64,000 nt of DNA from Halorubrum sp. BOL3-1. Lineage in GTDB: Archaea; Halobacteriota; Halobacteria; Halobacteriales; Haloferacaceae. Position numbers and translations under genes: made by a program. The DNA is taken from contig NZ_CP034692.1 of NCBI RefSeq assembly GCF_004114375.1, positions 1,302,001 through 1,366,000 of the forward strand, in the 5' to 3' direction. Under the pieces are notes generated by a model that saw only the letters and a program-made list of their open reading frames with translations, was not told where the DNA came from and made no database searches. Positions 1-64,000 of the stretch are shown here, in pieces. Positions within the stretch are counted from its first letter, which is position 1; each line of letters starts with the position of its first letter.

Positions 1-235
1 CCCCCTGGCCCGCGCAGGGCGCGTACGTCCCGATCCGGCCCTGCCGCTGGAGGCTGACGGCCCGCTCGTCGAACCGCCGCGTGACGACCAGGTCGCGGTA
101 GATCGCGCGGAACCGCTCGTCCGAGAGGTCCGGGACCGTCGCGTCCGGCAGGGGGTAGCCGTCCGCGTCGAGGATCCGGAAGACGTCCTCGTCGGCGAGG
201 GGGTCGGCGCCGTCGTTGGGGCCGGATTCGGTCAT
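1..235 (-). CDS. 2-oxoacid (pyruvate) dehydrogenase E1 component, alpha subunit, N-terminal part
   Basis: Only the first 78 codons lie in the window; the gene runs off the left edge. The start is ATG at 235, giving MTESGPNDGADPL. The segment reads into IYRDLVVTRRFDERAVSLQR and GRIGTYAPCAGQ, the typical opening of the thiamine-diphosphate E1-alpha family, where the arginine-rich helix and the G-x-GTYAP stretch precede the cofactor fold. E1-alpha pairs with E1-beta, E2 and E3 to decarboxylate a 2-oxoacid and form an acyl-CoA. Haloarchaea carry several such complexes and their substrates are often branched-chain or unknown, so I do not assign pyruvate. No partner gene is visible because upstream of the start lies an unrelated membrane protein. 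Confidence 0.85.
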   Translation of the reverse strand, partial: MTESGPNDGADPLADEDVFRILDADGYPLPDATVPDLSDERFRAIYRDLVVTRRFDERAVSLQRQGRIGTYAPCAGQG

Positions 236-274
236 ACGGATCCCCTGTGTCCCGCACTCACAAGGAGGTAGCGG

Positions 275-742
275 TCACGGCGAGCCGGCGGGCGTCGCGG
301 TCCCCTTGCCCCCGATCCGCCGCCGGGCGTACGCGAGCGGGACCCCGACGAAGAGGCCGGTGACGGCGGCGAAGCCGAGTGTCAGTCCGACGATCGACAA
401 CACGGGGCCGACCGCGAGCATCTCCGTCCCCCAGACGAACACGAACCACCCGGTCCAGACGCCGCCGGTACACAGGGCCGTGAGCAGGCCGTAGGCCGCG
501 CCGGTCCGGTAGGAGAACGCGCTCCGCCGCTCCGCCAGTCGCCACCAGCAGATCGGTCCCGTGACGAGCGCCGGGACCGCGAGCAGCGGGACCGGGAGTC
601 CGGCGACGTCGACGAACACGCGGAGTACGTCCGAGAGGAGGACGGCGACGAAGGCGCCGCAAGCGAACGCGTAGGCACCGGCGAGCAGTGCCCACCCCCG
701 CGGAGACGAGAGCGTCGACTCGGACCGGAGAGAGCCGTCCAT
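275..742 (-). CDS. Four-helix membrane protein of unknown function
   Basis: A 155-aa protein with four hydrophobic segments: about residues 17-37, 47-68, 81-106 and 110-135. It ends in a short basic tail (YARRRIGGKG). The N-terminus is short and serine-rich with no signal peptidase motif, so the first helix is probably retained as an anchor. I recognise no catalytic motif or named family. It is transcribed in the same direction as the E1-alpha gene downstream (40 bp gap), but a functional link is only a guess. The upstream neighbour is the 3' end of an alcohol dehydrogenase gene. Confidence 0.6.
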   Translation of the reverse strand: MDGSLRSESTLSSPRGWALLAGAYAFACGAFVAVLLSDVLRVFVDVAGLPVPLLAVPALVTGPICWWRLAERRSAFSYRTGAAYGLLTALCTGGVWTGWFVFVWGTEMLAVGPVLSIVGLTLGFAAVTGLFVGVPLAYARRRIGGKGTATPAGSP

Positions 743-808
743 GCCTGGTGATCGCGCGGGTCAAATAAAGGGGTTCGCGTGGGTGAAACGACGACTTGAG
801 CCTTCCGC

Positions 809-1849
809 CTACGGCGTGATGACGGCTCGCCCGTCGATCTCGCGGTGTTCGAGCTTCTCGGCGACCGTGTTGATCTCACCGAGGTCGTACCGGCTGGTGT
901 GGAGGTCGACGTCGCCCTGCTCGACGAGCGCGACAAGTTCCTGGAGTTCGGCGTACCGCCCGACGATGTTGCCGACGAAGGAGAACTCGCCGTTGACGAG
1001 CGCCTGCGCCGGCTCGTGGACGTGGCCGCCGTAGCCGATGATGTGGTGGTCGCCGCCGGGGGCGGTGATCTCCGGAGCGTACCCGGTGGTCTCGTCGGCG
1101 CCGACGAAGTCGAGCACCTGTGCCGCGCCGGTCCCGTCCGTGATCCCCTCGATCTCGGCGGGGACGTCGTCGTCGGACGGGTTGATCAGGTGGTCGGCGC
1201 CGTACCCCTCCGCGAGGTCGAGCGCCGACTCCTTGAGGTCGACGGCGGTGATGCGGGCCGCGCTCGTCGCGTCCAGACACTGGAGTCCGATGTGACCGAG
1301 TCCCCCGACCCCGATGACGACGGCGTGGTCGCCGGGATTCAATTTCCCGGCCGCCTTCTTGACCGCGTGGTACGCGGTGATGCCGGCGTCCGCGTGCGGC
1401 GCGATGTCGATCGGTTCGACCCCGCTCGGAAGCGGGATGACCGCCCGCTCGCTGGTGTGGAGGTATTCGGCGAAGCCGCCGTCGTGGGTGAGCCCGTTGA
1501 ACGCGCTGTTCTCGCAGTGCATCGTCTCGCCGAGCCGACACGGGCGACACGTCCCGCAGGTCTGGACCGGGTGGCAGATCACCGGGTCGCCGGCAGAGAC
1601 GATCTCGACGTCCTCGCCCGTTTCGACGACCGTTCCCGCGTTCTCGTGACCCAGCGTCAGCGGCAGTTCCTGGGGTACGTACTCCGTCCACATCCCCTCA
1701 ATGATGTGGTTGTCCGTCTGGCACCACCCCGCGCCCTCGATCTCGACGATCACGTCGTCCGGTCCCGTCGCCGCCGGACGGTCGACCTCGTCGATGGCGA
1801 GTCCTTCGCGCATGTCGTCCGTGTACTCGTGGAGTCTGGCTGCTTCCAT
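809..1849 (-). CDS. Zinc-dependent alcohol dehydrogenase (MDR family)
   Basis: A 346-aa medium-chain dehydrogenase/reductase. The start at 1849 (MEAARLHEYTDDMREGL) is chosen because a longer frame would run through the TATA box of this gene. Catalytic zinc ligands are visible in GWCQTDNH and GHENAGTV. The structural-zinc lobe is the four-cysteine stretch CGTCRPCRLGETMHC. The nucleotide-binding glycine motif is GVGGLGHIGLQ. The family oxidises alcohols with NAD(P)+ in the cytoplasm. It is divergent from the amidohydrolase + DUF59 pair and shares a 158-bp promoter region with it; in bacterial propane monooxygenase loci an ADH of this type oxidises the alcohol product. The substrate here is not determinable from sequence. 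Confidence 0.9.
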   Translation of the reverse strand: MEAARLHEYTDDMREGLAIDEVDRPAATGPDDVIVEIEGAGWCQTDNHIIEGMWTEYVPQELPLTLGHENAGTVVETGEDVEIVSAGDPVICHPVQTCGTCRPCRLGETMHCENSAFNGLTHDGGFAEYLHTSERAVIPLPSGVEPIDIAPHADAGITAYHAVKKAAGKLNPGDHAVVIGVGGLGHIGLQCLDATSAARITAVDLKESALDLAEGYGADHLINPSDDDVPAEIEGITDGTGAAQVLDFVGADETTGYAPEITAPGGDHHIIGYGGHVHEPAQALVNGEFSFVGNIVGRYAELQELVALVEQGDVDLHTSRYDLGEINTVAEKLEHREIDGRAVITP

Positions 1850-1882
1850 ACGACACACAAACTCACCCCGCTCATCATAAAC

Positions 1883-1899
1883 GTTTATTATATATAAAC
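1883..1899. promoter_or_regulatory. Palindromic TATA region of the ADH gene
   Basis: The bases GTTTAT-TATAT-ATAAAC form a perfect 6-bp inverted repeat around an AT core. Read on the minus strand this is a strong TATA box about 34-50 nt upstream of the ADH start codon at 1849. Because the palindrome coincides with the basal element, a repressor binding here would block transcription factor B/TBP access. No regulator gene is adjacent. Confidence 0.45.
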
Positions 1900-1970
1900 C
1901 AGGGCAACGGATGACCGTCAAGAGACGTGAAGGTACTCGATTCTCTAACAATAATAATACTGAACGATCC

Positions 1971-1980
1971 TTATATTTAT
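1971..1980 (+). promoter_or_regulatory. TATA box of the amidohydrolase-DUF59 operon
   Basis: TTATATTTAT in an AT-rich stretch lies 28-37 nt before the ATG at 2008, the spacing expected for a haloarchaeal promoter giving a leaderless or nearly leaderless mRNA. This supports ATG 2008 as the true start rather than any upstream in-frame codon. Confidence 0.5.
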
Positions 1981-2007
1981 GAGCTTGTGTGTGCCTTGGT
2001 AACTTGT

Positions 2008-3069
2008 ATGTACGAGATGGACGGCGAGGAGATATTCGTCATCGACGGGCACGTCCACATGTGGGACGCGCGAAAAGAGAACATCATCCACGAAGGGGGG
2101 GAGCAGTTCCTCCAGTGTTTCTACGATTACCACACCGGGTTCACGCCGGAGGAGGAACAGTGGGACATCGACACGTATCGGCACTACGGCGCCGACAAGA
2201 TGACCGAGGACCTGTTCGGGAACGCGGCTGCCGACATGGCGGTCTTCCAGCCGACGTACCTCGACGACTTCTACGACGAGGGCTTCAACACGACCGAACA
2301 GAACGCGGAACTCGCGGAGGAGTATCCGGACCGGTTTGTCCTCAACGGGAGCTTCGATCCCCGTGACGGCGAAGAGGGGCTCCGGTACCTCGAACACCTC
2401 AAAGAGGAGTATGACATTCCCGGCGTGAAGCTGTACACCGCCGAGTGGCGCGGCGAGTCGAAAGGGTGGCGTCTCGACAGCGACGACGCCTTCGAGTTCC
2501 TAGAGAAGTGTGCGGAGCTCGGCATCGAGAACATCAACGCCCACAAGGGGCCGACGATCCGCCCGCTCAACCGCGACGCGTTCGACGTGGAGGACATCGA
2601 CGACGCCGCCTCCTCGTTCCCGGAGCTCAACTTCATCGTCAACCACGTCGGGCTCCCGCGGCTCGACGACTTCTGTTGGATCGCCGCGCAGGAACCGAAC
2701 GTGTACGGTGGGATCGCGGTTGCGTCCGCGATGTCGACCCATCGGGAGCGGAAATTCGGCGAAATCATGGGCGAGCTCCTCTTCTGGCTCGGTGAGGACC
2801 GAGTCCTGTTCGGCTCCGACTACGCGCTGTGGAACCCGGACTGGCTCGTCGACCAAGTGATGAACGCGGAGCTCACCGACGAGCAGAAAGACGAGTACGG
2901 CGTCGAACTCGACGTCGACACGATGAAAAAAATCATGGGCGAGAACGCCGCGGATCTGTACGACATCGACATCGAGGAGAAGAAACGGCAGTTCCGCGAC
3001 GACGACATCACCGAGCGGTTCGACCTAGCCGACCACTACGGCGGCGACGCGGGGGCCGCGGCGGACTGA
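2008..3069 (+). CDS. Amidohydrolase of the monooxygenase-accessory type
   Basis: A 353-aa TIM-barrel amidohydrolase (amidohydrolase_2, ACMSD-like). The start MYEMDGEEIFVIDGHVHMW matches the conserved N-terminus of amidohydrolases found in actinobacterial propane (prm/mim) monooxygenase clusters, as I remember that family. Metal-binding features are the HxH at H15/H17, an internal KLYTAEW segment, HKGPTIRPL, NHVGLPRLDDFCW, and the late GSDYALW aspartate. In those clusters this protein is a conserved accessory of unclear role, possibly in metal delivery or enzyme maturation rather than a simple hydrolase. It overlaps the following DUF59 gene by ATGA, so the two are co-translated. No monooxygenase subunits are in the window. 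Confidence 0.85.
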   Translation: MYEMDGEEIFVIDGHVHMWDARKENIIHEGGEQFLQCFYDYHTGFTPEEEQWDIDTYRHYGADKMTEDLFGNAAADMAVFQPTYLDDFYDEGFNTTEQNAELAEEYPDRFVLNGSFDPRDGEEGLRYLEHLKEEYDIPGVKLYTAEWRGESKGWRLDSDDAFEFLEKCAELGIENINAHKGPTIRPLNRDAFDVEDIDDAASSFPELNFIVNHVGLPRLDDFCWIAAQEPNVYGGIAVASAMSTHRERKFGEIMGELLFWLGEDRVLFGSDYALWNPDWLVDQVMNAELTDEQKDEYGVELDVDTMKKIMGENAADLYDIDIEEKKRQFRDDDITERFDLADHYGGDAGAAAD

Positions 3070-3917
3070 TGTCGGGAAGCCAGAGTGACACCGGGGGCGA
3101 TCCGACCGGGCGGACGGCGGTCCAGAGCCAACTGGACCGCGTCGAGGACCCGGAACTCGCCCGCTCCATCGTCGAACTCGACTACATCGACGCGATCGAC
3201 GTCGACGGCGGCCGCGTCGAAGTCCGGTTCACGCTTCCCACGGCGTGGTGCTCGCCCGCCTTCGCGTGGATGATGGCGACCGACGCCCGCGACGAGGTGG
3301 AGTCGCTCGACTGGGTCCGCGAGAGCCGGATCGAGCTGTGTGACCACATGCACAGCGAGGAGATAACCGCCGGGGTGAACGCCCGCGACGGGTTCGGCGA
3401 GACGTTCCCGGACGCCGACGGCGACGTCGCATCGGTCCGAGCCGCCATCGCCGACAAGGCCCGCGTGTCCAGACAGCGCGAGGCCGTCCGGACCCTGCTC
3501 GACGCCGGAGTCGACCCCGAACAGGTCGTCTCGCTCGTTCGCGCCGACCTGACGGTAGCCGGCGACGAGGCGCACGTCGACCTCGACGGGCTGTCCGTCG
3601 TCGTCGACGCCGAGCCGATCGCCGACTATCTCGACCGCGTCACGACGAGCGGGCGCGTGACGGCCCCCGACGACACGCTCTTCCTGACGCCGGAGGGCGA
3701 CCCGATCCCGGCGGACGAACTGGACGTGGTACAGAATCGCTCCCGGCTCGCGAGCGTGAACATGGGCGGACAGGGGGCCGTGTGTGACGCGCTCCACCGC
3801 GCGCGCCACGGCGCCGACGGCCCGGACGGGTCCGGGTCACCGTCGTTCGACCGGTCGACCTACGACGGCGACGTCGGCGAATTCACCTCGACGTGGACGG
3901 CCGGCGTCGACGACTGA
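3069..3917 (+). CDS. DUF59 (MIP18-type) iron-sulfur/metal assembly protein
   Basis: A 282-aa protein starting with ATG at 3069, overlapping the amidohydrolase stop codon. Residues roughly 20-110 form a DUF59/MIP18 domain: DPELARSIVELDYIDAIDVD, a beta-strand RVEVRFTLPT, and the characteristic cysteine in TAWCSPAFAW. Small proteins with this domain help transfer Fe-S clusters or iron to target enzymes. The remaining 170 residues are an extension with no motif I recognise; it includes a segment TLFLTPEGDPIPADEL and the phrase SVNMGGQGAVCDAL. Similar DUF59 proteins sit beside amidohydrolase genes in diiron monooxygenase operons, so the likely job is iron loading of an enzyme encoded elsewhere. 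That role is inferred. Confidence 0.8.
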   Translation: MSGSQSDTGGDPTGRTAVQSQLDRVEDPELARSIVELDYIDAIDVDGGRVEVRFTLPTAWCSPAFAWMMATDARDEVESLDWVRESRIELCDHMHSEEITAGVNARDGFGETFPDADGDVASVRAAIADKARVSRQREAVRTLLDAGVDPEQVVSLVRADLTVAGDEAHVDLDGLSVVVDAEPIADYLDRVTTSGRVTAPDDTLFLTPEGDPIPADELDVVQNRSRLASVNMGGQGAVCDALHRARHGADGPDGSGSPSFDRSTYDGDVGEFTSTWTAGVDD

Positions 3918-3974
3918 GTCGCGGTCAGTCCGTTGCCGGCGGCGGCGTCCCCATCACCGTTCTCACGTTCCAAC

Positions 3975-4175
3975 TCAACGGATCGGCCCGATCCCACCGG
4001 TCCCGCCGCCGCCACTCGATTCCCCGTCCGTCTCGGGTTCGCCGTGTCCCTCCTTCTCCAGTCCGTGACGGCCCCGTGCGGCCCACTGGTCTCGGTCCCA
4101 GCCGCACGACGGGCACACGCCCTCGTCCCAGTCGAACGGCTCGCCGCAGCCGAGGCAGGCGTTCTCCACGTTCAT
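3975..4175 (-). CDS. Small zinc-ribbon protein
   Basis: A 66-aa protein starting MNVENACLGCGEPFDWDEG. It carries two cysteine pairs, CLGC at residues 7-10 and CPSC at 21-24, spaced as a zinc ribbon. The rest is a charged, glycine-rich disordered tail (GESSGGGGTGGIGPIR). The N-terminal fold is the general nucleic acid- or protein-binding rubredoxin-like knuckle; no specific function can be given. It lies directly downstream (32 bp) of the metallophosphoesterase on the same strand and may share its transcript. Confidence 0.6.
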   Translation of the reverse strand: MNVENACLGCGEPFDWDEGVCPSCGWDRDQWAARGRHGLEKEGHGEPETDGESSGGGGTGGIGPIR

Positions 4176-4207
4176 AGGTGGCGATACACATGGACGAACA
4201 AAAGCGT

Positions 4208-5011
4208 TCACAACAGCCGGCCGAACTCCCCGAGCGGCGGGAACCGGAGCGGCTCCCCGGCGTCGGCGTCGTACACCGTCGGCGCCATCGCGGCCGCGTC
4301 GTCGACGAGCGGAGAGGCGAGACCGCCGCCGACCGCGTCGTTGACCGGGACGCCGGCGGCGAGTCGGGTGAACGCGGGCAGCAGCAACACGTCGGCGCCG
4401 CGATAGGTCCCGGCACCGCGGAGGAAGCAGGGCCGGCGGTCCCCGTCGATCTCGATCGTCGGGTGGACGTGGCCGAACACGTATCGGTCGGCCGCCGTCG
4501 AGGGCGGCTCGTGGCCGTGACATATCGCGGTGGTCCGCGTTCCCGATCCCCCGTCGACCGACCCGTTCTCGGTCGATCCGTCGTCGACCGTCTCGTCTCC
4601 GACCGGCTCCTCGACGACGTACGCCTCGCGTAGGGAGCCCTCCCACGCGTTCGCGAGCGCGGTGTCGTGGTTGCCGGCGACGAGTTCGAGGTCCGCCTCC
4701 CGAGCCGAACACGCCTCGCGGAGCGCGTCGAGCGTCTCAAGGGCGCGGTCGGTGACCCGATCGAACGTGTGGACGACGTCGCCGGCGACGATCACCGTTT
4801 CGGGGTCGAACCGGTCGAGAAGCGCGCCGAGCCGGTCGACGAGGTCCGCGCGCTCGCCGAGCGGGAGCGAGACGGCGGAGGCTTCGCCGCGGCCGACGTG
4901 GAGGTCGGCGACGACGAGCGCGTCGGCCGCGGGGAGGCAAACGCCCCGCTCCGCGAACGCGACGTCCGAGAACGCGGTTCCGCGCCCGACGCCCGCGTCC
5001 GACCCCGTCAC
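4208..5011 (-). CDS. Calcineurin-like metallophosphoesterase
   Basis: A 267-aa protein of the ICC-like phosphoesterase family (COG1407). Motifs occur in the canonical order: VADLHVGRG (DxH), IVAGDVVH (GD), LVAGNHD (GNHD), ICHGHEP (H) and YVFGHVHPTIEID (GHxH), binding two metal ions. The start is GTG at 5011, overlapping the TGA of the J-domain gene (GTGA), which implies coupled translation. A low-complexity acidic insert with DDGSTENGSVDGGSG sits before the GHE motif. Bacterial and archaeal members are often next to helicase or DNA repair genes; here the partner is a membrane J-domain protein, so the substrate is unknown. Confidence 0.85.
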   Translation of the reverse strand: MTGSDAGVGRGTAFSDVAFAERGVCLPAADALVVADLHVGRGEASAVSLPLGERADLVDRLGALLDRFDPETVIVAGDVVHTFDRVTDRALETLDALREACSAREADLELVAGNHDTALANAWEGSLREAYVVEEPVGDETVDDGSTENGSVDGGSGTRTTAICHGHEPPSTAADRYVFGHVHPTIEIDGDRRPCFLRGAGTYRGADVLLLPAFTRLAAGVPVNDAVGGGLASPLVDDAAAMAPTVYDADAGEPLRFPPLGEFGRLL

Positions 5012-5769
5012 CGGCCGTACCCGGTCGAACGCTCGCGGCGGCGGTCCGGGTCGCGGTCGGCCGGACCGTCGTCGACGTGGTTGCTGGCGGTCGCGTACGC
5101 CTCGCGGACGCGCCGGAACGACGCCTCGTCGCCGCCCTGGTCCGGGTGGGTCTCCTTGGCGCGCTCGCGGTAGGCGCCCTTCACGGCGTCGAGGTCGGCA
5201 TCGCGAGAGACCCCGAGCTCGTCGAAGGCGTCGTCGACGGCATCGGAGCGGCCGGGGGGACCGCGTCCGGTCGGTCCGCGCTCGGCCGACCGCTCGGCGC
5301 CGAACCGGTCGCCGCCGAAGCGCCCGGACGAACCGTCGTTCGCGTCGGTCGACTCGTCGGTCGCCCAGTCGGGCTCGTCGACGTCGAACGGGAGCCGGCG
5401 GCCCAGCCCGCGGCCCGGCATCTCGTGTTCGCAGAGGACCGTGTAGACGCCCTCGCCCTCCAGCCGGAAGTAGTCGTGCGCGTCGAAGGTGATGGCGACG
5501 CCGCGCTCGGGGAGGTAGAAGGGGACCGAGACGCCGTCGAACGCGTGCCCCTCGTCGAAGCGCTCGCCGGCCGCGTTCAGGTACGTCCGGATCTCGCGGC
5601 GACGGCGCTCGTCGCCGGCGGCACCGCGGCGGCCGGTCGCCGCGGCGCGGGGCGGAGCGAACCGGTCTCCGAGGTAGAACGCGAACGCGACGACCGCCGT
5701 GGCGGCGGCACCGAGACCGATCCCCCAGAGGACCCACCGCGGCAGCAGTCCGGTGAGGTCGGCTATCAC
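5008..5769 (-). CDS. Membrane-anchored J-domain protein
   Basis: A 253-aa protein. Residues 12-33 are a single transmembrane helix (VLWGIGLGAAATAVVAFAF). The middle (about 60-135) has a conserved soluble region containing GVAITFDAHDYFRLEGEGVY and a disordered linker rich in G, R, D and S. The C-terminal region, about 180-235, is a J domain with FDELGVSRDADLDAVKGAYR and the invariant HPD tripeptide in KETHPDQGGDEASF. It would recruit and stimulate DnaK at the inner face of the membrane. The stop overlaps the start of the metallophosphoesterase gene. The canonical dnaJ has an N-terminal J domain and zinc fingers, which this lacks, so it is a specialised co-chaperone. Confidence 0.85.
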   Translation of the reverse strand: MIADLTGLLPRWVLWGIGLGAAATAVVAFAFYLGDRFAPPRAAATGRRGAAGDERRRREIRTYLNAAGERFDEGHAFDGVSVPFYLPERGVAITFDAHDYFRLEGEGVYTVLCEHEMPGRGLGRRLPFDVDEPDWATDESTDANDGSSGRFGGDRFGAERSAERGPTGRGPPGRSDAVDDAFDELGVSRDADLDAVKGAYRERAKETHPDQGGDEASFRRVREAYATASNHVDDGPADRDPDRRRERSTGYGR

Positions 5770-5874
5770 ACCCGCCGTAACGGCTCCGCGGTAATCAACC
5801 TCCCGCCGGCGTGACGGCTACGGGGCGAAGGTCGCGACTCGTCGAGAGAACGATCGCGCTTCGAGTCGACCGAC

Positions 5875-6132
5875 TCAGAGCATCCCCTTCTCTTCGAGCG
5901 CGTCGATGATGTCGTCGACGAGCGCCTCGGGGGTGTCGTACGGGAACTCCTGGTCGCTGCCGAGCTTCGCCGCCAGCTCCATCGCGGTGAGGCTCACGTC
6001 GCCGGCCTCGAACTTCGTCGCCGGGCCGTCCGGCAGCGCCGGGACGAGGTCCATCTGGTTCTCGACCGGGAAGTCTGCGCCGCCGAAGGCGTCCAAGAAC
6101 TGTTCGCGGAGTTCCGCTTTCACGTCGCTCAT
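5875..6132 (-). CDS. MTH865-like family protein
   Basis: An 85-aa protein, MSDVKAELREQFLDAFGGADFPV, with the alternating acidic and hydrophobic pattern and the VENQMDLVPALPDGPATKFEAGD segment of the MTH865 family. That family has a small all-helical EF-hand-like structure and no established function. The start at 6132 is preferred over an in-frame GTG two codons upstream because ATG follows the spacing of the family. It is monocistronic; the upstream region between 6133 and 6266 contains an AT-rich stretch (CGATAAACTAATTTAGGG) that could carry its promoter. Confidence 0.75.
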   Translation of the reverse strand: MSDVKAELREQFLDAFGGADFPVENQMDLVPALPDGPATKFEAGDVSLTAMELAAKLGSDQEFPYDTPEALVDDIIDALEEKGML

Positions 6133-6266
6133 ACACACGCCATCCCGCGAGCGACCGCAAAAGGGTTGCGAAACAACGATAAACTAATTTAGGGTTTATC
6201 AGAGGGGAAGCCGCGACCCGTGCCGGATCCTGCGGACCTTTGTCGCTGGCGCGGCGAGGAGGTCGC

Positions 6267-7325
6267 ATGGCGCGCGAGTTCGACTTCGAGTTCGACCTGC
6301 TCCGAGAGCTGACCGAGGCCCGCGGCGTCCCGGGCTACGAGGACGACGTCCGCGAGGTCGTCCGCCGCGAGTTTGCCGAGCGCGCCGACCGCGTCCGGAG
6401 CGACGCGATGGGCAACGTCGTCGGGACGATCGAGGGCGACTCCGACTACTCGGTCGCCGTCGCGGCCCACATGGACGAGATCGGGTTCATGGTGCGGCAC
6501 GTCACCGACGAGGGGTTCGTTCGGGTGGACCCGCTCGGCGGCTTCGACGCCCGGGTGTTGCGCGCGCAGCGCGTCACGGTCCACGGCGAGGAGGACCTCA
6601 CCGGCGTCATCGGCTCCGTCCCGCCGCACACGCTCACGGCGGAACAGAAGGAGGAGGACGACGAGGTGAAAGACGTCTTCATCGACCTCGGGCGCGACCC
6701 GGAGACCGTGGAGGAACTCGTCTCCGTCGGAGACCTCGTCACCCTCGACCAGACCACGACCCGGATGGGCGACCGGATCACGGGCAAGGCGCTCGACGAC
6801 CGGGTCTGTCTGTTCGCGATACTCGAAGCGGCCGACCGGATCGACGACCCCGACGTCACGATCCACTTCGCGGCGACGGTCCAGGAGGAAGTCGGCGTGC
6901 GGGGCGCGACGGCGCTCGGCGTCGACGTCGACCCCGACCTCGCCGTCGCCTTGGACGTCACCGTCGCAAACGACGTGCCGCAGATCGGTGACGCGGCCGA
7001 CGCCGTCACCGAACTCGGTGAGGGCGCGGCGGTCAAGCTGAAAGACTCTTCGGTCATCACCAGCCCGAAGGTCCACCGGCGCCTCACCGAGGTCGCGGAG
7101 GACGCGGGTATCGATCATCAACACGAGGTGCTGCCCGCGGGCGGCACCGACACGGCCGGGTTCCAGAACACCGCCGGCGCGAAACCCGTCGGCGCGCTCT
7201 CGGTCCCGACGCGGTACCTCCACACCGTCACCGAGACCGCCGACGGCGGCGACGTCGAGGCGACGATCGACCTGCTGACGGCCTTTTTAGAGTCCGAGAC
7301 GGGCGACCACGATTACGCGCTCTGA
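6267..7325 (+). CDS. M42 family metallopeptidase (tetrahedral aminopeptidase-like)
   Basis: A 352-aa protein starting MAREFDFEFDLLRELTEARG. The M42 pattern is clear: GVPGYEDDVREVVRREF at the N-terminus, AAHMDEIGFMV (metal His/Asp), the bridging Asp in KALDDRVCLF, the catalytic glutamates in AATVQEEVGVRGA, the Asp in VALDVTVANDVP, and the C-terminal HEVLPAGGTDTAG and RYLHTVTE. M42 enzymes form dodecameric tetrahedra and trim peptides released by the proteasome. The start at 6267 is preferred to an upstream TTG. No operon partner; the next gene is convergent. Confidence 0.93.
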   Translation: MAREFDFEFDLLRELTEARGVPGYEDDVREVVRREFAERADRVRSDAMGNVVGTIEGDSDYSVAVAAHMDEIGFMVRHVTDEGFVRVDPLGGFDARVLRAQRVTVHGEEDLTGVIGSVPPHTLTAEQKEEDDEVKDVFIDLGRDPETVEELVSVGDLVTLDQTTTRMGDRITGKALDDRVCLFAILEAADRIDDPDVTIHFAATVQEEVGVRGATALGVDVDPDLAVALDVTVANDVPQIGDAADAVTELGEGAAVKLKDSSVITSPKVHRRLTEVAEDAGIDHQHEVLPAGGTDTAGFQNTAGAKPVGALSVPTRYLHTVTETADGGDVEATIDLLTAFLESETGDHDYAL

Positions 7326-7386
7326 GTCGGTTCGGTCGTCACTCGGAGCGGCCCCTCCCGACTCAGTCGTCTCCGGACGCGACCCC

Positions 7387-8664
7387 TCACGGGTCCCGCG
7401 CGGCGCGGTGGGCGTTCCGTGCTTGCCACGCGAAGCCGGTCGTCGCGAACGCGATGAACCCGGCCGCCAGCAGGAATCCCGTCTCCGTGGTCGTGAAGTC
7501 CATCGTGGTCCCGACCAGCACCGGGCCGACGACCTGCCCGACCTTCCACGAGACGGAGCGCAGGCTCATCGCGCTGGCGACGGAGTCGTACGCCTCGCCC
7601 TCGCTCACGAACAGCGACATGCTGGCCGGCAGCCGGATCGAGTCCGCGATTCCGAGCAGCGAGTAGGCGCCGAACAGCGCGAAGAAGGCCCCGCCGAGCG
7701 TCTGGGAGTCACCGAGGTACGAGACGGTGACCGGCGAGACGGTCCCCTCGAAGTACGCCGCGAGGGGGATCGTCGCCGTCCCGACGCCGTACAGGAGCGC
7801 GCCGACCGCGACGAACAGGTAGGTACGCTCGTAGCGGTCGGTGAGGTCGCCGACGAACCCCTGCGTGAGCGCCTTCGTCGCCTTCCCGCCGGCCATGATC
7901 CAGCCGATGGCGAACGCCGAGATACCGAACGCCGTCCGGGCGTAGATGGGCAGGAAGATGATCACCGCCATTTTGCCGACGCTGAAGGTGAACCGGAAGA
8001 ACACCAAGGCGCGCAGCATGGGGAGCCCCAACAGCGACCGGAACGTCTCTACCCCGCCCGCGTCCTCCGGGTCCTTCCGGCCGCCGGGGTTGTCGCGGAG
8101 GAAGGCGTACACCAGCGCGAACGCCGCGAGCGTGACGACGGTCAAGACGAGGTACGTCTCGGAAAAGCCGTACGCGTACAGCAGGTAGCCGCCGACGAGG
8201 TCACCCGCGAGCGACGAGAACGAGGCGAACTGGTTGTACGAGCCGAGCCAGCGTCCCCGCTCGTCGTCCGGGCTGATCTCGCCTATCACCGTCGCGCCCG
8301 TGATCCAGAGGACGCTCGCGCCGAGTCCCTGTACCATCCGCACGAGGACGATGTGGACCGAGCTGTCGACGAGGGCGAACCCGACGAAGACGGCGACGTT
8401 GACCAGGAAGCCGCCGAGCAGCCACCGCTTCGCGTTCCCGGTGTCGACCCACCGGCCCAGCGGGAGGACGATAACGAGCTGGACGACGGCGAAGGCCGTG
8501 CCGAAGAGCCCCTCGACGAACCCGGTGGTGCCGAAGAGGTCGGCGTACAGCGCGAGGGCGATGAGGATCGTCGAATACGCCTGGCTACGGGCGAACGCGG
8601 TCCCCGCGAGGGCCGCGAACTCCCGGTCCGCGAGCAGCCGTACCGAGTTGCCGAACCGCGCCAC
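7387..8664 (-). CDS. MFS transporter
   Basis: A 425-aa polytopic protein with about twelve hydrophobic segments. The MFS loop 2-3 signature appears as LPLGRWVDTGNAKRWLLGG and the second-half equivalent as GFVGDLTDRYERTYLF. Other typical motifs are GLGASVLWITGATVIGEI in helix 4-5 and the loop QFASFSSLAGDLVGGYL. It most resembles the drug/sugar efflux branch that is widespread in haloarchaea, but the substrate cannot be read from the sequence. It is convergent with the M42 peptidase and divergent from the lipoprotein at 8886. Confidence 0.88.
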   Translation of the reverse strand: MARFGNSVRLLADREFAALAGTAFARSQAYSTILIALALYADLFGTTGFVEGLFGTAFAVVQLVIVLPLGRWVDTGNAKRWLLGGFLVNVAVFVGFALVDSSVHIVLVRMVQGLGASVLWITGATVIGEISPDDERGRWLGSYNQFASFSSLAGDLVGGYLLYAYGFSETYLVLTVVTLAAFALVYAFLRDNPGGRKDPEDAGGVETFRSLLGLPMLRALVFFRFTFSVGKMAVIIFLPIYARTAFGISAFAIGWIMAGGKATKALTQGFVGDLTDRYERTYLFVAVGALLYGVGTATIPLAAYFEGTVSPVTVSYLGDSQTLGGAFFALFGAYSLLGIADSIRLPASMSLFVSEGEAYDSVASAMSLRSVSWKVGQVVGPVLVGTTMDFTTTETGFLLAAGFIAFATTGFAWQARNAHRAARDP

Positions 8665-8885
8665 GGTCGTCTCGGCTCGGCCTCAGTAGGTCCCGGGAGA
8701 AAAGCCCCGCAGATCCGGCGGTCCGCGTGGGGTTATCGTTTCAACCGATCGAGGGTCTGGACGGACGGCTCCGTCCGAGGGACCCTCGGAAGGTCGGTCG
8801 CTGCCGGTCGATCCCGGCGGTCAGCGACGACGACAGTGGCTCGAACCGCAGGTTTAAGATATCGGAACGGAGTAGCTCCGACCGC

Positions 8886-9944
8886 ATGCCCTCCCGCTCT
8901 CGTCGCGCCCTCCTCGCGGCGGTCGGTGCCGGATTCGCCGGCGGTCTCGCCGGCTGTAGCGCCCGCATCGGAGACTTGTCGACGGCACGGACCAGTCCGA
9001 ACGACTTCGACGTGGGTCCGCACTACGTCGCCGACGGCGTTCCGCTCCCGGACGGCGCCGACCCTCGCACCGTCGAGGACCCCGCGGCCGGACGCATCGC
9101 GCTGTTCCCGTCCGACGAGAGAGACCGACCGGAGCCGCTGGCCGCGCTGCGGGGGTCGACCCCCGTGGTGATCGTCGGCCGCAACGCACAGGTGCCGCTC
9201 ATGGACCTCTGTGCGGCCGACGGTCGGCCGTACGGCTTCGCCAACAACGGCTGGGGGCCGGAGACGCGCGTCGCGGCTGCCGTCCCGTCGGAGGCCGGGC
9301 TGGTCACGCACGTGTTCGAAGGGGTCGAGGTCCCGAGCGGTCTCGCCGCAGCGGTCGACCGCGTCTTGGACCCGCAGCGAACCGCGTCCGCGGTCGACAC
9401 GGAGCCGTCGGACCGCCCAACCGGGTTCAACGAGGGGGCGAGGACGATCGGCGCCTCGTACGTCCACGGTCGCAACGGCGTGGCCGCCTTCACCCGCCGG
9501 GACGCGGTTCGAGTCGCCGGCGACGCGAACCGGACGCACGTCGAACTCGAACTGCGGGGGACGATACACGGAGGCGAGTCCGCCGGCGGCAACGGGGCGT
9601 ACGCCGCCGATCAGGTGCGGCTCGTGGCCTCGTTCGACGACGACGTGCGTTCGACCGCCCCGCCCGCGGGCGAGACCGCGGGGCTGGTGGTCCGGCGTGT
9701 CGCGGAGGAGACCGGCGACGCCGTCGACCACCGATTCACGCAGGCGGGCGACGGGGTGCGTCCGGAGTTCACGGCGTGTCAGCGCTCGCTCGTGACGGTG
9801 GCAGAGACGCCCGATCCGTTCTCGTACGTGGGTAACGCTCGGTTCCGGTGGCGCGATCAGCGGATCCTCCGCGAGGACAATCTGTGGCACCACCACACAC
9901 CGGGTCGCGCGGTGTGGTACCCCGACGGCGGTCGGTCGGTGTAG
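8886..9944 (+). CDS. Tat-type lipoprotein of unknown function
   Basis: A 352-aa exported protein. The N-terminus MPSRSRRALLAAVGAGFAGG has a twin arginine followed by a hydrophobic stretch and the lipobox LAGC with Cys24, typical of haloarchaeal Tat lipoproteins. The mature part has a VVIVGRNAQVPLMDLCA segment, an ATG-rich acidic central region and a C-terminal stretch rich in His and Trp (DNLWHHHTPGRAVWYPDGG). No enzymatic motif is recognisable. The start at 8886 is chosen because it places the twin arginine at the N-terminus; the upstream frame lacks a promoter-compatible position. It is followed by a 43-bp tandem repeat. Confidence 0.7.
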   Translation: MPSRSRRALLAAVGAGFAGGLAGCSARIGDLSTARTSPNDFDVGPHYVADGVPLPDGADPRTVEDPAAGRIALFPSDERDRPEPLAALRGSTPVVIVGRNAQVPLMDLCAADGRPYGFANNGWGPETRVAAAVPSEAGLVTHVFEGVEVPSGLAAAVDRVLDPQRTASAVDTEPSDRPTGFNEGARTIGASYVHGRNGVAAFTRRDAVRVAGDANRTHVELELRGTIHGGESAGGNGAYAADQVRLVASFDDDVRSTAPPAGETAGLVVRRVAEETGDAVDHRFTQAGDGVRPEFTACQRSLVTVAETPDPFSYVGNARFRWRDQRILREDNLWHHHTPGRAVWYPDGGRSV

Positions 9945-9949
9945 GTCGG

Positions 9950-10047
9950 CGGGGACGGCTAGAGTAGACCGGCGGCGGTCGGGACAGGTGGCCGGGGACG
10001 GCTAGAGTAGACCGACAGCGGTCGGGACAGGTGGCCGGGGACGGTTC
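9950..10047. repeat. 43-bp tandem repeat, about 2.2 copies
   Basis: The unit begins CGGGGACGGCTAGAGTAGAC and recurs at 9950, 9993 and (truncated) 10036. Copies 1 and 2 differ at two positions. It lies in the gap between the converging lipoprotein and purN-purH genes. Each copy holds GGACGGCTAGAGTAG, which introduces stop codons in several frames. Function unknown; slippage origin is likely. Confidence 0.8.
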
Positions 10048-10071
10048 CTTCGACGGACGCGACCGCGGCCG

Positions 10072-11676
10072 TCAGACGTGCCGGAAGCAGCGCGATCCGG
10101 TGAACGCCATCGCCATGTCGCGCTCGTCGGCCGCGGCGATCACGTCCTCGTCGTTGACGGAGCCGCCGGGCTGGATCACGACCTCGATGCCGGCGTCGGC
10201 CGCCTCCTCGATCGCGTCCGGGAACGGGAAGAAGGCGTCCGAAGCCATCACGGCGCCCTCGGCGGACTTGCCCTCGGCGTCCTTCTCGGCCTTCATCGCC
10301 GCGAGCGTGACGGCGTCGACCCGGGACACCTGCCCCATGCCGACGCCGACCGTCTCGGTGCCGGTCGCGAACAGGATCCCGTTCGATTTCACGTGCTTGA
10401 GCGTCTGCCACGCGAACAGCATCGCCTCGACCTGCTCGTCGGTCGGCTCGCGCTCGGTGACGACCTCCAGGTCCCCGGCGGCCGGCGCCTGGAGGTCGCG
10501 CTCCTGAACGAGCCGGCCGCCGACGACCGGCTTCTCGGTGAACCGCTCGGAGAACCGGTCGTCGCCCTCGCCCAGCGGTCCCACGTCGAGCACGCGGAGG
10601 TTCTTTTTTTCGCGGAGGACGTCGAGCGCGCTGTCGGTGTAGCCGGGCGCGACGACGACCTCCTTGAACGAGTCCGCGACCGCGGTGGCGGTGTCGGCGT
10701 CGCACTCGCGGTTCAGCGCGACGATACCGCCGAACGCCGACTTCGCGTCCGTGCGCAGCGCTCGGTCGTACGCGTCCGCGAGCGTGTCACTCGTCGCGCA
10801 GCCCGCGGGGTTGGTGTGTTTGATCACCGCGGCGGCGGGCCCGTCGAACTCCTTGACGAGGTTCAGCGCGGCGTCGGCGTCGTTGTAGTTGTTGTAGCCC
10901 ATCCCCTTCGCGCCGGGATTGAGCTGGTCGGCGCCGACGACGCTCGCCTCCTCGCAGCCGTCATCGACGTAGAGGGCGGCGTCTTGGTGGGGGTTCTCGC
11001 CGTAGCGCAGCGTCCCCTCGCGCTCCTCGGAGACGAGCCGGCGCTCGGGGAACTCGCCGCCGACGTCGCCGTCGACCGCGACGTCTACCGGGCCGCCGTC
11101 CGCGTCCCGCTCGACGGTCACGCGGTCCTCCGCGAACCAGCGGACCGCCCGCGGGTACGCCGTGAACTCCGCCTCGCGGAGGACCCGCGCCTCCAGCGAG
11201 CCGGCGTCGTCGTCCTCGTAGACCGGGAGCGGCTCCTGGGTGACGACCGGCCCGGCGTCGACCTCCTCGGTGACGACGTGGACGGTACAGCCGGTCGTCC
11301 GAACGCCCGCCTCCAGCACCTGCTCGTGGGCGTTCGTGCCGGGGAACGAGGGGAGGAGCGCGGGGTGGACGTTCAGCGTCGTGGGCGCCGAATCGAGGAA
11401 CTCGTCGGTCAGGACTCGCATGTAGCCGTCGAGACAGACCAGGTCGAAGTCGTAGTCCGCGAGTCGGTCGAGGATTCGTCGCTCGTGGCTCTCGCGGGAC
11501 TCCCCCTCCTCGCGCTCAACGACCTCGGTCGGGACCCGGCGCTCCGTCGCCGCCCCCAGCACGGGCGCCTCCTCGCGGTTCGTCAGGACGACCGACAGCT
11601 CCGCCCCTCCGGGCGCGACGTCGGCGATGTGTCTGAGGTTCCGTCCCCGGTTGCTCGCGAGTCCGGCGATCTTCAT
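10072..11676 (-). CDS. purH: Fused GAR transformylase (PurN) and AICAR transformylase (PurH C-terminal domain)
   Basis: A 534-aa fusion. Residues 1 to about 200 are PurN: GLASNRGRNLRHI, the catalytic Asn and His in NVHPALLPSFPG and Asp in TEEVDAGPVV. From about 225 on is the AICAR formyltransferase half of PurH: LRYGENPHQDAALY, GYNNYNDADAALN, the catalytic Lys-His in AVIKHTNPAGCA, SNGILFATGTETVGVG, and the end GGSVNDEDVIAAADERDMAM. The IMP cyclohydrolase (MGS-like) domain normally in front of AICAR transformylase is absent; archaea use PurO for that step. The protein therefore carries both 10-formyl-THF-dependent steps of purine synthesis (3 and 9). It is divergent from purB, with a 167-bp shared regulatory region. 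Confidence 0.93.
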   Translation of the reverse strand: MKIAGLASNRGRNLRHIADVAPGGAELSVVLTNREEAPVLGAATERRVPTEVVEREEGESRESHERRILDRLADYDFDLVCLDGYMRVLTDEFLDSAPTTLNVHPALLPSFPGTNAHEQVLEAGVRTTGCTVHVVTEEVDAGPVVTQEPLPVYEDDDAGSLEARVLREAEFTAYPRAVRWFAEDRVTVERDADGGPVDVAVDGDVGGEFPERRLVSEEREGTLRYGENPHQDAALYVDDGCEEASVVGADQLNPGAKGMGYNNYNDADAALNLVKEFDGPAAAVIKHTNPAGCATSDTLADAYDRALRTDAKSAFGGIVALNRECDADTATAVADSFKEVVVAPGYTDSALDVLREKKNLRVLDVGPLGEGDDRFSERFTEKPVVGGRLVQERDLQAPAAGDLEVVTEREPTDEQVEAMLFAWQTLKHVKSNGILFATGTETVGVGMGQVSRVDAVTLAAMKAEKDAEGKSAEGAVMASDAFFPFPDAIEEAADAGIEVVIQPGGSVNDEDVIAAADERDMAMAFTGSRCFRHV

Positions 11677-11843
11677 GTGTATGGGTCCGACCGATCGGGT
11701 ATATCGATTGCGGTCCGCGTCGGTTGTGTATCCATGATTGCGGATCGAGACGAGAATCTGACGCGTCGAAAACGCGAAACGGATCCACGTCCGTGCGTCG
11801 CCCCATCGACACGCTTTTGCTGGCTCCGCGGGCAGTCGCGATC

Positions 11844-13328
11844 ATGACTGACGACCCCGACGACGCCGGCGACGCGATCGCCGGTCTCGACCGGTCGGAC
11901 CCGCTCGCGGCCGTCTCACCGCTCGACGGCCGGTACGCCCGACGCACCGCGCCGCTGTCGCCGTACGCCAGCGAGGCCGCGCTCATGCGGGCCCGGACCC
12001 GCGTCGAGGTCGAGTACCTGCTCGCACTCGCGGCGCTCGACGCGACGCCGATCGCCGTCGACGAGGCGACCGCGGCGGCGCTCCGCGGGATCTACGAGGA
12101 TTTCTCGGCCGAGGACGCACACCTGATCAAGGCGCTCGAAACCGAGGGCGCGGCGGGCTACGCCGCGACGAACCACGACGTGAAGGCGGTCGAGTACTTC
12201 CTGCGCGTCCGGCTCGCGGACCTCGCGGAGGCGACCCCGGAAACCGGCGCCGACGCCGCCCCGCTCGACGACGCGGAGTCGCTGTACCCGTGGATCCACT
12301 TCGGGCTGACGAGCGAAGACGCGAACAACCTCGCGCACCGGCTGCTGGTCGCCTCCGCCGTGAGCGACGCGATCGTCCCCGCGGTCCGCGAGGTCCGGGA
12401 CGCGCTGGTCGAGTTGGCCCACGAACACCGCGACGCGCCGATGTTGGCCAGAACTCACGGCCAGCCCGCGACGCCGACCACCTTCGGCAAGGAGATGGCG
12501 GTGTACGCCGCGCGGATCGGCCGCGCGCTGGGTCGAGTCGTCGTCGCGAACGAGGACCTCTCCGGGAAGCTCGCGGGCGCTTCGGGCACCTTCGCGGCCC
12601 ACCGCGCCGCCTACCCCGACGTCGACTGGCGGGCGTTCTCGGAGTCGTTCGTACGCGGGCTCGGCCTGGAGCACACCCCGCTCGCGACGCAGGTGAACCC
12701 CTGCGACGACCTCGCTGGGCTGTTCGACGCGTTGCGCGGCATGAACAACGTCCTCCTCGATCTGGACCTGGACGCGTGGCTGTACGTCTCCGACCGCTAC
12801 CTCGGGCAGGAGGCCGTCGAGGGGGAGACGGGGTCGTCGACGATGCCCCACAAGGTGAACCCGATCGACTTCGAGAACAGCGAGGGGAACCTCTCGAAGG
12901 CGAACAACGACCTCGCGTTCCTCGCCGACTACGTGACGAGGTCGCGGCTCCAGCGCGACCTCTCGGACTCGACCGTCAAGCGCAACGTCGGCGCGGCGCT
13001 GGCGCACTGTCTCATCGGCTACTCGAAGGCCGCCGACGGACTCAGAAAAGTCGTCCCGAACGAGACCGTGATGCGCGAGGAGCTGGACGCGACCCCCGAG
13101 GTGATCGGCGAGGCGGTCCAGACGATCCTCAGACGCGAGGGCGACACCGAGGCCTACGAGCGCGTGAAAGAGCTCTCGCGCGGCCGGTCAGTAACGCTCG
13201 ACGACTTCCGTGACCTCTTCGACGACCTCGACGTCGACGACGAGGTCCGCGCGGAGCTGAAGGCGCTGACGCCGGCCGGCTACACCGGCTTCGCCGACGA
13301 GCTCGTCGACGAGGTCGACGGGGAGTGA
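11844..13328 (+). CDS. purB: Adenylosuccinate lyase
   Basis: A 494-aa fumarase/aspartase-superfamily enzyme. The start is ATG 11844 (MTDDPDDAGDAIAGLDRSDP); the frame is open further upstream but without a promoter. Diagnostic segments: LAAVSPLDGRYARRTAPLSP at the N-terminus, TNHDVKAVEYF, HFGLTSEDANN, ARTHGQPATPTTFGKEMAV, and the signature loop GSSTMPHKVNPIDFENSEGN. It converts SAICAR to AICAR (feeding the AICAR transformylase encoded divergently) and adenylosuccinate to AMP. It is longer at the N-terminus than bacterial short PurB and resembles the E. coli-type long form. Confidence 0.96.
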   Translation: MTDDPDDAGDAIAGLDRSDPLAAVSPLDGRYARRTAPLSPYASEAALMRARTRVEVEYLLALAALDATPIAVDEATAAALRGIYEDFSAEDAHLIKALETEGAAGYAATNHDVKAVEYFLRVRLADLAEATPETGADAAPLDDAESLYPWIHFGLTSEDANNLAHRLLVASAVSDAIVPAVREVRDALVELAHEHRDAPMLARTHGQPATPTTFGKEMAVYAARIGRALGRVVVANEDLSGKLAGASGTFAAHRAAYPDVDWRAFSESFVRGLGLEHTPLATQVNPCDDLAGLFDALRGMNNVLLDLDLDAWLYVSDRYLGQEAVEGETGSSTMPHKVNPIDFENSEGNLSKANNDLAFLADYVTRSRLQRDLSDSTVKRNVGAALAHCLIGYSKAADGLRKVVPNETVMREELDATPEVIGEAVQTILRREGDTEAYERVKELSRGRSVTLDDFRDLFDDLDVDDEVRAELKALTPAGYTGFADELVDEVDGE

Positions 13329-13371
13329 ACGCCGGGCCGGGCCCGACCGCGAACACTCCGGCCGATCCCGA

Positions 13372-14028
13372 CTACTCCGGGTCCCGTCGGAGGTCGACCT
13401 CGCGGCTCGCCACGCCGGGACGGTCGACGAGCCGCCGGTACTCGGCCGCGAGGTCGGCGGCGTCGATCGCGACGGGGCCGCCCTCGGACCGCACCGCCGA
13501 CCCGATCCGGACGTAGGTGACGGTCACGTCGTCGAGCGCCGCGTCGAGCGAGACCGCGAGCCCTCGGGTCGCCGGCGCGGTCGCTCCCCACTCGATCTGC
13601 TCGGTCACCGGCGGGTCCGCGTACGTCGTCCCGCTGACCAGCACCGTACCGTCCGTCTCCCGGAGGTCCGGTAGCGCGGCCGTCACACACGCGAGCGACC
13701 CCGTTACCCGGACGTCGAGCATCGACCGGAGCCGCTCGGGGTCGGCGTCGTCGACGGGGCGACCACCGCCGGCGCTCGCGTTCAGTACGAGGACCTCGAC
13801 CGGACCGAGTTCCTCGCGGACCGACTCCGTCGCCTCCCGGACCGCCTCCTCGTCGGTCACGTCGGCCGGGACCGCCACCGCGTCCGCGCCGAGGTCGTCC
13901 GCGAGCGACCCGACAAACTCCGACGAGCGCGCGAGCAGTCCGACCGCGAACCCGTCCGCGTGGAACCGGCGCGCCACGGCCTCGCCGATCGTCGGTCCGA
14001 CGCCCGCCACGAGCGCGACTCGTCGCAT
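13372..14028 (-). CDS. Short-chain dehydrogenase/reductase-like protein lacking the usual YxxxK
   Basis: A 218-aa SDR-fold protein. The Rossmann opening is VALVAGVGPTIGEAVARRF, close to the TGxxxGIG motif, followed by a conserved ADVTDEEAVREA (Asp for the adenine ring) and VLVLNASAGGG (the NNAG-like motif). The catalytic region is atypical: after LVSGTTYADPP the segment continues EQIEWGATAPATRGLAVSLD where YxxxK is expected, so the canonical tyrosine and lysine are not present. It may bind NAD(P) without normal redox activity or act on an unusual substrate. Convergent with purB. Confidence 0.75.
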   Translation of the reverse strand: MRRVALVAGVGPTIGEAVARRFHADGFAVGLLARSSEFVGSLADDLGADAVAVPADVTDEEAVREATESVREELGPVEVLVLNASAGGGRPVDDADPERLRSMLDVRVTGSLACVTAALPDLRETDGTVLVSGTTYADPPVTEQIEWGATAPATRGLAVSLDAALDDVTVTYVRIGSAVRSEGGPVAIDAADLAAEYRRLVDRPGVASREVDLRRDPE

Positions 14029-14211
14029 ACGGACAGGTCGGGTGCCGACGACGAATAGCTTGGGGCGTCGCGTTCGACAGACCGGTCCGGAAGGGTCGTT
14101 CACCGCCCGGTCCGACGGGGTCGCTCCCCGCCCGCTCCGACGTTGGTGTCCGACCGCGACGCCCCGGCTCACCGCAACGCTGATCTCGGTCGGGAGCGAA
14201 CCGTCAGCGCG

Positions 14212-14538
14212 ATGCCCTCCGAAACCGACGACTCGAAGTACTCGCTCTTCGGCGGCGAATCGGACGAGAACGACGCCCGAGACCGCTCGGCCGACCGCGA
14301 CCGCGATGACCCGGCCGAGCGCGGCGCCGCCGGCCTCGGCGGCGACGACGACGGCTGTCCGAAGCGCGGCGGAACGGAGACGGAGACCGACGAGATCGCG
14401 ACGAGCGGCGCCGGACTCACCAAGATGTTCGACGTCCAGAACCGCACGTTCGTCGTCGTCTCCTGCGCCGACTGCGGCTACTCGGAGCTGTACAAGGGAC
14501 AGTCGTCCGGCAACGCGATCGACTTCTTCCTCGGCTGA
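14212..14538 (+). CDS. Zinc-ribbon protein with acidic N-terminal tail
   Basis: A 108-aa protein. Residues 1-55 are disordered and acidic (MPSETDDSKYSLFGGESDEN onward). The C-terminal part contains the cysteine of GCPKRGG at about 49 and the pair CADCGYSELY near 90, within TFVVVSCADCGYSEL and a final QSSGNAIDFFLG. This end matches the COG3478-type single-zinc-ribbon proteins predicted to bind nucleic acid. The promoter region overlaps the end of the divergent SDR gene. Function not known. Confidence 0.7.
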   Translation: MPSETDDSKYSLFGGESDENDARDRSADRDRDDPAERGAAGLGGDDDGCPKRGGTETETDEIATSGAGLTKMFDVQNRTFVVVSCADCGYSELYKGQSSGNAIDFFLG

Positions 14539-14614
14539 GCCGGCGTCGAGACGAACGGACCGATCGCGCGACGCGGAGCGATCGATTTTTGTCGAACGAC
14601 GAACCAATCACCGT

Positions 14615-15493
14615 ATGGTCTCCCTCCGACCGCTCGCAGCCCTCCCGATCGTCGGCGTCGTTGCCGACGGCCGGACGTATCGCCACCTGCTGTACCTGCT
14701 GATCGCGATGCCGGTCGCCTTCGTCCACTCGGGCGTGTTCTCGTTCGGCGTCGTCTTCGGGCTCCTCCTCGCTCCGGTCCTCGTCGGACTCGTCGTCCTG
14801 CTGGCGACGCTGATCGGCGCGCGCCTGCTCGCCGGGTTCGAGCGCCGGCTCGCGGACGCGCTGCTCGGGACCGACCTCGCGAGGCCGGACGACCTCGCAG
14901 ACGCCGACGGCGCGCTCGGCGGCGCGAAGAGGTACGTGGACGCCGCCTCGACGTGGCGCGGCCTCGGCTTCCTCTCGGTGAAGTTCTGGGTCGCGCTGTT
15001 CGGGCTCGTCCCGCTGTTCCTGCTCTCTCGGGGGATTCCGCTCGTCGCCGCGCCCCTCCGCTACCCGTTCGTTATCCGGTTCGGCGAGGTCAACGGCGAG
15101 CCGGCGACGTGGGCGATCGACGCGCTGCCGGAGGCGCTGGCGGCGGTCCCGCTCGGCGTCGCCGCCGTCCTCGTCTCTCTCCACCTCGCCAACGCCGTCG
15201 CGTACGCCACCCGACGGATGGCGCTCGCGCTGCTCGACGGTCCGACCGAGGGCGACGACCGCGACGACGGAGACGAGCGCGCGACGGTCGGCCGCGAACG
15301 CGGCGTCGTCGACGCCGGCAACGACGCCAGCCGCGAGGCCGAAAGCGACGTCGACGGCGTCGAGTTCGAGAACGACGCCGACCGCGAGGTCGACGACGAC
15401 GGTCGAACCGGGGATCCGACCGCCGAGGAGTTCGAGTTCGGCGACGGGCCGGAGTCCCCCGACGACGGCGACGACCGGACCGACCGGCGCTGA
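14615..15493 (+). CDS. Sensor-type membrane protein (PF13796-like)
   Basis: A 292-aa protein. The N-terminal 200 residues contain about four membrane segments: 23-45, 46-72, 119-140 and 185-208. The run RTYRHLLYLLIAMPVAFVHS followed by GLLLAPVLVGLVVLLATLIG and a long amphipathic helix ARLLAGFERRLADALLG is the layout of the 'putative sensor' domain that often precedes histidine kinases. Here no kinase follows; the C-terminal 85 residues are an acidic disordered tail. It could sense an envelope signal or be a decayed kinase front end. A T-rich stretch (ATCGATTTTTGTC) lies before the ATG at 14615. Confidence 0.65.
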   Translation: MVSLRPLAALPIVGVVADGRTYRHLLYLLIAMPVAFVHSGVFSFGVVFGLLLAPVLVGLVVLLATLIGARLLAGFERRLADALLGTDLARPDDLADADGALGGAKRYVDAASTWRGLGFLSVKFWVALFGLVPLFLLSRGIPLVAAPLRYPFVIRFGEVNGEPATWAIDALPEALAAVPLGVAAVLVSLHLANAVAYATRRMALALLDGPTEGDDRDDGDERATVGRERGVVDAGNDASREAESDVDGVEFENDADREVDDDGRTGDPTAEEFEFGDGPESPDDGDDRTDRR

Positions 15494-15535
15494 TCCGCCC
15501 GGTGCGCTTATTCGCCTCCGAGCGCCAGGACGGGT

Positions 15536-16201
15536 ATGGCACCGACGCTCGTTAGCGCGGCCGTGGGGGCGCTGCTCGCGGCCGCGCTGCTGGGGTACGC
15601 GTTCGACCGCCGCGCGGTCACGGTCGTCGTCGCGGCCGCGGTCCTCCCCGGTCTCGACGCGGTCGCGAGCCTCGTCGTCCCGGGCGCGACGAACGCCCTC
15701 CTCCACGCCGTCTGGCTCCCGCTTCTCGCCGGCGGTCTGCTGTACCGGGACACCGTCTACCGCCCGTCGGCCGAGTCGCGGCTCCGCGAGCGAGGCGGGT
15801 GGCGGGCGGTCCGGGTCGCGTGGGTCGCGCTCGCCGCGTTCGTCGTCGCCGGGATCGGCTCGGCGCTGTTCGCCGGCGAGGGCGCGGTCCTCCTGTACCC
15901 GCTGGAGGACGCGCGCTACGTTCTCCGAGGGCGGCTCGTGTTCTCGACGCGGGAGGGGGTCGTCCAGACGTTCCTGACGCTCGGCGGCGACGGACCCGGC
16001 GTGCTGCCGGTCGAGGGCGTCGGCACCGCCGGCGATCCGGTCGCCTCGTGGGCGAACCCCGACGGGCGACCCGGACTCGACGGGGGCGCCGACCGAGAGG
16101 TCCGCTTCGTCGAGAGCGGGTGGCAGCTCGCCGTCGTCGTCGCGGCGGCCGCGACGCTCGCGATTCGGACCGGTTCCGAGAGATTGGGGGTACGCCGCTG
16201 A
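15536..16201 (+). CDS. YdjM-like membrane protein paralogue without metal ligands
   Basis: A 221-aa protein with four to five hydrophobic segments. It aligns along its whole length with the adjacent gene product (16202-16882): both have the ADR-RA core, a VAWVAL helix, and the matched C-terminal block VVQTFLTLGGDG versus FVQTFVDVRVDP. Where the neighbour has VHAGFAL, GHTFVIP and HVFAHVALDWTH, this protein has VSAAVGA, LHAVWLP and FVVAGIGSALFAG, so nearly all histidines of the predicted hydrolase site are gone. It is likely a non-catalytic partner. The two genes abut with one base of spacing (TGA A ATG), so they form an operon. Confidence 0.75.
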   Translation: MAPTLVSAAVGALLAAALLGYAFDRRAVTVVVAAAVLPGLDAVASLVVPGATNALLHAVWLPLLAGGLLYRDTVYRPSAESRLRERGGWRAVRVAWVALAAFVVAGIGSALFAGEGAVLLYPLEDARYVLRGRLVFSTREGVVQTFLTLGGDGPGVLPVEGVGTAGDPVASWANPDGRPGLDGGADREVRFVESGWQLAVVVAAAATLAIRTGSERLGVRR

Positions 16202-16882
16202 ATGCCCTCGACGATAGTCCACGCCGGGTTCGCGCTCCTGTGCGCGGCGGCGCTGCTCGACGACCGGCTCCTCGACCGGCGGGCGCTCGCGGTCCTGCTC
16301 GTCGTCGTCGTGATCCCCGAGGCGGACAGCTTCCTCGGGTTCGTCATGGCCGGCGCGCACCGAACGGTGGGTCACACCTTCGTGATCCCCGCGGTCGCGG
16401 CGCTGGCGCTGTACTGCGATACCCGCGTCCGCGAGCGGTCGTTCGTTCGGGCGCGACTCTCCGGCCGCTGGATCGCGGTCGCGTGGGTTGCCCTCTTCGT
16501 CCACGTCTTCGCGCACGTCGCGCTCGACTGGACGCACCTCGACGGCGTGAACGCGTTCTGGCCGCTCCGCGACCGCTTTTTTCACCTCGACGGCAAAATC
16601 GCCTACTCGACGGCCGACGGATTCGTCCAGACGTTCGTCGACGTCCGGGTCGACCCCGAGACGGGGACGAGAACCGTCGACGCGGGCGGCGGCGGGACGA
16701 GCGAGTCGGTCCACGTCAATAATCCGGTCCAGCCCCGCGACCCGGACGTCGACGTCGAGGAGCCGGTCGACCGTCGGTTCCCGGTTGCGAACGCCGGGTG
16801 GCGGCTCTACCTGGTCGGACTCGGGCTGTTCGCGCTCGGCGCTCGGCGGCTCCGGGGGGACGGGAGAACGACCGAGGAGTGA
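16202..16882 (+). CDS. YdjM-like (LexA-binding, inner-membrane metal-dependent hydrolase) family protein
   Basis: A 226-aa membrane protein. The family histidines are visible in STIVHAGFAL (His7), TVGHTFVIPA, and the cluster HVFAHVALDWTH, together with the acidic IPEADSF, as in the DUF457/YdjM family. It has about four transmembrane segments and a C-terminal cytoplasmic or external loop of about 60 residues with VHVNNPVQPRDPDVDVEEP, then a final helix. The family's biochemical activity has not been shown; a metal-dependent hydrolase at the membrane is predicted. It pairs with the histidine-depleted copy immediately upstream. A third family member is at 53941. Confidence 0.8.
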   Translation: MPSTIVHAGFALLCAAALLDDRLLDRRALAVLLVVVVIPEADSFLGFVMAGAHRTVGHTFVIPAVAALALYCDTRVRERSFVRARLSGRWIAVAWVALFVHVFAHVALDWTHLDGVNAFWPLRDRFFHLDGKIAYSTADGFVQTFVDVRVDPETGTRTVDAGGGGTSESVHVNNPVQPRDPDVDVEEPVDRRFPVANAGWRLYLVGLGLFALGARRLRGDGRTTEE

Positions 16883-16984
16883 CGGGTCCGGGAGCGTCGG
16901 GCAAGGGCGTGAGAGGGGGCGGCGACGCACCCCCAACATGGTATGACCGCAGGGTGAATCCCTCCGGAGCCGTAGTTGGCCCTG

Positions 16985-18588
16985 ATGCCCACCCAACCGG
17001 ACACGGACCCGTCGGACGCGGACGAGCCGCTCGCCGGGGAGTCGATTGCGGTCGTCGGCGCCGGCTTCGGCGGGCTCTCGGCGGCCGCCCACCTCGCTGA
17101 CGCAGGGGCGGACGTGACGCTCTTCGAGCGGAACGAACACCCCGGCGGGTACGCGGGGCGGATCGAGCGCGACGGGTTCCGGATCGACACCGGGCCGTCG
17201 TGGTACCTCATGCCGGAGGTGTTCGACCGCTTCTTCGAGCGGTTCGGGCGGTCGACGGACGACTACTACGAGCTGACGGAGCTGGATCCGTTGTACGAGG
17301 TGGTCTGGAAGGACGGCGACCGCGCGTCGATGCCGGCCGACCGCGCGGGACAGAAGGCGCTGTTCGAGTCGTACGAGTCGGGCGGGGGGGGGAGGTGTTA
17401 GACGAGTACCTCGCGGACGCCGCGGAGGCGTACGAGCTGGGCATGGACCGGTTCGTCTACCCGAGCCGGTCGCGGCTGCGCGACACGCTCGACCTCGACG
17501 TACTCCGGTCGGGTCGCGCGCTCCCGAAGCTCCGCGAGATGGACGAGTACGTCCGCGACTACTTCGACAGCGAAAAGCTCCGGCAGATCGCGGAGTACAA
17601 GCTCGTCTTCCTCGGCGGGTCGCCGTACAACACGCCCGCGATCTACACGCTGATGAGCCACGTCGACATGAACCTCGGCGTCTACCACCCGACCGGCGGG
17701 ATCGCGAGCGTCGTCGACGCGATAGCGGACCTCGCCCGCGAGTTGGGCGTCGAGATCCGGACGAACGAGCCGGTGACCGCGATCGAGCCGTCGGTCCCGG
17801 CGGCGACGCCGACGTTCGCCGTGGAGACGGAGCGGCGCGGAGACGGGAGCGCCACCGCGGCGTCGCGGTCGAGCGCCCGCTTCGACCGCGTCGTGGCGAA
17901 CGCGCCGCCGCCGCACGTCGAGCGCGACCTCCTTCCCGCCGGGACGGTCGACCGCGAGTCGTACTGGGAGTCGCGGACGTACGCGCCCTCGGCGTACCTC
18001 TCGTACGTCGGCGTCGAGGGCGACGTCGATTTGGAGCACCACACGCTGGTGTTCCCGACCGACTGGCGGCCCCACTTCGACGACATCTTCGACGAGCCGG
18101 AGTGGCCCGATGACCCCGCCTACTACGTCCACGTGCCGTCGAAGACGGACCCGGAGGCGGCGCCGGAGGGCCACGAGGCCGTCTTCCTGCTTGTCCCGCT
18201 CGCGGCTGGGTTAGAGGACGGCCCGGAGACCCGCGAGCGGTTCCGCGACCTCGTCTTCGACGACTTGGCGGAACACGCCGGTGTCGACTTCCGTGACCGG
18301 ATCGTCTTCGAGGAGACCGCCTGCGTCTCCGACTTCCGGCGGCGGTTCAACGCTCCCCGCGGCACCGCGCTGGCGCTGTCGCACACGCTCGGACAGACGG
18401 GACCGCTCCGCCCCGCGCACCGCGCGCCCGGCGTGGACGGTCTCTACTACGTCGGCGCGTACACGAATCCCGGTATCGGGATGCCGATGTGCCTGCTCAG
18501 CGGCGAACACGCCGCCGAGGCCGTGATCGAGGACGCGACCGGGAGCGGCGTGTTCCCGTCTGTCGTACCGACATCCACGCTGCGGTGA
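16985..18588 (+). pseudogene. crtI: Phytoene desaturase (CrtI family), frameshifted at a poly-G run
   Basis: The reading frame starts at ATG 16985 (MPTQPDTDPSDADEPLAG) and encodes the FAD-binding front: VVGAGFGGLSAAAHLADAGA and HPGGYAGRIERDGFRID. At 17384-17392 a run of nine G leads into a stop at 17401. The rest of the protein continues in another frame from about 17390: VLDEYLADAAEAYELGMDRF through the C-terminal YYVGAYTNPGIGMPMCLLSG. One more or two fewer G would restore a full desaturase of about 535 aa. CrtI desaturates phytoene toward lycopene, the first step to bacterioruberin. The break could be a sequencing error, a fixed mutation, or slip-strand switching; the flanking protein sequence is otherwise undamaged. 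Confidence 0.85.
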
Positions 18589-18627
18589 CCGATCCCGGGG
18601 CGATCGGTTCCCGGAGCGGCCGCCGCC

Positions 18628-19209
18628 TCACCTGGAGTCTTCTCCCGACCGGTCGATCGCTTTCGGCTCCTGTGCGGCGATCCAGTGCGTGACCGTGCCC
18701 GCGTCACCGAACAGCGGCCGCAGCGAGACGCGGTTCGCGAACGGCGTGCCGTCGCGGCGTCGGTTGCGGAGTTCGACGGTGACCGCCGACCACGTCGACA
18801 GCGCCTCGCGGAAGTCCGCGCGGGCGTCGGCGTCGGGATCCGCCCCCTGAAACAGTCGGGGGTTCCGCCCGCGGAGTTCGTCGAGCGCGTAGCCGGTCCA
18901 CTCGCGGAACCAGCGGTTGACGTAGACGACGGGAGTGTCGCGGTACGCCGGTCCGGTGAGTGTGAGACCGAGCGGGAGGTCGTCGAACGCTCGGACGCGG
19001 TCGACGAGGACCGACTCGCGCTCCGTTCGGTCGGCGGGACGGTCGGAACGCGCCGGGGGCAACGCGAGGTCGAGTCCGTGCTCGTCGATCAGCGCCGAGA
19101 ACCGGGACCGAAAGGCTCCGCGGTCGGCGTCGATCGCCGCGAGGACGCCGCGTCGAAGCGTCACGTTCGGGTTACGGGACACGGCGGTAAGCCGGTATCG
19201 CTCCGACAC
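18628..19209 (-). CDS. PAS-domain protein
   Basis: A 193-aa protein. The first 80 residues are a helical region (RNPNVTLRRGVLAAIDADRG). The second half, about 85-185, is a single PAS domain with PVVYVNRWFREWTGYALDEL, GRNPRLFQGADPDADARADF and ELRNRRRDGTPFANRVSLRP, ending IAAQEPKAIDRSGEDSR. The PAS sequence is close to those in the bacterio-opsin activator Bat and in LOV proteins, but the flavin-adduct cysteine of the LOV GxNCRFLQ motif is replaced by proline. No kinase or HTH is attached. It converges on crtI (40-bp gap), and a link to pigment control is only suggested. Confidence 0.75.
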   Translation of the reverse strand: MSERYRLTAVSRNPNVTLRRGVLAAIDADRGAFRSRFSALIDEHGLDLALPPARSDRPADRTERESVLVDRVRAFDDLPLGLTLTGPAYRDTPVVYVNRWFREWTGYALDELRGRNPRLFQGADPDADARADFREALSTWSAVTVELRNRRRDGTPFANRVSLRPLFGDAGTVTHWIAAQEPKAIDRSGEDSR

Positions 19210-19322
19210 GACGAGAGAACGTCGGGAGGCGAGCCGTGCCCGGCGTCCGCGTTCGGTCGCCGCACATGATAGACGACTAAAACGAAGGTTATGTGCGTCG
19301 GTCCCCGAGGTCCGGACGACCG

Positions 19323-20888
19323 ATGCGCCGAATCACCGCCGCCGTCGCCCTCGCCGTGCTCGTCGCGCTCGCCGGCTGCGGCGGGTTGGGGGTCGACACC
19401 GCCGGAACGGGACCGGTCGGGGAGCCGTCGCCGTCGATCGAGTCCGTCTCCGCGCCGGAGTCGCTCGGGCACGACGAGCGGGGGACCGTGGAGGCGACCG
19501 TGCGGTGGGAGGGTCTCGCGGGCGACGGCGACGGGTCCGCGGTCGAGGGCGAGTCGGCAGGTGAAGACGGATCGGCGGACGAGGACGGAGCGAACGCGAC
19601 GTTCGATCCGGTCCGGGTCGCGGTCCGGGTCGGTGACCGGACCCTGCGCGCCGAGAACCGGTCCGTGCCGGCGAACGGGTCGATGACGGTGACGGCCGAG
19701 ATCGACGCCGCGACGCTCGATCCGGGCGAGCGCGAACTCGCGGTGACGGTCGGCGCGGCGAGCGCGAGGCGGACGGTCGCCGTCGAGGAGGCGCGAGCGG
19801 CGACGTTCGCCGTCTCCGAGGTCGAAGCGCCTGATAGCGTGGAGTACGGCCAGAACCTGTCGGTCGCCGCGACCGTGACCAACGTCGGAGACCTGGCGGG
19901 CACACAGACGGTGAGGATCCGGTACGGGACCGGAGCGACCGCGAACCGAACGGTCGCACTCGACGGCGGGGCGGAGACGCGGCTGTCCGTCACATTTGCG
20001 GACGTGCGCCTGGACGGGGGCGACCACCCGGTGACGGTCGCGACCGCGGATCGGACGCGGGAGCGGGCCGTGGCGCTGGCCCACCCGAGTCCGTACGGGA
20101 AGACGACGCTCCGGCTCTACGTCGACGACGACGCGGTCGACCGGAACGTCTCCGGCGTCGTCGCGGCCGCGACGGACTACTGGGAGCGGACCGACGAGCG
20201 CTACCTCGGCTATCCGGTCGCCTACGAGCGGGTAACCGACGAGGAGCGGGCGGACGTCGTGCTCCGGTTCGACCGCGTGGAGCGCTGTGGCGTGGAGGAC
20301 GGCGACGCGCGCTACTTCGGCTGTGCGGACCTCCTCGTCGACGAGCCGCGGGAGCCGATGACCGCGACCGTCGACCCCGGCGTCTCCGACGCGGAGATGA
20401 ACGCGACGATCATCCACGAGCTCGGCCACGTTCAGGGTCTCGAACACGGCGAGGAGCCGACCGGAGCGATGAGCGCGACCAGCACGCTGGCGAGTCACCG
20501 CCCGGCGAAGGTCCACCTCCGCGCCGAGAACGGTGACGTTCCGAGGCGCGTCGAGGACGCGGTCGCGGCGGGGCTAGACTACTTCGCGTCGCGCGAGGAC
20601 GTCGCCGGCGGGGAAGAGTTCGCGTGGGAGTTCGTCGACAGCGCGCGCGAGGCGCACGTCCAGGTCACCTACGACGACCGCGGGGACGTCTGCTTCGCGG
20701 ACGACGGCGGGTCCTGTACGGTCGCGGGCGAGTACTACGGCCAGCGGGACGTGCGGCTGGAGGGAGTCGACGGCGAGGTCGTCGCGTGGCACGTCGGCGC
20801 GTCGTTCGCACCGGTGCTCTTAGAGGAGGTACCGCCGGAACTCACGGGCGACGCGGACCGGCGGGAGCGGGAGGAGTGGCCGGAGTAG
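19323..20888 (+). CDS. Secreted lipoprotein with CARDB-like domain and metzincin-type zinc peptidase
   Basis: A 521-aa lipoprotein. The start MRRITAAVALAVLVALAGCG gives a signal peptide and lipobox LAGC with Cys19. Residues about 40-140 and 155-240 are beta-sandwich repeats of the CARDB/adhesion kind (VTVGAASARRTVAVEEARA; NLSVAATVTNVGDLAGTQTV). From about 255 is a catalytic domain with the zinc motif HELGHVQGLEH at residues 365-375, preceded by MNATIIHELG and followed by a methionine-turn candidate at Met383 (TGAMSATS). This HExxHxxGxxH signature marks the metzincins (matrixin/astacin clan). It may process extracellular or surface proteins. The final region carries FADDGGSCTVAGEYYGQRD of unknown role. 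Confidence 0.82.
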   Translation: MRRITAAVALAVLVALAGCGGLGVDTAGTGPVGEPSPSIESVSAPESLGHDERGTVEATVRWEGLAGDGDGSAVEGESAGEDGSADEDGANATFDPVRVAVRVGDRTLRAENRSVPANGSMTVTAEIDAATLDPGERELAVTVGAASARRTVAVEEARAATFAVSEVEAPDSVEYGQNLSVAATVTNVGDLAGTQTVRIRYGTGATANRTVALDGGAETRLSVTFADVRLDGGDHPVTVATADRTRERAVALAHPSPYGKTTLRLYVDDDAVDRNVSGVVAAATDYWERTDERYLGYPVAYERVTDEERADVVLRFDRVERCGVEDGDARYFGCADLLVDEPREPMTATVDPGVSDAEMNATIIHELGHVQGLEHGEEPTGAMSATSTLASHRPAKVHLRAENGDVPRRVEDAVAAGLDYFASREDVAGGEEFAWEFVDSAREAHVQVTYDDRGDVCFADDGGSCTVAGEYYGQRDVRLEGVDGEVVAWHVGASFAPVLLEEVPPELTGDADRREREEWPE

Positions 20889-20889
20889 G

Positions 20890-21024
20890 GCGGTACGGGA
20901 CCGGGATGCCGAGTTCGTTGCGGCGACCGATCAGCACATCGACGGAATCGTCTACGACTGCTACGACCTGACCGACGAGGGGGGCGCGATCGTCGAGGAC
21001 GCGGTCGACAACAAGCGGGTGTGA
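20890..21024 (+). pseudogene. C-terminal remnant of an Eco57I/PglX-like DNA methylase
   Basis: Forty-four codons in one frame end at TGA 21024. They contain EFVAATDQHIDGIVYDCYDL followed by TDEGGAIVEDAVD, the family signature of the C-termini of Eco57I-type restriction-modification methylases (IDxxVYxLYxLT-E-x-x-IVE). Nothing upstream matches; the frame begins directly after the metzincin stop codon and there is no start or promoter. It therefore appears to be the last fragment of a lost restriction gene, left next to the duplicated tRNA-Ala end. Confidence 0.6.
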
Positions 21025-21098
21025 CTGAAGGAACGAGTCGAATGGACTGGCGGGGGTCCCGCGAGCGAATGACTGAGCGAACGAAGTGAGCGAAGGAG

Positions 21099-21121
21099 TG
21101 GACTCGCGGGGGATTTGAACC
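21099..21121 (-). repeat. Partial duplicate of the tRNA-Ala 3' end (candidate att site)
   Basis: TGGACTCGCGGGGGATTTGA plus ACC matches the tRNA-Ala 3' end at 21222-21243 apart from one extra G. Haloarchaeal tyrosine integrases insert elements into tRNA 3' halves and duplicate that end, so this looks like the outer copy of an attachment site. About 100 bp of non-coding sequence separate it from the intact tRNA. Confidence 0.65.
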
Positions 21122-21221
21122 AGAACCAGACGTGCTCGCTCGCTGCGCGCGACTGGTAGGGTTCGAATCCCGCTCGTTACAAATTTGCGCCGCTCGCGAC
21201 GTTGCTCGGGGCGCAAAAACA

Positions 21222-21293
21222 TGGACTCGCGGGGATTTGAACCCCGGGCCTTCCCCGTGCCAGGGGGATGATCTACCACTGATCTACGAGCCC
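21222..21293 (-). tRNA. tRNA-Ala (anticodon GGC)
   Basis: Reading the minus strand gives a 72-nt cloverleaf. The acceptor arms GGGCUCG and CGAGUCC pair with the G3:U70 wobble that identifies alanine tRNA. The D-arm is GAUC-AGUGGUA-GAUC, the anticodon stem UCCCC/GGGGA encloses CUGGCAC (anticodon GGC), and the T-arm CGGGG-UUCAAAU-CCCCG is perfect. The discriminator is A; CCA is not encoded. There is no intron. Confidence 0.97.
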
Positions 21294-21371
21294 TCTACGC
21301 ACTCGTCCATTTCCCGCTAAATATATTAAGGCCTTCGACTCGGCGACGCGGCCGGGGTCGTGGTGAACGGC

Positions 21372-21962
21372 TCAGATCCGGTCCGAGTCCACGTACACGT
21401 CGAGGTCGACGTCGCGGGTCGACCCCTCCAAGTCCTGAACGGCGCGCTCGACGACGCGCTCGGCCTCGCCTCTGATCAGCGGGATCGCCTTCTTCAACAC
21501 CCAGTCGAACGAGACCAGTCGCGGGAGGTCGAGCGCGTCAGGACTGGCGGAGCCGGGGTCGAACTCGATTTCGAGCGCGACCTCGCAGGGGGCGTCGTCG
21601 GTCGCGGGGGCCTCGCTCGGGTCGGCGTCGTCGGTCGAATCGTCGTCGCTCGCGTCCTCGTCACCGTCTCCGGCCTCCAGAGGCGTCACCCGCCAGCAGC
21701 CGCCGGCGTCGACGTCCTTCGTGATCTCCCAGTCGATCCGCTCAGGCGGCTCGACACCGGTGACCTCCGAGCGGGCAGTGTAGGAGATCTTCCACCACGC
21801 GAACGTGAGCGCGTAGCGGGTTCCCGGGCCGCCGTCGCCGGAGACGGTGATCACCTCCCTGAGGTACTCGGAGTAGTTCGCGTACTGCGGGAAATCGAGC
21901 AGGAACGTGTACACCTTTTCGGGGTCAGCGTACACCTCCGTGCTCACGACGAGTTCGTCCAC
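21372..21962 (-). CDS. SRPBCC (START-like) family protein
   Basis: A 196-aa protein beginning MDELVVSTEVYADPEKVYTF. The START/polyketide cyclase-like fold is indicated by the initial beta-strand plus V-Y-x-F helix pattern, the FPQYANYSEYLREVITVSGD segment, RYALTFAWWKISYTARSEVT, and the long C-terminal helix with SFDWVLKKAIPLIRGEAERV. An acidic insert (DEDASDDDSTDDADPSEAPA) interrupts the strands, a haloarchaeal feature. Such proteins bind hydrophobic ligands, like the coenzyme Q-binding COQ10 family; no ligand is known here. It is the only intact protein gene in the surrounding scarred region. Confidence 0.8.
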   Translation of the reverse strand: MDELVVSTEVYADPEKVYTFLLDFPQYANYSEYLREVITVSGDGGPGTRYALTFAWWKISYTARSEVTGVEPPERIDWEITKDVDAGGCWRVTPLEAGDGDEDASDDDSTDDADPSEAPATDDAPCEVALEIEFDPGSASPDALDLPRLVSFDWVLKKAIPLIRGEAERVVERAVQDLEGSTRDVDLDVYVDSDRI

Positions 21963-21999
21963 GTACGGTGGTTCGAGCGGCGCTTATTAAACCGTGTGG

Positions 22000-22487
22000 C
22001 GAGACGTCGTTGCGATCGAGACGGCCGAGACCACCATCGAAGCCACTCGGTACGGCGGGAGCGATCCCGTGACCAAGACCACCGAAGCCCCAGTCGCGAG
22101 GACTCGCGCGACTCGCTGCGGTCCTCGTCACTCGCTTCGCTCGTTCCTGCGGTCCTTGCGTCGTCGTGCTTCGCCCTCGCGACTGCCCCTTCGAGTCCCA
22201 CCCCGCACGGAACCTCACACCTCCACAGCCTCGTCGGTGGTCCTCCGCTTCGCTCCGGACTACCGACTCCCTCGCGCGTGCTGTCGCCGGCGGTTCCACC
22301 GCCGGCTGCCAGAGGGACCGGCGGTCCCTCGCGTCTCGCGGCGCTCCGCGTCGCTCGCAGGCACGCGCCACCGCTCCCGGTTCGGTTGTCCAGTAGCGAT
22401 CGCGGGGAAGAGAAGTTCCGTCGCCCGAGACCCGGAACGGGCCGCCGAAGCCGTCGGACACATTGGAGTCGTAGCGCTCGTCTCCCC
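22000..22487. repeat. Non-coding block with dispersed repeat and 11-bp inverted ends
   Basis: No gene is convincing here. The stretch 22084-22185 begins GAAGCCCCAGTCGCGAGG and ends CCTCGCGACTG, so CAGTCGCGAGG (22091-22101) and CCTCGCGACTG (22175-22185) are perfect inverted repeats. The 18-bp head recurs at 62488-62505. Inside are iterated CTCGCTTCGCTCG-like words. The following 250 bp (to about 22400) contain further short inverted words (CGGCGGTTCCACCGCCGG at 22290-22307). This is probably decayed mobile or structured repeat DNA. Confidence 0.6.
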
Positions 22488-22843
22488 ATGACCGCCGACG
22501 ATCGCAACGTCTTCGAAGTACATCGCGACCGGGTCGACCAACCCCCGGGTCAGCTGTTCCGCGAGTACGGGGCACCCGAGGCCCACTGGCTCGCCGTCGG
22601 GGTGGTCGCCAACGTCGCCGCCCGGGTCGCGGGGCCCACTCACGCTGTTCGACGGCACCATCGCTGAGAACGTCCGCTACGGCCGGTTCACGGGCGGCGG
22701 CTTCGAGGAGGTCGACGGCGGAGCGAGAGACGAGGTCGGCGGGACCGACGTGCCCGACGAGGACGCGGTCCGCAAGCGCCACGTCGACCGCGCGGTCGAG
22801 CGGGGACCGCGGAGAGCGAAGTCGAGTCCGAGACGCTCGACTG
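22488..22843 (+). pseudogene. Remnant of an ABC-type multidrug exporter
   Basis: From ATG 22488 the frame reads MTADDRNVFEVHRDRVDQPP and REYGAPEAHWLAVGVVANVA, the N-terminus of a haloarchaeal ABC exporter with fused membrane and nucleotide-binding domains. At about 22630 the frame shifts and the next words are LTLFDGTIAENVRYGR, which belong just after the Walker A region, several hundred residues further on in intact homologues. So the whole membrane domain and Walker A are deleted. The rest (VDGGARDEVGGTDVPDEDAV) does not match the exporter. This is a dead gene adjacent to gltB and next to a repeat block. Confidence 0.7.
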
Positions 22844-22868
22844 ATCGGTTCTGGCGCTCCGAGGGTTC

Positions 22869-25800
22869 TCAGTCGTCGCCCGAGACCTGTTCGGCCGCAT
22901 CGGCGCCGACGGCAGGCACCGCGGCGGCGGGCGCCGGCAGCTCGTCGCGAACGTCGTCGCCGATCCCCTCGGCGATGACGTCGGCGTACGCGTCGGGGAA
23001 CACGCGGACGAAGTCGTCGAGCGCCGCCTCCCAGTCGTCGAGCAGGTCTGTCGCGCGCTCGCTGTCGGCGTACGCGCGGTGGTTCTCGACGAGCCGGCGC
23101 AGCATCCGCTCGTCGGAGTCGCCGAGCGTCTCGGACACCGAGACCATCCCGCGGTTCACCCGGTCGTCGAACCGGTCGTCCGGGTCGTACACGTACGCGA
23201 TACCGCCGGACATCCCCGCCGCGAAGTTCCGACCCGTGTCACCGAGGACGGCGACGACGCCGCCGGTCATGTACTCGCAGCCGTGGTCGCCGACGCCCTC
23301 GACGACGGCTTTCACGCCGGAGTTACGGACGCCGAACCGCTCGCCTGCGACGCCGTTGACGTACAGCTCGCCCGAGGTGGCGCCGTACAGCGCGACGTTG
23401 CCGACGACGATGTTCTCAGTCGGGTCGTACGCCGCCTCCGCGGGCGTCTCGACCACGAGGCGGCCGCCCGACAGGCCCTTGCCGACGTAGTCGTTGGCGG
23501 CGCCCGACAGTTCCATCGTGACTCCCGACGCGAGGAACGCGCCGAAGCTCTGCCCCGCCTCGCCGTCGAACCGACAGGTGATCGTGTCGTCCGGAAGCCC
23601 CTCGCCGCCGTGTTCGGAGACGACGCGGTTCGACAGCGTCGCGCCGACCGCGCGGTCGACGTTGCGGATGTCGCGGGTGAGCGCGACCGGCGCGCCGTCC
23701 TCGATGGCGGGGGCGGCCTCGTCGATGAGGTCCCAGTCCAGCAGGTCGTCGATCCCGGGATGGGCCTGCTCGCGCACCTTCGTTCGGGACTCGCCGGCCG
23801 GCTCGGCTATCACCGCCGACAGGTCGAGGTGCTTCGCCTTCTCGTGGTCGGTCTCGCGCTGTGTGAGCAGTTCCGGGCGGCCGACGAACTCCTCCACCTC
23901 CGTGTACCCCTGCTCGGCCATGATCTCTCGCAGCTCCTGGGCGATGAACGTCATGTAGTTGACGACGTGGTCCGGCTGGCCGGGGAACCGCTGACGGAGG
24001 TCCTCGCGCTGGGTGGCGACGCCGACCGGACAGGTGTTCTCGTGGCACTGCCGGGCCATCACGCAGCCCGAGGTGACGAGCGACGCGGTGCCGAAGACGT
24101 ACTCCTCGGCCCCGAGCGCGGCCGCGACCGCGACATCGCGCCCGGTCCGCAGTCCGCCGTCGGCCGACACGCGGATCCGGTCGCGCAGGCCGGTGGCACG
24201 GAGCATCTGGTTCGCCTCGGCGAGACCAAGCTCCCACGGGAGCCCCGCGTTCTTGATCGACGTCTTCGGCGACGCGCCCGTGCCCCCGGAGTGGCCGGAG
24301 ACGTGAACGACGTCCGCGTTCGCTTTCGCGACACCGGCGGCGATGGTGCCGATACCGGCCTCCGAGACGAGTTTCACGTTGACGTCGGCGTCCGGGTTCG
24401 CCGCCTTCAGGTCGAAGATGAGCTGTTTGAGGTCCTCGATCGAGTAGATGTCGTGTTGGGGCGGCGGCGAGATGAGTCCGACACCCGGCGTGGAACACCG
24501 GACGTGCGCGATCATCTCGTTGACCTTCTCGCCCGGGAGGTGACCGCCCTCACCGGGCTTCGACCCCTGTGCCATCTTGATCTGAATGTCCTCGGCGTTC
24601 GCGAGGTAGTCGGCGGTGACGCCGAAGCGGCCGGAGGCGACCTGCTTGATCGTACACTCTTTTTCGGTGTCGAACCGCTCCGGCGGCTCACCCCCCTCGC
24701 CAGTCCCCGATTTCCCGCCGATACGGTTCATGGCGATCGCGTTGTTCTCGTGTGCCTCCGGCGACAGCGAGCCGAGGCTCATCGACGCCGTCGCGAACCG
24801 CTCGACGATCGACTCGATCGGCTCGACGCGGTCGACCGGCACCGGGTCGCGGTCGGAGTCGAACTCCAAGAGCCCGCGCAGCGTCTGGAGCTCCTCGGTC
24901 TGGTCGTTCACCAGCTCCGCGAACTCCCGGTACTGCTCGTAGTCGCCGCCGCGCACCGCCTGCTGGAGCGTGCCGACCGTCTGCGGGTTCCAGCCGTGTT
25001 TTACCCCCGAGGAGCGGTGCTCGTACTCGCCGGTCGTCTCCAGCTCGGGGTCGGCGCCGAACGCCATCGCGTGGCGGGTCCGGAGGTCGTCTTCGATCTG
25101 CTCGATTCCGATCCCCTCGGTCCGGATCTCCGTCCCTTCGAAGTACTCGGCAACGAAGTCGGAATCGAGTCCGACCGCCTCGAATATCTGGGCGCCCTGG
25201 TACGACTCCATCGTCGAGATGCCCATCTTCGCCATCGTCTTCAGGAGACCGTCCTCCAGCGCGTGGCGATACGCCGCGAGCGCCTCGTCCTCGTCGGCCC
25301 CGTCGGGGCCGGCGACCACGTCGGCGATGGAGGCGTACGCGAGGTACGGGTCGACCGCGTCGGCGCCGTAACCGACGAGCGTCGCGAGGTGGTGGACCTC
25401 GTGCGGCTCGCCGGACTCGACGACGACGCCGGCGCGGTTCCGTAACCCCTCGCGGACGAGGTGGTGATGGACCGCGCCGGTCGCGAGCAGGCTCGGCACC
25501 GCGAGCCGCTCGGGACCCACGGCGCGGTCGGAGAGGACCACGACGTCGGCGCCGTCCTCGACCGCGGCCGCGGCGTCCCTACGGACCCGACTCACGGCGT
25601 CGACGAGCGACCTGTTTCGGTCGTACGTGGTGTCGACGGTGACGGCGTCGAACGCCTCGACGCCCTCGCCGAGGGACTTCAGCGCGGCCGTCTCGCCGTC
25701 GGTGAGGACGGGCGAGTCGGAGACGATCTGACGGGCGTGCTCGGGCGTCTCGGCGAGCAGGTTGCGCTGGTTGCCGATCCGCGATTCGAGCGAGGTGACG

Positions 25801-27551
25801 AGCTCCTCGCGGATGTAGTCGATCGGCGGGTTCGACACCTGCGCGAACAGCTGTTTGAAGTAGGTGAAAAGCGGCCGGTCGACGTCGGTCAGCACGGACA
25901 GCGGGGTGTCGTCGCCCATCGATCCGACCGGATCCTTCCCGGACTCCGCCATCGGCTCGACCATGTTGTCCAGCGAGTCGGTCGTGTACCCGAACGCGGC
26001 TTGGTGCGCCCGCGTCGGTGGCGACGCGTCGGCGTCGTCCCCGTCGGCGTCGCTCGCCGCGACGGTCGTGTCCCCGTCGAGCCCGGCGGCGAGCCCGTCC
26101 GCCGGCGCGTCGGTCGCCTCAACGACGGACGGCAGGTCGAGCTGTTCGTCTTCCACCCACTCGCCGTACTTCTCGTCGGTGAGCGCTTCGAACACCTCGT
26201 CGTCCGGGACGATCCGGCTCGACTCCGGGTCGGCGACGAATATCTCGCCGGGCTGGAGCCGTCCGCGGCGGCGCACGTCGGCGGGCTCCGTCGGGAGGGC
26301 CCCGACCTCGCTGCCGACGACGAGCCGGTTCTCGGTCGTCACCTCGTAGCGACACGGGCGAAGCCCGTTGCGGTCGAGGACGCCGGCCACGCGGTCGCCG
26401 TCGAAGCCCAAGACGAGGGCCGGACCGTCCCACGGCTCGACGAGGGAGGCGTGGTAGTCGTAGAAGTCGGCGCGGTCGTCGTCCATCAGGTCGTCACCGC
26501 GGAACGCCTCCGGGATCAGCATCCGGAGCGCGTGCGGGAGGTCGCGGTCGGTCTGGAGGAGGAGTTCGAGCGCGTTGTCGACGCTGGCGGTGTCCGACTG
26601 GTTGGGGTCATCGATCACCGGTTTGATCGTGTCGAGTTCGGCCCCGAACGCCGGGTGTTCGAGGTCGTTCTCGCGGGCCCGCATCCAGTTGACGTTCCCG
26701 CGGATCGTGTTGAACTCGCCGTTGTGGACGATGTTTCGGTACGGGTGCGCGAGGTGCCACGCGCCCAGCGTGTTCGTCGAGAAGCGCGCGTGGACCAAGG
26801 CGACGTGGCTCGCGAACCGCTCGTCGGTCAGGTCCGGATAGTAGTCCGCGAGCTGTGACCCCTTCAGGAGTCCCTTATAAACGACGCGCTGGCGGTCGAG
26901 CGAGCAGACGTAGAATCGGCCGGCACCGTCGACGTCGGACACCGCGTTCTCGATCTCGCGGCGGGCCGCGTACAGCGCGCGGTCGAATCCGAGCAGGCCG
27001 GGGTCGGCGTCGTCCGAGCGGGTCTCCTCGCTCGTGAACCGCTGGGCCAACCCGGCCCCCTCCACCGGGGCGACGAACACCTGCGACACCTCCGGCTCCG
27101 ATTCGAGGGCCGTCGCGCCGAGGTCGGCGTTGTCGGTCGGGACCGACCGCCACGCGAACACCTCCAGCCCGTAGACGGCACACACCTCCGCGATGACGTC
27201 GTGGATCTCCGCCTGGACGCCCGGTTCCGGCGGCATGAACACGGAGCCGACGGCGTACTCCTCCGGAAGGTCGGCGTCGACGACCTCGCGGAAGAACTCG
27301 TCGGGGCGAGCTACCATGATCCCCGCGCCGTCTCCGGTGTTCTCCTCCGCGCCGGTCGTCCCTCGGTGTTCGAGGTTCTCGAGCAGCGTGATCGCGTCCG
27401 TGACCGTTTCGTGCGTCGGGGCAGCGTCGAGGTCGACGACGCCGCCGATACCGCAGTTCGACCGGTCGTCAGTCGGCGCCGCGAGTCCCCTTTCTCGGCC
27501 CGAGGTGTCCGAGTCCCGTACGCCTCGGGTGGTACTACGTGACTTGGTCAT
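22869..27551 (-). CDS. gltB: Glutamate synthase, large (alpha) chain
   Basis: A 1560-aa protein. The start MTKSRSTTRGVRDSDTSGRE at 27551 gives a 32-residue pro-region before Cys33 of SNCGIGGVVDLD, the N-terminal nucleophile of the class II amidotransferase domain after processing. Downstream are a central domain, then the FMN-binding synthase domain (SEAGIGTIAAGVAKANADVV, VHVSGHSGGTGASP), the 3Fe-4S cysteines 1163, 1169 and 1174 (CVMARQCHENTCPVGVATQ), and the C-terminal beta-helix GXGXG domain (NDYVGKGLSGGRLVVETPAE). It makes glutamate from glutamine and 2-oxoglutarate. Only the large chain is present, as in ferredoxin-dependent enzymes; no gltD is nearby. An acidic insertion around residues 480-510 is haloarchaeal. 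Confidence 0.97.
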   Translation of the reverse strand: MTKSRSTTRGVRDSDTSGRERGLAAPTDDRSNCGIGGVVDLDAAPTHETVTDAITLLENLEHRGTTGAEENTGDGAGIMVARPDEFFREVVDADLPEEYAVGSVFMPPEPGVQAEIHDVIAEVCAVYGLEVFAWRSVPTDNADLGATALESEPEVSQVFVAPVEGAGLAQRFTSEETRSDDADPGLLGFDRALYAARREIENAVSDVDGAGRFYVCSLDRQRVVYKGLLKGSQLADYYPDLTDERFASHVALVHARFSTNTLGAWHLAHPYRNIVHNGEFNTIRGNVNWMRARENDLEHPAFGAELDTIKPVIDDPNQSDTASVDNALELLLQTDRDLPHALRMLIPEAFRGDDLMDDDRADFYDYHASLVEPWDGPALVLGFDGDRVAGVLDRNGLRPCRYEVTTENRLVVGSEVGALPTEPADVRRRGRLQPGEIFVADPESSRIVPDDEVFEALTDEKYGEWVEDEQLDLPSVVEATDAPADGLAAGLDGDTTVAASDADGDDADASPPTRAHQAAFGYTTDSLDNMVEPMAESGKDPVGSMGDDTPLSVLTDVDRPLFTYFKQLFAQVSNPPIDYIREELVTSLESRIGNQRNLLAETPEHARQIVSDSPVLTDGETAALKSLGEGVEAFDAVTVDTTYDRNRSLVDAVSRVRRDAAAAVEDGADVVVLSDRAVGPERLAVPSLLATGAVHHHLVREGLRNRAGVVVESGEPHEVHHLATLVGYGADAVDPYLAYASIADVVAGPDGADEDEALAAYRHALEDGLLKTMAKMGISTMESYQGAQIFEAVGLDSDFVAEYFEGTEIRTEGIGIEQIEDDLRTRHAMAFGADPELETTGEYEHRSSGVKHGWNPQTVGTLQQAVRGGDYEQYREFAELVNDQTEELQTLRGLLEFDSDRDPVPVDRVEPIESIVERFATASMSLGSLSPEAHENNAIAMNRIGGKSGTGEGGEPPERFDTEKECTIKQVASGRFGVTADYLANAEDIQIKMAQGSKPGEGGHLPGEKVNEMIAHVRCSTPGVGLISPPPQHDIYSIEDLKQLIFDLKAANPDADVNVKLVSEAGIGTIAAGVAKANADVVHVSGHSGGTGASPKTSIKNAGLPWELGLAEANQMLRATGLRDRIRVSADGGLRTGRDVAVAAALGAEEYVFGTASLVTSGCVMARQCHENTCPVGVATQREDLRQRFPGQPDHVVNYMTFIAQELREIMAEQGYTEVEEFVGRPELLTQRETDHEKAKHLDLSAVIAEPAGESRTKVREQAHPGIDDLLDWDLIDEAAPAIEDGAPVALTRDIRNVDRAVGATLSNRVVSEHGGEGLPDDTITCRFDGEAGQSFGAFLASGVTMELSGAANDYVGKGLSGGRLVVETPAEAAYDPTENIVVGNVALYGATSGELYVNGVAGERFGVRNSGVKAVVEGVGDHGCEYMTGGVVAVLGDTGRNFAAGMSGGIAYVYDPDDRFDDRVNRGMVSVSETLGDSDERMLRRLVENHRAYADSERATDLLDDWEAALDDFVRVFPDAYADVIAEGIGDDVRDELPAPAAAVPAVGADAAEQVSGDD

Positions 27552-27623
27552 ACGATTCCTCACGAGTGAATAGGTAAAGGGATAACCCTGATACGGGTAG
27601 GATCCATCGTACACACATTAGGG

Positions 27624-27634
27624 AATATAAGGTA
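27624..27634 (-). promoter_or_regulatory. gltB: Candidate TATA box of gltB
   Basis: On the minus strand CCTTATATTCC lies about 75-85 nt before the gltB ATG at 27551, leaving a leader of roughly 45-50 nt. The surrounding 27560-27720 stretch is unusually AT-rich for this window, as expected for a regulated promoter region. No palindrome is obvious. Confidence 0.3.
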
Positions 27635-27780
27635 ATTATTCATCACGGGTGGTGAACAAATCACATACCTCATGTTTGATCAGTGTATCTGCTTTTTCAA
27701 GTTTTGTCCCGGTAGAGATATCACAGCTACACCGGAGACGTTTCGCAGATCCCGAAACGAGTGAGGAAACGTCCAGTCTG

Positions 27781-27951
27781 TTATTTCCCTTCGAGGGGAA
27801 CGAACGTGCCGTTAATGTCCCACTCGTGGATACAGTAGACGTTCCCGGGCTCGGCGGCGATCCGCCACCCTTCGGCCTCGTCGTCCCACCGCTCCTCGCG
27901 CCCGCACAACTCGCACGCGCGTTCCTTCGGCGGTGTGATGGTCACGCTCAT
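27781..27951 (-). CDS. HEWD family mini-protein
   Basis: A 56-aa protein starting MSVTITPPKERACELCGREE. It has a CxxC pair (Cys13/Cys16), a single further cysteine in VYCIHEWDINGTFVPLEG, and the conserved HEWDINGTF block that names a small haloarchaeal family. The family has no known function; a single zinc site formed by three cysteines and the histidine is possible. It is found as a stand-alone gene. The start at 27951 is preferred over in-frame upstream codons because the family begins MS-V-x-I-x-P. Confidence 0.75.
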   Translation of the reverse strand: MSVTITPPKERACELCGREERWDDEAEGWRIAAEPGNVYCIHEWDINGTFVPLEGK

Positions 27952-28111
27952 ACCTGGTCGAACGGCGGGACCGAGCAAAAGGATACCGACAGTCGCGGGG
28001 CGAACCGAGCGCGGTGATCTCCGGCGACGATATCTCGGCGACTTGAACCGTTCGACGGCTCAGACAGTCCGACGGCTCGAACGCTCGGCGGCTCGGGCGC
28101 TCGATACCCTT

Positions 28112-31100
28112 TCACGGTTCACGCACGCGACGACGAGCGAGCAGCGACGCGCACGCCACCGCCGCGAGCGAACCGACGGGACCGAACCCGGGAAGGTCGT
28201 ACGCGGTCGACCGGATCGGCGCGTCGTCGTACCCGAGGTCGCTCGCGTCGGTCCCGTCGGAGGACGAATCGCTCGCTTCGGAGGGACCGACCGACTCGGC
28301 GGGTCCGGTCGCCCCCTCGGAGTCGGCGTCGGACGCCCCGTCGCCGCTCGACCGCTCGGTCGCCGGCCGGGACCCCTGCGTTGAGGGACCGTCCGTACCC
28401 TCATCCGTCCGGTCGGTACCGAAAGTCTCCAGCGCTCCCGCGGACGGCAGGATCTCCGACGTACCGGGCGCGACCGTGATTCCGACCCCCAGAGGAGCCG
28501 TCGCGGGGTCACCGTCCGGGCCTCGTGACCCGTTGGGTGCCCCCTGACTCTCCCCACTCGAACCGGTGCTGGTGCCGGCGGGACCACCGGAATCGGCGGA
28601 CCCGCCGGTACCGGTGGAACCGCCGGTTGTATTCGAACTATCGACGTCGCCCGATCCACCGGAACCGCCGGAGCTACTCGGCGTCCCCGACCCGCTCGGC
28701 GCACCCGACTCACCGGTCGCTCCGGTTCTGGACGGTCCCCCCGAGTCGTTCGGTCCGGCTCCCGTCGACGATCTCGCGGCCGACTCGTCGCCGGTCTCGT
28801 TCGTCGGGCGTTCGTCGACGGGGTCGGCAGCCGCGTACGTCACCCGCGCCGTCACTCGGCGGTCGCCGTCGCCGGCCCGACGCAGTCGGTCGTCGTCGAC
28901 CCTGAATCCGGCTTCGAACGTGTCGCCGTCGGCGGGCGGGGTCTCGGTGCCGAACGCGGTCTCGCCGTCGGCAACGAGGAACAGGCCCTCGCGGTCGAGA
29001 TGGACCGTCGATTCGTTCGGAATCGACCCGAGCGCATCTCCATCGCCGGAGGCGTTGGCGTCGTCTGTGCCTGTCCGCGTCACCCCGAACGAGAGACCGT
29101 CGAGGCGGTCGAGGTCCGTGCCGCGCTCCAGCGACGCGTTCGCGGCCGCCGGGAGACCGGTCAATCCGGTCGCGTTCACGGCGTAGACCACCGTGTCGTT
29201 CGCGGTGGCGGTCGTCGCCGCCCCAAGCGTCCCGTCGGCTATCGCGTCTCGGATCGCGGTCGCATTCCCGAAGTCGCCCGGAACAACCTCTCGCGTGGTG
29301 TACGCAGTAAGATCCGTCGTCGATCGCTGATCGACCGTGACCGTGACGCTGTCGTTGGCGACCGCGGTACCGTGTTCCGACCGCAGCGTAACGTCGTACG
29401 TTCCGGGCGATATCGGATCCATGCTCCCGGTGACCGAATCGACGCTGACGCCGGAACCGGTCGTGACGAAATCCGACGGAGAATCCGGCGACGCGTACGT
29501 GTTGATCGTGATGGGCGTCGGACCCGTCTCTGTAGTTGTGAGTTTGAGTGTTGTAGTAGTGTTATTTGAAGAAGAGAATGAAGCAGTGGAGTGATTGTAT
29601 GTTGAATTAAGCGTTAGATTGAGATAACTACCGTCAAACAACATTTGGCCGTTATTAGCAAATACATCTGTCTTTTTTGTCTCAATAACATCCACATTCT
29701 TGCTAACAGTCATATTTGTGTTTGGGTCATGGACTGTTATGTTATAGTTTCCAGATTGAGAAACAGGGACATATCTGCTAATATTAGACTCCTCATCAAA
29801 CAGGATCTCATCACGATATATTACAGAATTTGATTTTGTCACGTTAAGAATTACACCTCTGCTCATTCCTTTCTGTTCAGTATGTACCGCTATCTGAGAA
29901 TTTTCTGCGGAATCTGTCACCTCAATATTAATTGAGGATTCAACTAGTTTGATCGTAGTATTTTGATCTTTAGAGTCAGAAACTAATGAATAATGGCCAG
30001 ATTCGAGCGTATCCGTACCAAATTCATGAATTCTATTTGTATCAGTTGTATTTATTTTTCTGACTGTACTTCCATTAGATCTAGAAAGAGTGTATTGTGT
30101 TCCATTTTGTGATTTAAATCCAATATTTGAACCCTGATTGATTGTATATTCTCTATTGTCGGAGACGATCGTAGCGACTCGAGTGAGTGAATTATAGCTA
30201 TTATTGAATGAATTACTACTTGAATTGGAGATAATATCTTTAACCTGTATATCATTAATTACTCGAGGTACTTTTGATTGGTTGGTGAGATAAATATATA
30301 GAAATTTACCGTTTACGTCATATTTTTGAATATTATCGTTAAGACGAATACTTGTTCTGTTATTATTTGAAAAGCCAATGTGAATATGGCCTTGAGTCTC
30401 AGATATATTTGTATTAAATTCGAATAGAAGGCTGCTATTATATTTTTTCCCAGTTTGAGTCCCATCAAAATAGAATGGGCCTCCTACAAGTTGAGCAGGT
30501 ACTGGGACGTTTATTGTTGCTGTATCCATGGCGTAAATCGTCTTTGGACCATACTTATTTTCCTGTGAATGTATTCCAATAAGAACGTCCGTTTTACCCT
30601 CAATGTCCGTATCGCCAAGAGATACGTTTTCACGAGGTAGTTCTACAGTTCCAATCTTTTGTCCAATACTACCATTATGTTCTTGCTCCCAGATTGTTAT
30701 GGAGGGATTGGATCCTAAGCTATCATTAACAGAGTAATCATAGAGAACAGATTCTGTTGTCTCGTTATACGCGTTAGTCTCAAGTTTAACAGATGCTGGA
30801 GACGATATATTGAACTCAACGGACCCCCGCCTTCCTCCTTGTTTAGCAGTATAAGAAATCGTACGATTGATTTTTGAACCATTTTGATTATACATACTAA
30901 CGTTTGTTGTGTCAATATTGTTAATATGAAGATCAAATAGCCCAGATTTTGGGATCGCGGAGTTGGCGATGATAATTGTCGAATTTGAACAATTTGGCTC
31001 CTCTATGTACACTCCAGAATTCTTCGTATTTTCATCGGAAGTAATTCGATATGAGGTCGCATTGTGATCTAATTGTGCTCCAGAATCGACAAGATCCCCG

Positions 31101-31318
31101 ACATGAATTTTGACAGGACCACTAGACTGAACAACTTCGATATTGGTAATTACTTGCTCCTCATCTGTCCCGATATCAAGATCACTTGCGTCATCTACGT
31201 CCCATAATACGCCAGATACTACAATTGTTCCTGAGTATATTAATAATACAACAGAAGTGATCACAAAACAAAAGACAATACCGACCGACACACACCGAAG
31301 CGATCGCGTCTGAGTCAT
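28112..31318 (-). CDS. Mosaic PGF-CTERM cell-surface glycoprotein
   Basis: A 1068-aa exported protein. An N-terminal hydrophobic segment (residues 10-34, FCFVITSVVLLIYSGTIVVS) serves as signal or anchor. Residues about 35-590 are rich in Asn, Ser, Thr and Ile with roughly thirty N-glycosylation sequons. Residues 600-860 have the haloarchaeal surface domain pattern LTAYTTREVVPGDFGNATAI and NDTVVYAVNATGLTGLPAAA. Residues 860-1010 are a Gly/Ser/Thr stalk. The end LPGFGPVGSLAAVACASLL plus a basic RRR is a PGF-CTERM signal, the target of archaeosortase A (encoded at 41174). The DNA for residues 1-590 is AT-rich whereas the rest is GC-rich, implying recent domain replacement. Confidence 0.85.
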   Translation of the reverse strand: MTQTRSLRCVSVGIVFCFVITSVVLLIYSGTIVVSGVLWDVDDASDLDIGTDEEQVITNIEVVQSSGPVKIHVGDLVDSGAQLDHNATSYRITSDENTKNSGVYIEEPNCSNSTIIIANSAIPKSGLFDLHINNIDTTNVSMYNQNGSKINRTISYTAKQGGRRGSVEFNISSPASVKLETNAYNETTESVLYDYSVNDSLGSNPSITIWEQEHNGSIGQKIGTVELPRENVSLGDTDIEGKTDVLIGIHSQENKYGPKTIYAMDTATINVPVPAQLVGGPFYFDGTQTGKKYNSSLLFEFNTNISETQGHIHIGFSNNNRTSIRLNDNIQKYDVNGKFLYIYLTNQSKVPRVINDIQVKDIISNSSSNSFNNSYNSLTRVATIVSDNREYTINQGSNIGFKSQNGTQYTLSRSNGSTVRKINTTDTNRIHEFGTDTLESGHYSLVSDSKDQNTTIKLVESSINIEVTDSAENSQIAVHTEQKGMSRGVILNVTKSNSVIYRDEILFDEESNISRYVPVSQSGNYNITVHDPNTNMTVSKNVDVIETKKTDVFANNGQMLFDGSYLNLTLNSTYNHSTASFSSSNNTTTTLKLTTTETGPTPITINTYASPDSPSDFVTTGSGVSVDSVTGSMDPISPGTYDVTLRSEHGTAVANDSVTVTVDQRSTTDLTAYTTREVVPGDFGNATAIRDAIADGTLGAATTATANDTVVYAVNATGLTGLPAAANASLERGTDLDRLDGLSFGVTRTGTDDANASGDGDALGSIPNESTVHLDREGLFLVADGETAFGTETPPADGDTFEAGFRVDDDRLRRAGDGDRRVTARVTYAAADPVDERPTNETGDESAARSSTGAGPNDSGGPSRTGATGESGAPSGSGTPSSSGGSGGSGDVDSSNTTGGSTGTGGSADSGGPAGTSTGSSGESQGAPNGSRGPDGDPATAPLGVGITVAPGTSEILPSAGALETFGTDRTDEGTDGPSTQGSRPATERSSGDGASDADSEGATGPAESVGPSEASDSSSDGTDASDLGYDDAPIRSTAYDLPGFGPVGSLAAVACASLLARRRVREP

Positions 31319-31599
31319 AGCGAATGGGCCGCGGATGTCAGAGCGATCACTCTCGGGGCGGCGCGGTGTCGAAGCAGTCGACCCGGCGCCCGCGAAGCGC
31401 CTCTTGTCACACCGCGGGATATCTCACTCGGTCGATCGTTTATAAATGGCTTACGGAGTTGAAAGCTTCCGATCGGAGAAATAATCGCAAGACGACGGCC
31501 TGTTCAAGTGAGAATCCACACGGGGATTAGAGTGGGTTTCCGACCCGAAACGAGCCGAAGGTACAAAGGTTGGATCGCAGAGAAAGTCGCCGGAGCCGA
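31319..31599. other. Intergenic region upstream of the surface glycoprotein gene
   Basis: No credible gene. On the minus strand ATTTATAAACGAT around 31438-31449 is a TATA-like element about 120-130 nt before the glycoprotein ATG at 31318. Composition returns to high GC between 31320 and 31430 and is mixed beyond. An open stretch on the plus strand at 31324-31530 has no codon bias or family match. Confidence 0.5.
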
Positions 31600-32262
31600 T
31601 CAGTGTTCGACCGATCCCATCATCGAGAGTAGCTGGTCAGACTGATCGATCTTCTCCGGGTGGACGCCTGTCATCACGACGACATCGTCGTCGTCTTCGA
31701 CGGTGGCGATGTAGACGAGAACGGGAATATCCTCGACGGAGCCGCTCTGACCGTTGGCGTCGTCGACGTCCGCACTGACCGTCGTCTCGAGGATCGACAC
31801 GGTGGTCTCCTCTCCGAGGATGTCCTGCGTCTCCTCGCCGGCCTCCTCGATGTCGTCCGTCTGTATTTCGGTCTCGTTACCGCCGATCCCCTGCTGGTCG
31901 ATCCGGTCGAGGAGCTGCCGGATGAGATCCGCTCCCTCGGCTCTGACGAGCGGGTTGACCGACTCTCCGGCGAACGACTCGTTCGGGGTACTCGCCACGA
32001 ACAGCGCCGATCCGATTTCCTCGTTGGTGTACTGAGTGACCCAGGTCGTCGCCGACACCTCCACGTTCACGCCCGTGGCGTTGAACCCCTCGTTAATGGA
32101 GAACTCTTGCGGTCCCTGACCCGAGTACCCGTCAGCGTACGCGCTCTCCGGGATCTGTGCCGGTTCCGCGTCGAGATCGAAGCTCTGGTCCTGACCTGCG
32201 CACCCGGCGACGGTGACCGAGGTCGATACGGCGAGCGCCGCGAGCAGTCCACGTCGCTTCAT
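31600..32262 (-). CDS. DUF6517-like lipoprotein
   Basis: A 220-aa exported protein. MKRRGLLAALAVSTSVTVAG is followed by a lipobox VAGC with Cys21 and an early RR, so it is a haloarchaeal lipoprotein. The mature part has AEPAQIPESAYADGYSGQGP, VEVSATTWVTQYTNEE, LFVASTPNESFAGESVNPLV and a C-terminal strand VVVMTGVHPEKIDQ. This arrangement resembles the DUF6517 family, which is largely restricted to haloarchaea and has no known role. The start at 32262 is preferred because it places the twin arginine at residues 3-4. TTTTTT just upstream may be part of its promoter. Confidence 0.7.
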   Translation of the reverse strand: MKRRGLLAALAVSTSVTVAGCAGQDQSFDLDAEPAQIPESAYADGYSGQGPQEFSINEGFNATGVNVEVSATTWVTQYTNEEIGSALFVASTPNESFAGESVNPLVRAEGADLIRQLLDRIDQQGIGGNETEIQTDDIEEAGEETQDILGEETTVSILETTVSADVDDANGQSGSVEDIPVLVYIATVEDDDDVVVMTGVHPEKIDQSDQLLSMMGSVEH

Positions 32263-32375
32263 ACGAGTACCTAGGTGAGTACGGTTTTTTAACACTATCG
32301 GCGCGGGTATCGGTCACGAGAACGCCGCATCCGAAGGCACAAAGTTCACGTCGGGGCGCACGCGACGTGAGGCAA

Positions 32376-33143
32376 ATGGAACGCCGAGGACAGACAGGGC
32401 TGGTGGAAGCCCTCTTCTTAGACGTTGTTCGCCTCCACGAGACGTGGATGGAGGTCGTCTTCCCGCGACAGCTCGACCCGAGCGCGGTCTTGGGGAAGTG
32501 GAAGCCCGAAACGACCGTCCAGTCGGTCGGCTACCACCTCTGGGCGGCGGTCGGCGCACCGCTCGTCGGGGTCGCGTACCCCCTGCTGCTCGTCGGGTTC
32601 GCCACGCGCTACTACGCGGCGAAGCTGGACTCTGCGGTCACGCGCATCGGCGTCGCCGGCGCCGTCCTCGTCGCCGCAGTCGTCTGGGGGACGCTCACGG
32701 TTATCACACATCTTCAACTGCCCTTCGACGCGGTGGTCGCGGTCGGCGCGGCCAGCGCGGTCGCGGTCGTCTCGGCCGCCCTGGCCGCCGGTTTCTCGAA
32801 GCTCGGCGGCCGGTTCATCAGCGTCCTGCTCGCGTACCCGTTCGCGATGACGGCGCTGTTCTTACCGCCGGTCGTCGCCGCGCTCGTCACGCCGACGTTA
32901 GAGGAACTGATCCTCCCGCCCAGCTACGAACTCGCGCGGTGGATCCTCGACACGTTCCTCACCGTCGGCGGGATCAACGAGACGCTCCGCGGTGCGTTCG
33001 ACCTGGAGACGTTCGGGCAGCAGTGGGGGCTGCCCGGGTTGGGCTACGTGCTGATGTGGATCAGCATCTCAGTGCCGCTCGGGTGGTTCCTCGGGCTGCT
33101 CGTCGCGCTCGCGAATCTGATCCGACCGACCTCGGACGCCTGA
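32376..33143 (+). CDS. Polytopic membrane protein of unknown function
   Basis: A 255-aa protein starting MERRGQTGLVEALFLDVVRL. After an amphipathic N-terminal region (residues 1-45) there are five to six membrane helices: 53-78, 86-108, 110-130, 138-168 and 213-245. A loop LRGAFDLETFGQQWGLPGLG precedes the last helix. The motif VYxxW or catalytic residues of known families are not seen. It is divergent from the lipoprotein gene at 31600-32262; both start codons lie within 115 bp, so the promoters overlap. Confidence 0.65.
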   Translation: MERRGQTGLVEALFLDVVRLHETWMEVVFPRQLDPSAVLGKWKPETTVQSVGYHLWAAVGAPLVGVAYPLLLVGFATRYYAAKLDSAVTRIGVAGAVLVAAVVWGTLTVITHLQLPFDAVVAVGAASAVAVVSAALAAGFSKLGGRFISVLLAYPFAMTALFLPPVVAALVTPTLEELILPPSYELARWILDTFLTVGGINETLRGAFDLETFGQQWGLPGLGYVLMWISISVPLGWFLGLLVALANLIRPTSDA

Positions 33144-33179
33144 GTCGGTCGGCGTCGGCGTCCGACCGTACCCGTCGGC

Positions 33180-33704
33180 TCACTCCTCCGGATCGTATTC
33201 CTCTGAATCGTGTTTTTCGCTCGCGGCCTCGAACGCGGACGCCGAGCGCTGCGTCTCTCGCCGTCGCTCGCGCTCCGCGATCGCCTCGGGGTCCGGACTC
33301 GCGTCGTCGTCGATCCGGGCGATCGAGCCGTGGACCTTCGCGTGACACCAGCGACACAGGCCGACCGTGATCTCGTGTGCGTCGTCGCCGCCGTACGAGA
33401 GGTGATGCTCCTCCACGAGCGGACGGGAGTCGTCGTGAGCCAGGCGCACGTCGTCGATTCCGCACCGAACGCACGCCTTCGCGTCGGTCGTCGACCGGTA
33501 ATGGGGGCACGCGCCCCACTCGCCGTCGGCGCCGACGTGGCAGTCGTACCCGTCTGCGCGTCGGTCGGCCGCGAATTCTGGATCGTCTCCCGCCCGGGTC
33601 AGCGCGAACCGGCACCGGCCGTCGTCGGTCAGGTGGTCGCAAACGCTGGCGACCGCGTACGGGTCGTCGACGCCGACGGGGGTTCCGTCAGGGGTACGCT
33701 CCAT
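33180..33704 (-). CDS. HNH-type zinc protein
   Basis: A 174-aa protein, MERTPDGTPVGVDDPYAVAS. Cysteine-rich segments are ASVCDHLTDDGRCRFAL (residues 20-37), GYDCHVGADGEWGACPHYRS and ACVRCGI. The C-terminal core is an HNH-like betabeta-alpha metal site: RPLVEEHHLSYGG followed by VGLCRWCHAKVHGS. These residues would bind zinc and possibly DNA. The family is conserved in haloarchaea next to core genes and a nuclease role has not been shown. The C-terminal tail is acidic. It lies 26 bp downstream of the phosphodiesterase gene on the same strand. Confidence 0.75.
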   Translation of the reverse strand: MERTPDGTPVGVDDPYAVASVCDHLTDDGRCRFALTRAGDDPEFAADRRADGYDCHVGADGEWGACPHYRSTTDAKACVRCGIDDVRLAHDDSRPLVEEHHLSYGGDDAHEITVGLCRWCHAKVHGSIARIDDDASPDPEAIAERERRRETQRSASAFEAASEKHDSEEYDPEE

Positions 33705-33729
33705 ACCGGTCAGTGGCGGCGAACTCACT

Positions 33730-35076
33730 TCAAACGAGGCTGGCGCCGTCGAAGTCCGTGCGCCCGTGGTCGACGTCGAGCAGTCGAAGGAGGGTGGGCG
33801 CGACATCGAGGAGGTCCGCGTCCTCGACCGCCGCGTCGGGGTGGTCGACGAACAGCGCGGCGTCGTCGAAGGCGTGCATCCCCGTTCGCGGCCCGTCAGC
33901 GTCGAACACGCCGTCGTGCGACCGGAACCCGGACTTGAGGTCGAACCCGTCGTTCGGGACGACGACGAGGTCGGGCGCGATGGCGGCGTGGTCGCCCCGG
34001 AACACGGTCTCTCGATCGAGTACGCGGTCGGCGACGGGGTTCCCGTCGGGTCCGGTCCACGACTCCAGCGCGTCGCGCAGCTCGGCGCGCGTCTCCTCGT
34101 ACTCGGACTCGGGGACGGCGCCGTTCGGCTCGCGGCCCTCGACGTTGAGGTAGAAGCGGCCGGGAACGAGCGAGTACGCGCGGGCCTCGTCGTCGATACC
34201 GGCGAGCGCGTCGTGGTCGTCGTCCCCGTAGGAGAGCCACCCCTCGCGTTCGAGCCACTCGTTACAGTAGACGTCGTACCGCAGTCGGGTGAATCCGTGC
34301 GTGGAGCCGACGACGAGCGTGACGTCGTCCGGGAGCGCCTCGCGGATCGAGCCGACGTGTTCGTCGAGCGCGGCGTGGAAGGATAGCAGTTCGTCGCGGT
34401 ACTCTCCGCTCTCCTCGTAGTCGTCCCACAGGAAGTGGTTGACGCGGTCGGGGGCGGTGAAGACGCCGACGAAGAGGTCCCAGTCGTCGCGCTCGACGTA
34501 CCGCTCGAAGGCCGCGGCACGGGCTTCGAGGGTCTCGCTGGCGTGTTCTAAGAACGCCGTCTTGTCCGCCTTGTGACCGAGCTTCGCGTTGACCGACAGC
34601 CGGTAGTCGCCCCCGGTGAGGTACTCGCGAAGCTCCTCGGGGTGAGCGGCCGCGTCGAGGTCGGGCGAGAGGTAGCCCGAGACCATCCGCTGGACGGTCC
34701 GCTGCGGCGGGAACGTGACGGGGACGTTCATTACGGTCGCGTCGAGTCCCGCGTCGGTCGCGCGGTCCCACACCCGCGGAACTTGGACGTCCCGCCCCAT
34801 CGGCACGTACGTGTCGTAGGAGCCGATCTCGCGGTCCTGGAACCCGTATACCCCCGTCTCACCCGGGTTCTTCCCCGTCGTGAGGCTCGGCCAGCACGCG
34901 CTCGACTCCGCGGGCACGATGCTGTCGATCCCTCCACTCTCGCCGTCGTCCGCGATCGCCGACAGCGTCGGGAACGTCTCCGGGTTGTCGGCGACCAGCC
35001 GGTACGAGAGGCCGTCGATCCCGATGAACGCCACGCGCGGGGTATCGTTCCCTCGCAGCCGGTCGAAGAGGCCCAT
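33730..35076 (-). CDS. Alkaline phosphatase superfamily (type I phosphodiesterase/nucleotide pyrophosphatase-like) protein
   Basis: A 448-aa protein starting MGLFDRLRGNDTPRVAFIGI. The metal-binding AP-superfamily signature is IGIDGLSYRLVADNPETFPT with the nucleophile region AESSACWPSLTTGKNPGETG (Thr/Ser nucleophile). Further metal residues appear in GVFTAPDRVNHFLWDDY, VVGSTHGF (position of the usual GDHG) and SGFRSHDGVFD. These enzymes hydrolyse phosphate diesters or move phospho-groups at the cell surface. No signal peptide is present, suggesting a cytoplasmic enzyme. The ATG at 35076 is preferred over one two codons upstream. Confidence 0.87.
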   Translation of the reverse strand: MGLFDRLRGNDTPRVAFIGIDGLSYRLVADNPETFPTLSAIADDGESGGIDSIVPAESSACWPSLTTGKNPGETGVYGFQDREIGSYDTYVPMGRDVQVPRVWDRATDAGLDATVMNVPVTFPPQRTVQRMVSGYLSPDLDAAAHPEELREYLTGGDYRLSVNAKLGHKADKTAFLEHASETLEARAAAFERYVERDDWDLFVGVFTAPDRVNHFLWDDYEESGEYRDELLSFHAALDEHVGSIREALPDDVTLVVGSTHGFTRLRYDVYCNEWLEREGWLSYGDDDHDALAGIDDEARAYSLVPGRFYLNVEGREPNGAVPESEYEETRAELRDALESWTGPDGNPVADRVLDRETVFRGDHAAIAPDLVVVPNDGFDLKSGFRSHDGVFDADGPRTGMHAFDDAALFVDHPDAAVEDADLLDVAPTLLRLLDVDHGRTDFDGASLV

Positions 35077-35229
35077 ACACACCCATCCGCTGTCGAAGGC
35101 AAAAGGATTGACATCGGCGCCCGCGGAGACGGGGGCGAAGGACCCTCGGTGCGGTCACGATCGATCGGCCGATCGGAACTCACCGCCCGAAGACCCACAG
35201 ACACAAGCGGGATCGGAGAGGTGCGAACG

Positions 35230-35295
35230 ATGACCCCGGAGCGGGTGCGCGTGCTGCTCGTGGACGACGGCGTGGTCCGCCCCCGGATGGAGTGA
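35230..35295 (+). other. Possible 21-codon fragment resembling a receiver-domain start
   Basis: ATG 35230 to TGA 35295 reads MTPERVRVLLVDDGVVRPRM plus E. RVLLVDD is how response-regulator receiver domains begin, but the frame ends immediately. It could be a chance frame or the last trace of a regulator gene. It is followed by a 19-bp direct repeat (GTGACCGAGACCGAGCGGC at 35292 and 35311). Confidence 0.2.
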
Positions 35296-35370
35296 CCGAG
35301 ACCGAGCGGCGTGACCGAGACCGAGCGGAAACGGTCGCGGCGCCGGCGCCGCTGACTCGCTCGGGAGGCT

Positions 35371-35380
35371 TTTTATTTAT
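35371..35380 (+). promoter_or_regulatory. TATA box of the PhzF-like gene
   Basis: TTTTATTTAT in GC-rich surroundings, with its centre about 25 nt before the ATG at 35400. This spacing predicts a leaderless transcript beginning at METRRALLVD and argues against the upstream in-frame ATG at 35379, which would lie at the edge of the TATA box. Confidence 0.55.
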
Positions 35381-35399
35381 GACTCGCCGACGGTCCGAC

Positions 35400-36326
35400 A
35401 TGGAGACCCGACGCGCGCTGCTCGTCGACGCGTTCGCCGCCGAGCCGCTGGCCGGAAACGCAGCCGGCGTCGTCCCCGACGCCGAGGGGCTGAGCGACGA
35501 TCAGATGGCCGCGGTGGCCGCCGAACTCGGCGCCTCGGAAACGGCGTTTCTCACCTCTGGGGACGGGACGACTGACGCGGGCGACGCGGTCGACGACCGG
35601 CTCCGGTACTTCTCGCCGACCACGGAGGTCGACCTCTGCGGGCACGCCACGATCGCGACGTACGGCGCCCTGTTCGCCGAGGGAGCGATCGACGGCGGCG
35701 AACTCACGCTCCGCACGAACGTCGGGGACCTCACCGTAGCGGTCGACGGCGACGGCACCGTTTGGATGCGCCAACAGTCCCCGAGCGTCGAGGTCGTCGA
35801 TGTCGACCTCGGTCGGATCGCGGACGCGCTCGGGGTCGACCCCGCCGCGCTGCGCGACGTCGGCGCGGACCTCCCCGTCGCGGTCGCGTCGACCGGACTG
35901 CCGTTCCTCGTCGTCCCCGTGAACTTCTTAGAGCGGCTCGGGGAGGCCGACCCGGACGACGGGGCGGTCGAGCGCCTCTCCGGGGAGTTCGACGTCGCCG
36001 GCGTGTACGCCTTCACGTTCGACGCGCTCAACGCCGACTCGACGCTTCACGGCCGGGCGTTCGCGCCCGAGATCGGCGTCTCGGAGGACCCGGTCACCGG
36101 GACCGCGAGCGGGGCGGTCGGCGGATACCTCCGGCGCGTCGACGCGTTCGACGGGGACGAGCCGGACGAACTCCGCTTCGAACAGGGGCACTTCCTCGAC
36201 CGACCCGGACACGTCCGCGTCCGCGTCGAGGCGGACGGGGTCCGCGTCGGCGGGCGGGCGACGGTCGCGCTCGACGGCGAGATCCGGGTCCCCGACGACG
36301 AGGACGACGGGATCGTCGAGGCGTAG
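35400..36326 (+). CDS. PhzF family isomerase/epimerase-like protein
   Basis: A 308-aa protein of the PhzF/DapF fold. The start METRRALLVDAFAAEPLAGN is followed by the conserved NAAGVVPDAEGLSDDQM and the catalytic glutamate in GASETAFLTS. Family hallmarks include YFSPTTEVDLCGHATIATYG and, in the second half, EDPVTGTASGAVGGYLRR. In PhzF the site isomerises trans-2,3-dihydro-3-hydroxyanthranilate, but most members have unknown substrates. The gene is monocistronic with a TATA box at 35371. The next gene is 62 bp downstream on the same strand. Confidence 0.88.
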   Translation: METRRALLVDAFAAEPLAGNAAGVVPDAEGLSDDQMAAVAAELGASETAFLTSGDGTTDAGDAVDDRLRYFSPTTEVDLCGHATIATYGALFAEGAIDGGELTLRTNVGDLTVAVDGDGTVWMRQQSPSVEVVDVDLGRIADALGVDPAALRDVGADLPVAVASTGLPFLVVPVNFLERLGEADPDDGAVERLSGEFDVAGVYAFTFDALNADSTLHGRAFAPEIGVSEDPVTGTASGAVGGYLRRVDAFDGDEPDELRFEQGHFLDRPGHVRVRVEADGVRVGGRATVALDGEIRVPDDEDDGIVEA

Positions 36327-36388
36327 GCGCCGTCGGGATCCCGCGCCGCGGACCGAACGTTTAGCATCGCTCGCGACGTACGGCACTC

Positions 36389-36583
36389 ATGGAGTTCGAC
36401 CTCCCACGCGCGGTAGGGATTCTCGTACTGATCGTCGCGGTCGGCGCCGGCGGTCTCATCGGCGCCGAGATGATGCCCCTCCGGACGACGCTGATGATGG
36501 TCGTCCCGTCGATGCTCGTCTTCGGGGGAGTCACGTTCGCGCTCGGCGTGAAACACGGCGAGTTCCGGGCGACGGGCGCCTGA
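36389..36583 (+). CDS. Small two-helix membrane protein
   Basis: A 64-aa protein: MEFDLPRAVGILVLIVAVGA then a short loop (EMMPLRTT) and a second helix LMMVVPSMLVFGGVTFALGV, ending KHGEFRATGA. Both helices are about 20 residues. I recognise it as the sort of small protein conserved in haloarchaeal genomes, without known function. The position directly after phzF and before a Ca2+/Na+ exchanger-type gene has no obvious meaning. Confidence 0.6.
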   Translation: MEFDLPRAVGILVLIVAVGAGGLIGAEMMPLRTTLMMVVPSMLVFGGVTFALGVKHGEFRATGA

Positions 36584-36657
36584 CAGCGGCGGCAGGCCGC
36601 TGTCCGGTCCGGACACGAATCACGATCCTTTTGAAACGGTGACGCGAACCCGGAGCC

Positions 36658-37608
36658 GTGCTGCCCGGGTCGCCACTCGTCGAACTGCTGTTGATCGCCG
36701 GCGGCGTCGCCCTCCTGTACGCCGGCGCCGAACTGCTCGTGTCCGGCGCGAGCGACGTGGCGCTCGCCGTGGGGCTGAAGGCGTCGACCGTCGGCGTCAC
36801 CGTCGTGGCGTTCGCGACGACCGCCCCGGAGCTTTTCGTCTCCCTGCTCGGCGCGGTCACGGTGTCGACCGACATCGGACTCGGCGCGATCGTCGGGTCG
36901 AACGTCGCCAACATCGGGCTGGTGTTGGGGATCTCCGCGCTCATCCGCCCCCTCGACGTCTCGGAGACCGTGCTTCGTCGGCACGTCCCGTTCATGGTGC
37001 TCGCCGCGTTGCTGCTCGTCGGTCTCGGCTGGGACGGCCGGATCGGACTCGTCGACGGCGTCGTGCTGTTGGCGACGCTCGTCGCGTTCACCGCCGCGGT
37101 CCTCCGGAACGTCCAGCAGAACCAGTCCGCGATCTCCGACGAGCAGCGGGACGAGATGCCCGACGCGAAGGCGAGGGACGTCGCGGCCGTCGTCGGTGGG
37201 ATCGTCGCGCTCGTGCTCGGTTCGCGGTGGCTGATCGACGGCGGCGAGTCACTGCTGTCGGCCGCGGGCTTCTCCGACATCTTTATCGGACTCACGGTGC
37301 TGGCGCTCGGGACGTCGCTGCCGGAGCTGGCCGCGAGCGTCGTCGCCGCGGTGCGCGGCGAGGCGGAGTTCAGCGTCGGCAACGTCGTCGGCTCGAACAT
37401 CTATAACATCCTCGCGGTCATCGGTATCGTCGCCGTGGTGACTCCCATCGGCGTCGCGCCGAGCGTCCGGGGGTTCGAGTTCCCCGCGCTGCTCACGTTC
37501 ACGGCGGTCGCCGTCGGGATGATGGCGTACGGCGAGCGGATCACCCGCGTCAACGGCGCGGTCCTCACCGTCGGCTACGGTGCCTTCGTGTACCTGTTGC
37601 TCCCGTAG
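36658..37608 (+). CDS. CaCA-family Na+/Ca2+ exchanger (YrbG-like)
   Basis: A 316-aa protein with a GTG start at 36658. It has ten or eleven hydrophobic segments. The two inverted alpha-repeats are complete: VAFATTAPELFVSLLGAV with GLGAIVGSNVANIGLVLG in the first half, and LALGTSLPELAASVVAAV with SVGNVVGSNIYNILAVIG in the second. These repeats carry the acidic and asparagine residues that bind cations. The acidic cytoplasmic loop (SAISDEQRDEMPDAKARD) sits between them. It exports Ca2+ or another cation in exchange for Na+ or H+, plausible in a high-salt cytoplasm. Confidence 0.92.
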   Translation: MLPGSPLVELLLIAGGVALLYAGAELLVSGASDVALAVGLKASTVGVTVVAFATTAPELFVSLLGAVTVSTDIGLGAIVGSNVANIGLVLGISALIRPLDVSETVLRRHVPFMVLAALLLVGLGWDGRIGLVDGVVLLATLVAFTAAVLRNVQQNQSAISDEQRDEMPDAKARDVAAVVGGIVALVLGSRWLIDGGESLLSAAGFSDIFIGLTVLALGTSLPELAASVVAAVRGEAEFSVGNVVGSNIYNILAVIGIVAVVTPIGVAPSVRGFEFPALLTFTAVAVGMMAYGERITRVNGAVLTVGYGAFVYLLLP

Positions 37609-37693
37609 CGGGCGGGGGACGGACCGAACCGACAGAGACGCGACGGCGCCGCGAACCGACGGCTATTCGGTCGCGGGCGGCCGAGCCGGTGAC

Positions 37694-39097
37694 GTGATAG
37701 CGATCGTCGTCAGCCGGGCCGACAGCGCCTCGGCGCACATCGGCCAGCGGCTCTTGGACGCCGGCGACTGGGAGGCGCGTGAGGACGACTCGCTTCCCGA
37801 CGCGGAGGGGGGCGGGACCTACTACCGGGCCGAGGGGTTCGAACTCCGCGAGTTCGACGACCTCCACATCGAGCTCGACGACCCGGTTCCGGCCTTCGAC
37901 TGCGACCCGGCGTTCCTCGCGTTCGTCTCCAGGCACTCGGGGGAGACCGGGAGGCTCCTGACCGCGCACGTCACCGGGAACTTCGGCGGCGCCGAGTACG
38001 GCGGCGAACCGGAGTCGCTGGCGCGGGCCGCGCCGGGCGCCGAAAAGCGCGTCGTCGAGGCGCTCGCGCGCCGAGCGCCCGAGGGGTACGAGGTCGGTAT
38101 CGAGTGTACGCACCACGGGCCGACCGACTGCGCCGTCCCGTCGCTGTTCGTCGAACTCGGCTCCGACGAGCCGCAGTGGGAGGACCCCGAGGCGGCCGCG
38201 GCGGTCGCGCGGGCGGTCCTCGACCTCCGCGGAACCGGCCCGGACCTGGTCGACGACGGGGGTGTGCCGGACGCCGACGCCGCGGCCCGTCCCCGGCACG
38301 TCGTCGGGTTCGGCGGCGGCCACTACGCGCCGCGGTTCACGCGGATCGTCCGCGAGACCGAGTGGGCGGTGGGCCACGTCGGCGCCGACTGGGCGCTCGC
38401 GGACCTCGGCGCGCCCGAGGCGAACCGCGCCGTGATCGACGCCGCCTTCGCGCGGAGCGGAGCCGAACGCGCCGTGATCGACGGCGACCGCCCCGGGCTC
38501 GCAGCGGCCGTCGAGGACCTCGGCTACCGAGTCGTGAGCGAGACGTGGATCCGCGAGGTGGGGACCGCTCCGATCCCGCTCGTCGAGGGGCTGGAGGCGG
38601 CGATCGGCCCCGTCGACGAGGGACTGCGGTTCGGCGCGGTCGAGACGGTCGACCCGACCGGGTTCGAGGTCCGCGACCTCCCGGACGACCTGCTCGCGCG
38701 AGCGCAGGGACTCGACGCCGACGCGGCGCGGGAGGCGGTGGAGTCCGTCGCGGTCGCGTTCGACACGGAGCAGGGTGGCACCCGCGCGGTCGGGCGCGTC
38801 GCGTTCGCGACGGGTCCCGAGTCGCCGGGGTACGCCGACCTCGTTGAGGAGTTGGCGGCGGTGCTGGAGGAGGGCTACGACGCGGTCGAGGTGGCGTCCG
38901 AGCGGAGCGCGGTCCTCGCCCGCGAGACGGCGTTCGACCCGGGCCTGGCGGCCGAACGAGGGGTTCCCGAAGGACCGGCGTTCGGCCGGTTGGCGGACGG
39001 CGAGTCGGTCGAGGTCGACGGGGAGACCGTCGAGCCGGGCGACGTGTCGCGGACGCGAGCAGATCGGTTCCCGGTCGACGCCGACGCGCTGGACTGA
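37694..39097 (+). CDS. dtdA: D-aminoacyl-tRNA deacylase (GEK1/DtdA type)
   Basis: A 467-aa protein with a GTG start (MIAIVVSRADSASAHIGQRL). The N-terminal domain contains the archaeal/plant DTD2 motifs: FVSRHSGETGRLLTAHVTGN with FGGAEYGG, and GIECTHHGPTDCAVPSLFVE. The next domain has HVVGFGGGHYAPRFTRIVRE. DTD2 removes D-amino acids from mischarged tRNAs using zinc. The C-terminal 150 residues are longer than the core family and contain an FDPGLAAERGVPEGPAFGRL module, which many haloarchaeal homologues share. The upstream region is GC-rich with no leader. It sits before the ftsZ operon but on its own promoter. Confidence 0.9.
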   Translation: MIAIVVSRADSASAHIGQRLLDAGDWEAREDDSLPDAEGGGTYYRAEGFELREFDDLHIELDDPVPAFDCDPAFLAFVSRHSGETGRLLTAHVTGNFGGAEYGGEPESLARAAPGAEKRVVEALARRAPEGYEVGIECTHHGPTDCAVPSLFVELGSDEPQWEDPEAAAAVARAVLDLRGTGPDLVDDGGVPDADAAARPRHVVGFGGGHYAPRFTRIVRETEWAVGHVGADWALADLGAPEANRAVIDAAFARSGAERAVIDGDRPGLAAAVEDLGYRVVSETWIREVGTAPIPLVEGLEAAIGPVDEGLRFGAVETVDPTGFEVRDLPDDLLARAQGLDADAAREAVESVAVAFDTEQGGTRAVGRVAFATGPESPGYADLVEELAAVLEEGYDAVEVASERSAVLARETAFDPGLAAERGVPEGPAFGRLADGESVEVDGETVEPGDVSRTRADRFPVDADALD

Positions 39098-39210
39098 TCA
39101 GTTTATAACCGACACCGATCTTCCCTTTCCGGACCGAGCCGCCGTACTCGTGGCGGTCGGGCGCGAACGCCGGCGATTTTGGCGTCCGACCCGCGTCAGA
39201 CGAACGGGCA

Positions 39211-39220
39211 AAAATAAATA
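39211..39220 (+). promoter_or_regulatory. ftsZ1: TATA box of the ftsZ gene
   Basis: AAAATAAATA (39211-39220) is about 27-36 nt before the ATG at 39247, the expected position for a TATA element giving a short leader. The AT-rich patch is isolated in GC-rich DNA. Confidence 0.5.
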
Positions 39221-39246
39221 CGTCCGGGTCGCAACGACACCACATA

Positions 39247-40404
39247 ATGGACTCCATCGTAGAGGACGCCATCGACGAAGCCGAAGAGGCCCCCGCAGAG
39301 GACGCCGGGGGAGCCGGCAAGGACGGCGCCGGAGGGAGCGCCGGCGCGCCGCCACAGACCGGGACGATGACCGACGACGAGCTAGAGGACGTCCTCCAAG
39401 ACCTCCAGACGAACATCACGGTCGTCGGCTGCGGGGGCGCCGGCGGCAACACGGTCAACCGGATGACCCAGGAGGGGATCCACGGCGCGAAGCTCGTGGC
39501 CGCCAACACCGACGTCCAGCACCTCGTCAACATCGAGGCCGACACGAAGATCCTGATGGGCCAACAGAAGACGCAGGGGCGCGGCGCCGGCTCGCTGCCT
39601 CAGGTGGGCGAGGAGGCCGCCATCGAGTCCCAAGAGGAGATCCAGGACGCCATCGACGGCTCCGACATGGTGTTCGTCACCGCGGGGTTGGGGGGCGGAA
39701 CGGGGACCGGGTCGGCGCCGGTGGTCGCGAAGGCCGCCCGCGAGTCGGGCGCGCTCACGATCGCCATCGTCACCACCCCGTTCACCGCCGAGGGCGAGGT
39801 CCGCCGTACGAACGCCGAGGCCGGCCTCGAACGCCTCCGCGACGTGAGCGACACGGTCATCGTCGTCCCCAACGACCGCCTGCTCGACGCGGTCGGAAAG
39901 CTGCCCGTCCGACAGGCGTTCAAGGTGTCCGACGAGGTGCTGATGCGTTCGGTGAAGGGTATCACCGAACTCATCACGATGCCCGGGCTAGTCAACCTCG
40001 ACTTCGCTGACGTCCGCACCGTGATGGAGAAGGGCGGCGTCGCGATGATCGGGCTGGGCGACTCCGACTCCGACTCGAAGGCGCAGGACTCGGTGAAGTC
40101 GGCGCTGCGCTCCCCCCTCCTCGACGTCGACATCTCCGGCGCGAACTCCGCCCTCGTGAACGTCACCGGCGGACAGGACATGTCCATCGAGGAGGCGGAG
40201 GGCGTCGTCGAGGAGATCTACGACCGGATCGACCCCGACGCGCGGATCATCTGGGGGACCTCCGTCGACGAGGAACTCGAAGGCGAGATGCGCACGATGA
40301 TCGTCGTGACCGGCGTCGAGTCGCCGCAGATCTACGGCAGCAACGGCGAACCGCCGGAGGGGAGCACGCCGAGCGACGTCGAGGACATCGACTACGTAGA
40401 GTAG
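39247..40404 (+). CDS. ftsZ1: Cell division GTPase FtsZ (FtsZ1-type)
   Basis: A 385-aa tubulin-superfamily GTPase. The N-terminal 55 residues are a disordered acidic tail ([20 protein letters not shown]). The GTPase core shows [15 protein letters not shown] and the tubulin signature GGGTGTG at residues 149-155, then [18 protein letters not shown] and the T7-like region [20 protein letters not shown] with Asp residues for inter-subunit hydrolysis. It polymerises at the division site. Haloarchaea have FtsZ1 and FtsZ2; I assign FtsZ1 from the link to secE and nusG, conserved in related genomes as I recall. The C-terminal tail is acidic. Confidence 0.93.
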
Positions 40405-40465
40405 TCCGACCGCTCCGAGGCGCATCAAAAGGTAAAAACCGTCTCGCCTCGAACTCGTTGGTAAC

Positions 40466-40642
40466 ATGGACGTTCCGTACGATCTCAACAGCTACATTCG
40501 GGTGCTGAAGCTGGCGAGCACGCCGAGCACCGACGAGTTCCTCCAGGTGTCGAAGATCGCCGGCGCCGGGATTCTGCTGATCGGGTTCATCGGATTTCTG
40601 ATGTTCGCGATCATGAGCCTACTCCCGGGGGTCGGCGCGTAA
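40466..40642 (+). CDS. secE: Protein translocase subunit SecE (Sec61-gamma)
   Basis: A 58-aa protein, MDVPYDLNSYIRVLKLASTP, with a short amphipathic N-terminal helix on the cytoplasmic side (SYIRVLKLASTPSTDEFLQV) and one transmembrane helix (ILLIGFIGFLMFAIMSLLP). This is the standard minimal archaeal SecE layout. It clamps SecY in the SecYEbeta translocon. The stop overlaps the nusG start (TAATG), so the two are translationally coupled. It is preceded by ftsZ after 61 bp without an obvious terminator. Confidence 0.93.
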   Translation: MDVPYDLNSYIRVLKLASTPSTDEFLQVSKIAGAGILLIGFIGFLMFAIMSLLPGVGA

Positions 40643-41094
40643 TGCCGATCTACTCGGTCAAGACGACGGCAAGCCAGGAGCGCACCGTCGCCGACATGCT
40701 CGCCGAGAAGGAGACGCCCGAGATCCAGGCCGTCATCGCCCCCGACCAGCTCACGAGCTACGTGATGGTCGAGGCCACCGACGGCACCGCGTTCGGGCGG
40801 ATCCTCGACGAGATTCCCCACGCGAACGGCGTCATTCAGGGCGGTGACGGTCCCGCCGAGAGCCCCTTCTCCGAGGTCGAGCACTTCCTCTCACCGACCC
40901 CGGACGTGGAGGGGATCGCCGAGGGCGACATCGTCGAGCTGATCGCCGGGCCGTTCAAGGGCGAGAAGGCGCGCGTCCAGCGGATCGACGAGGGCAAAGA
41001 CCAGGTGACCGTCGAGCTGTACGAGGCGACCGTCCCGATCCCGGTGACGGTCCGCGGCGATCAGATCCGCGTACTCGACAGCGAGGAGCGCTAA
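40642..41094 (+). CDS. spt5: Transcription elongation factor Spt5 (NusG-type)
   Basis: A 150-aa protein. Residues 1-90 form the NGN domain: MPIYSVKTTASQERTVADML, PDQLTSYVMVEATD, GVIQGGDGPAESPFSEVEHF. Residues about 93-150 form the KOW domain: IAEGDIVELIAGPFKGEKAR, VQRIDEGKDQVTVELYEAT and PVTVRGDQIRVLD. It pairs with Spt4 on RNA polymerase to increase processivity. The ftsZ-secE-nusG order couples division, secretion and elongation genes, and is conserved in the group as I know it. The ATG overlaps the secE stop. Confidence 0.95.
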   Translation: MPIYSVKTTASQERTVADMLAEKETPEIQAVIAPDQLTSYVMVEATDGTAFGRILDEIPHANGVIQGGDGPAESPFSEVEHFLSPTPDVEGIAEGDIVELIAGPFKGEKARVQRIDEGKDQVTVELYEATVPIPVTVRGDQIRVLDSEER

Positions 41095-41173
41095 GCGGCG
41101 TCGGCCGGCGGTCTGACGCCGAACTCGCACGCAACGACAAGGGCTTTATTAGACGACGACGGACCGTGTGGAC

Positions 41174-42136
41174 ATGTTCGGCCACGGCGCGCCGGCGGTG
41201 TTGAGCGTGATCCCCGACACGTTCACGTTCGCGTGGATCGTCGCGGTCCTCTTCGCGGCGGCGTGGCTGTTGGACAGCCGCGGACTGGCCGCGGGCCGCA
41301 CGCTCGCGGCCGCGACGTGGGCGCTGTTCGGACTGTTCTGGCTGTCGACGGTGCCGTACTTCGCGTTCGAACACCAGAGTTACGTCGAGGCGATCCTCGC
41401 GCTCGTCGGCTTCCCCGCCAGCGTGTACGCCGGGTACCTCCTGTACGACGGGCGCGCGTCGCTTTTCACTCTCACTCGGGCCATCGCGATCATGCTTTTC
41501 ATTTACCTCCCGTTCGAGACGATCCCGGCGTTCACCCTCGCCGGGGTCGCGGTCCCGGAGCCGCGCCGGATCCTCATCGAGGTCGTCGCGGCGCAGACGG
41601 GGGCCCTCATCGACCTCCTCGGGTACGCGCCGGAGGCGGTGGCGAGCAGCGAGGGGTACGACGCGGCGTACTCGTGGACGCTCGACGACGGGCACACCGT
41701 CGTCATCCACATCGTGTTGGCGTGTACGGGACTGGGGAGCATCGCCATCTTCGGCGGCCTCGTGGCCGCGGTCAAGGCGCCGCTCTCCCGGAAGCTGCGC
41801 GCGCTCGCGGTGTCAGTTTCGCTCATTTACGTGCTCAACATCCTCCGGACGACGTTCATCTCGGTGGTGGCGGGCAACCAGTACATGCACTGGTACCCGG
41901 ATCTCGTGTTGACGATGTTCGGCGCGACCGACCCGTACCGCGTCTCCTTTCTCATCTCCGACCGGATCATGAGCCAGCTGCTGGCGGTCGTGGCGCTCGT
42001 CGCGATCACCTTCCTCGCGGTGCGCGAGCTGCCCGAACTCGCGGTCATCTTGGAGGACGTGCTCTACCTCGTCACCGGCGAGGAACACGACCTGACGGAA
42101 GCGCTCGACCTTCCGCGGGAGCCGACGAACCGGTAG
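41174..42136 (+). CDS. artA: Archaeosortase A
   Basis: A 320-aa exosortase/archaeosortase family membrane protein with eight hydrophobic segments. The catalytic triad candidates are the Cys in IVLACTGLGSIAIF (Cys184), the Arg in LNILRTTFISV (Arg225), and the C-terminal Arg in VSFLISDRIMSQ. ArtA cleaves and lipid-anchors proteins with PGF-CTERM signals. A substrate-like protein is in the same window at 28112-31318. The first codon may also be GTG 41168; ATG 41174 is favoured because CTTTATTA at 41144-41151 gives leaderless spacing. It follows spt5 by 79 bp and has its own promoter. Confidence 0.9.
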   Translation: MFGHGAPAVLSVIPDTFTFAWIVAVLFAAAWLLDSRGLAAGRTLAAATWALFGLFWLSTVPYFAFEHQSYVEAILALVGFPASVYAGYLLYDGRASLFTLTRAIAIMLFIYLPFETIPAFTLAGVAVPEPRRILIEVVAAQTGALIDLLGYAPEAVASSEGYDAAYSWTLDDGHTVVIHIVLACTGLGSIAIFGGLVAAVKAPLSRKLRALAVSVSLIYVLNILRTTFISVVAGNQYMHWYPDLVLTMFGATDPYRVSFLISDRIMSQLLAVVALVAITFLAVRELPELAVILEDVLYLVTGEEHDLTEALDLPREPTNR

Positions 42137-42164
42137 GAACGGCGTCGATTCTCTCGGACACCAA

Positions 42165-42190
42165 TATATATAGTCCTATATAGTAAGCTA
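42165..42190. promoter_or_regulatory. AT-rich palindromic promoter upstream of the mgtC-type gene
   Basis: TATATATAG-TC-CTATATA forms a perfect 7-bp inverted repeat (42167-42173 with 42176-42182) and is followed by CTATAG. TATA-like and palindromic at once, about 37 nt before a possible leader ORF at 42219 and about 110 nt before the main ATG at 42293. It is the only AT-rich stretch in the region and may be both core promoter and operator. Confidence 0.5.
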
Positions 42191-42218
42191 TAGACGTGGG
42201 AGCCCGATACGGGGGAGC

Positions 42219-42293
42219 ATGACTGTGAGGACGCGGGTCGGACGACCGGGTTCGGATCCGGGAGCGCGGCCGCGACGGGGTGGTCGGCGGTGA
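42219..42293 (+). CDS. Possible arginine-rich leader peptide of the mgtC-type gene
   Basis: ATG 42219 begins a 24-codon frame MTVRTRVGRPGSDPGARPRR, followed by GGRR, ending TGA 42291-42293. That stop overlaps the start ATG 42293 of the MgtC-family gene (TGATG), so translation could be coupled. GGGGGAG precedes the ATG at a Shine-Dalgarno-like distance. Eight of 24 residues are arginine and three are proline. In bacteria, short proline- or charge-rich leader ORFs control mgtC and mgtA. This is a plausible leader peptide or a chance frame; confidence is low. Confidence 0.35.
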   Translation: MTVRTRVGRPGSDPGARPRRGGRR

Positions 42294-43537
42294 TGAGTGC
42301 GGTTGACCCGTTCGTCTATCTCGAAACGAACGTCGCCAAACTGGTGCTGGCGACCGCGCTCGGCATGTTCCTCGGGATGGAACGCGAGTGGTCACAGAAG
42401 TCGGCGGGGATCCGGACGTTCGCGCTCGTCAGCCTCTCGGCGGCAGTGTTCTCGCTGCTCGACGAGCCGGGGCTGCTCGTCGTCGGCGGCGTGTTAGTGA
42501 TTTCCAGCGCGGTGCTTTTGGCGGTTCGAAGCTTCGTCGAGGAGGAGATCGGCGGGCTCTCTCTGACGACGTCGGCGTCGATGCTCGTCACCTACGGGGT
42601 CGGCGTCCTGGTCGCGCGGGGGCTGTTCATCGAGTCGGTGACGGTGGCGGTGCTGTCGTCGCTACTGCTCGTGTTGAAGCGGGAACTCCACGAGTTCGCG
42701 TGGGGGCTCTCCCGCGAGGAAGTCCGCAGCGCCGTGGAGTTCACCATCCTCGCGTTCGTCGTCTTCCCGCTGTTGCCGTCCGAGACCGTCGACCCGTTGA
42801 ACGCGGTCCAGCCGCGGCTCGTCTGGTCGCTCGTGGTCGCGGTCAGCGCCATCGGCTTCGTCAACTACGTGCTGGTGAAGCGGTATCAGGGGCGCGGCTA
42901 CGCGGTCACGGGATTCTTCGGCGGGCTGGTGAACTCGACCGCGGTTGTCGCCGAGATGGCGAAGCGCGCGAAGGGGCGGGCCGACCTCGGTGAGATCGCG
43001 GTCGGGTCGATCCTCCTCGCCAACGCGGCCATGGCGTTCCGGAACGCCGCGGTGGTGGCCGTCTTCGTGCCTGAGGCGGCGCTCGTCGTCGGAGCGCCGC
43101 TGGGCGCGATCACCGTCGCGGGGATCGGGATCGCCGTGTGGCGCAGCGACTGGCGGACGACGATGGAGGCGGAGCTGACCTCCCCGTTTAGCCTGCGCAA
43201 CGCCCTAACGTTCGGCGGCCTCTTCCTGCTCGTGTTGCTCGTCTCCGCGGTCGCGGAACGGACGTTCGGCACTGGCGGGTTCGTCGCCACGTCGTTCCTC
43301 GCCGGACTGGTGTCCTCGGGGACCTCGACGACCACGGCGGTCTCGCTGCTCGGGACCGGACAGATCGGCGTCGACACCGCGGTCGCGGGCGTGGTGGCCG
43401 GCACCGCCGCCAGCATCCTGATCAAGACCGCCTTCGCTGCGAGCATCGCGCGCGAGCTGGTCCGGCCGGTGTTCCTCTGGAACCTCCTGTTGATCGTCGT
43501 GGGAGTGGTCGCCGGACTGCCGCTGCTGCTGTTCTGA
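42293..43537 (+). CDS. MgtC/SapB and DUF4010 fusion membrane protein
   Basis: A 414-aa protein with about ten membrane helices. The N-terminal third is an MgtC/SapB-like module: LVLATALGMFLGMEREWSQK, GIRTFALVSLSAAVFSLL, and the acidic LREL region KRELHEFAWGLSREEV. The C-terminal part is DUF4010: GFVNYVLVKRYQGRGYAVTG, FFGGLVNSTAVVAEMAKRAK, and FLAGLVSSGTSTTTAVSLLG. The two domains are commonly fused in archaea and bacteria. MgtC proteins modulate ATP synthase or magnesium stress in bacteria, but the archaeal role is unknown. It follows the palindromic promoter and leader-like ORF. Confidence 0.85.
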   Translation: MSAVDPFVYLETNVAKLVLATALGMFLGMEREWSQKSAGIRTFALVSLSAAVFSLLDEPGLLVVGGVLVISSAVLLAVRSFVEEEIGGLSLTTSASMLVTYGVGVLVARGLFIESVTVAVLSSLLLVLKRELHEFAWGLSREEVRSAVEFTILAFVVFPLLPSETVDPLNAVQPRLVWSLVVAVSAIGFVNYVLVKRYQGRGYAVTGFFGGLVNSTAVVAEMAKRAKGRADLGEIAVGSILLANAAMAFRNAAVVAVFVPEAALVVGAPLGAITVAGIGIAVWRSDWRTTMEAELTSPFSLRNALTFGGLFLLVLLVSAVAERTFGTGGFVATSFLAGLVSSGTSTTTAVSLLGTGQIGVDTAVAGVVAGTAASILIKTAFAASIARELVRPVFLWNLLLIVVGVVAGLPLLLF

Positions 43538-43578
43538 AGGTCGCCGGAGCGGGCCGGAAACGCCGGCGAGACCCGGAC

Positions 43579-43953
43579 TCAGGAGAGTTGTTCCGCGATG
43601 TCCGTCGACGAGACCATCCCGACGTAGTCGTCGTCGACGACCGGGAGGTGTTTCACGCCGTACATCGTCATCATCGCGGCGACCTCCTGCATCATGAGGT
43701 CCGGCGTCACCGTCTCGACGTCCTCAGTCATCACGTCGCGAACCGCCGTCGCCGCGGGGTCGCACCCGTCCGCGATCGCCCCGACGAGGTCGCTCTGCGT
43801 GACGATACAGCCGCCGCCGGTCGTCACGACGAGGGCGCTGATATTCTGATCGCGCATCCGCCGCGCGACCTCCCGAAGGGGGACGTCCGCTCCGATCGTC
43901 TCCAGCGGCGCCGACATGACGTCCGCGACGCGAGTTCTGTCGTCGAGATCCAT
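43579..43953 (-). CDS. Tandem CBS-domain protein
   Basis: A 124-aa protein made of two CBS motifs. CBS1: VADVMSAPLETIGADVPLRE and NISALVVTTGGGCIVTQSDL; CBS2: VRDVMTEDVETVTPDLMMQE and GVKHLPVVDDDYVGMVSSTD. Such proteins bind adenine nucleotides as energy sensors. There is no attached effector domain. It is convergent with the MgtC-family gene and lies 62 bp downstream of the other CBS gene on the same strand, so the two may be co-expressed. Confidence 0.9.
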   Translation of the reverse strand: MDLDDRTRVADVMSAPLETIGADVPLREVARRMRDQNISALVVTTGGGCIVTQSDLVGAIADGCDPAATAVRDVMTEDVETVTPDLMMQEVAAMMTMYGVKHLPVVDDDYVGMVSSTDIAEQLS

Positions 43954-44014
43954 GTCACGGTGTGTGCTATCACGTCTGATTACTCTTCCGGAATGCGCAA
44001 CCGCGGACGGCCCG

Positions 44015-44401
44015 TCACCCCGCCCGCGAGAGGTGCGCCGTGAGGTCCGTCGTCGACACCACCCCGACCGGTCTCCCGTCGTCGTCGGTCACGGGGAGGT
44101 GCGTGTAGCCGTGAGCGGTCGGCTCCGACAGGTCCGCGACGGTGTCGTCGCGGCTCACGGTGACGACCTCCGTCGTCATGAACGCCTCGACCGGCGTCCG
44201 GTCTTTCGGGTCGTTGTCGCGGACGAGCGCGACGAAGTCCGTCGCGGTGATCATCCCCGTCAGCGTCCCGTCGGCTTCGACGACGAGAAGAGAGTTGACG
44301 TCGGTTTCGAGCATCTTCGTCGCCGCGTCGGCCGCGGCGGCCCCGCGTTCGATCGCCGTGAGGCCGGTCGACATGAGTCGGTCGACGGGAACGTCATTCA
44401 T
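44015..44401 (-). CDS. Tandem CBS-domain protein
   Basis: A 128-aa protein, MNDVPVDRLMSTGLTAIERG. CBS1 contains MLETDVNSLLVVEADGTLTG and CBS2 contains PVEAFMTTEVVTVSRDDTVA with HGYTHLPVTDDDGRPVGVVS. It is a paralogue of the adjacent CBS protein; both are minimal Bateman modules without an effector. The start MNDVPVD at 44401 is chosen over an in-frame upstream codon. Genes immediately upstream are unrelated (dphB), so the regulatory target is unknown. Confidence 0.9.
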   Translation of the reverse strand: MNDVPVDRLMSTGLTAIERGAAAADAATKMLETDVNSLLVVEADGTLTGMITATDFVALVRDNDPKDRTPVEAFMTTEVVTVSRDDTVADLSEPTAHGYTHLPVTDDDGRPVGVVSTTDLTAHLSRAG

Positions 44402-44474
44402 GGTTCGTGGTAACACAAGCCATAGTAATCAAACGTCCGGTCGGTCCGGGACCCGCGCGAAACCGCGACGCGTC

Positions 44475-45272
44475 TCACTCCCCGACGAGCGACTCCGGAG
44501 CGCCCGCGAGTCCGGCGAGGGCGTCCGCCTCGACGTGGTGGAGGTCGCCGGGGATCACGAGCAGGTGGAGCGGGTCACCGAACTCGCGGCCGGCGAGCGC
44601 GCTCAGTCGGTCGGCCGCGACGACCGCGTCGGGCGATCCCGCGCGGGCGACGACGACGGCGAGGGCGTCCTCCCACGCCGCAGCGAGCAGGTCGGCGGCG
44701 TAGTCGGCGGTCATGTACTCCTCGTGGTCGGGGTCGGGGCCGGTCGGACCCGTCCCCACCTTGATGTCGAGGTAGACGACCGTGTGGAGGCCGCGCTCTC
44801 GGTTCGCCTCGACGGTCTCGATCACGCTCGCGGGCACGTCGTCCCCGCCGTGGGCGTACGGGAACGGGAGCGTCGTCGCCTTCCCGAACCGGTAGTTCTG
44901 GAGTCCCGTCAGGCTCGACGCCGCCGACTGGGCGGTCACGCCGTGGATCACCCGCGTGCCGATACCGCGCTCCTCGGCGCGGAGCCGGAGGTCGGTGTGG
45001 GTGGTCGAGATCATCGTGTCGCCCGCGGTGAGGAATGCCGCGTCACCGGACCCGGCCGCGTCGAGGATCGGCTCCGGGTCCCGCTCGACGCCGGCGCGGT
45101 CACGGACCTCGACATCGACGTCGTGGGAAGCCTCGATGTCACCGACGTCGGCGCCGACCAGCCGGCTGGTGTAAAACTCCGCGAAGACCCGGTCGGACGC
45201 TCGGAGCGCCGCCCGCCCCTCGACGGTGATCGACCGCTCGTCGTAGAGACCGAGTCCGATGAACGTGAGCAT
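44475..45272 (-). CDS. dphB: Diphthine synthase
   Basis: A 265-aa tetrapyrrole-methylase-fold protein starting MLTFIGLGLYDERSITVEGR. Motifs: ASDRVFAEFYTSRLVG, ERDPEPILDAAGSGDAAFLT with AGDTMISTTHTDLRLRA, and IHGVTAQSAASSLTGLQNYR with FGKATTLPFPYAHGG. It adds methyl groups from SAM to the modified histidine of translation factor aEF2 during diphthamide synthesis. Length agrees with archaeal DphB (about 260). Other dph genes are not in the window. Confidence 0.93.
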   Translation of the reverse strand: MLTFIGLGLYDERSITVEGRAALRASDRVFAEFYTSRLVGADVGDIEASHDVDVEVRDRAGVERDPEPILDAAGSGDAAFLTAGDTMISTTHTDLRLRAEERGIGTRVIHGVTAQSAASSLTGLQNYRFGKATTLPFPYAHGGDDVPASVIETVEANRERGLHTVVYLDIKVGTGPTGPDPDHEEYMTADYAADLLAAAWEDALAVVVARAGSPDAVVAADRLSALAGREFGDPLHLLVIPGDLHHVEADALAGLAGAPESLVGE

Positions 45273-45403
45273 GCCCGCATTCGGCGTGCGTCGAAGTAAA
45301 AGGACGCGGAAACCCCGGCGGAACCGTGAAAACGCGTAGCACCCTAATAGATCTTCATGATCGTTCCTTGTGAATCCATAGCAAGCCATAAGAGGTAACC
45401 AAC

Positions 45404-45418
45404 GTAACATCGAGTTAC
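45404..45418. promoter_or_regulatory. Inverted repeat upstream of the por operon
   Basis: GTAAC-ATCGA-GTTAC is a perfect 5-bp inverted repeat about 30 nt before the porA ATG at 45446; an extra GTAAC lies at 45395. In this position it would overlap or adjoin the transcription start, a plausible repressor site. An Lrp-family regulator is encoded just downstream of porB. Confidence 0.4.
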
Positions 45419-45445
45419 TAGGCCCTCACGGGCTCACATACCACT

Positions 45446-47341
45446 ATGACTGACGACGAACTCATCTGGCGGATATCGGGGGGATCCGGTGACGGGATCG
45501 CTTCGACCAGCCAGAACTTCGCGAAGGCCTTGATGCGATCGGGGCTCAACGTCTTCACACATCGGCACTACCCGTCGCGGATCCGCGGCGGTCACACCTA
45601 CACCGAAGTCCGCGCGTCGGCGGACCCCGTCAAATCCCGCGGCGACGGCTACAATTTCCTGCTCGCGCTGGGCGACTCCTTCGCCCGCAACCCGCAGGAG
45701 GAGGCCGTCTACGGTAACGAGGAGATCAAGCCGCTCTCGGAGAACTTAGACGAGCTCCGCGAAGGTGGGGTCATCATCTACGACGAGGGACTCTTAGACG
45801 CCTCGGAGATACCGGACTTCGACGAGCGCGTCGAGGAGAACGACTGGCACGTCTACCCCCTCGACCTCCGCGGACTCGCGCGCGACATGGGTCGAGAGGT
45901 CATGCGCAACACCGCCGGCGTCGGCGCGACCTGCGCGCTGACCGGCATGGAACTCGACCACGTCGAGGACCTGATGCGCGACGCGATGCCGGACAAGATC
46001 CTCGAACCGAACCTCGAGATCTTAGAGACCGCCTACGACCAGGTCCGAGAGGAACACGACGCCGACGCCCCGGACGTCTCCGTTCCCACGGGCGAACAAG
46101 ACGAGACCCAGCTGCTCATGTCCGGCTCGGACGCCATCGCCTACGGCGCCATCGACGAGGGGTGCCGGTTCATCTCCGGGTACCCGATGACGCCGTGGAC
46201 CGAGGTGTTCACCATCATGAGTCAGAACCTGCCGAAGCTCGACGGGATCTCCGAGCAGGTGGAAGACGAGATCGCGGCGGCCGCGCTCGCTGTCGGCGCC
46301 TCCCACGCCGGCGTGAAGGCCATGTCCGGCTCCTCCGGCGGCGGGTTCGCGCTGATGTCCGAGCCGCTCGGACTCGCGGAGATGACGGAGACGCCCGTCG
46401 TCTTGGTCGAGGCCATGCGCGCCGGCCCCTCGACCGGGATGCCGACGAAGCCGGAGCAGTCCGACCTCGAACACGTCCTGTACACCTCGCAGGGCGACTC
46501 CCAGCGCGTCGTCCTCGCGCCCGGCACCGTCGAGGAGGCCTACGAGCAGTCGCGGCTCGCCTTCCGGCTCGCCTACGAGTACCAGATCCCGTCGATCCTC
46601 CTGTACGACCAGAAGCTCGGCGGCGAGCTGGTGAGCGTCCCGAAGAGCCACTTCGACCGCGAGCCGAACGCGACGCTCGGGAAGACGCTCTCGGAGGACG
46701 CGCTCTCCGACGAGCCGCACTCCAACGACGGGAAGTTCCACCGCTTCCAACACGACGTCGACGACGGGGTCTCGCCCCGCTCGGTCCCCGGACAGAAGGG
46801 CGGTCGCTTCCTCGCGACCGGCAACGAACACGACCCGACCGGTCACATCAGCGAGTCTCCGGACAACCGGGTCGCGCAGATCGACCGGCGGACCCAGAAG
46901 CTGGCGGCGATCCGCGACGACCTCGACGCGGTCGGTACCGGGTCGTACGCCGGTCCCGAAGAGGCCGAGTACGGCATCCTCACGTTCGGCAGCCAGCAGG
47001 GGACCGTCGAGGAGGCGGTCGGCCGCCTCAACGACGCCGGCCACTCGGTCAAGTCGTACGGCGTCTCGGACATGGCGCCGTTCCCGGCGGAGCAGGTCGC
47101 GGCGTTCGTCGAGAGCGTCGACGAGGCGCTCGTCGTCGAGATGACCGCTTCGGGACAGTTCCGCGGGCTCGTCCAGAAGAACCTCGGCCGCTACGGCCAG
47201 AAGCTGTCGAGCCTGCTGAAGTACAACGGGAACCCGTTCGAGCCGGCGGAGATCGTCGACGGGTTCGAGGCCGCGCTCGTCGAGGGCGACGGCGACGCGT
47301 CCGGTCAGCAGACCACCTTCGTCCCAGCCGCAGGTGACTAA
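45446..47341 (+). CDS. porA: 2-oxoacid:ferredoxin oxidoreductase, alpha subunit (gamma-alpha fusion)
   Basis: A 631-aa protein. The N-terminal 200 residues are the gamma-type domain: RISGGSGDGIASTSQNFAKA, HRHYPSRIRGGHTYTEVRAS and ALGDSFARNPQEEA. The rest is the alpha domain that binds pyrophosphate: MSGSDAIAYGAIDEGCRFIS with GYPMTPWTEV, SHAGVKAMSGSSGGGFALMS, and VVLVEAMRAGPSTGMPTKPE. It decarboxylates a 2-oxoacid, passing electrons to ferredoxin. Length agrees with haloarchaeal pyruvate:ferredoxin oxidoreductase (near 630) rather than the shorter 2-oxoglutarate enzyme, so porA is favoured; kor remains possible. Forms an operon with porB (3-bp gap). Confidence 0.88.
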   Translation: MTDDELIWRISGGSGDGIASTSQNFAKALMRSGLNVFTHRHYPSRIRGGHTYTEVRASADPVKSRGDGYNFLLALGDSFARNPQEEAVYGNEEIKPLSENLDELREGGVIIYDEGLLDASEIPDFDERVEENDWHVYPLDLRGLARDMGREVMRNTAGVGATCALTGMELDHVEDLMRDAMPDKILEPNLEILETAYDQVREEHDADAPDVSVPTGEQDETQLLMSGSDAIAYGAIDEGCRFISGYPMTPWTEVFTIMSQNLPKLDGISEQVEDEIAAAALAVGASHAGVKAMSGSSGGGFALMSEPLGLAEMTETPVVLVEAMRAGPSTGMPTKPEQSDLEHVLYTSQGDSQRVVLAPGTVEEAYEQSRLAFRLAYEYQIPSILLYDQKLGGELVSVPKSHFDREPNATLGKTLSEDALSDEPHSNDGKFHRFQHDVDDGVSPRSVPGQKGGRFLATGNEHDPTGHISESPDNRVAQIDRRTQKLAAIRDDLDAVGTGSYAGPEEAEYGILTFGSQQGTVEEAVGRLNDAGHSVKSYGVSDMAPFPAEQVAAFVESVDEALVVEMTASGQFRGLVQKNLGRYGQKLSSLLKYNGNPFEPAEIVDGFEAALVEGDGDASGQQTTFVPAAGD

Positions 47342-47344
47342 TCA

Positions 47345-48283
47345 ATGAGCACGTTTTCAGCGATCGGAGAGGAGCGAGAGATCGACCGCGACGAGTACAC
47401 CCCCAGCGTGGAGCCGCAGCCGACCTGGTGTCCGGGTTGCGGCGACTTCAGCGTCCTGAAGGCGCTCAAGCAGGCGCTGCCTGAGGTCGGGCGCACGCCC
47501 GAGGAGACCCTGCTGTGTACCGGAATTGGCTGTTCGGGCAAGCTGAACAGCTATCTCGACACGTACGGGTTCCACACGATCCACGGGCGCTCGCTACCCG
47601 TGGCCCGCGCCGCGAAGCTCGCGAACCCCGACCTCGAAGTGATCGCCGCCGGCGGCGACGGCGACGGCTACGGGATCGGCGGGAACCACTTCATCCACAC
47701 GGCCCGGGAGAACCACGACATGACGTACATCGTCTTCAACAACGAGATCTTCGGGCTCACAAAGGGACAGACCTCCCCGACCAGCCCGAAAGGTCACAAG
47801 TCGAAGACGCAGCCGTCCGGAAGCGCCAAGGAGCCGATCAAGCCGCTCTCGATGTCGCTAAACGCCGGCGCCTCCTACGTGGCCCGCACGGCCGCGGTGA
47901 ACCCGAACCAGGCCAAGGAGATCATCAGCGAGGCGATCGAACACGACGGGTTCGCGCACGTCGACTTCCTCACGCAGTGTCCGACCTGGAACAAGGACGC
48001 GCGTCAGTACGTCCCGTACATCGACGTCAACGAGTCGGACGACTACGAGTTCGACAGGACGGACCGCGTCGAGGCCCAGGAGATGATGCGGACGACCGAG
48101 GAGGCGCTCTACGAGGGCGAGGTCCTCACCGGTCGCTTCTACGTCGACGATGAGCGCCCCTCGTACGGCGAGGAGAAGCAGGCGATCGGTGAGATGCCCG
48201 ACGAACCGCTCGCCGAGCGCTACTGGGACGACGACTACGAGTGGGAGCGGTCCCACGACATGTTCCTCGACAAACACGCCTGA
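47345..48283 (+). CDS. porB: 2-oxoacid:ferredoxin oxidoreductase, beta subunit
   Basis: A 312-aa TPP-binding subunit starting MSTFSAIGEEREIDRDEYTP. Cysteine motif TWCPGCGDFSVLKALKQAL and the further LLCTGIGCSGKLNSY are the cluster and substrate-site regions; the TPP motif is VIAAGGDGDGYGIGGNHFIH followed by NNEIFGLTKGQTSP. No ferredoxin domain is fused. Length 312 matches the haloarchaeal PorB. It is co-transcribed with porA, and the following Lrp gene begins 84 bp downstream, possibly the cluster's regulator. This enzyme replaces pyruvate dehydrogenase activity in haloarchaea. Confidence 0.9.
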   Translation: MSTFSAIGEEREIDRDEYTPSVEPQPTWCPGCGDFSVLKALKQALPEVGRTPEETLLCTGIGCSGKLNSYLDTYGFHTIHGRSLPVARAAKLANPDLEVIAAGGDGDGYGIGGNHFIHTARENHDMTYIVFNNEIFGLTKGQTSPTSPKGHKSKTQPSGSAKEPIKPLSMSLNAGASYVARTAAVNPNQAKEIISEAIEHDGFAHVDFLTQCPTWNKDARQYVPYIDVNESDDYEFDRTDRVEAQEMMRTTEEALYEGEVLTGRFYVDDERPSYGEEKQAIGEMPDEPLAERYWDDDYEWERSHDMFLDKHA

Positions 48284-48366
48284 GCGGGGTCTGCGACCGT
48301 TCACGGCGCTGGGCGTTCGTTTTATGATTCGGAAGGTATTTTTTCATTGGTGACAAACGGAGTAGT

Positions 48367-48795
48367 ATGAGTACGGTATCGACGGAGGAACGGATCCTTT
48401 CTGTGTTAGAAGAGGACGCACAGGCGTCCTGCGGAGAGATCGCTGATCGAGCCGACGTCTCGAAGCCGACGGTGCGGAAGTACATCGACCGCCTCGAAGA
48501 CCGGGGGGTGATCGTCGGCTACTCCGCGGAGGTCGACCCCAAAAAGCTCTCCTCGCAGTCGATCGCCATGGTGGGGATGGACGTGGACTCGGGCCAGTAC
48601 GTGGAGGCTACCCGGGACCTGAAGGCGCTTGACGAGGTTCAGGCGCTGTACACCTCTTCCGGCGACCACATGCTGATGGCCGAGGTGCGCGCCGGCGACG
48701 GCGACGAGCTTGGCGACGTCATCTCCGAGAAGCTGCTCGGCGTCGATGGCGTGACCGCGGCGCACCCGTCGTTTCTCCAGGAGCGGCTGAAGTAG
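48367..48795 (+). CDS. Lrp/AsnC family transcriptional regulator
   Basis: A 142-aa protein. Residues 1-55 are an HTH: EERILSVLEEDAQASCGEIA, then VSKPTVRKYIDRLEDRGVIV. Residues 60-142 are the RAM ligand-binding domain with SSQSIAMVGMDVDSGQYVEA and DEVQALYTSSGDHMLMAEVR, ending SFLQERLK. It would sense an amino acid or 2-oxoacid-related metabolite. The location directly after porAB, same strand, suggests control of the oxidoreductase; the inverted repeat at 45404 is a possible target. A hairpin-free AT-rich leader precedes the ATG (TTTATGATTCGGAAGGTATT). Confidence 0.92.
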   Translation: MSTVSTEERILSVLEEDAQASCGEIADRADVSKPTVRKYIDRLEDRGVIVGYSAEVDPKKLSSQSIAMVGMDVDSGQYVEATRDLKALDEVQALYTSSGDHMLMAEVRAGDGDELGDVISEKLLGVDGVTAAHPSFLQERLK

Positions 48796-48835
48796 GCGGG
48801 GGATCGGCGCGGCGGGCGGCTCGGCGGCGTCCGTA

Positions 48836-49309
48836 TCAGGCGAGTTCCCGCGGGTCGGCGACGACGACCGATTCGTCGCCCGCGGGGCTGCGGCGAGTCC
48901 CGCGCGGCGCGAATCCGTGCGCGCTGAAGAACTCCTCCGCGCTGGGACGGTCGGAGGGAACCGTGGCCCGGAGCGTTTCGACCTCGCGGTCGGCGATCGC
49001 GCTCCCCACGTGAGCGAGCAGCTCATCCGCGAGCCCTTCGCCCGCACGGTTTGGGTGAACCCACAGCGCCAGCAGTTCGGCCTCGCTTCCGTCGGGGTCC
49101 GGGTGCGCGATCGCCAGCCCGACAGGTCCTTCCTCGTCGTCGTCCATCAGGAACGACCACTCGGCCTCAGCGGCGGCCTCACGCACGCCGGCGGCGGACA
49201 CGTCGAGCAGGGGAGCGCCGATGTCGTCGAACACCGTCTCCTCTCTCGCTCGCGAGACTGCGGTCCGTAGCGCCTCCGCGTCGCCCGGCCGGGCCGCCCG
49301 GAGATACAT
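48836..49309 (-). CDS. GNAT family N-acetyltransferase
   Basis: A 157-aa protein starting MYLRAARPGDAEALRTAVSR. The acetyl-CoA site region is in ELLALWVHPNRAGEGLADEL followed by LLAHVGSAIADREVETLRAT, with the typical pattern of beta4, R-x-x-G-x-A. The C-terminal PSAEEFFSAHGFAPRGTRRS is the beta5-alpha4 end with the usual FxxxGF. The start at 49309 is selected by the GNAT N-terminal pattern (x-RxAxPxD); longer frames begin in a non-conserved stretch. Substrate unknown; convergent with the Lrp gene. Confidence 0.85.
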   Translation of the reverse strand: MYLRAARPGDAEALRTAVSRAREETVFDDIGAPLLDVSAAGVREAAAEAEWSFLMDDDEEGPVGLAIAHPDPDGSEAELLALWVHPNRAGEGLADELLAHVGSAIADREVETLRATVPSDRPSAEEFFSAHGFAPRGTRRSPAGDESVVVADPRELA

Positions 49310-49432
49310 GATCAATAGTGGGTAAAGAACGCACCTATAGGTTTCGGCGGCGGCGCGATTCGCGGTCGACGGAGAGACTCTCAGTCGACTCGGGCGAGGA
49401 AACGCCACCGAACGCGCGGGCCGTCGGAACCG

Positions 49433-52400
49433 CTACGCGACCGGCTCGATGCCGATCGTGACCGCGATGCCCTCAACCTCCCACTCCTCGACGAGACCGC
49501 CGTCGGCGTCCGCGGCCTCGCTCGGGTCGTCGAGCCACGCGTCGGCGCGCACCTCGCCGGCGATCAGGTCGGCGTTGTCGTCGACGAACCCGGCGACGCG
49601 CTCGTCGTCGACCGCGACGCCGACGCGGATCCGCGCCTCCACGTCCAAGTCGAGCTCCTTGCGCATCTCCTGAATCCGGCGGATCACGTCGCGGGCGTAC
49701 CCCTCGGACTCGATCTGGGGGGTCAGGGAGGTGTCGACGTAGACGGTGCCGCCGTCGAAGTCGGCGCCGGAAACGTTCTCCGGCGGCTCCGCGACGTACC
49801 CGACCATCTCGTCGTCGAGATCGACTGGCTCGCCGTCGACCGCGACCTCACCGTCCTCGACCGCCGCGCGCGTCGCCCCCCGGACTGCCTCCATTACTTT
49901 CTGTGCGTCGCCGCCGAAGGCCGGTCCGATGGCGGCCATCTGCGGCTCCGCGGTCTCGACCAGTTCGTCGAACGCGTCGGTGACCACCACCTCGCGGGCG
50001 TTGACGCGGTCGGCTATCAGCTCGGAGAGCCGGTCGACCGCGGCCGTGACCGCCTCGTCGTCAGTCTCGACGACGACGCGCGGCACGGGCCACCGGAGCT
50101 TGCGTCCGGCCTGCTGGCGGGCGTTCGCGGCCGCCTCCTCGACGTCGCGGAAGACCGCCACGTCGCGTTCGAGGTCCGGGTCGCGCAGGTCCGCGTCCGG
50201 CTCGGGGTACGGCAGCGCGTGGACCGTCGTCGCCTCGCCGTCGAGCGTCTGGTACATGCGCTCGGTCATGTACGGCGCGATCGGCGCGAGCAGTCGGGTC
50301 ACCTCGTCGAGAACGGTCGCGAGCGTGGCGTAGGCGCCACGCTTCGAGGCGGAGTCGGCCTCTTCCCACATGCGGTCGCGGACCGCCTTCACGTAGAACC
50401 GCGACACGTCCTGCGTAACGAACTCGATCACGGCGTTGACCGCGTCGCTGACCCGGTAGTCGTCCCACGCGTCAGCGACCTCGGACTCTACGGACTGGAG
50501 CCGCGAGAGGACCCAGCTATCGGCGAGTTCGAGCTCGCCGTCCGAGAGGTCGGCCTCGGCCGGGTCGTAGCCGTCGAGGTCCATGTACTCCAAGGGGAAC
50601 CGGAACACGTTCCAGAGGATGTTGAGCTTGCCTTGGATCTCCCCGAGTCCGTCCCACTCGAACGCGAGGTCGATCCCCTGCTGGTCGTGGCTGAGGAGAT
50701 ACGTGCGGAGCGGGTCGCGTCCGGCGCGGTCGATCGCCTCCTCGGGGGTGACGATGTTCCCGACCGACTTCGACATCTTCCGGCCGTCCTCGTCGTTCGC
50801 GAAGCCGTGCATCAGCACCTCCTCGTAGGGGATCTGGTCGACCGCGGCGGTCCCCATCCCGAGCTGCGACCAGAACCAGCCGCGGGTCTGGTCGTGCGCC
50901 TCGATGATGAGGTCCGCGGGCCACAGCTCCTCGTGGGCCGCCTCGTCGCCCGGGTAGCCGAGCGTCGCCCACGACGCCACCGAGGAGTCGATCCACACGT
51001 CGAACACGTCGTCGATCCGCCGGTAGGTCGTCCCGTCTTCGAGGATGGTGAGGTCGTCCACCGAGGGGCGATGGAGGTCGATCGACTCGGGGTCGACGTC
51101 CTCCTCGACGCGCTCGGCCAGCTCCCCGCGGGTGCCGACCACGATCATATCCTCGTCCAGGGCCCCGGACTCCGCGTCTTCAGGCACCCAGATCGGGATC
51201 GGGATCCCCCAGTAGCGCTGGCGGGAGACGTTCCAGTCGGGGGCGTCCTCGATGAAGTCGCGGAACCGGTTGTCGCGCGCCCACCCCGGGTGCCACTCGG
51301 ACTCCTCCATGTTGTCGAGGAGGTCGTCTTTCACGTCGGTGATCGAGATGAACCACTGGTCGGTGACCACCTGGATGATCCCGGTGTCACACCGCCAGCA
51401 GTGACCGTAGCTGTGCTCGACGGTGCCGTGCGCGAGCATGTGGCCGTCGGCGACCAGGTCCCCGACGATGTCGTCGTTCGCGTCGCGCACGAACTGTCCG
51501 GCGTACTCGCCGGCGGCCTCGGTGAACTCGCCGTTCGGCGCGACGGGACAGTAGGCGTCGAGTCCGAGTTCGGTACCGCGGTGGAAGTCCTCTTCCCCGT
51601 GACCGGGAGCGGAGTGGACCAGCCCGGTGCGGTCGGCCTCCACGTAGTCGGCGGCGTACACCTGCCCGGCCCCGTCGAAATCGGCGTACTCGGCGACGCG
51701 GTCGGCGAGCGGGTGGTCGTACGCCCAGCCGAGCATGTCGGCGCCGGAAAGCTCCGCTTCGACCGCGTAGTCCTCGTAGCGGCCCTCCTGAAGCACGTCC
51801 TCGACGCACTCGGCGGCGACGTACAGCAGCTCCTCCTCGCCGTCCTTCTCGGCGCGGACCGCGTTGTAGGTGAGGTCCTCGTCGACGGCGACGAAGGTGT
51901 TCGCGGGGATCGTCCACGGGGTCGTCGTCCAGATGACGAGGCTCCCCTCCCGGTCCGCGAGCGGGAACTTCACGTAGATGGAGGGGTCCTCGACGTCCTC
52001 GTACTCGACCTCGTTGTTCGCGAGCCCGGTCTCACAGCGCGGGCACTGCGAGATCGAGCGTTTCCCCTGCTCGACGAGGCCGTTGTCCGCGACCTCGGAG
52101 AACGCCCACCAGGCGGCCTCCATGTACTCGGGGTCGACCGTCTCGTAGGGGTCGTCCCAGTCCATCCACGCGCCGATGGATTTGAAGTCCTCGTCCATTG
52201 CCGCCCGGTTCTCGACGGCGAACTGCTTGCACTTCTCGATGAACGCCTCCATCCCGTACTCCTCGATGTCCCGCTTGTTCTCGAAGCCGAGCTCCTCCTC
52301 GACTTTCACCTCTATCGGGAGCCCGTGCATGTCGTAGCCGGGGCGGTCGGTGACGCGGTGGCCGGTCATCCGCTTGTACCGGATGACGGCGTCCTTCAGC

Positions 52401-52585
52401 GTCTTGTTCCAGGCCGTTCCGAGGTGCATCTGCCCGGAGGTGTACGGCGGGCCGTCCGCGAAAAAGAACGGCGGGTCGTCGGCGTGCGCCTCTTTCGCCG
52501 CCTCGTAGGCGTCGTGGTCGTCCCAGTACTCGCCGACCGCGGTCTCGACATCCGCGGGCGCGTACTGGTCGTCGATCTGCTCCAT
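49433..52585 (-). CDS. ileS: Isoleucyl-tRNA synthetase
   Basis: A 1050-aa class I synthetase starting MEQIDDQYAPADVETAVGEY. The HIGH-like motif is HLGT at residues 54-57 (GQMHLGTAWNKTLKDA) and the KMSKS loop begins at Lys603 (GRKMSKSVGNIVTPEEA). The editing domain (CP1) region includes SLVIWTTTPWTIPANTFVAV. The Trp-rich loop YDMHGLPIEVKVEEELGF is conserved in IleRS. The long C-terminal part (DALPYPEPDADLRDPDLERD and beyond) is the archaeal/eukaryotic type. It charges tRNA-Ile. ATG 52585 is preferred over one upstream at 52609 by family alignment. Confidence 0.96.
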   Translation of the reverse strand: MEQIDDQYAPADVETAVGEYWDDHDAYEAAKEAHADDPPFFFADGPPYTSGQMHLGTAWNKTLKDAVIRYKRMTGHRVTDRPGYDMHGLPIEVKVEEELGFENKRDIEEYGMEAFIEKCKQFAVENRAAMDEDFKSIGAWMDWDDPYETVDPEYMEAAWWAFSEVADNGLVEQGKRSISQCPRCETGLANNEVEYEDVEDPSIYVKFPLADREGSLVIWTTTPWTIPANTFVAVDEDLTYNAVRAEKDGEEELLYVAAECVEDVLQEGRYEDYAVEAELSGADMLGWAYDHPLADRVAEYADFDGAGQVYAADYVEADRTGLVHSAPGHGEEDFHRGTELGLDAYCPVAPNGEFTEAAGEYAGQFVRDANDDIVGDLVADGHMLAHGTVEHSYGHCWRCDTGIIQVVTDQWFISITDVKDDLLDNMEESEWHPGWARDNRFRDFIEDAPDWNVSRQRYWGIPIPIWVPEDAESGALDEDMIVVGTRGELAERVEEDVDPESIDLHRPSVDDLTILEDGTTYRRIDDVFDVWIDSSVASWATLGYPGDEAAHEELWPADLIIEAHDQTRGWFWSQLGMGTAAVDQIPYEEVLMHGFANDEDGRKMSKSVGNIVTPEEAIDRAGRDPLRTYLLSHDQQGIDLAFEWDGLGEIQGKLNILWNVFRFPLEYMDLDGYDPAEADLSDGELELADSWVLSRLQSVESEVADAWDDYRVSDAVNAVIEFVTQDVSRFYVKAVRDRMWEEADSASKRGAYATLATVLDEVTRLLAPIAPYMTERMYQTLDGEATTVHALPYPEPDADLRDPDLERDVAVFRDVEEAAANARQQAGRKLRWPVPRVVVETDDEAVTAAVDRLSELIADRVNAREVVVTDAFDELVETAEPQMAAIGPAFGGDAQKVMEAVRGATRAAVEDGEVAVDGEPVDLDDEMVGYVAEPPENVSGADFDGGTVYVDTSLTPQIESEGYARDVIRRIQEMRKELDLDVEARIRVGVAVDDERVAGFVDDNADLIAGEVRADAWLDDPSEAADADGGLVEEWEVEGIAVTIGIEPVA

Positions 52586-52688
52586 ACGCGTTGGTCTTCG
52601 CGCGCGCATTTGAATACGGCGGAGTCGTGGGAACGGTCCGGGTGGCAGGAGACCTCTCGTCTCGGGGACGCAGCGACGAGGTCGTCGG

Positions 52689-53810
52689 TCATCGCGGAGC
52701 GGGAGCGCCGTCTGCGAAGTAGTCCGCGAGCCGCTCGGCGGCCTCGGTCGCGCGCGGCGTCACCAGGGCGAACCGGATCCACTCGTCGCGAGCGGTGCCG
52801 AACGCCTCCCCCGGCATGCCGGCGACGCCCGCCTCGTCGACGAGCCGCTTGACGTTCGCCATCGTTCCCGGGAACCCCTCGAAGCGGGCGAGCACGTAGA
52901 ATCCGCCTTCGGGGCGGTTGTACTCCGCGCCCGCCGCGTCGAGGGCGCTCGTGAAGGCGTCGACGCGGTCCGCGAGCAGGTCGCGGGACTCGGCGTAGTA
53001 CTCCCGCGGCGTCGCGGCGAGCGCGTGGTAGGCCGCGTACTGCGAGGGCCGCGCCCCGGCGACGTTCACGAGCATGTGTCGCGTCCGGGCCTCGTCGACG
53101 TGGTCCGGCGGGAAAATCCCGTATCCGACTCGAAAGCCGGTGATCGCCATCGACTTCGAGAAGCCACTCGTGACGATCACGCGGTCGGAATCGAGCGTCA
53201 GCGCCGACTCGAACGAGCCGGCGAGATCGAACCGGTCGTACACCTCGTCGACGACGACGAGGGCGTCGACCGACTCCGCGATCGAGACGACCTCGCGGAC
53301 CGCGTCGAGGTCGTACACCGCGCCGGTCGGGTTGTTCGGCGTGTTCAACACAGCGAGGGCGGTGTCCTCGCTCGCCGCCTCGCGGACCGCGTCGACGTCG
53401 AGGCTCCCGTCGCGTTCGGTCGGCACCAGCGTCGGCTCGCCGCCGAGCAGGTCCGTCTTCCCGGGGTAGTACGGGTACACCGGGTCGGTGAGCAGCGCCT
53501 CGTCGCCGGCGCCGCGGTCGAGCGCGCGCGCCATCGCGAGGTAGTTCGCCTCGCCGGTACCGTTGGTGACGACCACGCGGTCGACGTCGACGCCGCGACG
53601 GGCGGCGATCGTCTCCCGCAGCTCGCGGAGCCCTTCGCTCGGCGGGTACTGAAAGTCGGCGGGCGGGAGGTCGGCGTAGTCGCGCAGCGCCTCGCGGAGC
53701 GCGGCGGGCGGCTCCCAGTCGGGGTTGCCGCTCACCATGTCGATGACGTCGCCGTCGGCGGCCGCGGCGTACTCCATCACGTGGAAGAACTTCGGCTCCT
53801 CGTACTCCAT
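52689..53810 (-). CDS. Pyridoxal-phosphate aminotransferase, class I/II
   Basis: A 373-aa protein starting MEYEEPKFFHVMEYAAAADG. PLP-binding features: TNGTGEANYLAMARALDRGA, VLNTPNNPTGAVYDLDAVRE, the Asp in VVDEVYDRFD and the Schiff-base Lys219 in SGFSKSMAITGFRVGY. The C-terminal arginine region is DEWIRFALVTPRATEAAERL. It belongs to the aspartate/aromatic aminotransferase group; the donor and acceptor are not determinable. It ends 104 bp before the start of ileS on the same strand and is divergent from the YdjM-like gene at 53941. Confidence 0.9.
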   Translation of the reverse strand: MEYEEPKFFHVMEYAAAADGDVIDMVSGNPDWEPPAALREALRDYADLPPADFQYPPSEGLRELRETIAARRGVDVDRVVVTNGTGEANYLAMARALDRGAGDEALLTDPVYPYYPGKTDLLGGEPTLVPTERDGSLDVDAVREAASEDTALAVLNTPNNPTGAVYDLDAVREVVSIAESVDALVVVDEVYDRFDLAGSFESALTLDSDRVIVTSGFSKSMAITGFRVGYGIFPPDHVDEARTRHMLVNVAGARPSQYAAYHALAATPREYYAESRDLLADRVDAFTSALDAAGAEYNRPEGGFYVLARFEGFPGTMANVKRLVDEAGVAGMPGEAFGTARDEWIRFALVTPRATEAAERLADYFADGAPAPR

Positions 53811-53940
53811 ACGGCCGGGTCGGACGCGGTCGCCGTGGCTCTTTCGACCCGGCGGGTCGGGATCGGTGGCCGGCGGCGGGACGAGAACGGTCGCGGGTGC
53901 GATCCGGTGGTTTGACCTGCCGTCCCGCGCAGGGGAGGGC

Positions 53941-54453
53941 ATGAACAAACGCGGCCACGTCCTCAACGCCCTCTTGCTCGCACTCGGACTCGGATTCGTC
54001 CTCGAACCGGGGCTCAACGCGGCGACGGTAGAGATGATCGCGCAGGTCACTGTTCCCCTCGTGTTGGGGGCGCTGTTCCCCGACGTCGACACCGCCTTCG
54101 GACGCCACCGGAAGACGCTCCACAGCCTCCCGGTGCTCGCGGTGTTCTTAGCGTACCCGATCGTCTTCGGCAACCTCCAGTACGTGTGGATCGGCGTGTT
54201 GACGCACTACGTTCTCGACGTGGTCGGGAGCCGACGCGGGATCGCGCTGTTCCACCCGCTCTCCGACGAGGAGTACTCGCTGCCGACGGGCGTGACGACG
54301 AGCAGCAAGTACGCGGACCTGGTCACCGTGATCATCACCGCGGTCGAGATCGCCGCGCTCTGGGCGGTCCACACCTACGTCGTCAACCTCAACCTCGACC
54401 TCTCGGCGGCCACGCGGGCGGTCTCGGAGGCCGCGGCCGGGTTCGGATTATAA
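53941..54453 (+). CDS. YdjM-like membrane hydrolase family protein
   Basis: A 170-aa membrane protein beginning MNKRGHVLNALLLALGLGFV. The family metal ligands are at H6 (RGHVLNAL), FPDVDTAFGRHRKTLHSL (Asp, His) and TYYVLDVV-type THYVLDVVGSR (His, Asp). It has four helices. It is more conventional than the two paralogues at 15536 and 16202. The start matches a promoter-proximal ATG; the protein is divergent from the aminotransferase. Probably a metal-dependent hydrolase at the membrane, substrate unknown. Confidence 0.83.
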   Translation: MNKRGHVLNALLLALGLGFVLEPGLNAATVEMIAQVTVPLVLGALFPDVDTAFGRHRKTLHSLPVLAVFLAYPIVFGNLQYVWIGVLTHYVLDVVGSRRGIALFHPLSDEEYSLPTGVTTSSKYADLVTVIITAVEIAALWAVHTYVVNLNLDLSAATRAVSEAAAGFGL

Positions 54454-54543
54454 TGCGGCACAGTCAACGCGGGGAGTTGCTTGGAGTCCGCGACGGATCG
54501 GAACTTAACAGATATATCCGACACGCGTGTACGCTTCCGTAAC

Positions 54544-54861
54544 ATGAACTTCTGTGACGAGTGTGGTTCGATGATGCACACGGAGGGCGACGCGTGGGTG
54601 TGTCGCTCCTGTGAGAACGAGGAGCCGCGGGACTCGCAGGCGGAAGCGGCGATGGCGACTCGGGACGGACAGCGGGACGACGGGGCGCCCGCCGTGGCCG
54701 ACGCGACCCGGGGTTCCACCGAGACGACGCAGGAGCCCTGTCCGGCGGACGACTGCGACAGCGACCGGGCCCGCTACGAGATGCTGCCGAAGCCGGGAGG
54801 CTCCTACGAGGTTCGGCTGTTCACCTGCGTCGAGTGCGGCCACAAGTGGCGCGATTCCTGA
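54544..54861 (+). CDS. TFS/RPB9-like zinc-ribbon factor lacking the catalytic acidic pair
   Basis: A 105-aa protein. N-terminal zinc ribbon: MNFCDECGSMMHTEGDAWVC then RSCENEEPRD with Cys4, 7, 20, 23. C-terminal zinc ribbon: Cys66, Cys71, Cys95, Cys98 within CPADDCDSDRARYEM and RLFTCVECGHKWRDS. This is the arrangement of archaeal TFS, which stimulates RNA polymerase transcript cleavage through an Asp-Glu pair at the tip of the C-terminal ribbon. Here the tip reads LPKPGGSYEVRLF, so DE is absent, and the first pair is CX4C instead of CX2C. It likely binds polymerase without cleavage activity, as described for non-canonical TFS paralogues. Confidence 0.82.
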   Translation: MNFCDECGSMMHTEGDAWVCRSCENEEPRDSQAEAAMATRDGQRDDGAPAVADATRGSTETTQEPCPADDCDSDRARYEMLPKPGGSYEVRLFTCVECGHKWRDS

Positions 54862-55244
54862 CGGCGTCTCTCGCGAGTCCCGCCGCTTAGCCGACGTGTC
54901 CGGCGTAAAAAGAGGTCCCGTGCCGTATGGAACTGCTGTGTTCGGTACGACCGCGTGAGATCACTGGTCTACTTGCCTGTTGAAATTCTATTTTTCAGAG
55001 ATATTTTCGCCTGAAACAGCCGGTCGATAGAGACTGCGAGTTGACCGCTAAGGTTCCTACCAGTTTCGGATGACGTTCAGAGCGCAGTACAAGGTACAAC
55101 GCGCGAGTCTTGTACCGTGGCATCCCAACGGACTGGCAGAGCAGTCATCGAACGCGCTCTGGTGTTCTGGCGAAACGATTTTATATTATTTTTATATTTT
55201 GGATAGTAGCCAAAACGTATACGTCCTGAAACTATAGATAAGCC
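54862..55244. other. Intergenic stretch with possible mobile-element remnant
   Basis: No intact gene. On the minus strand, about 55012-55115 reads RYKTRALYLVLRSERHPKLV and then GTLAVNSQSLSTGCFRRKYL with a stop, a segment that looks like the end of haloarchaeal insertion-sequence repeats. There are also AT-rich patches near 55175-55200 (TTTTATATTATTTTTATATT) that may be the promoter of the cupin gene. The composition is more AT-rich than the flanks. Confidence 0.35.
55182..55201 (+). promoter_or_regulatory. AT-rich promoter stretch of the cupin gene
   Basis: A near-continuous A/T run (TATATTATTTTTATATTTTG) ending about 45 nt before the cupin GTG at 55245. Part of it probably acts as a TATA box. 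The extremely low GC distinguishes it from the rest of the window. Confidence 0.35.
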
Positions 55245-55574
55245 GTGAATCAAATTAACGTTGCTGACGCAGCGGATCAGTTGGCTGAGGACGGAGAGAT
55301 GGAAACTGAACTAATGCGTGAGGTATCGTTCAGTCTCCAAGTGATGCGGTTTGAACCGGGTGACGAGGATCAGATGCACGCTCACGCTGAAGAAGAAATT
55401 TATATCATTAATACAGGCGAAGCGACGCTCGTAACCGAGGACGAGTCGGTTGAGGTTGCACCGGGTGACGTTGTCCACCTCGGGTCCGGGACGGACCACC
55501 AGTTTACCGACTTCAACGACGAGTTCGCCGTTACGGTGGTGTACGCGCCTGCTGAGGGGTCTCAGGCAGTATAA
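55245..55574 (+). CDS. Cupin-domain protein
   Basis: A 109-aa small cupin with a GTG start (MNQINVADAADQLAEDGEME). Cupin motif 1 is DQMHAHAEEEIYIINTGEAT, with metal ligands His, His and Glu; motif 2 is PGDVVHLGSGTDHQFTDF with His. One metal site in a single beta-barrel. Such small cupins act as isomerases, dioxygenases or sugar-binding regulators; none can be singled out. Codon use looks less GC-biased than neighbours, consistent with its location in a mosaic stretch between decayed elements. Confidence 0.78.
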   Translation: MNQINVADAADQLAEDGEMETELMREVSFSLQVMRFEPGDEDQMHAHAEEEIYIINTGEATLVTEDESVEVAPGDVVHLGSGTDHQFTDFNDEFAVTVVYAPAEGSQAV

Positions 55575-55642
55575 GAATCGGCCGCATCCGACAGCAGGAG
55601 ACTCCCCAACTTTGTCTCTGCCTACCCCTTCCGCCTCAACAT

Positions 55643-55774
55643 ATGACTGACGGCCAGTCCGACTCATTTGACGGACCGAACTCGATTGCTGGTTACATCC
55701 TCTATATCTATCACGGGTTACCTACTATTTATTTGATAATTCACGATCTTCTGCGAGAAGTGGTTCAGTATTGA
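55643..55774 (+). CDS. Hypothetical 43-aa protein
   Basis: ATG 55643 to TGA 55774 encodes MTDGQSDSFDGPNSIAGYIL, followed by YIYHGLPTIYLIIHDLLREV. One hydrophobic amphipathic stretch (AGYILYIYHGLPTIYLIIH) could enter the membrane. AT-rich codon use and low conservation make it doubtful; it may be a remnant. No Shine-Dalgarno-like sequence is visible. Confidence 0.25.
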   Translation: MTDGQSDSFDGPNSIAGYILYIYHGLPTIYLIIHDLLREVVQY

Positions 55775-55824
55775 GCGATCGAGGGAGGAAAACTAACAGC
55801 TTATGAATATTTCAACGGGGCCGT

Positions 55825-56589
55825 CTACTCGTAGACCCTCACGTCGTCGAACCGGCCCTCGTAGGCGACGTTCGACGGGAGCGTCGGCTCGTTACCGGAG
55901 AGGAACATCCGGTCGAGTTTCGCCCAAGTGTTCTCGTAGCCGAGGTGCGCGAACTCGACGAGACCGCGGAGCCGGTGGCCGACCCCGCCTCGGTGGATCA
56001 CCTTCCGGGGACGGCGCTCGCGGAACGCGTTCACGACTGCCTCGGCGTCGTCGAGGTCGCCCTCGAAGGCCGTCCACGCCTCCCCGACCGTACCGGGAAG
56101 GTGCGCGTACGACGATCCGAACCCGGTGCGGCCGGTCGCTTCGGCGGTCCGACGCGCTCGGGCGTTCTGGTGGGGTAACAGCTTCGTGTTGTACGTCTCT
56201 ATCGAGTCGATCCGGTCGGCGTGGGCGTCGACCTCGGGCCGCGTGAGCGAGATGGTGGCGAATCCGGGGTGCGGGACGAGGACGGCGGCGTCCTGCCGCT
56301 CGAACTCGGCCATCGCGCCCTCGAAGGTGATGTAGTCGGGAACCGGGTCGGAGAGGCCGACGACGAGGAGGTGCCGTCGGTTCCCCCAGTCGCCGGTGAA
56401 CACCTCGCGGGCGGGGACGACGGTCAGCTCGTCGTCGGAGTGTCGGGCCGCGCGCTCGCGGACCGTGGGGAGGCGCGTGAAGTGCGGCGCGTACACGAGC
56501 GCGTCGATCCCGCGGGCCTTCGCGCGGGCGACGACCTCGTCGTCGAGCACCTTGACGTGGGCGTCGACGCGCGTTCTCGATCGGGTCAC
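55825..56589 (-). CDS. PHP-domain phosphoesterase-like protein
   Basis: About 254 aa from GTG 56589. It shows PHP-domain features: VDAHVKVLDDEVVARAKARG (early His), YAPHFTRL, VPAREVFTGDWGNRRHLLVV, VPHPGFATISLTRPEVD and SYAHLPGTVGEAWTAF, with the usual scattered His/Asp metal ligands for a trinuclear zinc site. The C-terminal 70 residues (RRPRKVIHRGGVGHRLRGLV) are the extension seen in haloarchaeal members. The activity is a guess: a phosphoesterase acting on nucleotides or RNA. The start is uncertain; the frame is open further upstream to 56616. Divergent from the zinc finger gene. Confidence 0.7.
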   Translation of the reverse strand: MTRSRTRVDAHVKVLDDEVVARAKARGIDALVYAPHFTRLPTVRERAARHSDDELTVVPAREVFTGDWGNRRHLLVVGLSDPVPDYITFEGAMAEFERQDAAVLVPHPGFATISLTRPEVDAHADRIDSIETYNTKLLPHQNARARRTAEATGRTGFGSSYAHLPGTVGEAWTAFEGDLDDAEAVVNAFRERRPRKVIHRGGVGHRLRGLVEFAHLGYENTWAKLDRMFLSGNEPTLPSNVAYEGRFDDVRVYE

Positions 56590-56747
56590 GGTGAGACGGT
56601 CGTCGCCGTCGCGCAAAGACGTATCGTTCGACGACGACGGTGCCGCGACCGCCGCCCGGACACCCCGTCGATCGACGGCGGTCGACGCCGACCTGCGAAC
56701 CCGCCGACGTGGGAAACCGTTAATTCCCCTCGGGCGAGAGTGCGGGT

Positions 56748-57047
56748 ATGGCCCCTCGCTGGACGTGCGGCATCGGCGACTGCGACGCCGGCTTCGACGA
56801 CGTGGAGGCGGCGATCGTCCACCAGACGAACGAGCACCAGCGCCACGAGTGTAAGGTGTGTGGCACCATCGTCCCCGACGGCTACTTCGCGATCCGCCAC
56901 GCGTTCGACGAACACACCCGGGCCGAGTTCGTCCGCGCGTACGACGCCGACTCCGCGGCGGTGCGCCGTCGCGAGGAGATCAAAGGCGAGATCGAGACCG
57001 AGGCGGACCTCCAACGGGTCGTCGAGGAGCTCGACCGCGGCGTCTGA
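56748..57047 (+). CDS. C2H2-type zinc-finger protein
   Basis: A 99-aa protein starting MAPRWTCGIGDCDAGFDDVE. Two zinc-binding units: CGIGDC with HQTNEH, then HECKVCGTIVPDGYFAIRHA with HAFDEHTR. The spacing (C-x4-C and C-x2-C with two His) is similar to small archaeal C2H2 proteins. The C-terminal 40 residues are a charged helix (RRREEIKGEIETEADLQRVV). It probably contacts nucleic acid or protein; the regulatory target is not known. Divergent to the PHP gene (158-bp gap) and convergent with arginase. Confidence 0.75.
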   Translation: MAPRWTCGIGDCDAGFDDVEAAIVHQTNEHQRHECKVCGTIVPDGYFAIRHAFDEHTRAEFVRAYDADSAAVRRREEIKGEIETEADLQRVVEELDRGV

Positions 57048-57083
57048 GCCGTCCCCGTTCTCGAGCCGTCGCGATCGCTCCGC

Positions 57084-57989
57084 CTACAGCACCCGCTTCC
57101 CGAACGCGCTCGCGGCCAGCTCGGTCGCCAGCTCGGCCGTCTCGTTGTGCTGGTCGAGCGTCGGGTTCACCTCGACGACCTCCATCGACCGGAGCGCGTC
57201 CGTCTCGTCGACGATCTCCATCGCGCTGTGGGCTTCTCGATAGGTGACGCCCCCGCGAACGGGCGTGCCGACCCCGGGCGCCGCGTTCGGGTCGAGCCAG
57301 TCCAGGTCGAGGCTGACGTGGATCCCGTCGACGCCCGCCGAGGCGACCGACAGCGCCTCCTCCGTGACCGCCGTGATCCCACGCTCGTCGATGTCGGACA
57401 TCGTGTACGCCGCGAAACCGCGGTCGCGGAGCAGCGCCGTCTCGGCCTCGTCGACCGACCGGAGCCCGACCAAGGCGACGTTCTCCGGAGAGAGTCCCGA
57501 CGCGTTCGCCCACTCGGTGTCCGCAAACTCGCCGACCCCGAGCGCGGCCGCCAGCGGCATCCCGTGGACGTTCCCCGAGGGCGTCGTCGCGGGCGTGTTG
57601 AGGTCGGCGTGCGCGTCGAACCACACCGCGCCGACGTCCGCGTCGCGCGCGGACCCGACGAGGCTCCCGATAGCGATGGAGTGGTCGCCGCCGAGGGCGA
57701 GCGGGACCTCGCCGTCGGCGAGCGTCGCGGCGACCTCGTCACCGAGCCGCCGACAGACGTCGGCCGTCTCGCGGAGGAACTTGGCCTTCCCCTCGCTGGG
57801 CGCGTCGGCGTCGGGGTCGCGCTCCTCGGCCCGGGGGACGGGGAGGTCGCCCGTGTCGACGGTCTCGACGCCGGCCCCGGCGAGCTGGTCTGCGAGTCCG
57901 CCGTACCGGATCGCCGACGGTCCCATGTCGACTCCGCGTCGGTTCGCCCCGTAGTCCGTCGGTGCGCCGATGATCCTGACCGTGGTCAT
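57084..57989 (-). CDS. rocF: Arginase family ureohydrolase
   Basis: A 301-aa protein starting MTTVRIIGAPTDYGANRRGV. The ureohydrolase metal ligands are present: His103 (LGGDHSIA), Asp125, His127 and Asp129 (WFDAHADLNTP), and Asp228 and Asp230 (HVSLDLDWLDP). The arginase-type SGNVHGMPLAAAL follows the Asp cluster. It hydrolyses arginine to ornithine and urea. The C-terminus with EVNPTLDQHNETAELATELA is standard. Agmatinase is less likely because of the SGNVHGMP motif and N-terminal GAPTDYGANRRGVDMGPSAI. Monocistronic; the neighbours have no arginine link. Confidence 0.9.
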   Translation of the reverse strand: MTTVRIIGAPTDYGANRRGVDMGPSAIRYGGLADQLAGAGVETVDTGDLPVPRAEERDPDADAPSEGKAKFLRETADVCRRLGDEVAATLADGEVPLALGGDHSIAIGSLVGSARDADVGAVWFDAHADLNTPATTPSGNVHGMPLAAALGVGEFADTEWANASGLSPENVALVGLRSVDEAETALLRDRGFAAYTMSDIDERGITAVTEEALSVASAGVDGIHVSLDLDWLDPNAAPGVGTPVRGGVTYREAHSAMEIVDETDALRSMEVVEVNPTLDQHNETAELATELAASAFGKRVL

Positions 57990-58146
57990 ACCGGCTACGC
58001 GACGCGCCGGGATTTCAATGGTGGGGATCGTCGACGGCGGACGGGACGCTCGGCCGCGCGTCGGTCAACGACGGTCCCGCCGGCTCCACCGGTCCCGCCT
58101 CGCCGGATCGGACACCGTTTTGCGCCCGGGCCGCCACGAGTCGACC

Positions 58147-58365
58147 ATGGACAGCTCGGACTCGTACTCCGTCGACCCCGGCGACATCGAGCCGGTCGGC
58201 GCGACGATCGCGGTCGCGTTCACCGGCGCGGCGGTCGGACTCGTCGGCGCCGCGGTCTCGTTCGTCTCGGCCGACCTCGGACTCGCGCTGATCGGCGTCG
58301 GCGTCGTCGTCGCGCTGTCGAGTCCGATCGCGTACGTCCGGATGAAGCGGCTGCGCGGGGAGTGA
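58147..58365 (+). CDS. Small two-helix membrane protein
   Basis: A 72-aa protein, MDSSDSYSVDPGDIEPVGAT, then two helices (IAVAFTGAAVGLVGAAVSFV and LGLALIGVGVVVALSSPIAY) and a basic tail VRMKRLRGE. It is like the small conserved haloarchaeal proteins of unknown role. The start at 58147 is favoured by the conserved N-terminal phrase and its position 20-40 nt after a G/C-rich patch. Divergent from arginase by 157 bp. Confidence 0.6.
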   Translation: MDSSDSYSVDPGDIEPVGATIAVAFTGAAVGLVGAAVSFVSADLGLALIGVGVVVALSSPIAYVRMKRLRGE

Positions 58366-58472
58366 GCCGGACCGGTCGAAACCGAGGGTAGCCGGCCGTC
58401 GAGGGGATTCCACACGATCATTTATAAGCAAATTCCATCGCATTTAAGCGGGGGCGTGGTGTATTCGTCACC

Positions 58473-59006
58473 ATGTCATCGATCGAGCTCACGTCGAGCC
58501 AGAAGAGTATCCTCACGGCCCTGATCAACCTGTACGGGGAACGGGAGGACGCCGTGAAAGGCGAGGCGATCGCCGAGGAGGTCGACCGCAACCCGGGAAC
58601 GATCCGCAACCAGATGCAGAGCCTCAAGGCCCTCCAGTTGGTCGAGGGGGTACCCGGCCCGAAGGGCGGCTACAAGCCCACCTCGAACGCTTACGAGGCG
58701 CTCGACATCCAGCGTATGGACGAGCCGGCCGACGTCCCCATCTTCCACGAGGGCGAGGAGATCGAGGGGGTCAACGTCGACGGGATCGACCTCTCCAGCG
58801 TCCATCACCCCGAACTGTGTCGCGCCGAGATCCACGTTCAAGGCTCGGTCCGCGACTTCCACGAGGGCGACTCCGTCGCCGTCGGCCCGACGCCGCTCTC
58901 GAAGCTCGTCATCGACGGTACCGTCGACGGCAAAGACGACACCGCGAACGTTCTCATCCTGCGAATCGACGACATGCGGGCGCCCGACGAGCCGGCCGAG
59001 CACTGA
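58473..59006 (+). CDS. Winged-helix transcriptional regulator (Rrf2-like)
   Basis: A 177-aa protein starting MSSIELTSSQKSILTALINL. Residues 10-75 are a winged helix: VKGEAIAEEVDRNPGTIRNQ then MQSLKALQLVEGVPGPKGGY with KPTSNAYEALDIQ. From about 85 is a second domain: VNVDGIDLSSVHHPELCRAE, IHVQGSVRDFHEGDSVAVGP, TPLSKLVIDGTVDGKDDTAN, LILRIDDMR, a beta-rich module common to archaeal members of this family whose ligand is unknown. It appears as a stand-alone regulator with an AT-rich promoter TTTATAAGC (58420-58428). Confidence 0.8.
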   Translation: MSSIELTSSQKSILTALINLYGEREDAVKGEAIAEEVDRNPGTIRNQMQSLKALQLVEGVPGPKGGYKPTSNAYEALDIQRMDEPADVPIFHEGEEIEGVNVDGIDLSSVHHPELCRAEIHVQGSVRDFHEGDSVAVGPTPLSKLVIDGTVDGKDDTANVLILRIDDMRAPDEPAEH

Positions 59007-59165
59007 CGGTGGCGATCGAGTTCGCGTTGAGCGGTCGCGGGGGTGTTCTGTCGAGACGATTCTTGTCGAACTTCTCAGCAGCTGGTTCCGCTTTACACCG
59101 TCGAGCGGTCGACACTTGCCAAGCGGCTGTCGAATGTGGCACGGGTAGAAGTCAGCGGGCGCCGT

Positions 59166-59450
59166 CTATACCAGCGCGATCCCGGCACCGACGGCGGTGC
59201 TCGTCAGCGCGAGACCGGCGAGCGCGACCGTCGTTTGGTCGCGGTACCCGTTGAGGCCGTCGTCACCGGAGCCGGACCCACGGAATCCGGTCAGAACGCT
59301 GAGACCGACCGCAACCGCGGAGAGGCCGCCAGCGAGCGCCAGCACCGTCCAGATTTCGAGTCCGTGCTGTCCCACTTCCCGTGTAGCCGTCCCGGCGAGG
59401 AGGACGCCAGTTGTTATCGGGGCCGCGGCTATCGCTTTCTCGGAGGGCAT
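59166..59450 (-). CDS. Small three-helix membrane protein
   Basis: A 94-aa protein: MPSEKAIAAAPITTGVLLAG. Hydrophobic segments are residues 6-21, 33-54 and 74-94 (TVALAGLALTSTAVGAGIAL). A short glycine-rich loop (GFRGSGSGDDGLNGYRDQTT) lies between the second and third. No motif of a known family. The gene is flanked on the left by a non-coding stretch to the HTH regulator and on the right by the NDH-2 gene start. Confidence is moderate because codon use is host-like. Confidence 0.5.
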   Translation of the reverse strand: MPSEKAIAAAPITTGVLLAGTATREVGQHGLEIWTVLALAGGLSAVAVGLSVLTGFRGSGSGDDGLNGYRDQTTVALAGLALTSTAVGAGIALV

Positions 59451-59625
59451 TGGTTCTGCCTTCTGGTGACGATATATAAAGTGTGGAGATACAGTTCATT
59501 CAACAACCACGCTCGATCGGTCGGCTGTTTCGCACTAGCACATCCCTGAATGGTAGGATTTCAACGGATCCGGCAAGACGGGGTCAAAACAGCTGGGAGG
59601 CGTCGCTACCGCGAGTCGCCCGCGT

Positions 59626-60807
59626 TCACATCTCACCGAACGCGCCGACGCCGCGGCTCGCGGAAGAGACCTTGGCGATCCAGCGCGTGGCGATGGCCTT
59701 CTTCAGCAGCTTCGCGGGCGTGCCGCCGAACGTCTCGATCGGCATCCCCATCACGTCGTGGGCGACCGCCTCCTCGCCGACGGAGATGACCGTCCCCTTG
59801 TCCTCGTGGGTCCACGAGCGGAGCGGCGCGCCGCGGGCGGCGCGAGCGAGGTTGGCGCCCGCGACCTCCGCGGCCTGCCAGGCGGCCTGCGCGGTCGGCG
59901 GGGCCACGTCGTCGTCGCCCTGCTCGACGAGGGCGGTGTCGCCGATGGCGAACACGCGGTCGTCGCTGGTGGCGAAGTCGGAGCCGGCATGGACGCGGTT
60001 CGAGCGCTCGTCCTTGTCGAGGTTGAGGTCGGCGACCTCGCCGTGACCGGTGATGCCGCCGGTCCAGACCAGCACGTCGTGCGCGAGCTCCTCCGGCTCC
60101 TCGTCCTCGCCGCCGCCGAGGTAGACGGCGTCTTCGTCGGCCTTCGAAATGAAGTCACCGGTGAGGATCTCCACGTCGGCCTCCTCTAACCGCTGGCGCA
60201 GCGCGCCCTGGAGCTGCGGGTCGTTGCCGGGGAAGACTTCGTCGAGTCCCTCGACCAGCGTGATCTCGATCGGCGCTCGGTGCTTGTCGCGGTACTCCGC
60301 GATCTCGCCGGCCGTCTGGATGCCCGAGAGACCGGCGCCGCCGACGATGACCTCGACGGGGTCGGATCGGGTCGCCTCGGCCGCCGCCTCGCGGACGTCC
60401 TCGTGGATCGCCTTCGCGTCGTCGAGTCCCTTCAGCTGGTGGGCGTTCTCTTTGAGACCCTCGATACCGAAGAAGGCCGTCGTGGAGCCGACCGCGAGGA
60501 GGAGGTAGTCGTAGTCGACGGTCGTCCCGCCGTCGGTCTCGACGATCCGATCGTCGGTGTCGACGTCGACGACCCGACCCTGGACGAAGTCGGACTCGGG
60601 CGATTTGATCTCGTCGACGGGGATCGTGATCTTGTCTTCGACCGCGGGGTTGCGGATCGCGCGGTGGGCCTCGTGTAAAACGAGGTGGTAGTCGTGTTCC
60701 GAGACCCACGTGAGCTCCGCCTCGCCCTCACCGACCTCGTCTTCGAACGCTTTCACCGCCCCTGCGCCGGCGTACCCGGAGCCGACGACGACGACCTGTG
60801 TACTCAT
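59626..60807 (-). CDS. ndh: Type II NADH dehydrogenase-like FAD-dependent oxidoreductase
   Basis: A 393-aa flavoprotein starting MSTQVVVVGSGYAGAGAVKA. FAD motif GSGYAG near the N-terminus, the second ATG-like region YLLLAVGSTTAFFGIEGLKE, the NADH-binding VEVIVGGAGLSGIQTAGEIA, and the FAD-exit motif VFAIGDTALVEQGDDD. It is an electron carrier from NADH to quinone without proton pumping, bound peripherally to the membrane. The C-terminal segment KLLKKAIATRWIAKVSSASR is basic and amphipathic, the membrane-attachment part. No complex I genes are in the window. Start supported by an RBS-free, leaderless position. Confidence 0.9.
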   Translation of the reverse strand: MSTQVVVVGSGYAGAGAVKAFEDEVGEGEAELTWVSEHDYHLVLHEAHRAIRNPAVEDKITIPVDEIKSPESDFVQGRVVDVDTDDRIVETDGGTTVDYDYLLLAVGSTTAFFGIEGLKENAHQLKGLDDAKAIHEDVREAAAEATRSDPVEVIVGGAGLSGIQTAGEIAEYRDKHRAPIEITLVEGLDEVFPGNDPQLQGALRQRLEEADVEILTGDFISKADEDAVYLGGGEDEEPEELAHDVLVWTGGITGHGEVADLNLDKDERSNRVHAGSDFATSDDRVFAIGDTALVEQGDDDVAPPTAQAAWQAAEVAGANLARAARGAPLRSWTHEDKGTVISVGEEAVAHDVMGMPIETFGGTPAKLLKKAIATRWIAKVSSASRGVGAFGEM

Positions 60808-60890
60808 GCGTGCCGCTCCGCGGCCTGCAGATAAAGTCGCTTTGGAACGCTCGCAGTCAAGTATCGCGAATGCGGCGGGACAGACGCCCG

Positions 60891-61751
60891 CTACAGCGAG
60901 AGACCGGCGTGCCAGCGGTCGGCGCCCGCCTCGCGTTTGGCCTCGTCCATGCGCGCGAGCAGCTTCACCGCGAGGCTCGCGGTCTCCGCGGCGCGCGACT
61001 CGCCCTCCGCCCGGAACTCGCCGGTGATACGGTTGGCGTACACCGAGCAGACCGCCCCCGCCCGGAGTCCGTACACGTTCGCGATCGTGAGGATCGCGGA
61101 CGCCTCCATCTCGATGTTCTTCACGTTCGCGTCGCGGAGCTCCGCGACCAGCTCGTCGGAGCCGGCCGCCTCGAACCCCTCGAATCCGGGGCGTCCCTGT
61201 CCGGCGTAAAAGGAGTCGGCGCTCATCGTGACCCCGGTGTGGTAGTCGTGGCCCAGCCGTTCCGCGGCGGCGACGAGCGCGGAGACGACCTCGCCGTCTG
61301 CGGTCGCGGGGTAGTCCTCGCGGACGTACTCGTCGCTCGTCCCCTCCTGACGGACGCCGCCGGTGGTGATCACCAGGTCACCGACGGCCATCTCGGGCTG
61401 GATCGCGCCGCAGGAGCCGACGCGAATGAACGTGTCGACACCGACGCGCGCGAGCTCCTCGACGGCGATGGCGGCCGACGGCGAGCCGATACCGGTCGAG
61501 GTGACCGAGACGGGCGCGCCGTCGTAGGTGCCGGTCGCGGTGCGGTACTCGCGGTGGCGCGCGACCTCCTCGTGGTCGTCCCACAGCGCCGTGATCTTGG
61601 CGACGCGCTCGGGATTCCCCGGGAGGAGGACCGCGTCCGCGACGTCCTCGGCCGCGGCCTCGACGTGGTAGCCGGCCTCGTCGTTCGGGTCCTCGCTCTC
61701 GGTGTCCGCGGCGGGAGCGTCGTCGTCAGACGCGTCGGTCTCGTCGGTCAT
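60891..61751 (-). CDS. udp: Uridine phosphorylase
   Basis: A 286-aa nucleoside phosphorylase (PNP/UDP family). The start MTDETDASDDDAPAADTESE at 61751 is an acidic tail; the fold starts at DEAGYHVEAAAEDVADAVLL. Motifs: VLLPGNPERVAKITALWDDH, STGIGSPSAAIAVEELARVG, FIRVGSCGAIQPEMAVGDLV, and the C-terminal NIEMEASAILTIANVYGLRA. The last (with Glu-Met-Glu) contacts the ribose. It splits uridine to uracil and ribose-1-phosphate. The cdd gene is 88 bp upstream on the same strand; deaminated cytidine (uridine) is its substrate, so both form a salvage unit. Confidence 0.92.
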   Translation of the reverse strand: MTDETDASDDDAPAADTESEDPNDEAGYHVEAAAEDVADAVLLPGNPERVAKITALWDDHEEVARHREYRTATGTYDGAPVSVTSTGIGSPSAAIAVEELARVGVDTFIRVGSCGAIQPEMAVGDLVITTGGVRQEGTSDEYVREDYPATADGEVVSALVAAAERLGHDYHTGVTMSADSFYAGQGRPGFEGFEAAGSDELVAELRDANVKNIEMEASAILTIANVYGLRAGAVCSVYANRITGEFRAEGESRAAETASLAVKLLARMDEAKREAGADRWHAGLSL

Positions 61752-61839
61752 GTCTCCCCATTTCACCGAGTGATTCAAAAGGGCTTCCGGCTCGAGTCGA
61801 GGGTGGCAGAGGGAGCCGGGTCGCGTCGCCGGCTCCGGG

Positions 61840-62271
61840 TCAGTTGCCGCCGGCGTCCCGCGCGTCGTCCGCACCGCTCGCGTCGTCGAGCGTCCCCTCC
61901 GAGATGGTGTTCGGAAGCAGTTCCCCGAGCGTGTACTCCGTGACCGCGTCGCCGCCCTCGTCGCAGGCGACGACGAGGTCGTCGGTCGCGAACTCCGCGA
62001 GCGTCTGTCGACACATCCCGCAGGGGGTGACGCCGTCGCGGACGCCGGAGGAGACCGCGATCCGCTCGAACTCGCGGTGGCCCTCCCTGACCGCCTCGGC
62101 GAGCGCGACCTCCTCGGCGTGGAGGCTGTTCGAGTAGTTGGCGTTCTCGATGTTACAGCCGGTGTAGACGGTTCCGTCGGCGGTTTCGAGCGCGGCGCCG
62201 ACGCGGTACTCGGAGTACGGGACGTGGGCGTTCGTCAGGGCCTCGCGCGCGGCGGCGATCAGGTCGTCCAT
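61840..62271 (-). CDS. cdd: Cytidine deaminase
   Basis: A 143-aa protein starting MDDLIAAAREALTNAHVPYS. The zinc-site motifs are HAEE at residues 51-54 (Cys/His/Glu family: LHAEEVALAEA) and PCGMCRQ with Cys84 and Cys87. The substrate-loop region VPYSEYRVGAALE and TGCNIENANYSNSL are conserved. It deaminates cytidine to uridine, feeding the uridine phosphorylase downstream. The C-terminal extension is acidic (LDDASGADDARDAGGN). Length is near the homotetrameric type (about 130-145). Confidence 0.94.
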   Translation of the reverse strand: MDDLIAAAREALTNAHVPYSEYRVGAALETADGTVYTGCNIENANYSNSLHAEEVALAEAVREGHREFERIAVSSGVRDGVTPCGMCRQTLAEFATDDLVVACDEGGDAVTEYTLGELLPNTISEGTLDDASGADDARDAGGN

Positions 62272-62420
62272 GTTCGCGCGGTCGGGCGGCGCGCCGATAA
62301 CTGTACTGTGTCGTCGATCGGTGATTCGATGGAGACGGTGTCCGGGACGAGCTGCGAGCGTTCACACCGCCGGCTCGGAACACCGCCGAAGTCCCTACGG
62401 TTCGACGGTACGTCGTTTCG

Positions 62421-62505
62421 ACATCCTCCCCGCGCTGAAGCGCGAGGCTTTTTTCGATTCTCCGTAATCGGTACGGTCGAGGCCGCTGAAGCCCCAGTCG
62501 CGAGG
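62421..62505. repeat. Composite of hairpin (IS200/IS605-end-like) and dispersed repeat
   Basis: CCTCCCCGCGCTGAAGCGCG then AGG (62425-62447) folds into a hairpin (CGCGC/GCGCG with outer CCT/AGG) and is followed by TTTTTT. This resembles the right-end hairpin of haloarchaeal IS200/IS605 (IS1341-type, TnpB-bearing) elements. It is followed by GAAGCCCCAGTCGCGAGG at 62488-62505, an 18-bp match to 22084-22101. There is no tnpA or tnpB here; the gap between cdd and the downstream ligase gene (62272-62513) otherwise holds no gene. Confidence 0.6.
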
Positions 62506-62513
62506 CGTCCGGA

Positions 62514-64000
62514 TCAGTCGTCGCCCGTCCACGCCGAGAAGCCGCCCTCGATGAGCGTCTCGGACTGGCGGTCCACGTACTCCCGCTGGGTGTCCTCGAC
62601 CGCGGTCGCGAAGTCGTCGCCGTCGTCGAGCCGTTCGCGGACGCGGTCGCGTTTCCAGCCCGCCGGCGTCGTCCGGTTCGCGACGCGCCACCGGAGCGGG
62701 GCGACCCACTGGGCGGCCTCGGCGGCGGCACAGCCCGCGGTCCGGAGTCCCGCCTCCGCGTGGTCGAGGAGGTCCCCGTACACCGCGTCCGTGTCCGTGG
62801 TGCGCTCGCCGTCGCGGTCGACCCACTCCATCTCGGCGTCGAGACCGTCTGCGACCGCGGCGTAGAAGTTGTCGCGGGCGGTCTCCCAGTCGAGACCGAT
62901 CACGGGGTGTTCGCGCTGGGCGAGCGCCTGCATCAGGCCGGCGAAGACTCCCTGGAAAGCGATGGAGTCGCGGACCGTAGGCTGGCCGGGGATCGGCCGA
63001 AACTCGATGCGGGCGTTCGCGGCCGAGCGGCTCGACCCCTCGAAGACGGGGCGAACCCACCGCCAGTAGCTGCCGTGTTTGGTCCGGAACGTCGCGAAGG
63101 CGTCGTCGAAGCGGTCCGAGCCGCCCGGGTCGGGCATCGGGATCAGCGTCTCGTCGCTCGCGATCCGGTCGACCGCGGTCTCGACGTCGCGGAACTCTAG
63201 CGGGAACCGCACCTTGTCCGCGTCGGTCCGCGAGTTGAGGACCGACTCGAACACGTGGACCCGGTTCGAGGTCGCGCCCTCCGCGAGGACGCGCTCCGCG
63301 TCCCAGTCGTCGTCGTACAGCGCCGGCGGGAAGAAGGGGGAGTTGGCACCGAGCGCGAGCAGGGGCCCCGCGATCCGGAGCGCGTACCGGAAGTGTTCCG
63401 GGAGCGTCTCTGCGTGCGCCACCTGGTAGTGCGGCTGAACCGACGTGATGAGACTCTCGGGCATCACCGTCTCCGCCGCCAGCGACACGCCCGGCGCGTC
63501 GAGGACGGTCGCGGACCCGTCCGCCGGCTCCTCCCGGCCCGCGTTCGCCATCGCGTGGTACCGGACCGCGTCGCTCATGTTGACCGCGGCGACGACGCCG
63601 TCGACCTCGACGCTGTCGGTGAGGTACTCGCGGGCGGTCTCGCCCGCGGGCGGGATCGTCCAGAGGCCGTCGGAGACGAGCCGCATTCCCTCGACCCCCG
63701 CGGTGTTCTTCGCGGCCTCCAGCCGCGCGCGGACCTCCGCGAGCTGCGCGCGGAGGCCGTGGTTGGAGAGGGGCTGCGGACTCGTCGACATCTCGGCGTT
63801 GTGAAGCCCGAGCTCCTTCTCGAAGCCCATCAGCTCCAGCAGTCGGCGCGGGACTCGCATCAGGGCGTACTCTCCCGCCCGCGACTCCTCGCTCCACCGC
63901 CCGTCACCGACCGCGTGGAACTCGTACTCGAAGCCGACGATCGACTGTTGGTTGTCGAAGGAGCCGTCGTGAAGCTCCTGTTTGACGATCTCGGCCTCCT
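62514..64000 (-). CDS. Glutamate-cysteine ligase-like (GCS2 family) protein, N-terminus outside the window
   Basis: About 495 codons run off the right edge with no stop: the upstream frame reads VKQELHDGSFDNQQSIVGFE, then YEFHAVGDGRWSE. The GCS2-type carboxylate-amine ligase features include VGFEYEFHAV (acidic metal site), QPHYQVAHAETLPEHFRYAL, SPFFPPALYDDD, RIEFRPIPGQPTVRDS and the C-terminal tail GFSAWTGDD. Haloarchaea make gamma-glutamylcysteine with related enzymes, but many paralogues have unknown substrates. ATG at 63860 is not the true start because coding sequence extends upstream. It is separated from cdd by repeat DNA. Confidence 0.8.
   Translation of the reverse strand, partial: EAEIVKQELHDGSFDNQQSIVGFEYEFHAVGDGRWSEESRAGEYALMRVPRRLLELMGFEKELGLHNAEMSTSPQPLSNHGLRAQLAEVRARLEAAKNTAGVEGMRLVSDGLWTIPPAGETAREYLTDSVEVDGVVAAVNMSDAVRYHAMANAGREEPADGSATVLDAPGVSLAAETVMPESLITSVQPHYQVAHAETLPEHFRYALRIAGPLLALGANSPFFPPALYDDDWDAERVLAEGATSNRVHVFESVLNSRTDADKVRFPLEFRDVETAVDRIASDETLIPMPDPGGSDRFDDAFATFRTKHGSYWRWVRPVFEGSSRSAANARIEFRPIPGQPTVRDSIAFQGVFAGLMQALAQREHPVIGLDWETARDNFYAAVADGLDAEMEWVDRDGERTTDTDAVYGDLLDHAEAGLRTAGCAAAEAAQWVAPLRWRVANRTTPAGWKRDRVRERLDDGDDFATAVEDTQREYVDRQSETLIEGGFSAWTGDD

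Follow-up and report, generated by a model that had tools for sequence, protein, structure and literature searches.

How does a single reading frame come to hold a strongly AT-rich half within a GC-rich haloarchaeal genome? The question is raised by a surface glycoprotein gene of Halorubrum sp. BOL3-1 (28112..31318, minus strand), which lies in the 64,000-nucleotide stretch of DNA that was analysed (the window). The first-pass annotation had taken the low GC of its exposed half as foreign composition, swapped in by allelic replacement in front of a native C-terminal part.

Composition break within one gene

The gene is a single uninterrupted frame of 1068 aa with an ATG start, and orthologues are found in 46 of the 52 Halorubrum genomes examined. 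Its conserved 5' edge (31244..31318, minus strand; approximate, at codon ~15-25) comprises the start and the first part of a signal peptide, and the N-terminus is, by sequence, hydrophobic in every complete orthologue. An AT-rich cassette of beta domains follows (29530..31283, minus strand; aa ~12-596), delimited by a change-point fit and recognised by a type-specific HMM, with an AF2 model for its fold. Beyond it lie a GC-rich conserved C-terminal domain (C-domain; 28838..29512, minus strand) that runs from an NTYAS motif to the DDDRLRR region, a Ser/Gly/Thr-rich low-complexity stalk evident from the sequence itself (28199..28828, minus strand), and a PGF-CTERM archaeosortase sorting signal at aa 1041-1064 (28127..28198, minus strand). 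The sorting signal scored 25.4 bits with TIGR04126 against a curated cut-off of 24.5, which marks the protein as a probable PGF-CTERM substrate and bears out the anchor named in the first-pass annotation; the C-terminus has a PGF motif, a hydrophobic stretch and a basic tail (...DLPGFGPVGSLAAVACASLLARRRVREP). NCBIfam contained nothing beyond PGF_CTERM for this protein, and Pfam gave no significant match. Thirty of its 41 N-glycosylation sequons are located within the first 600 aa. A profile of the C-domain recovered the S-layer-like paralogues that these genomes carry (E 1e-10 to 1e-21), as expected of homology to csg; the signal peptide of those paralogues, MTND..RxKANAVFFAA.., is absent from the window protein.

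A three-segment fit placed the AT-rich part at aa 12-596 (~31283 to 29530), with GC of 0.58, 0.36, and 0.70 before, inside, and after it. The sharp drop reported near 29535 is therefore real; the low GC does extend over most of the half, but it starts inside the signal peptide (~31283) rather than at the start codon. Positions 29536-31280 have a GC of 0.359, compared to a mean of 0.690 (sd 0.029, minimum 0.576) for other 1.7-kb segments of the 64 kb, which puts the cassette ~11 sd under the rest. GC at third codon positions (GC3) is 14-36% inside the cassette and 68-92% downstream of it. Because GC3 drops within the cassette, the low GC is a matter of synonymous composition and not of amino-acid choice alone. 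Further, milder dips (GC 0.47-0.54) occur in the window at 54901-55900, 1701-2200, and 27401-27900.

This composition is not special to the genome at hand. Every Halorubrum orthologue complete enough to read is AT-rich between the signal peptide and the NTYAS motif and GC-rich in the rest. The first-pass annotation had itself named an AT-rich half in the orthologues of relatives as evidence against its interpretation, and such a half is found genus-wide. Mean fourfold GC (GC4) of the cassette is 0.31 and 0.30 in the two allelic types, A and B, described below, and that of the C-domain 0.86 and 0.88, respectively; cassette GC4 ranges from 0.22 to 0.39 across the genus. The two most divergent orthologues (L065 and L076) have cassettes ~150 aa longer through insertions and a less extreme GC (~0.45 in L065). 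Used as a control, the S-layer-like paralogues (L120-L134) have a GC3 that is mildly lower toward the exposed N-terminus (~45-70% vs ~85%); these paralogues are strongly divergent between species. About ten draft assemblies break within the AT-rich cassette, whereas the numbers of contigs predict 1.9 such breaks (P about 3e-5). These include the contig ends L110-L116 as well as L061, L077, and L117, and may reflect coverage bias or heterogeneity within cultures.

Two mutually exclusive types at one locus

An all-against-all comparison split the N-terminal halves in two; between the groups, identity is 11-22%, even for members whose C-domains are 90-92% identical. Type HMMs divided the 46 orthologues into 20 of type A, 24 of type B, and two that are truncated, with no cross-matches; in addition, the partial genomes G002, G013, and G046 carry B, G018 has a partial A, and Halorubrum sp. 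Atlit-26R (L086) contributes one further A. The window cassette is type A, scoring 784 bits with the type A HMM and giving no match with the type B HMM. Alignment of the A and B profiles with hhalign found homology only in the final ~150 aa (probability 91, E 1.2e-6, 156 columns), corresponding to the last Ig-like part of the cassette (29528..30001, minus strand). The type HMMs revealed no intermediates between A and B among the Halorubrum orthologues. No genome carried both types, and full-length A and B were confined to Halorubrum among 170 family and 342 order genomes. The exposed half thus exists as two mutually exclusive idiomorphs at one locus across Halorubrum. One type B cassette, that of Hrr. 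yunnanense (L053), contains a TAG stop and a frame change, and may be a pseudogene or an assembly error. A silent second cassette or phase variation was considered and rejected, as no genome has both types and genome G000 gave no B match. A description of this dimorphism was not found in the literature searched, nor was any trans-species allelic dimorphism of a surface or recognition gene described there for archaea.

With few exceptions, A and B alleles share their neighbours in the two main clades. Upstream are genes for a predicted lipoprotein (31600..32262, minus strand; syntenic in nearly all genomes of these clades), a membrane protein, and a nuclease-like protein. Downstream of both types are genes for a 56-aa protein (27781..27951, minus strand) and a gltB-like glutamate synthase (22869..27614, minus strand), both of which form a right flank conserved in synteny; in a third clade, the downstream side of the locus is kept. 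The lipoprotein was considered as a linked partner gene and rejected, since its variants track subclades rather than type.

The limits of the heterologous segment are sharp. Hrr. tebenquichense (L033, type A) and a sister species carrying type B (L042) are mostly 88-98% identical outside the segment and ~38% identical over 1.7 kb inside it, with flanks that are 95.7% identical across 9.9 kb. High identity runs from upstream through the signal peptide and resumes ~20 codons before NTYAS, and the same nucleotide pattern was seen in three more pairs (L035/L038, L044/L050, and L058/L062). At the 5' edge, identity between A and B is 0.87-0.89 until ~10 codons past an RSLR motif and 0.14-0.22 beyond that point. 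As an average over pairs and rows, the drops in A/B identity and in GC3 lie no more than about 10 codons apart at either edge, which ties the composition to the heterologous segment. A comparison of the kind proposed in the first-pass annotation, made here across species, returned unrelated 5' halves joined to constant 3' halves.

Descent, exchange and age of the types

Using one genome per species, we counted type changes on a gltB tree, taken as a proxy for the species tree, and on a C-domain tree. On the gltB tree 12 changes were needed, of which well-supported branches force 9, against a mean of 13.3 after shuffling; for the C-domain tree the corresponding figures are 14, 11, and 14.9. Since these counts are close to the shuffled means, type is almost unlinked from ancestry. 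Of the 25 closest pairs, 12 combine an A with a B. In 27 of 41 cases the nearest neighbour has the same type, slightly over half, which counts against the reading favored below. Within A and within B, cassettes group by species clades and subclades, as read from the tree rather than from a formal congruence test, which suggests that exchange occurs mostly among close relatives and that each clade has long contained A as well as B. As judged from these sequence comparisons, the pattern is that of two old allele lines inherited in parallel, a trans-species dimorphism with classes older than the species that carry them. Polymorphism for A and B within species is predicted. The allelic replacement proposed earlier can be retained in part: the half is replaceable in front of a constant 3' half, given flanks of 88-98% identity and at least 9-11 forced changes, so that exchange holds in a stronger form than proposed, but a recent swap-in of foreign DNA is not supported.

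The many type changes on both trees could also be produced by transfer between species from a circulating pool of cassettes, instead of ancestral polymorphism. One pair hints at such exchange, as the cassettes of L035 and L086 (dS 0.13) are slightly closer than their C-domains (0.175), and it is a candidate for recent cassette exchange. A freely circulating pool is nevertheless unlikely, because cassettes within each type group by species clade and subclade, and a mobile carrier was not found in plasmid, phage, or viral collections for the types searched in each.

In the other eight of nine pairs, dS is higher in the cassette than in the C-domain, by a factor of ~1.8-3.4. Within types, cassette dN/dS is 0.16-0.31, indicating that the cassette is under purifying selection. 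Cassette dS reaches ~1 between close species and its composition is still without a shift to host values. These distances bear on whether the half was recently imported into this genome from an AT-rich donor. AT-richness is common among foreign genes of haloarchaea, and a cassette of GC 0.36 in a background of 0.69 would fit that pattern. A B-like domain is also present at L135 (G178:C1:501000-508000; locus GC 0.50, E 2e-49), in an order member of lower GC, with three matches to the middle of type B within one 991-aa protein, and this domain is a possible origin of the B domain. Against import, all readable orthologues of both types share the composition, full-length A and B are restricted to Halorubrum among the genomes searched, and an imported composition would have shifted toward the host by a dS near 1. 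The donor search likewise came back empty: the window protein had no match in plasmids or phages, type A none in viral contigs, and type B none in plasmids. The patchy presence and the composition lacking in orthologues that mark foreign DNA were not observed here, and we regard recent import as highly improbable.

Proposed role in recognition and probable exclusion from recombination

AF2 models of types A and B (pLDDT 75 and 72, respectively; pTM ~0.5) are of moderate quality and depict chains of beta domains. Multi-Ig proteins matched both models in Foldseek; an S-layer protein structure determined in situ (7ptp) ranked first among PDB matches to B and also matched A. Global TM scores were low, so that only the kind of fold is supported. 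S-layer proteins serve as receptors or fusion triggers for viruses in Halorubrum (PMC8875312, PMC10384203). An exposed half with two exclusive versions suggests a role in virus contact or cell recognition.

We favor, at a probability of roughly two in three, a reading in which the gene encodes an S-layer-like multi-Ig PGF-CTERM glycoprotein whose outer ~580 aa exist as two ancient idiomorphs, exchanged through their flanks, kept by balancing selection, and AT-rich through exclusion from recombination. A strain would switch type when homologous recombination takes place in the conserved sequence either side of the cassette, which comprises the signal peptide and the genes upstream of it at one end and the region from the C-domain to gltB at the other. 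Frequency-dependent (balancing) selection on whatever the outer half meets would keep both types, an interpretation suggested by their distribution among the sequenced genomes; the selective agent would most likely be virus contact and next most likely cell-cell recognition. Heterology would bar the cassette from the recombination by which the remaining genome stays homogeneous and GC-rich, leaving the silent sites of the cassette near mutational equilibrium.

That equilibrium has been estimated at ~20% GC in Halobacterium salinarum (PMC9997560), which would put the cassette nearer to it than the genome is. The AT-richness is thus probably the result of drift toward mutational equilibrium where idiomorphs cannot recombine. 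Polarised fourfold changes, counted as a gauge of amelioration, numbered 158 AT>GC and 72 GC>AT in the cassette, and 15 and 78 in the C-domain, but these figures carry, in either half, the bias of parsimony toward rare states. Several considerations weigh against the compositional mechanism. The homeocassettes of Hrr. ezzemoulense are also mutually exclusive and are mostly of normal GC, 65-70% (PMC11078007), gene conversion in Haloferax volcanii is without clear GC dependence (PMC8223754), and recombination between A and A or B and B should remain possible, so that exclusion would be only partial.

A different account holds that AT-richness is selected as such, independent of the dimorphism, through translation pacing, mRNA structure, or low expression or silencing. 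The composition is indeed very uniform across the genus, and the exposed N-terminal parts of the S-layer paralogues are mildly GC-poor as well. The C-domain, however, is in the same frame, is also secreted, and yet is GC-rich; the edges of composition fit those of heterology rather than domain or secretion landmarks; and related domains elsewhere are coded GC-rich. We consider this account possible though somewhat unlikely. That the fold inherently needs AT-rich codons was rejected as an explanation, because B-like domains of other genera are GC-rich (L136 and L138; GC3 ~80-95).

Recombination-excluded idiomorphs that drifted toward an AT-rich equilibrium might also belong to a genus-wide two-allele recognition locus, mating-type or self/non-self-like, in which A and B govern cell fusion or DNA exchange. 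There are exactly two classes in balanced numbers, mutually exclusive, without intermediates and persisting across species, and glycosylation at the cell surface matters in haloarchaeal mating (PMC5496957). Virus contact predicts much the same pattern, though, and no linked or partner locus was identified, with the upstream lipoprotein variants following subclades; such a system is quite doubtful.

Under the favored reading of flank-exchanged idiomorphs, this small and well-bounded locus would probably determine which viruses infect, or which cells fuse with, a given Halorubrum, and it yields a clean two-state prediction. The contrast inside one gene, with the same frame and the same secretion, bears on what holds haloarchaeal GC far above mutational equilibrium. 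If A and B did form a recognition locus of the mating-type or self/non-self kind, their exclusion from recombination would make it a natural experiment on what keeps these genomes GC-rich.

Bacterial porin alleles and fungal mating-type idiomorphs are known dimorphisms of surface or recognition genes that persist across species boundaries; like A and B, whose role is a proposed one, they are long-standing classes of alleles that exclude one another. In Haloferax, two S-layer glycoprotein types are likewise divergent, distantly related PGF-CTERM surface proteins (PMC5867893), but each is tied to one clade, whereas A and B occur in every Halorubrum clade and differ only in the outer half. The Halorubrum S-layer protein implicated in fusion of HRPV-6 (TKX57172; PMC8875312), compared here by description only, is also a PGF-CTERM protein of S-layer type and similar length (1083 aa), but the authors of that study matched it to canonical S-layer proteins. 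In replacement flexible genomic islands (PMC4033161), exposed structures are also replaced via homologous recombination in conserved flanks, which is thought to alter phage sensitivity; those islands comprise many genes in many versions, in contrast to two versions of one half-gene. The homeocassettes and homeoalleles of Hrr. ezzemoulense (PMC11078007) include surface functions, are spread over geographic and phylogenetic groups, and, like the A/B cassette, consist of divergent versions that exclude one another and lie between one set of core genes. They are, however, multi-gene islands with at least half homeoalleles, within one species and mostly of host-like GC, whereas the Halorubrum unit is ~1.75 kb inside one frame, genus-wide and extremely AT-rich. 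The A/B cassette is therefore set apart from homeocassettes, while being an instance of the known phenomenon of mutually exclusive allelic versions.
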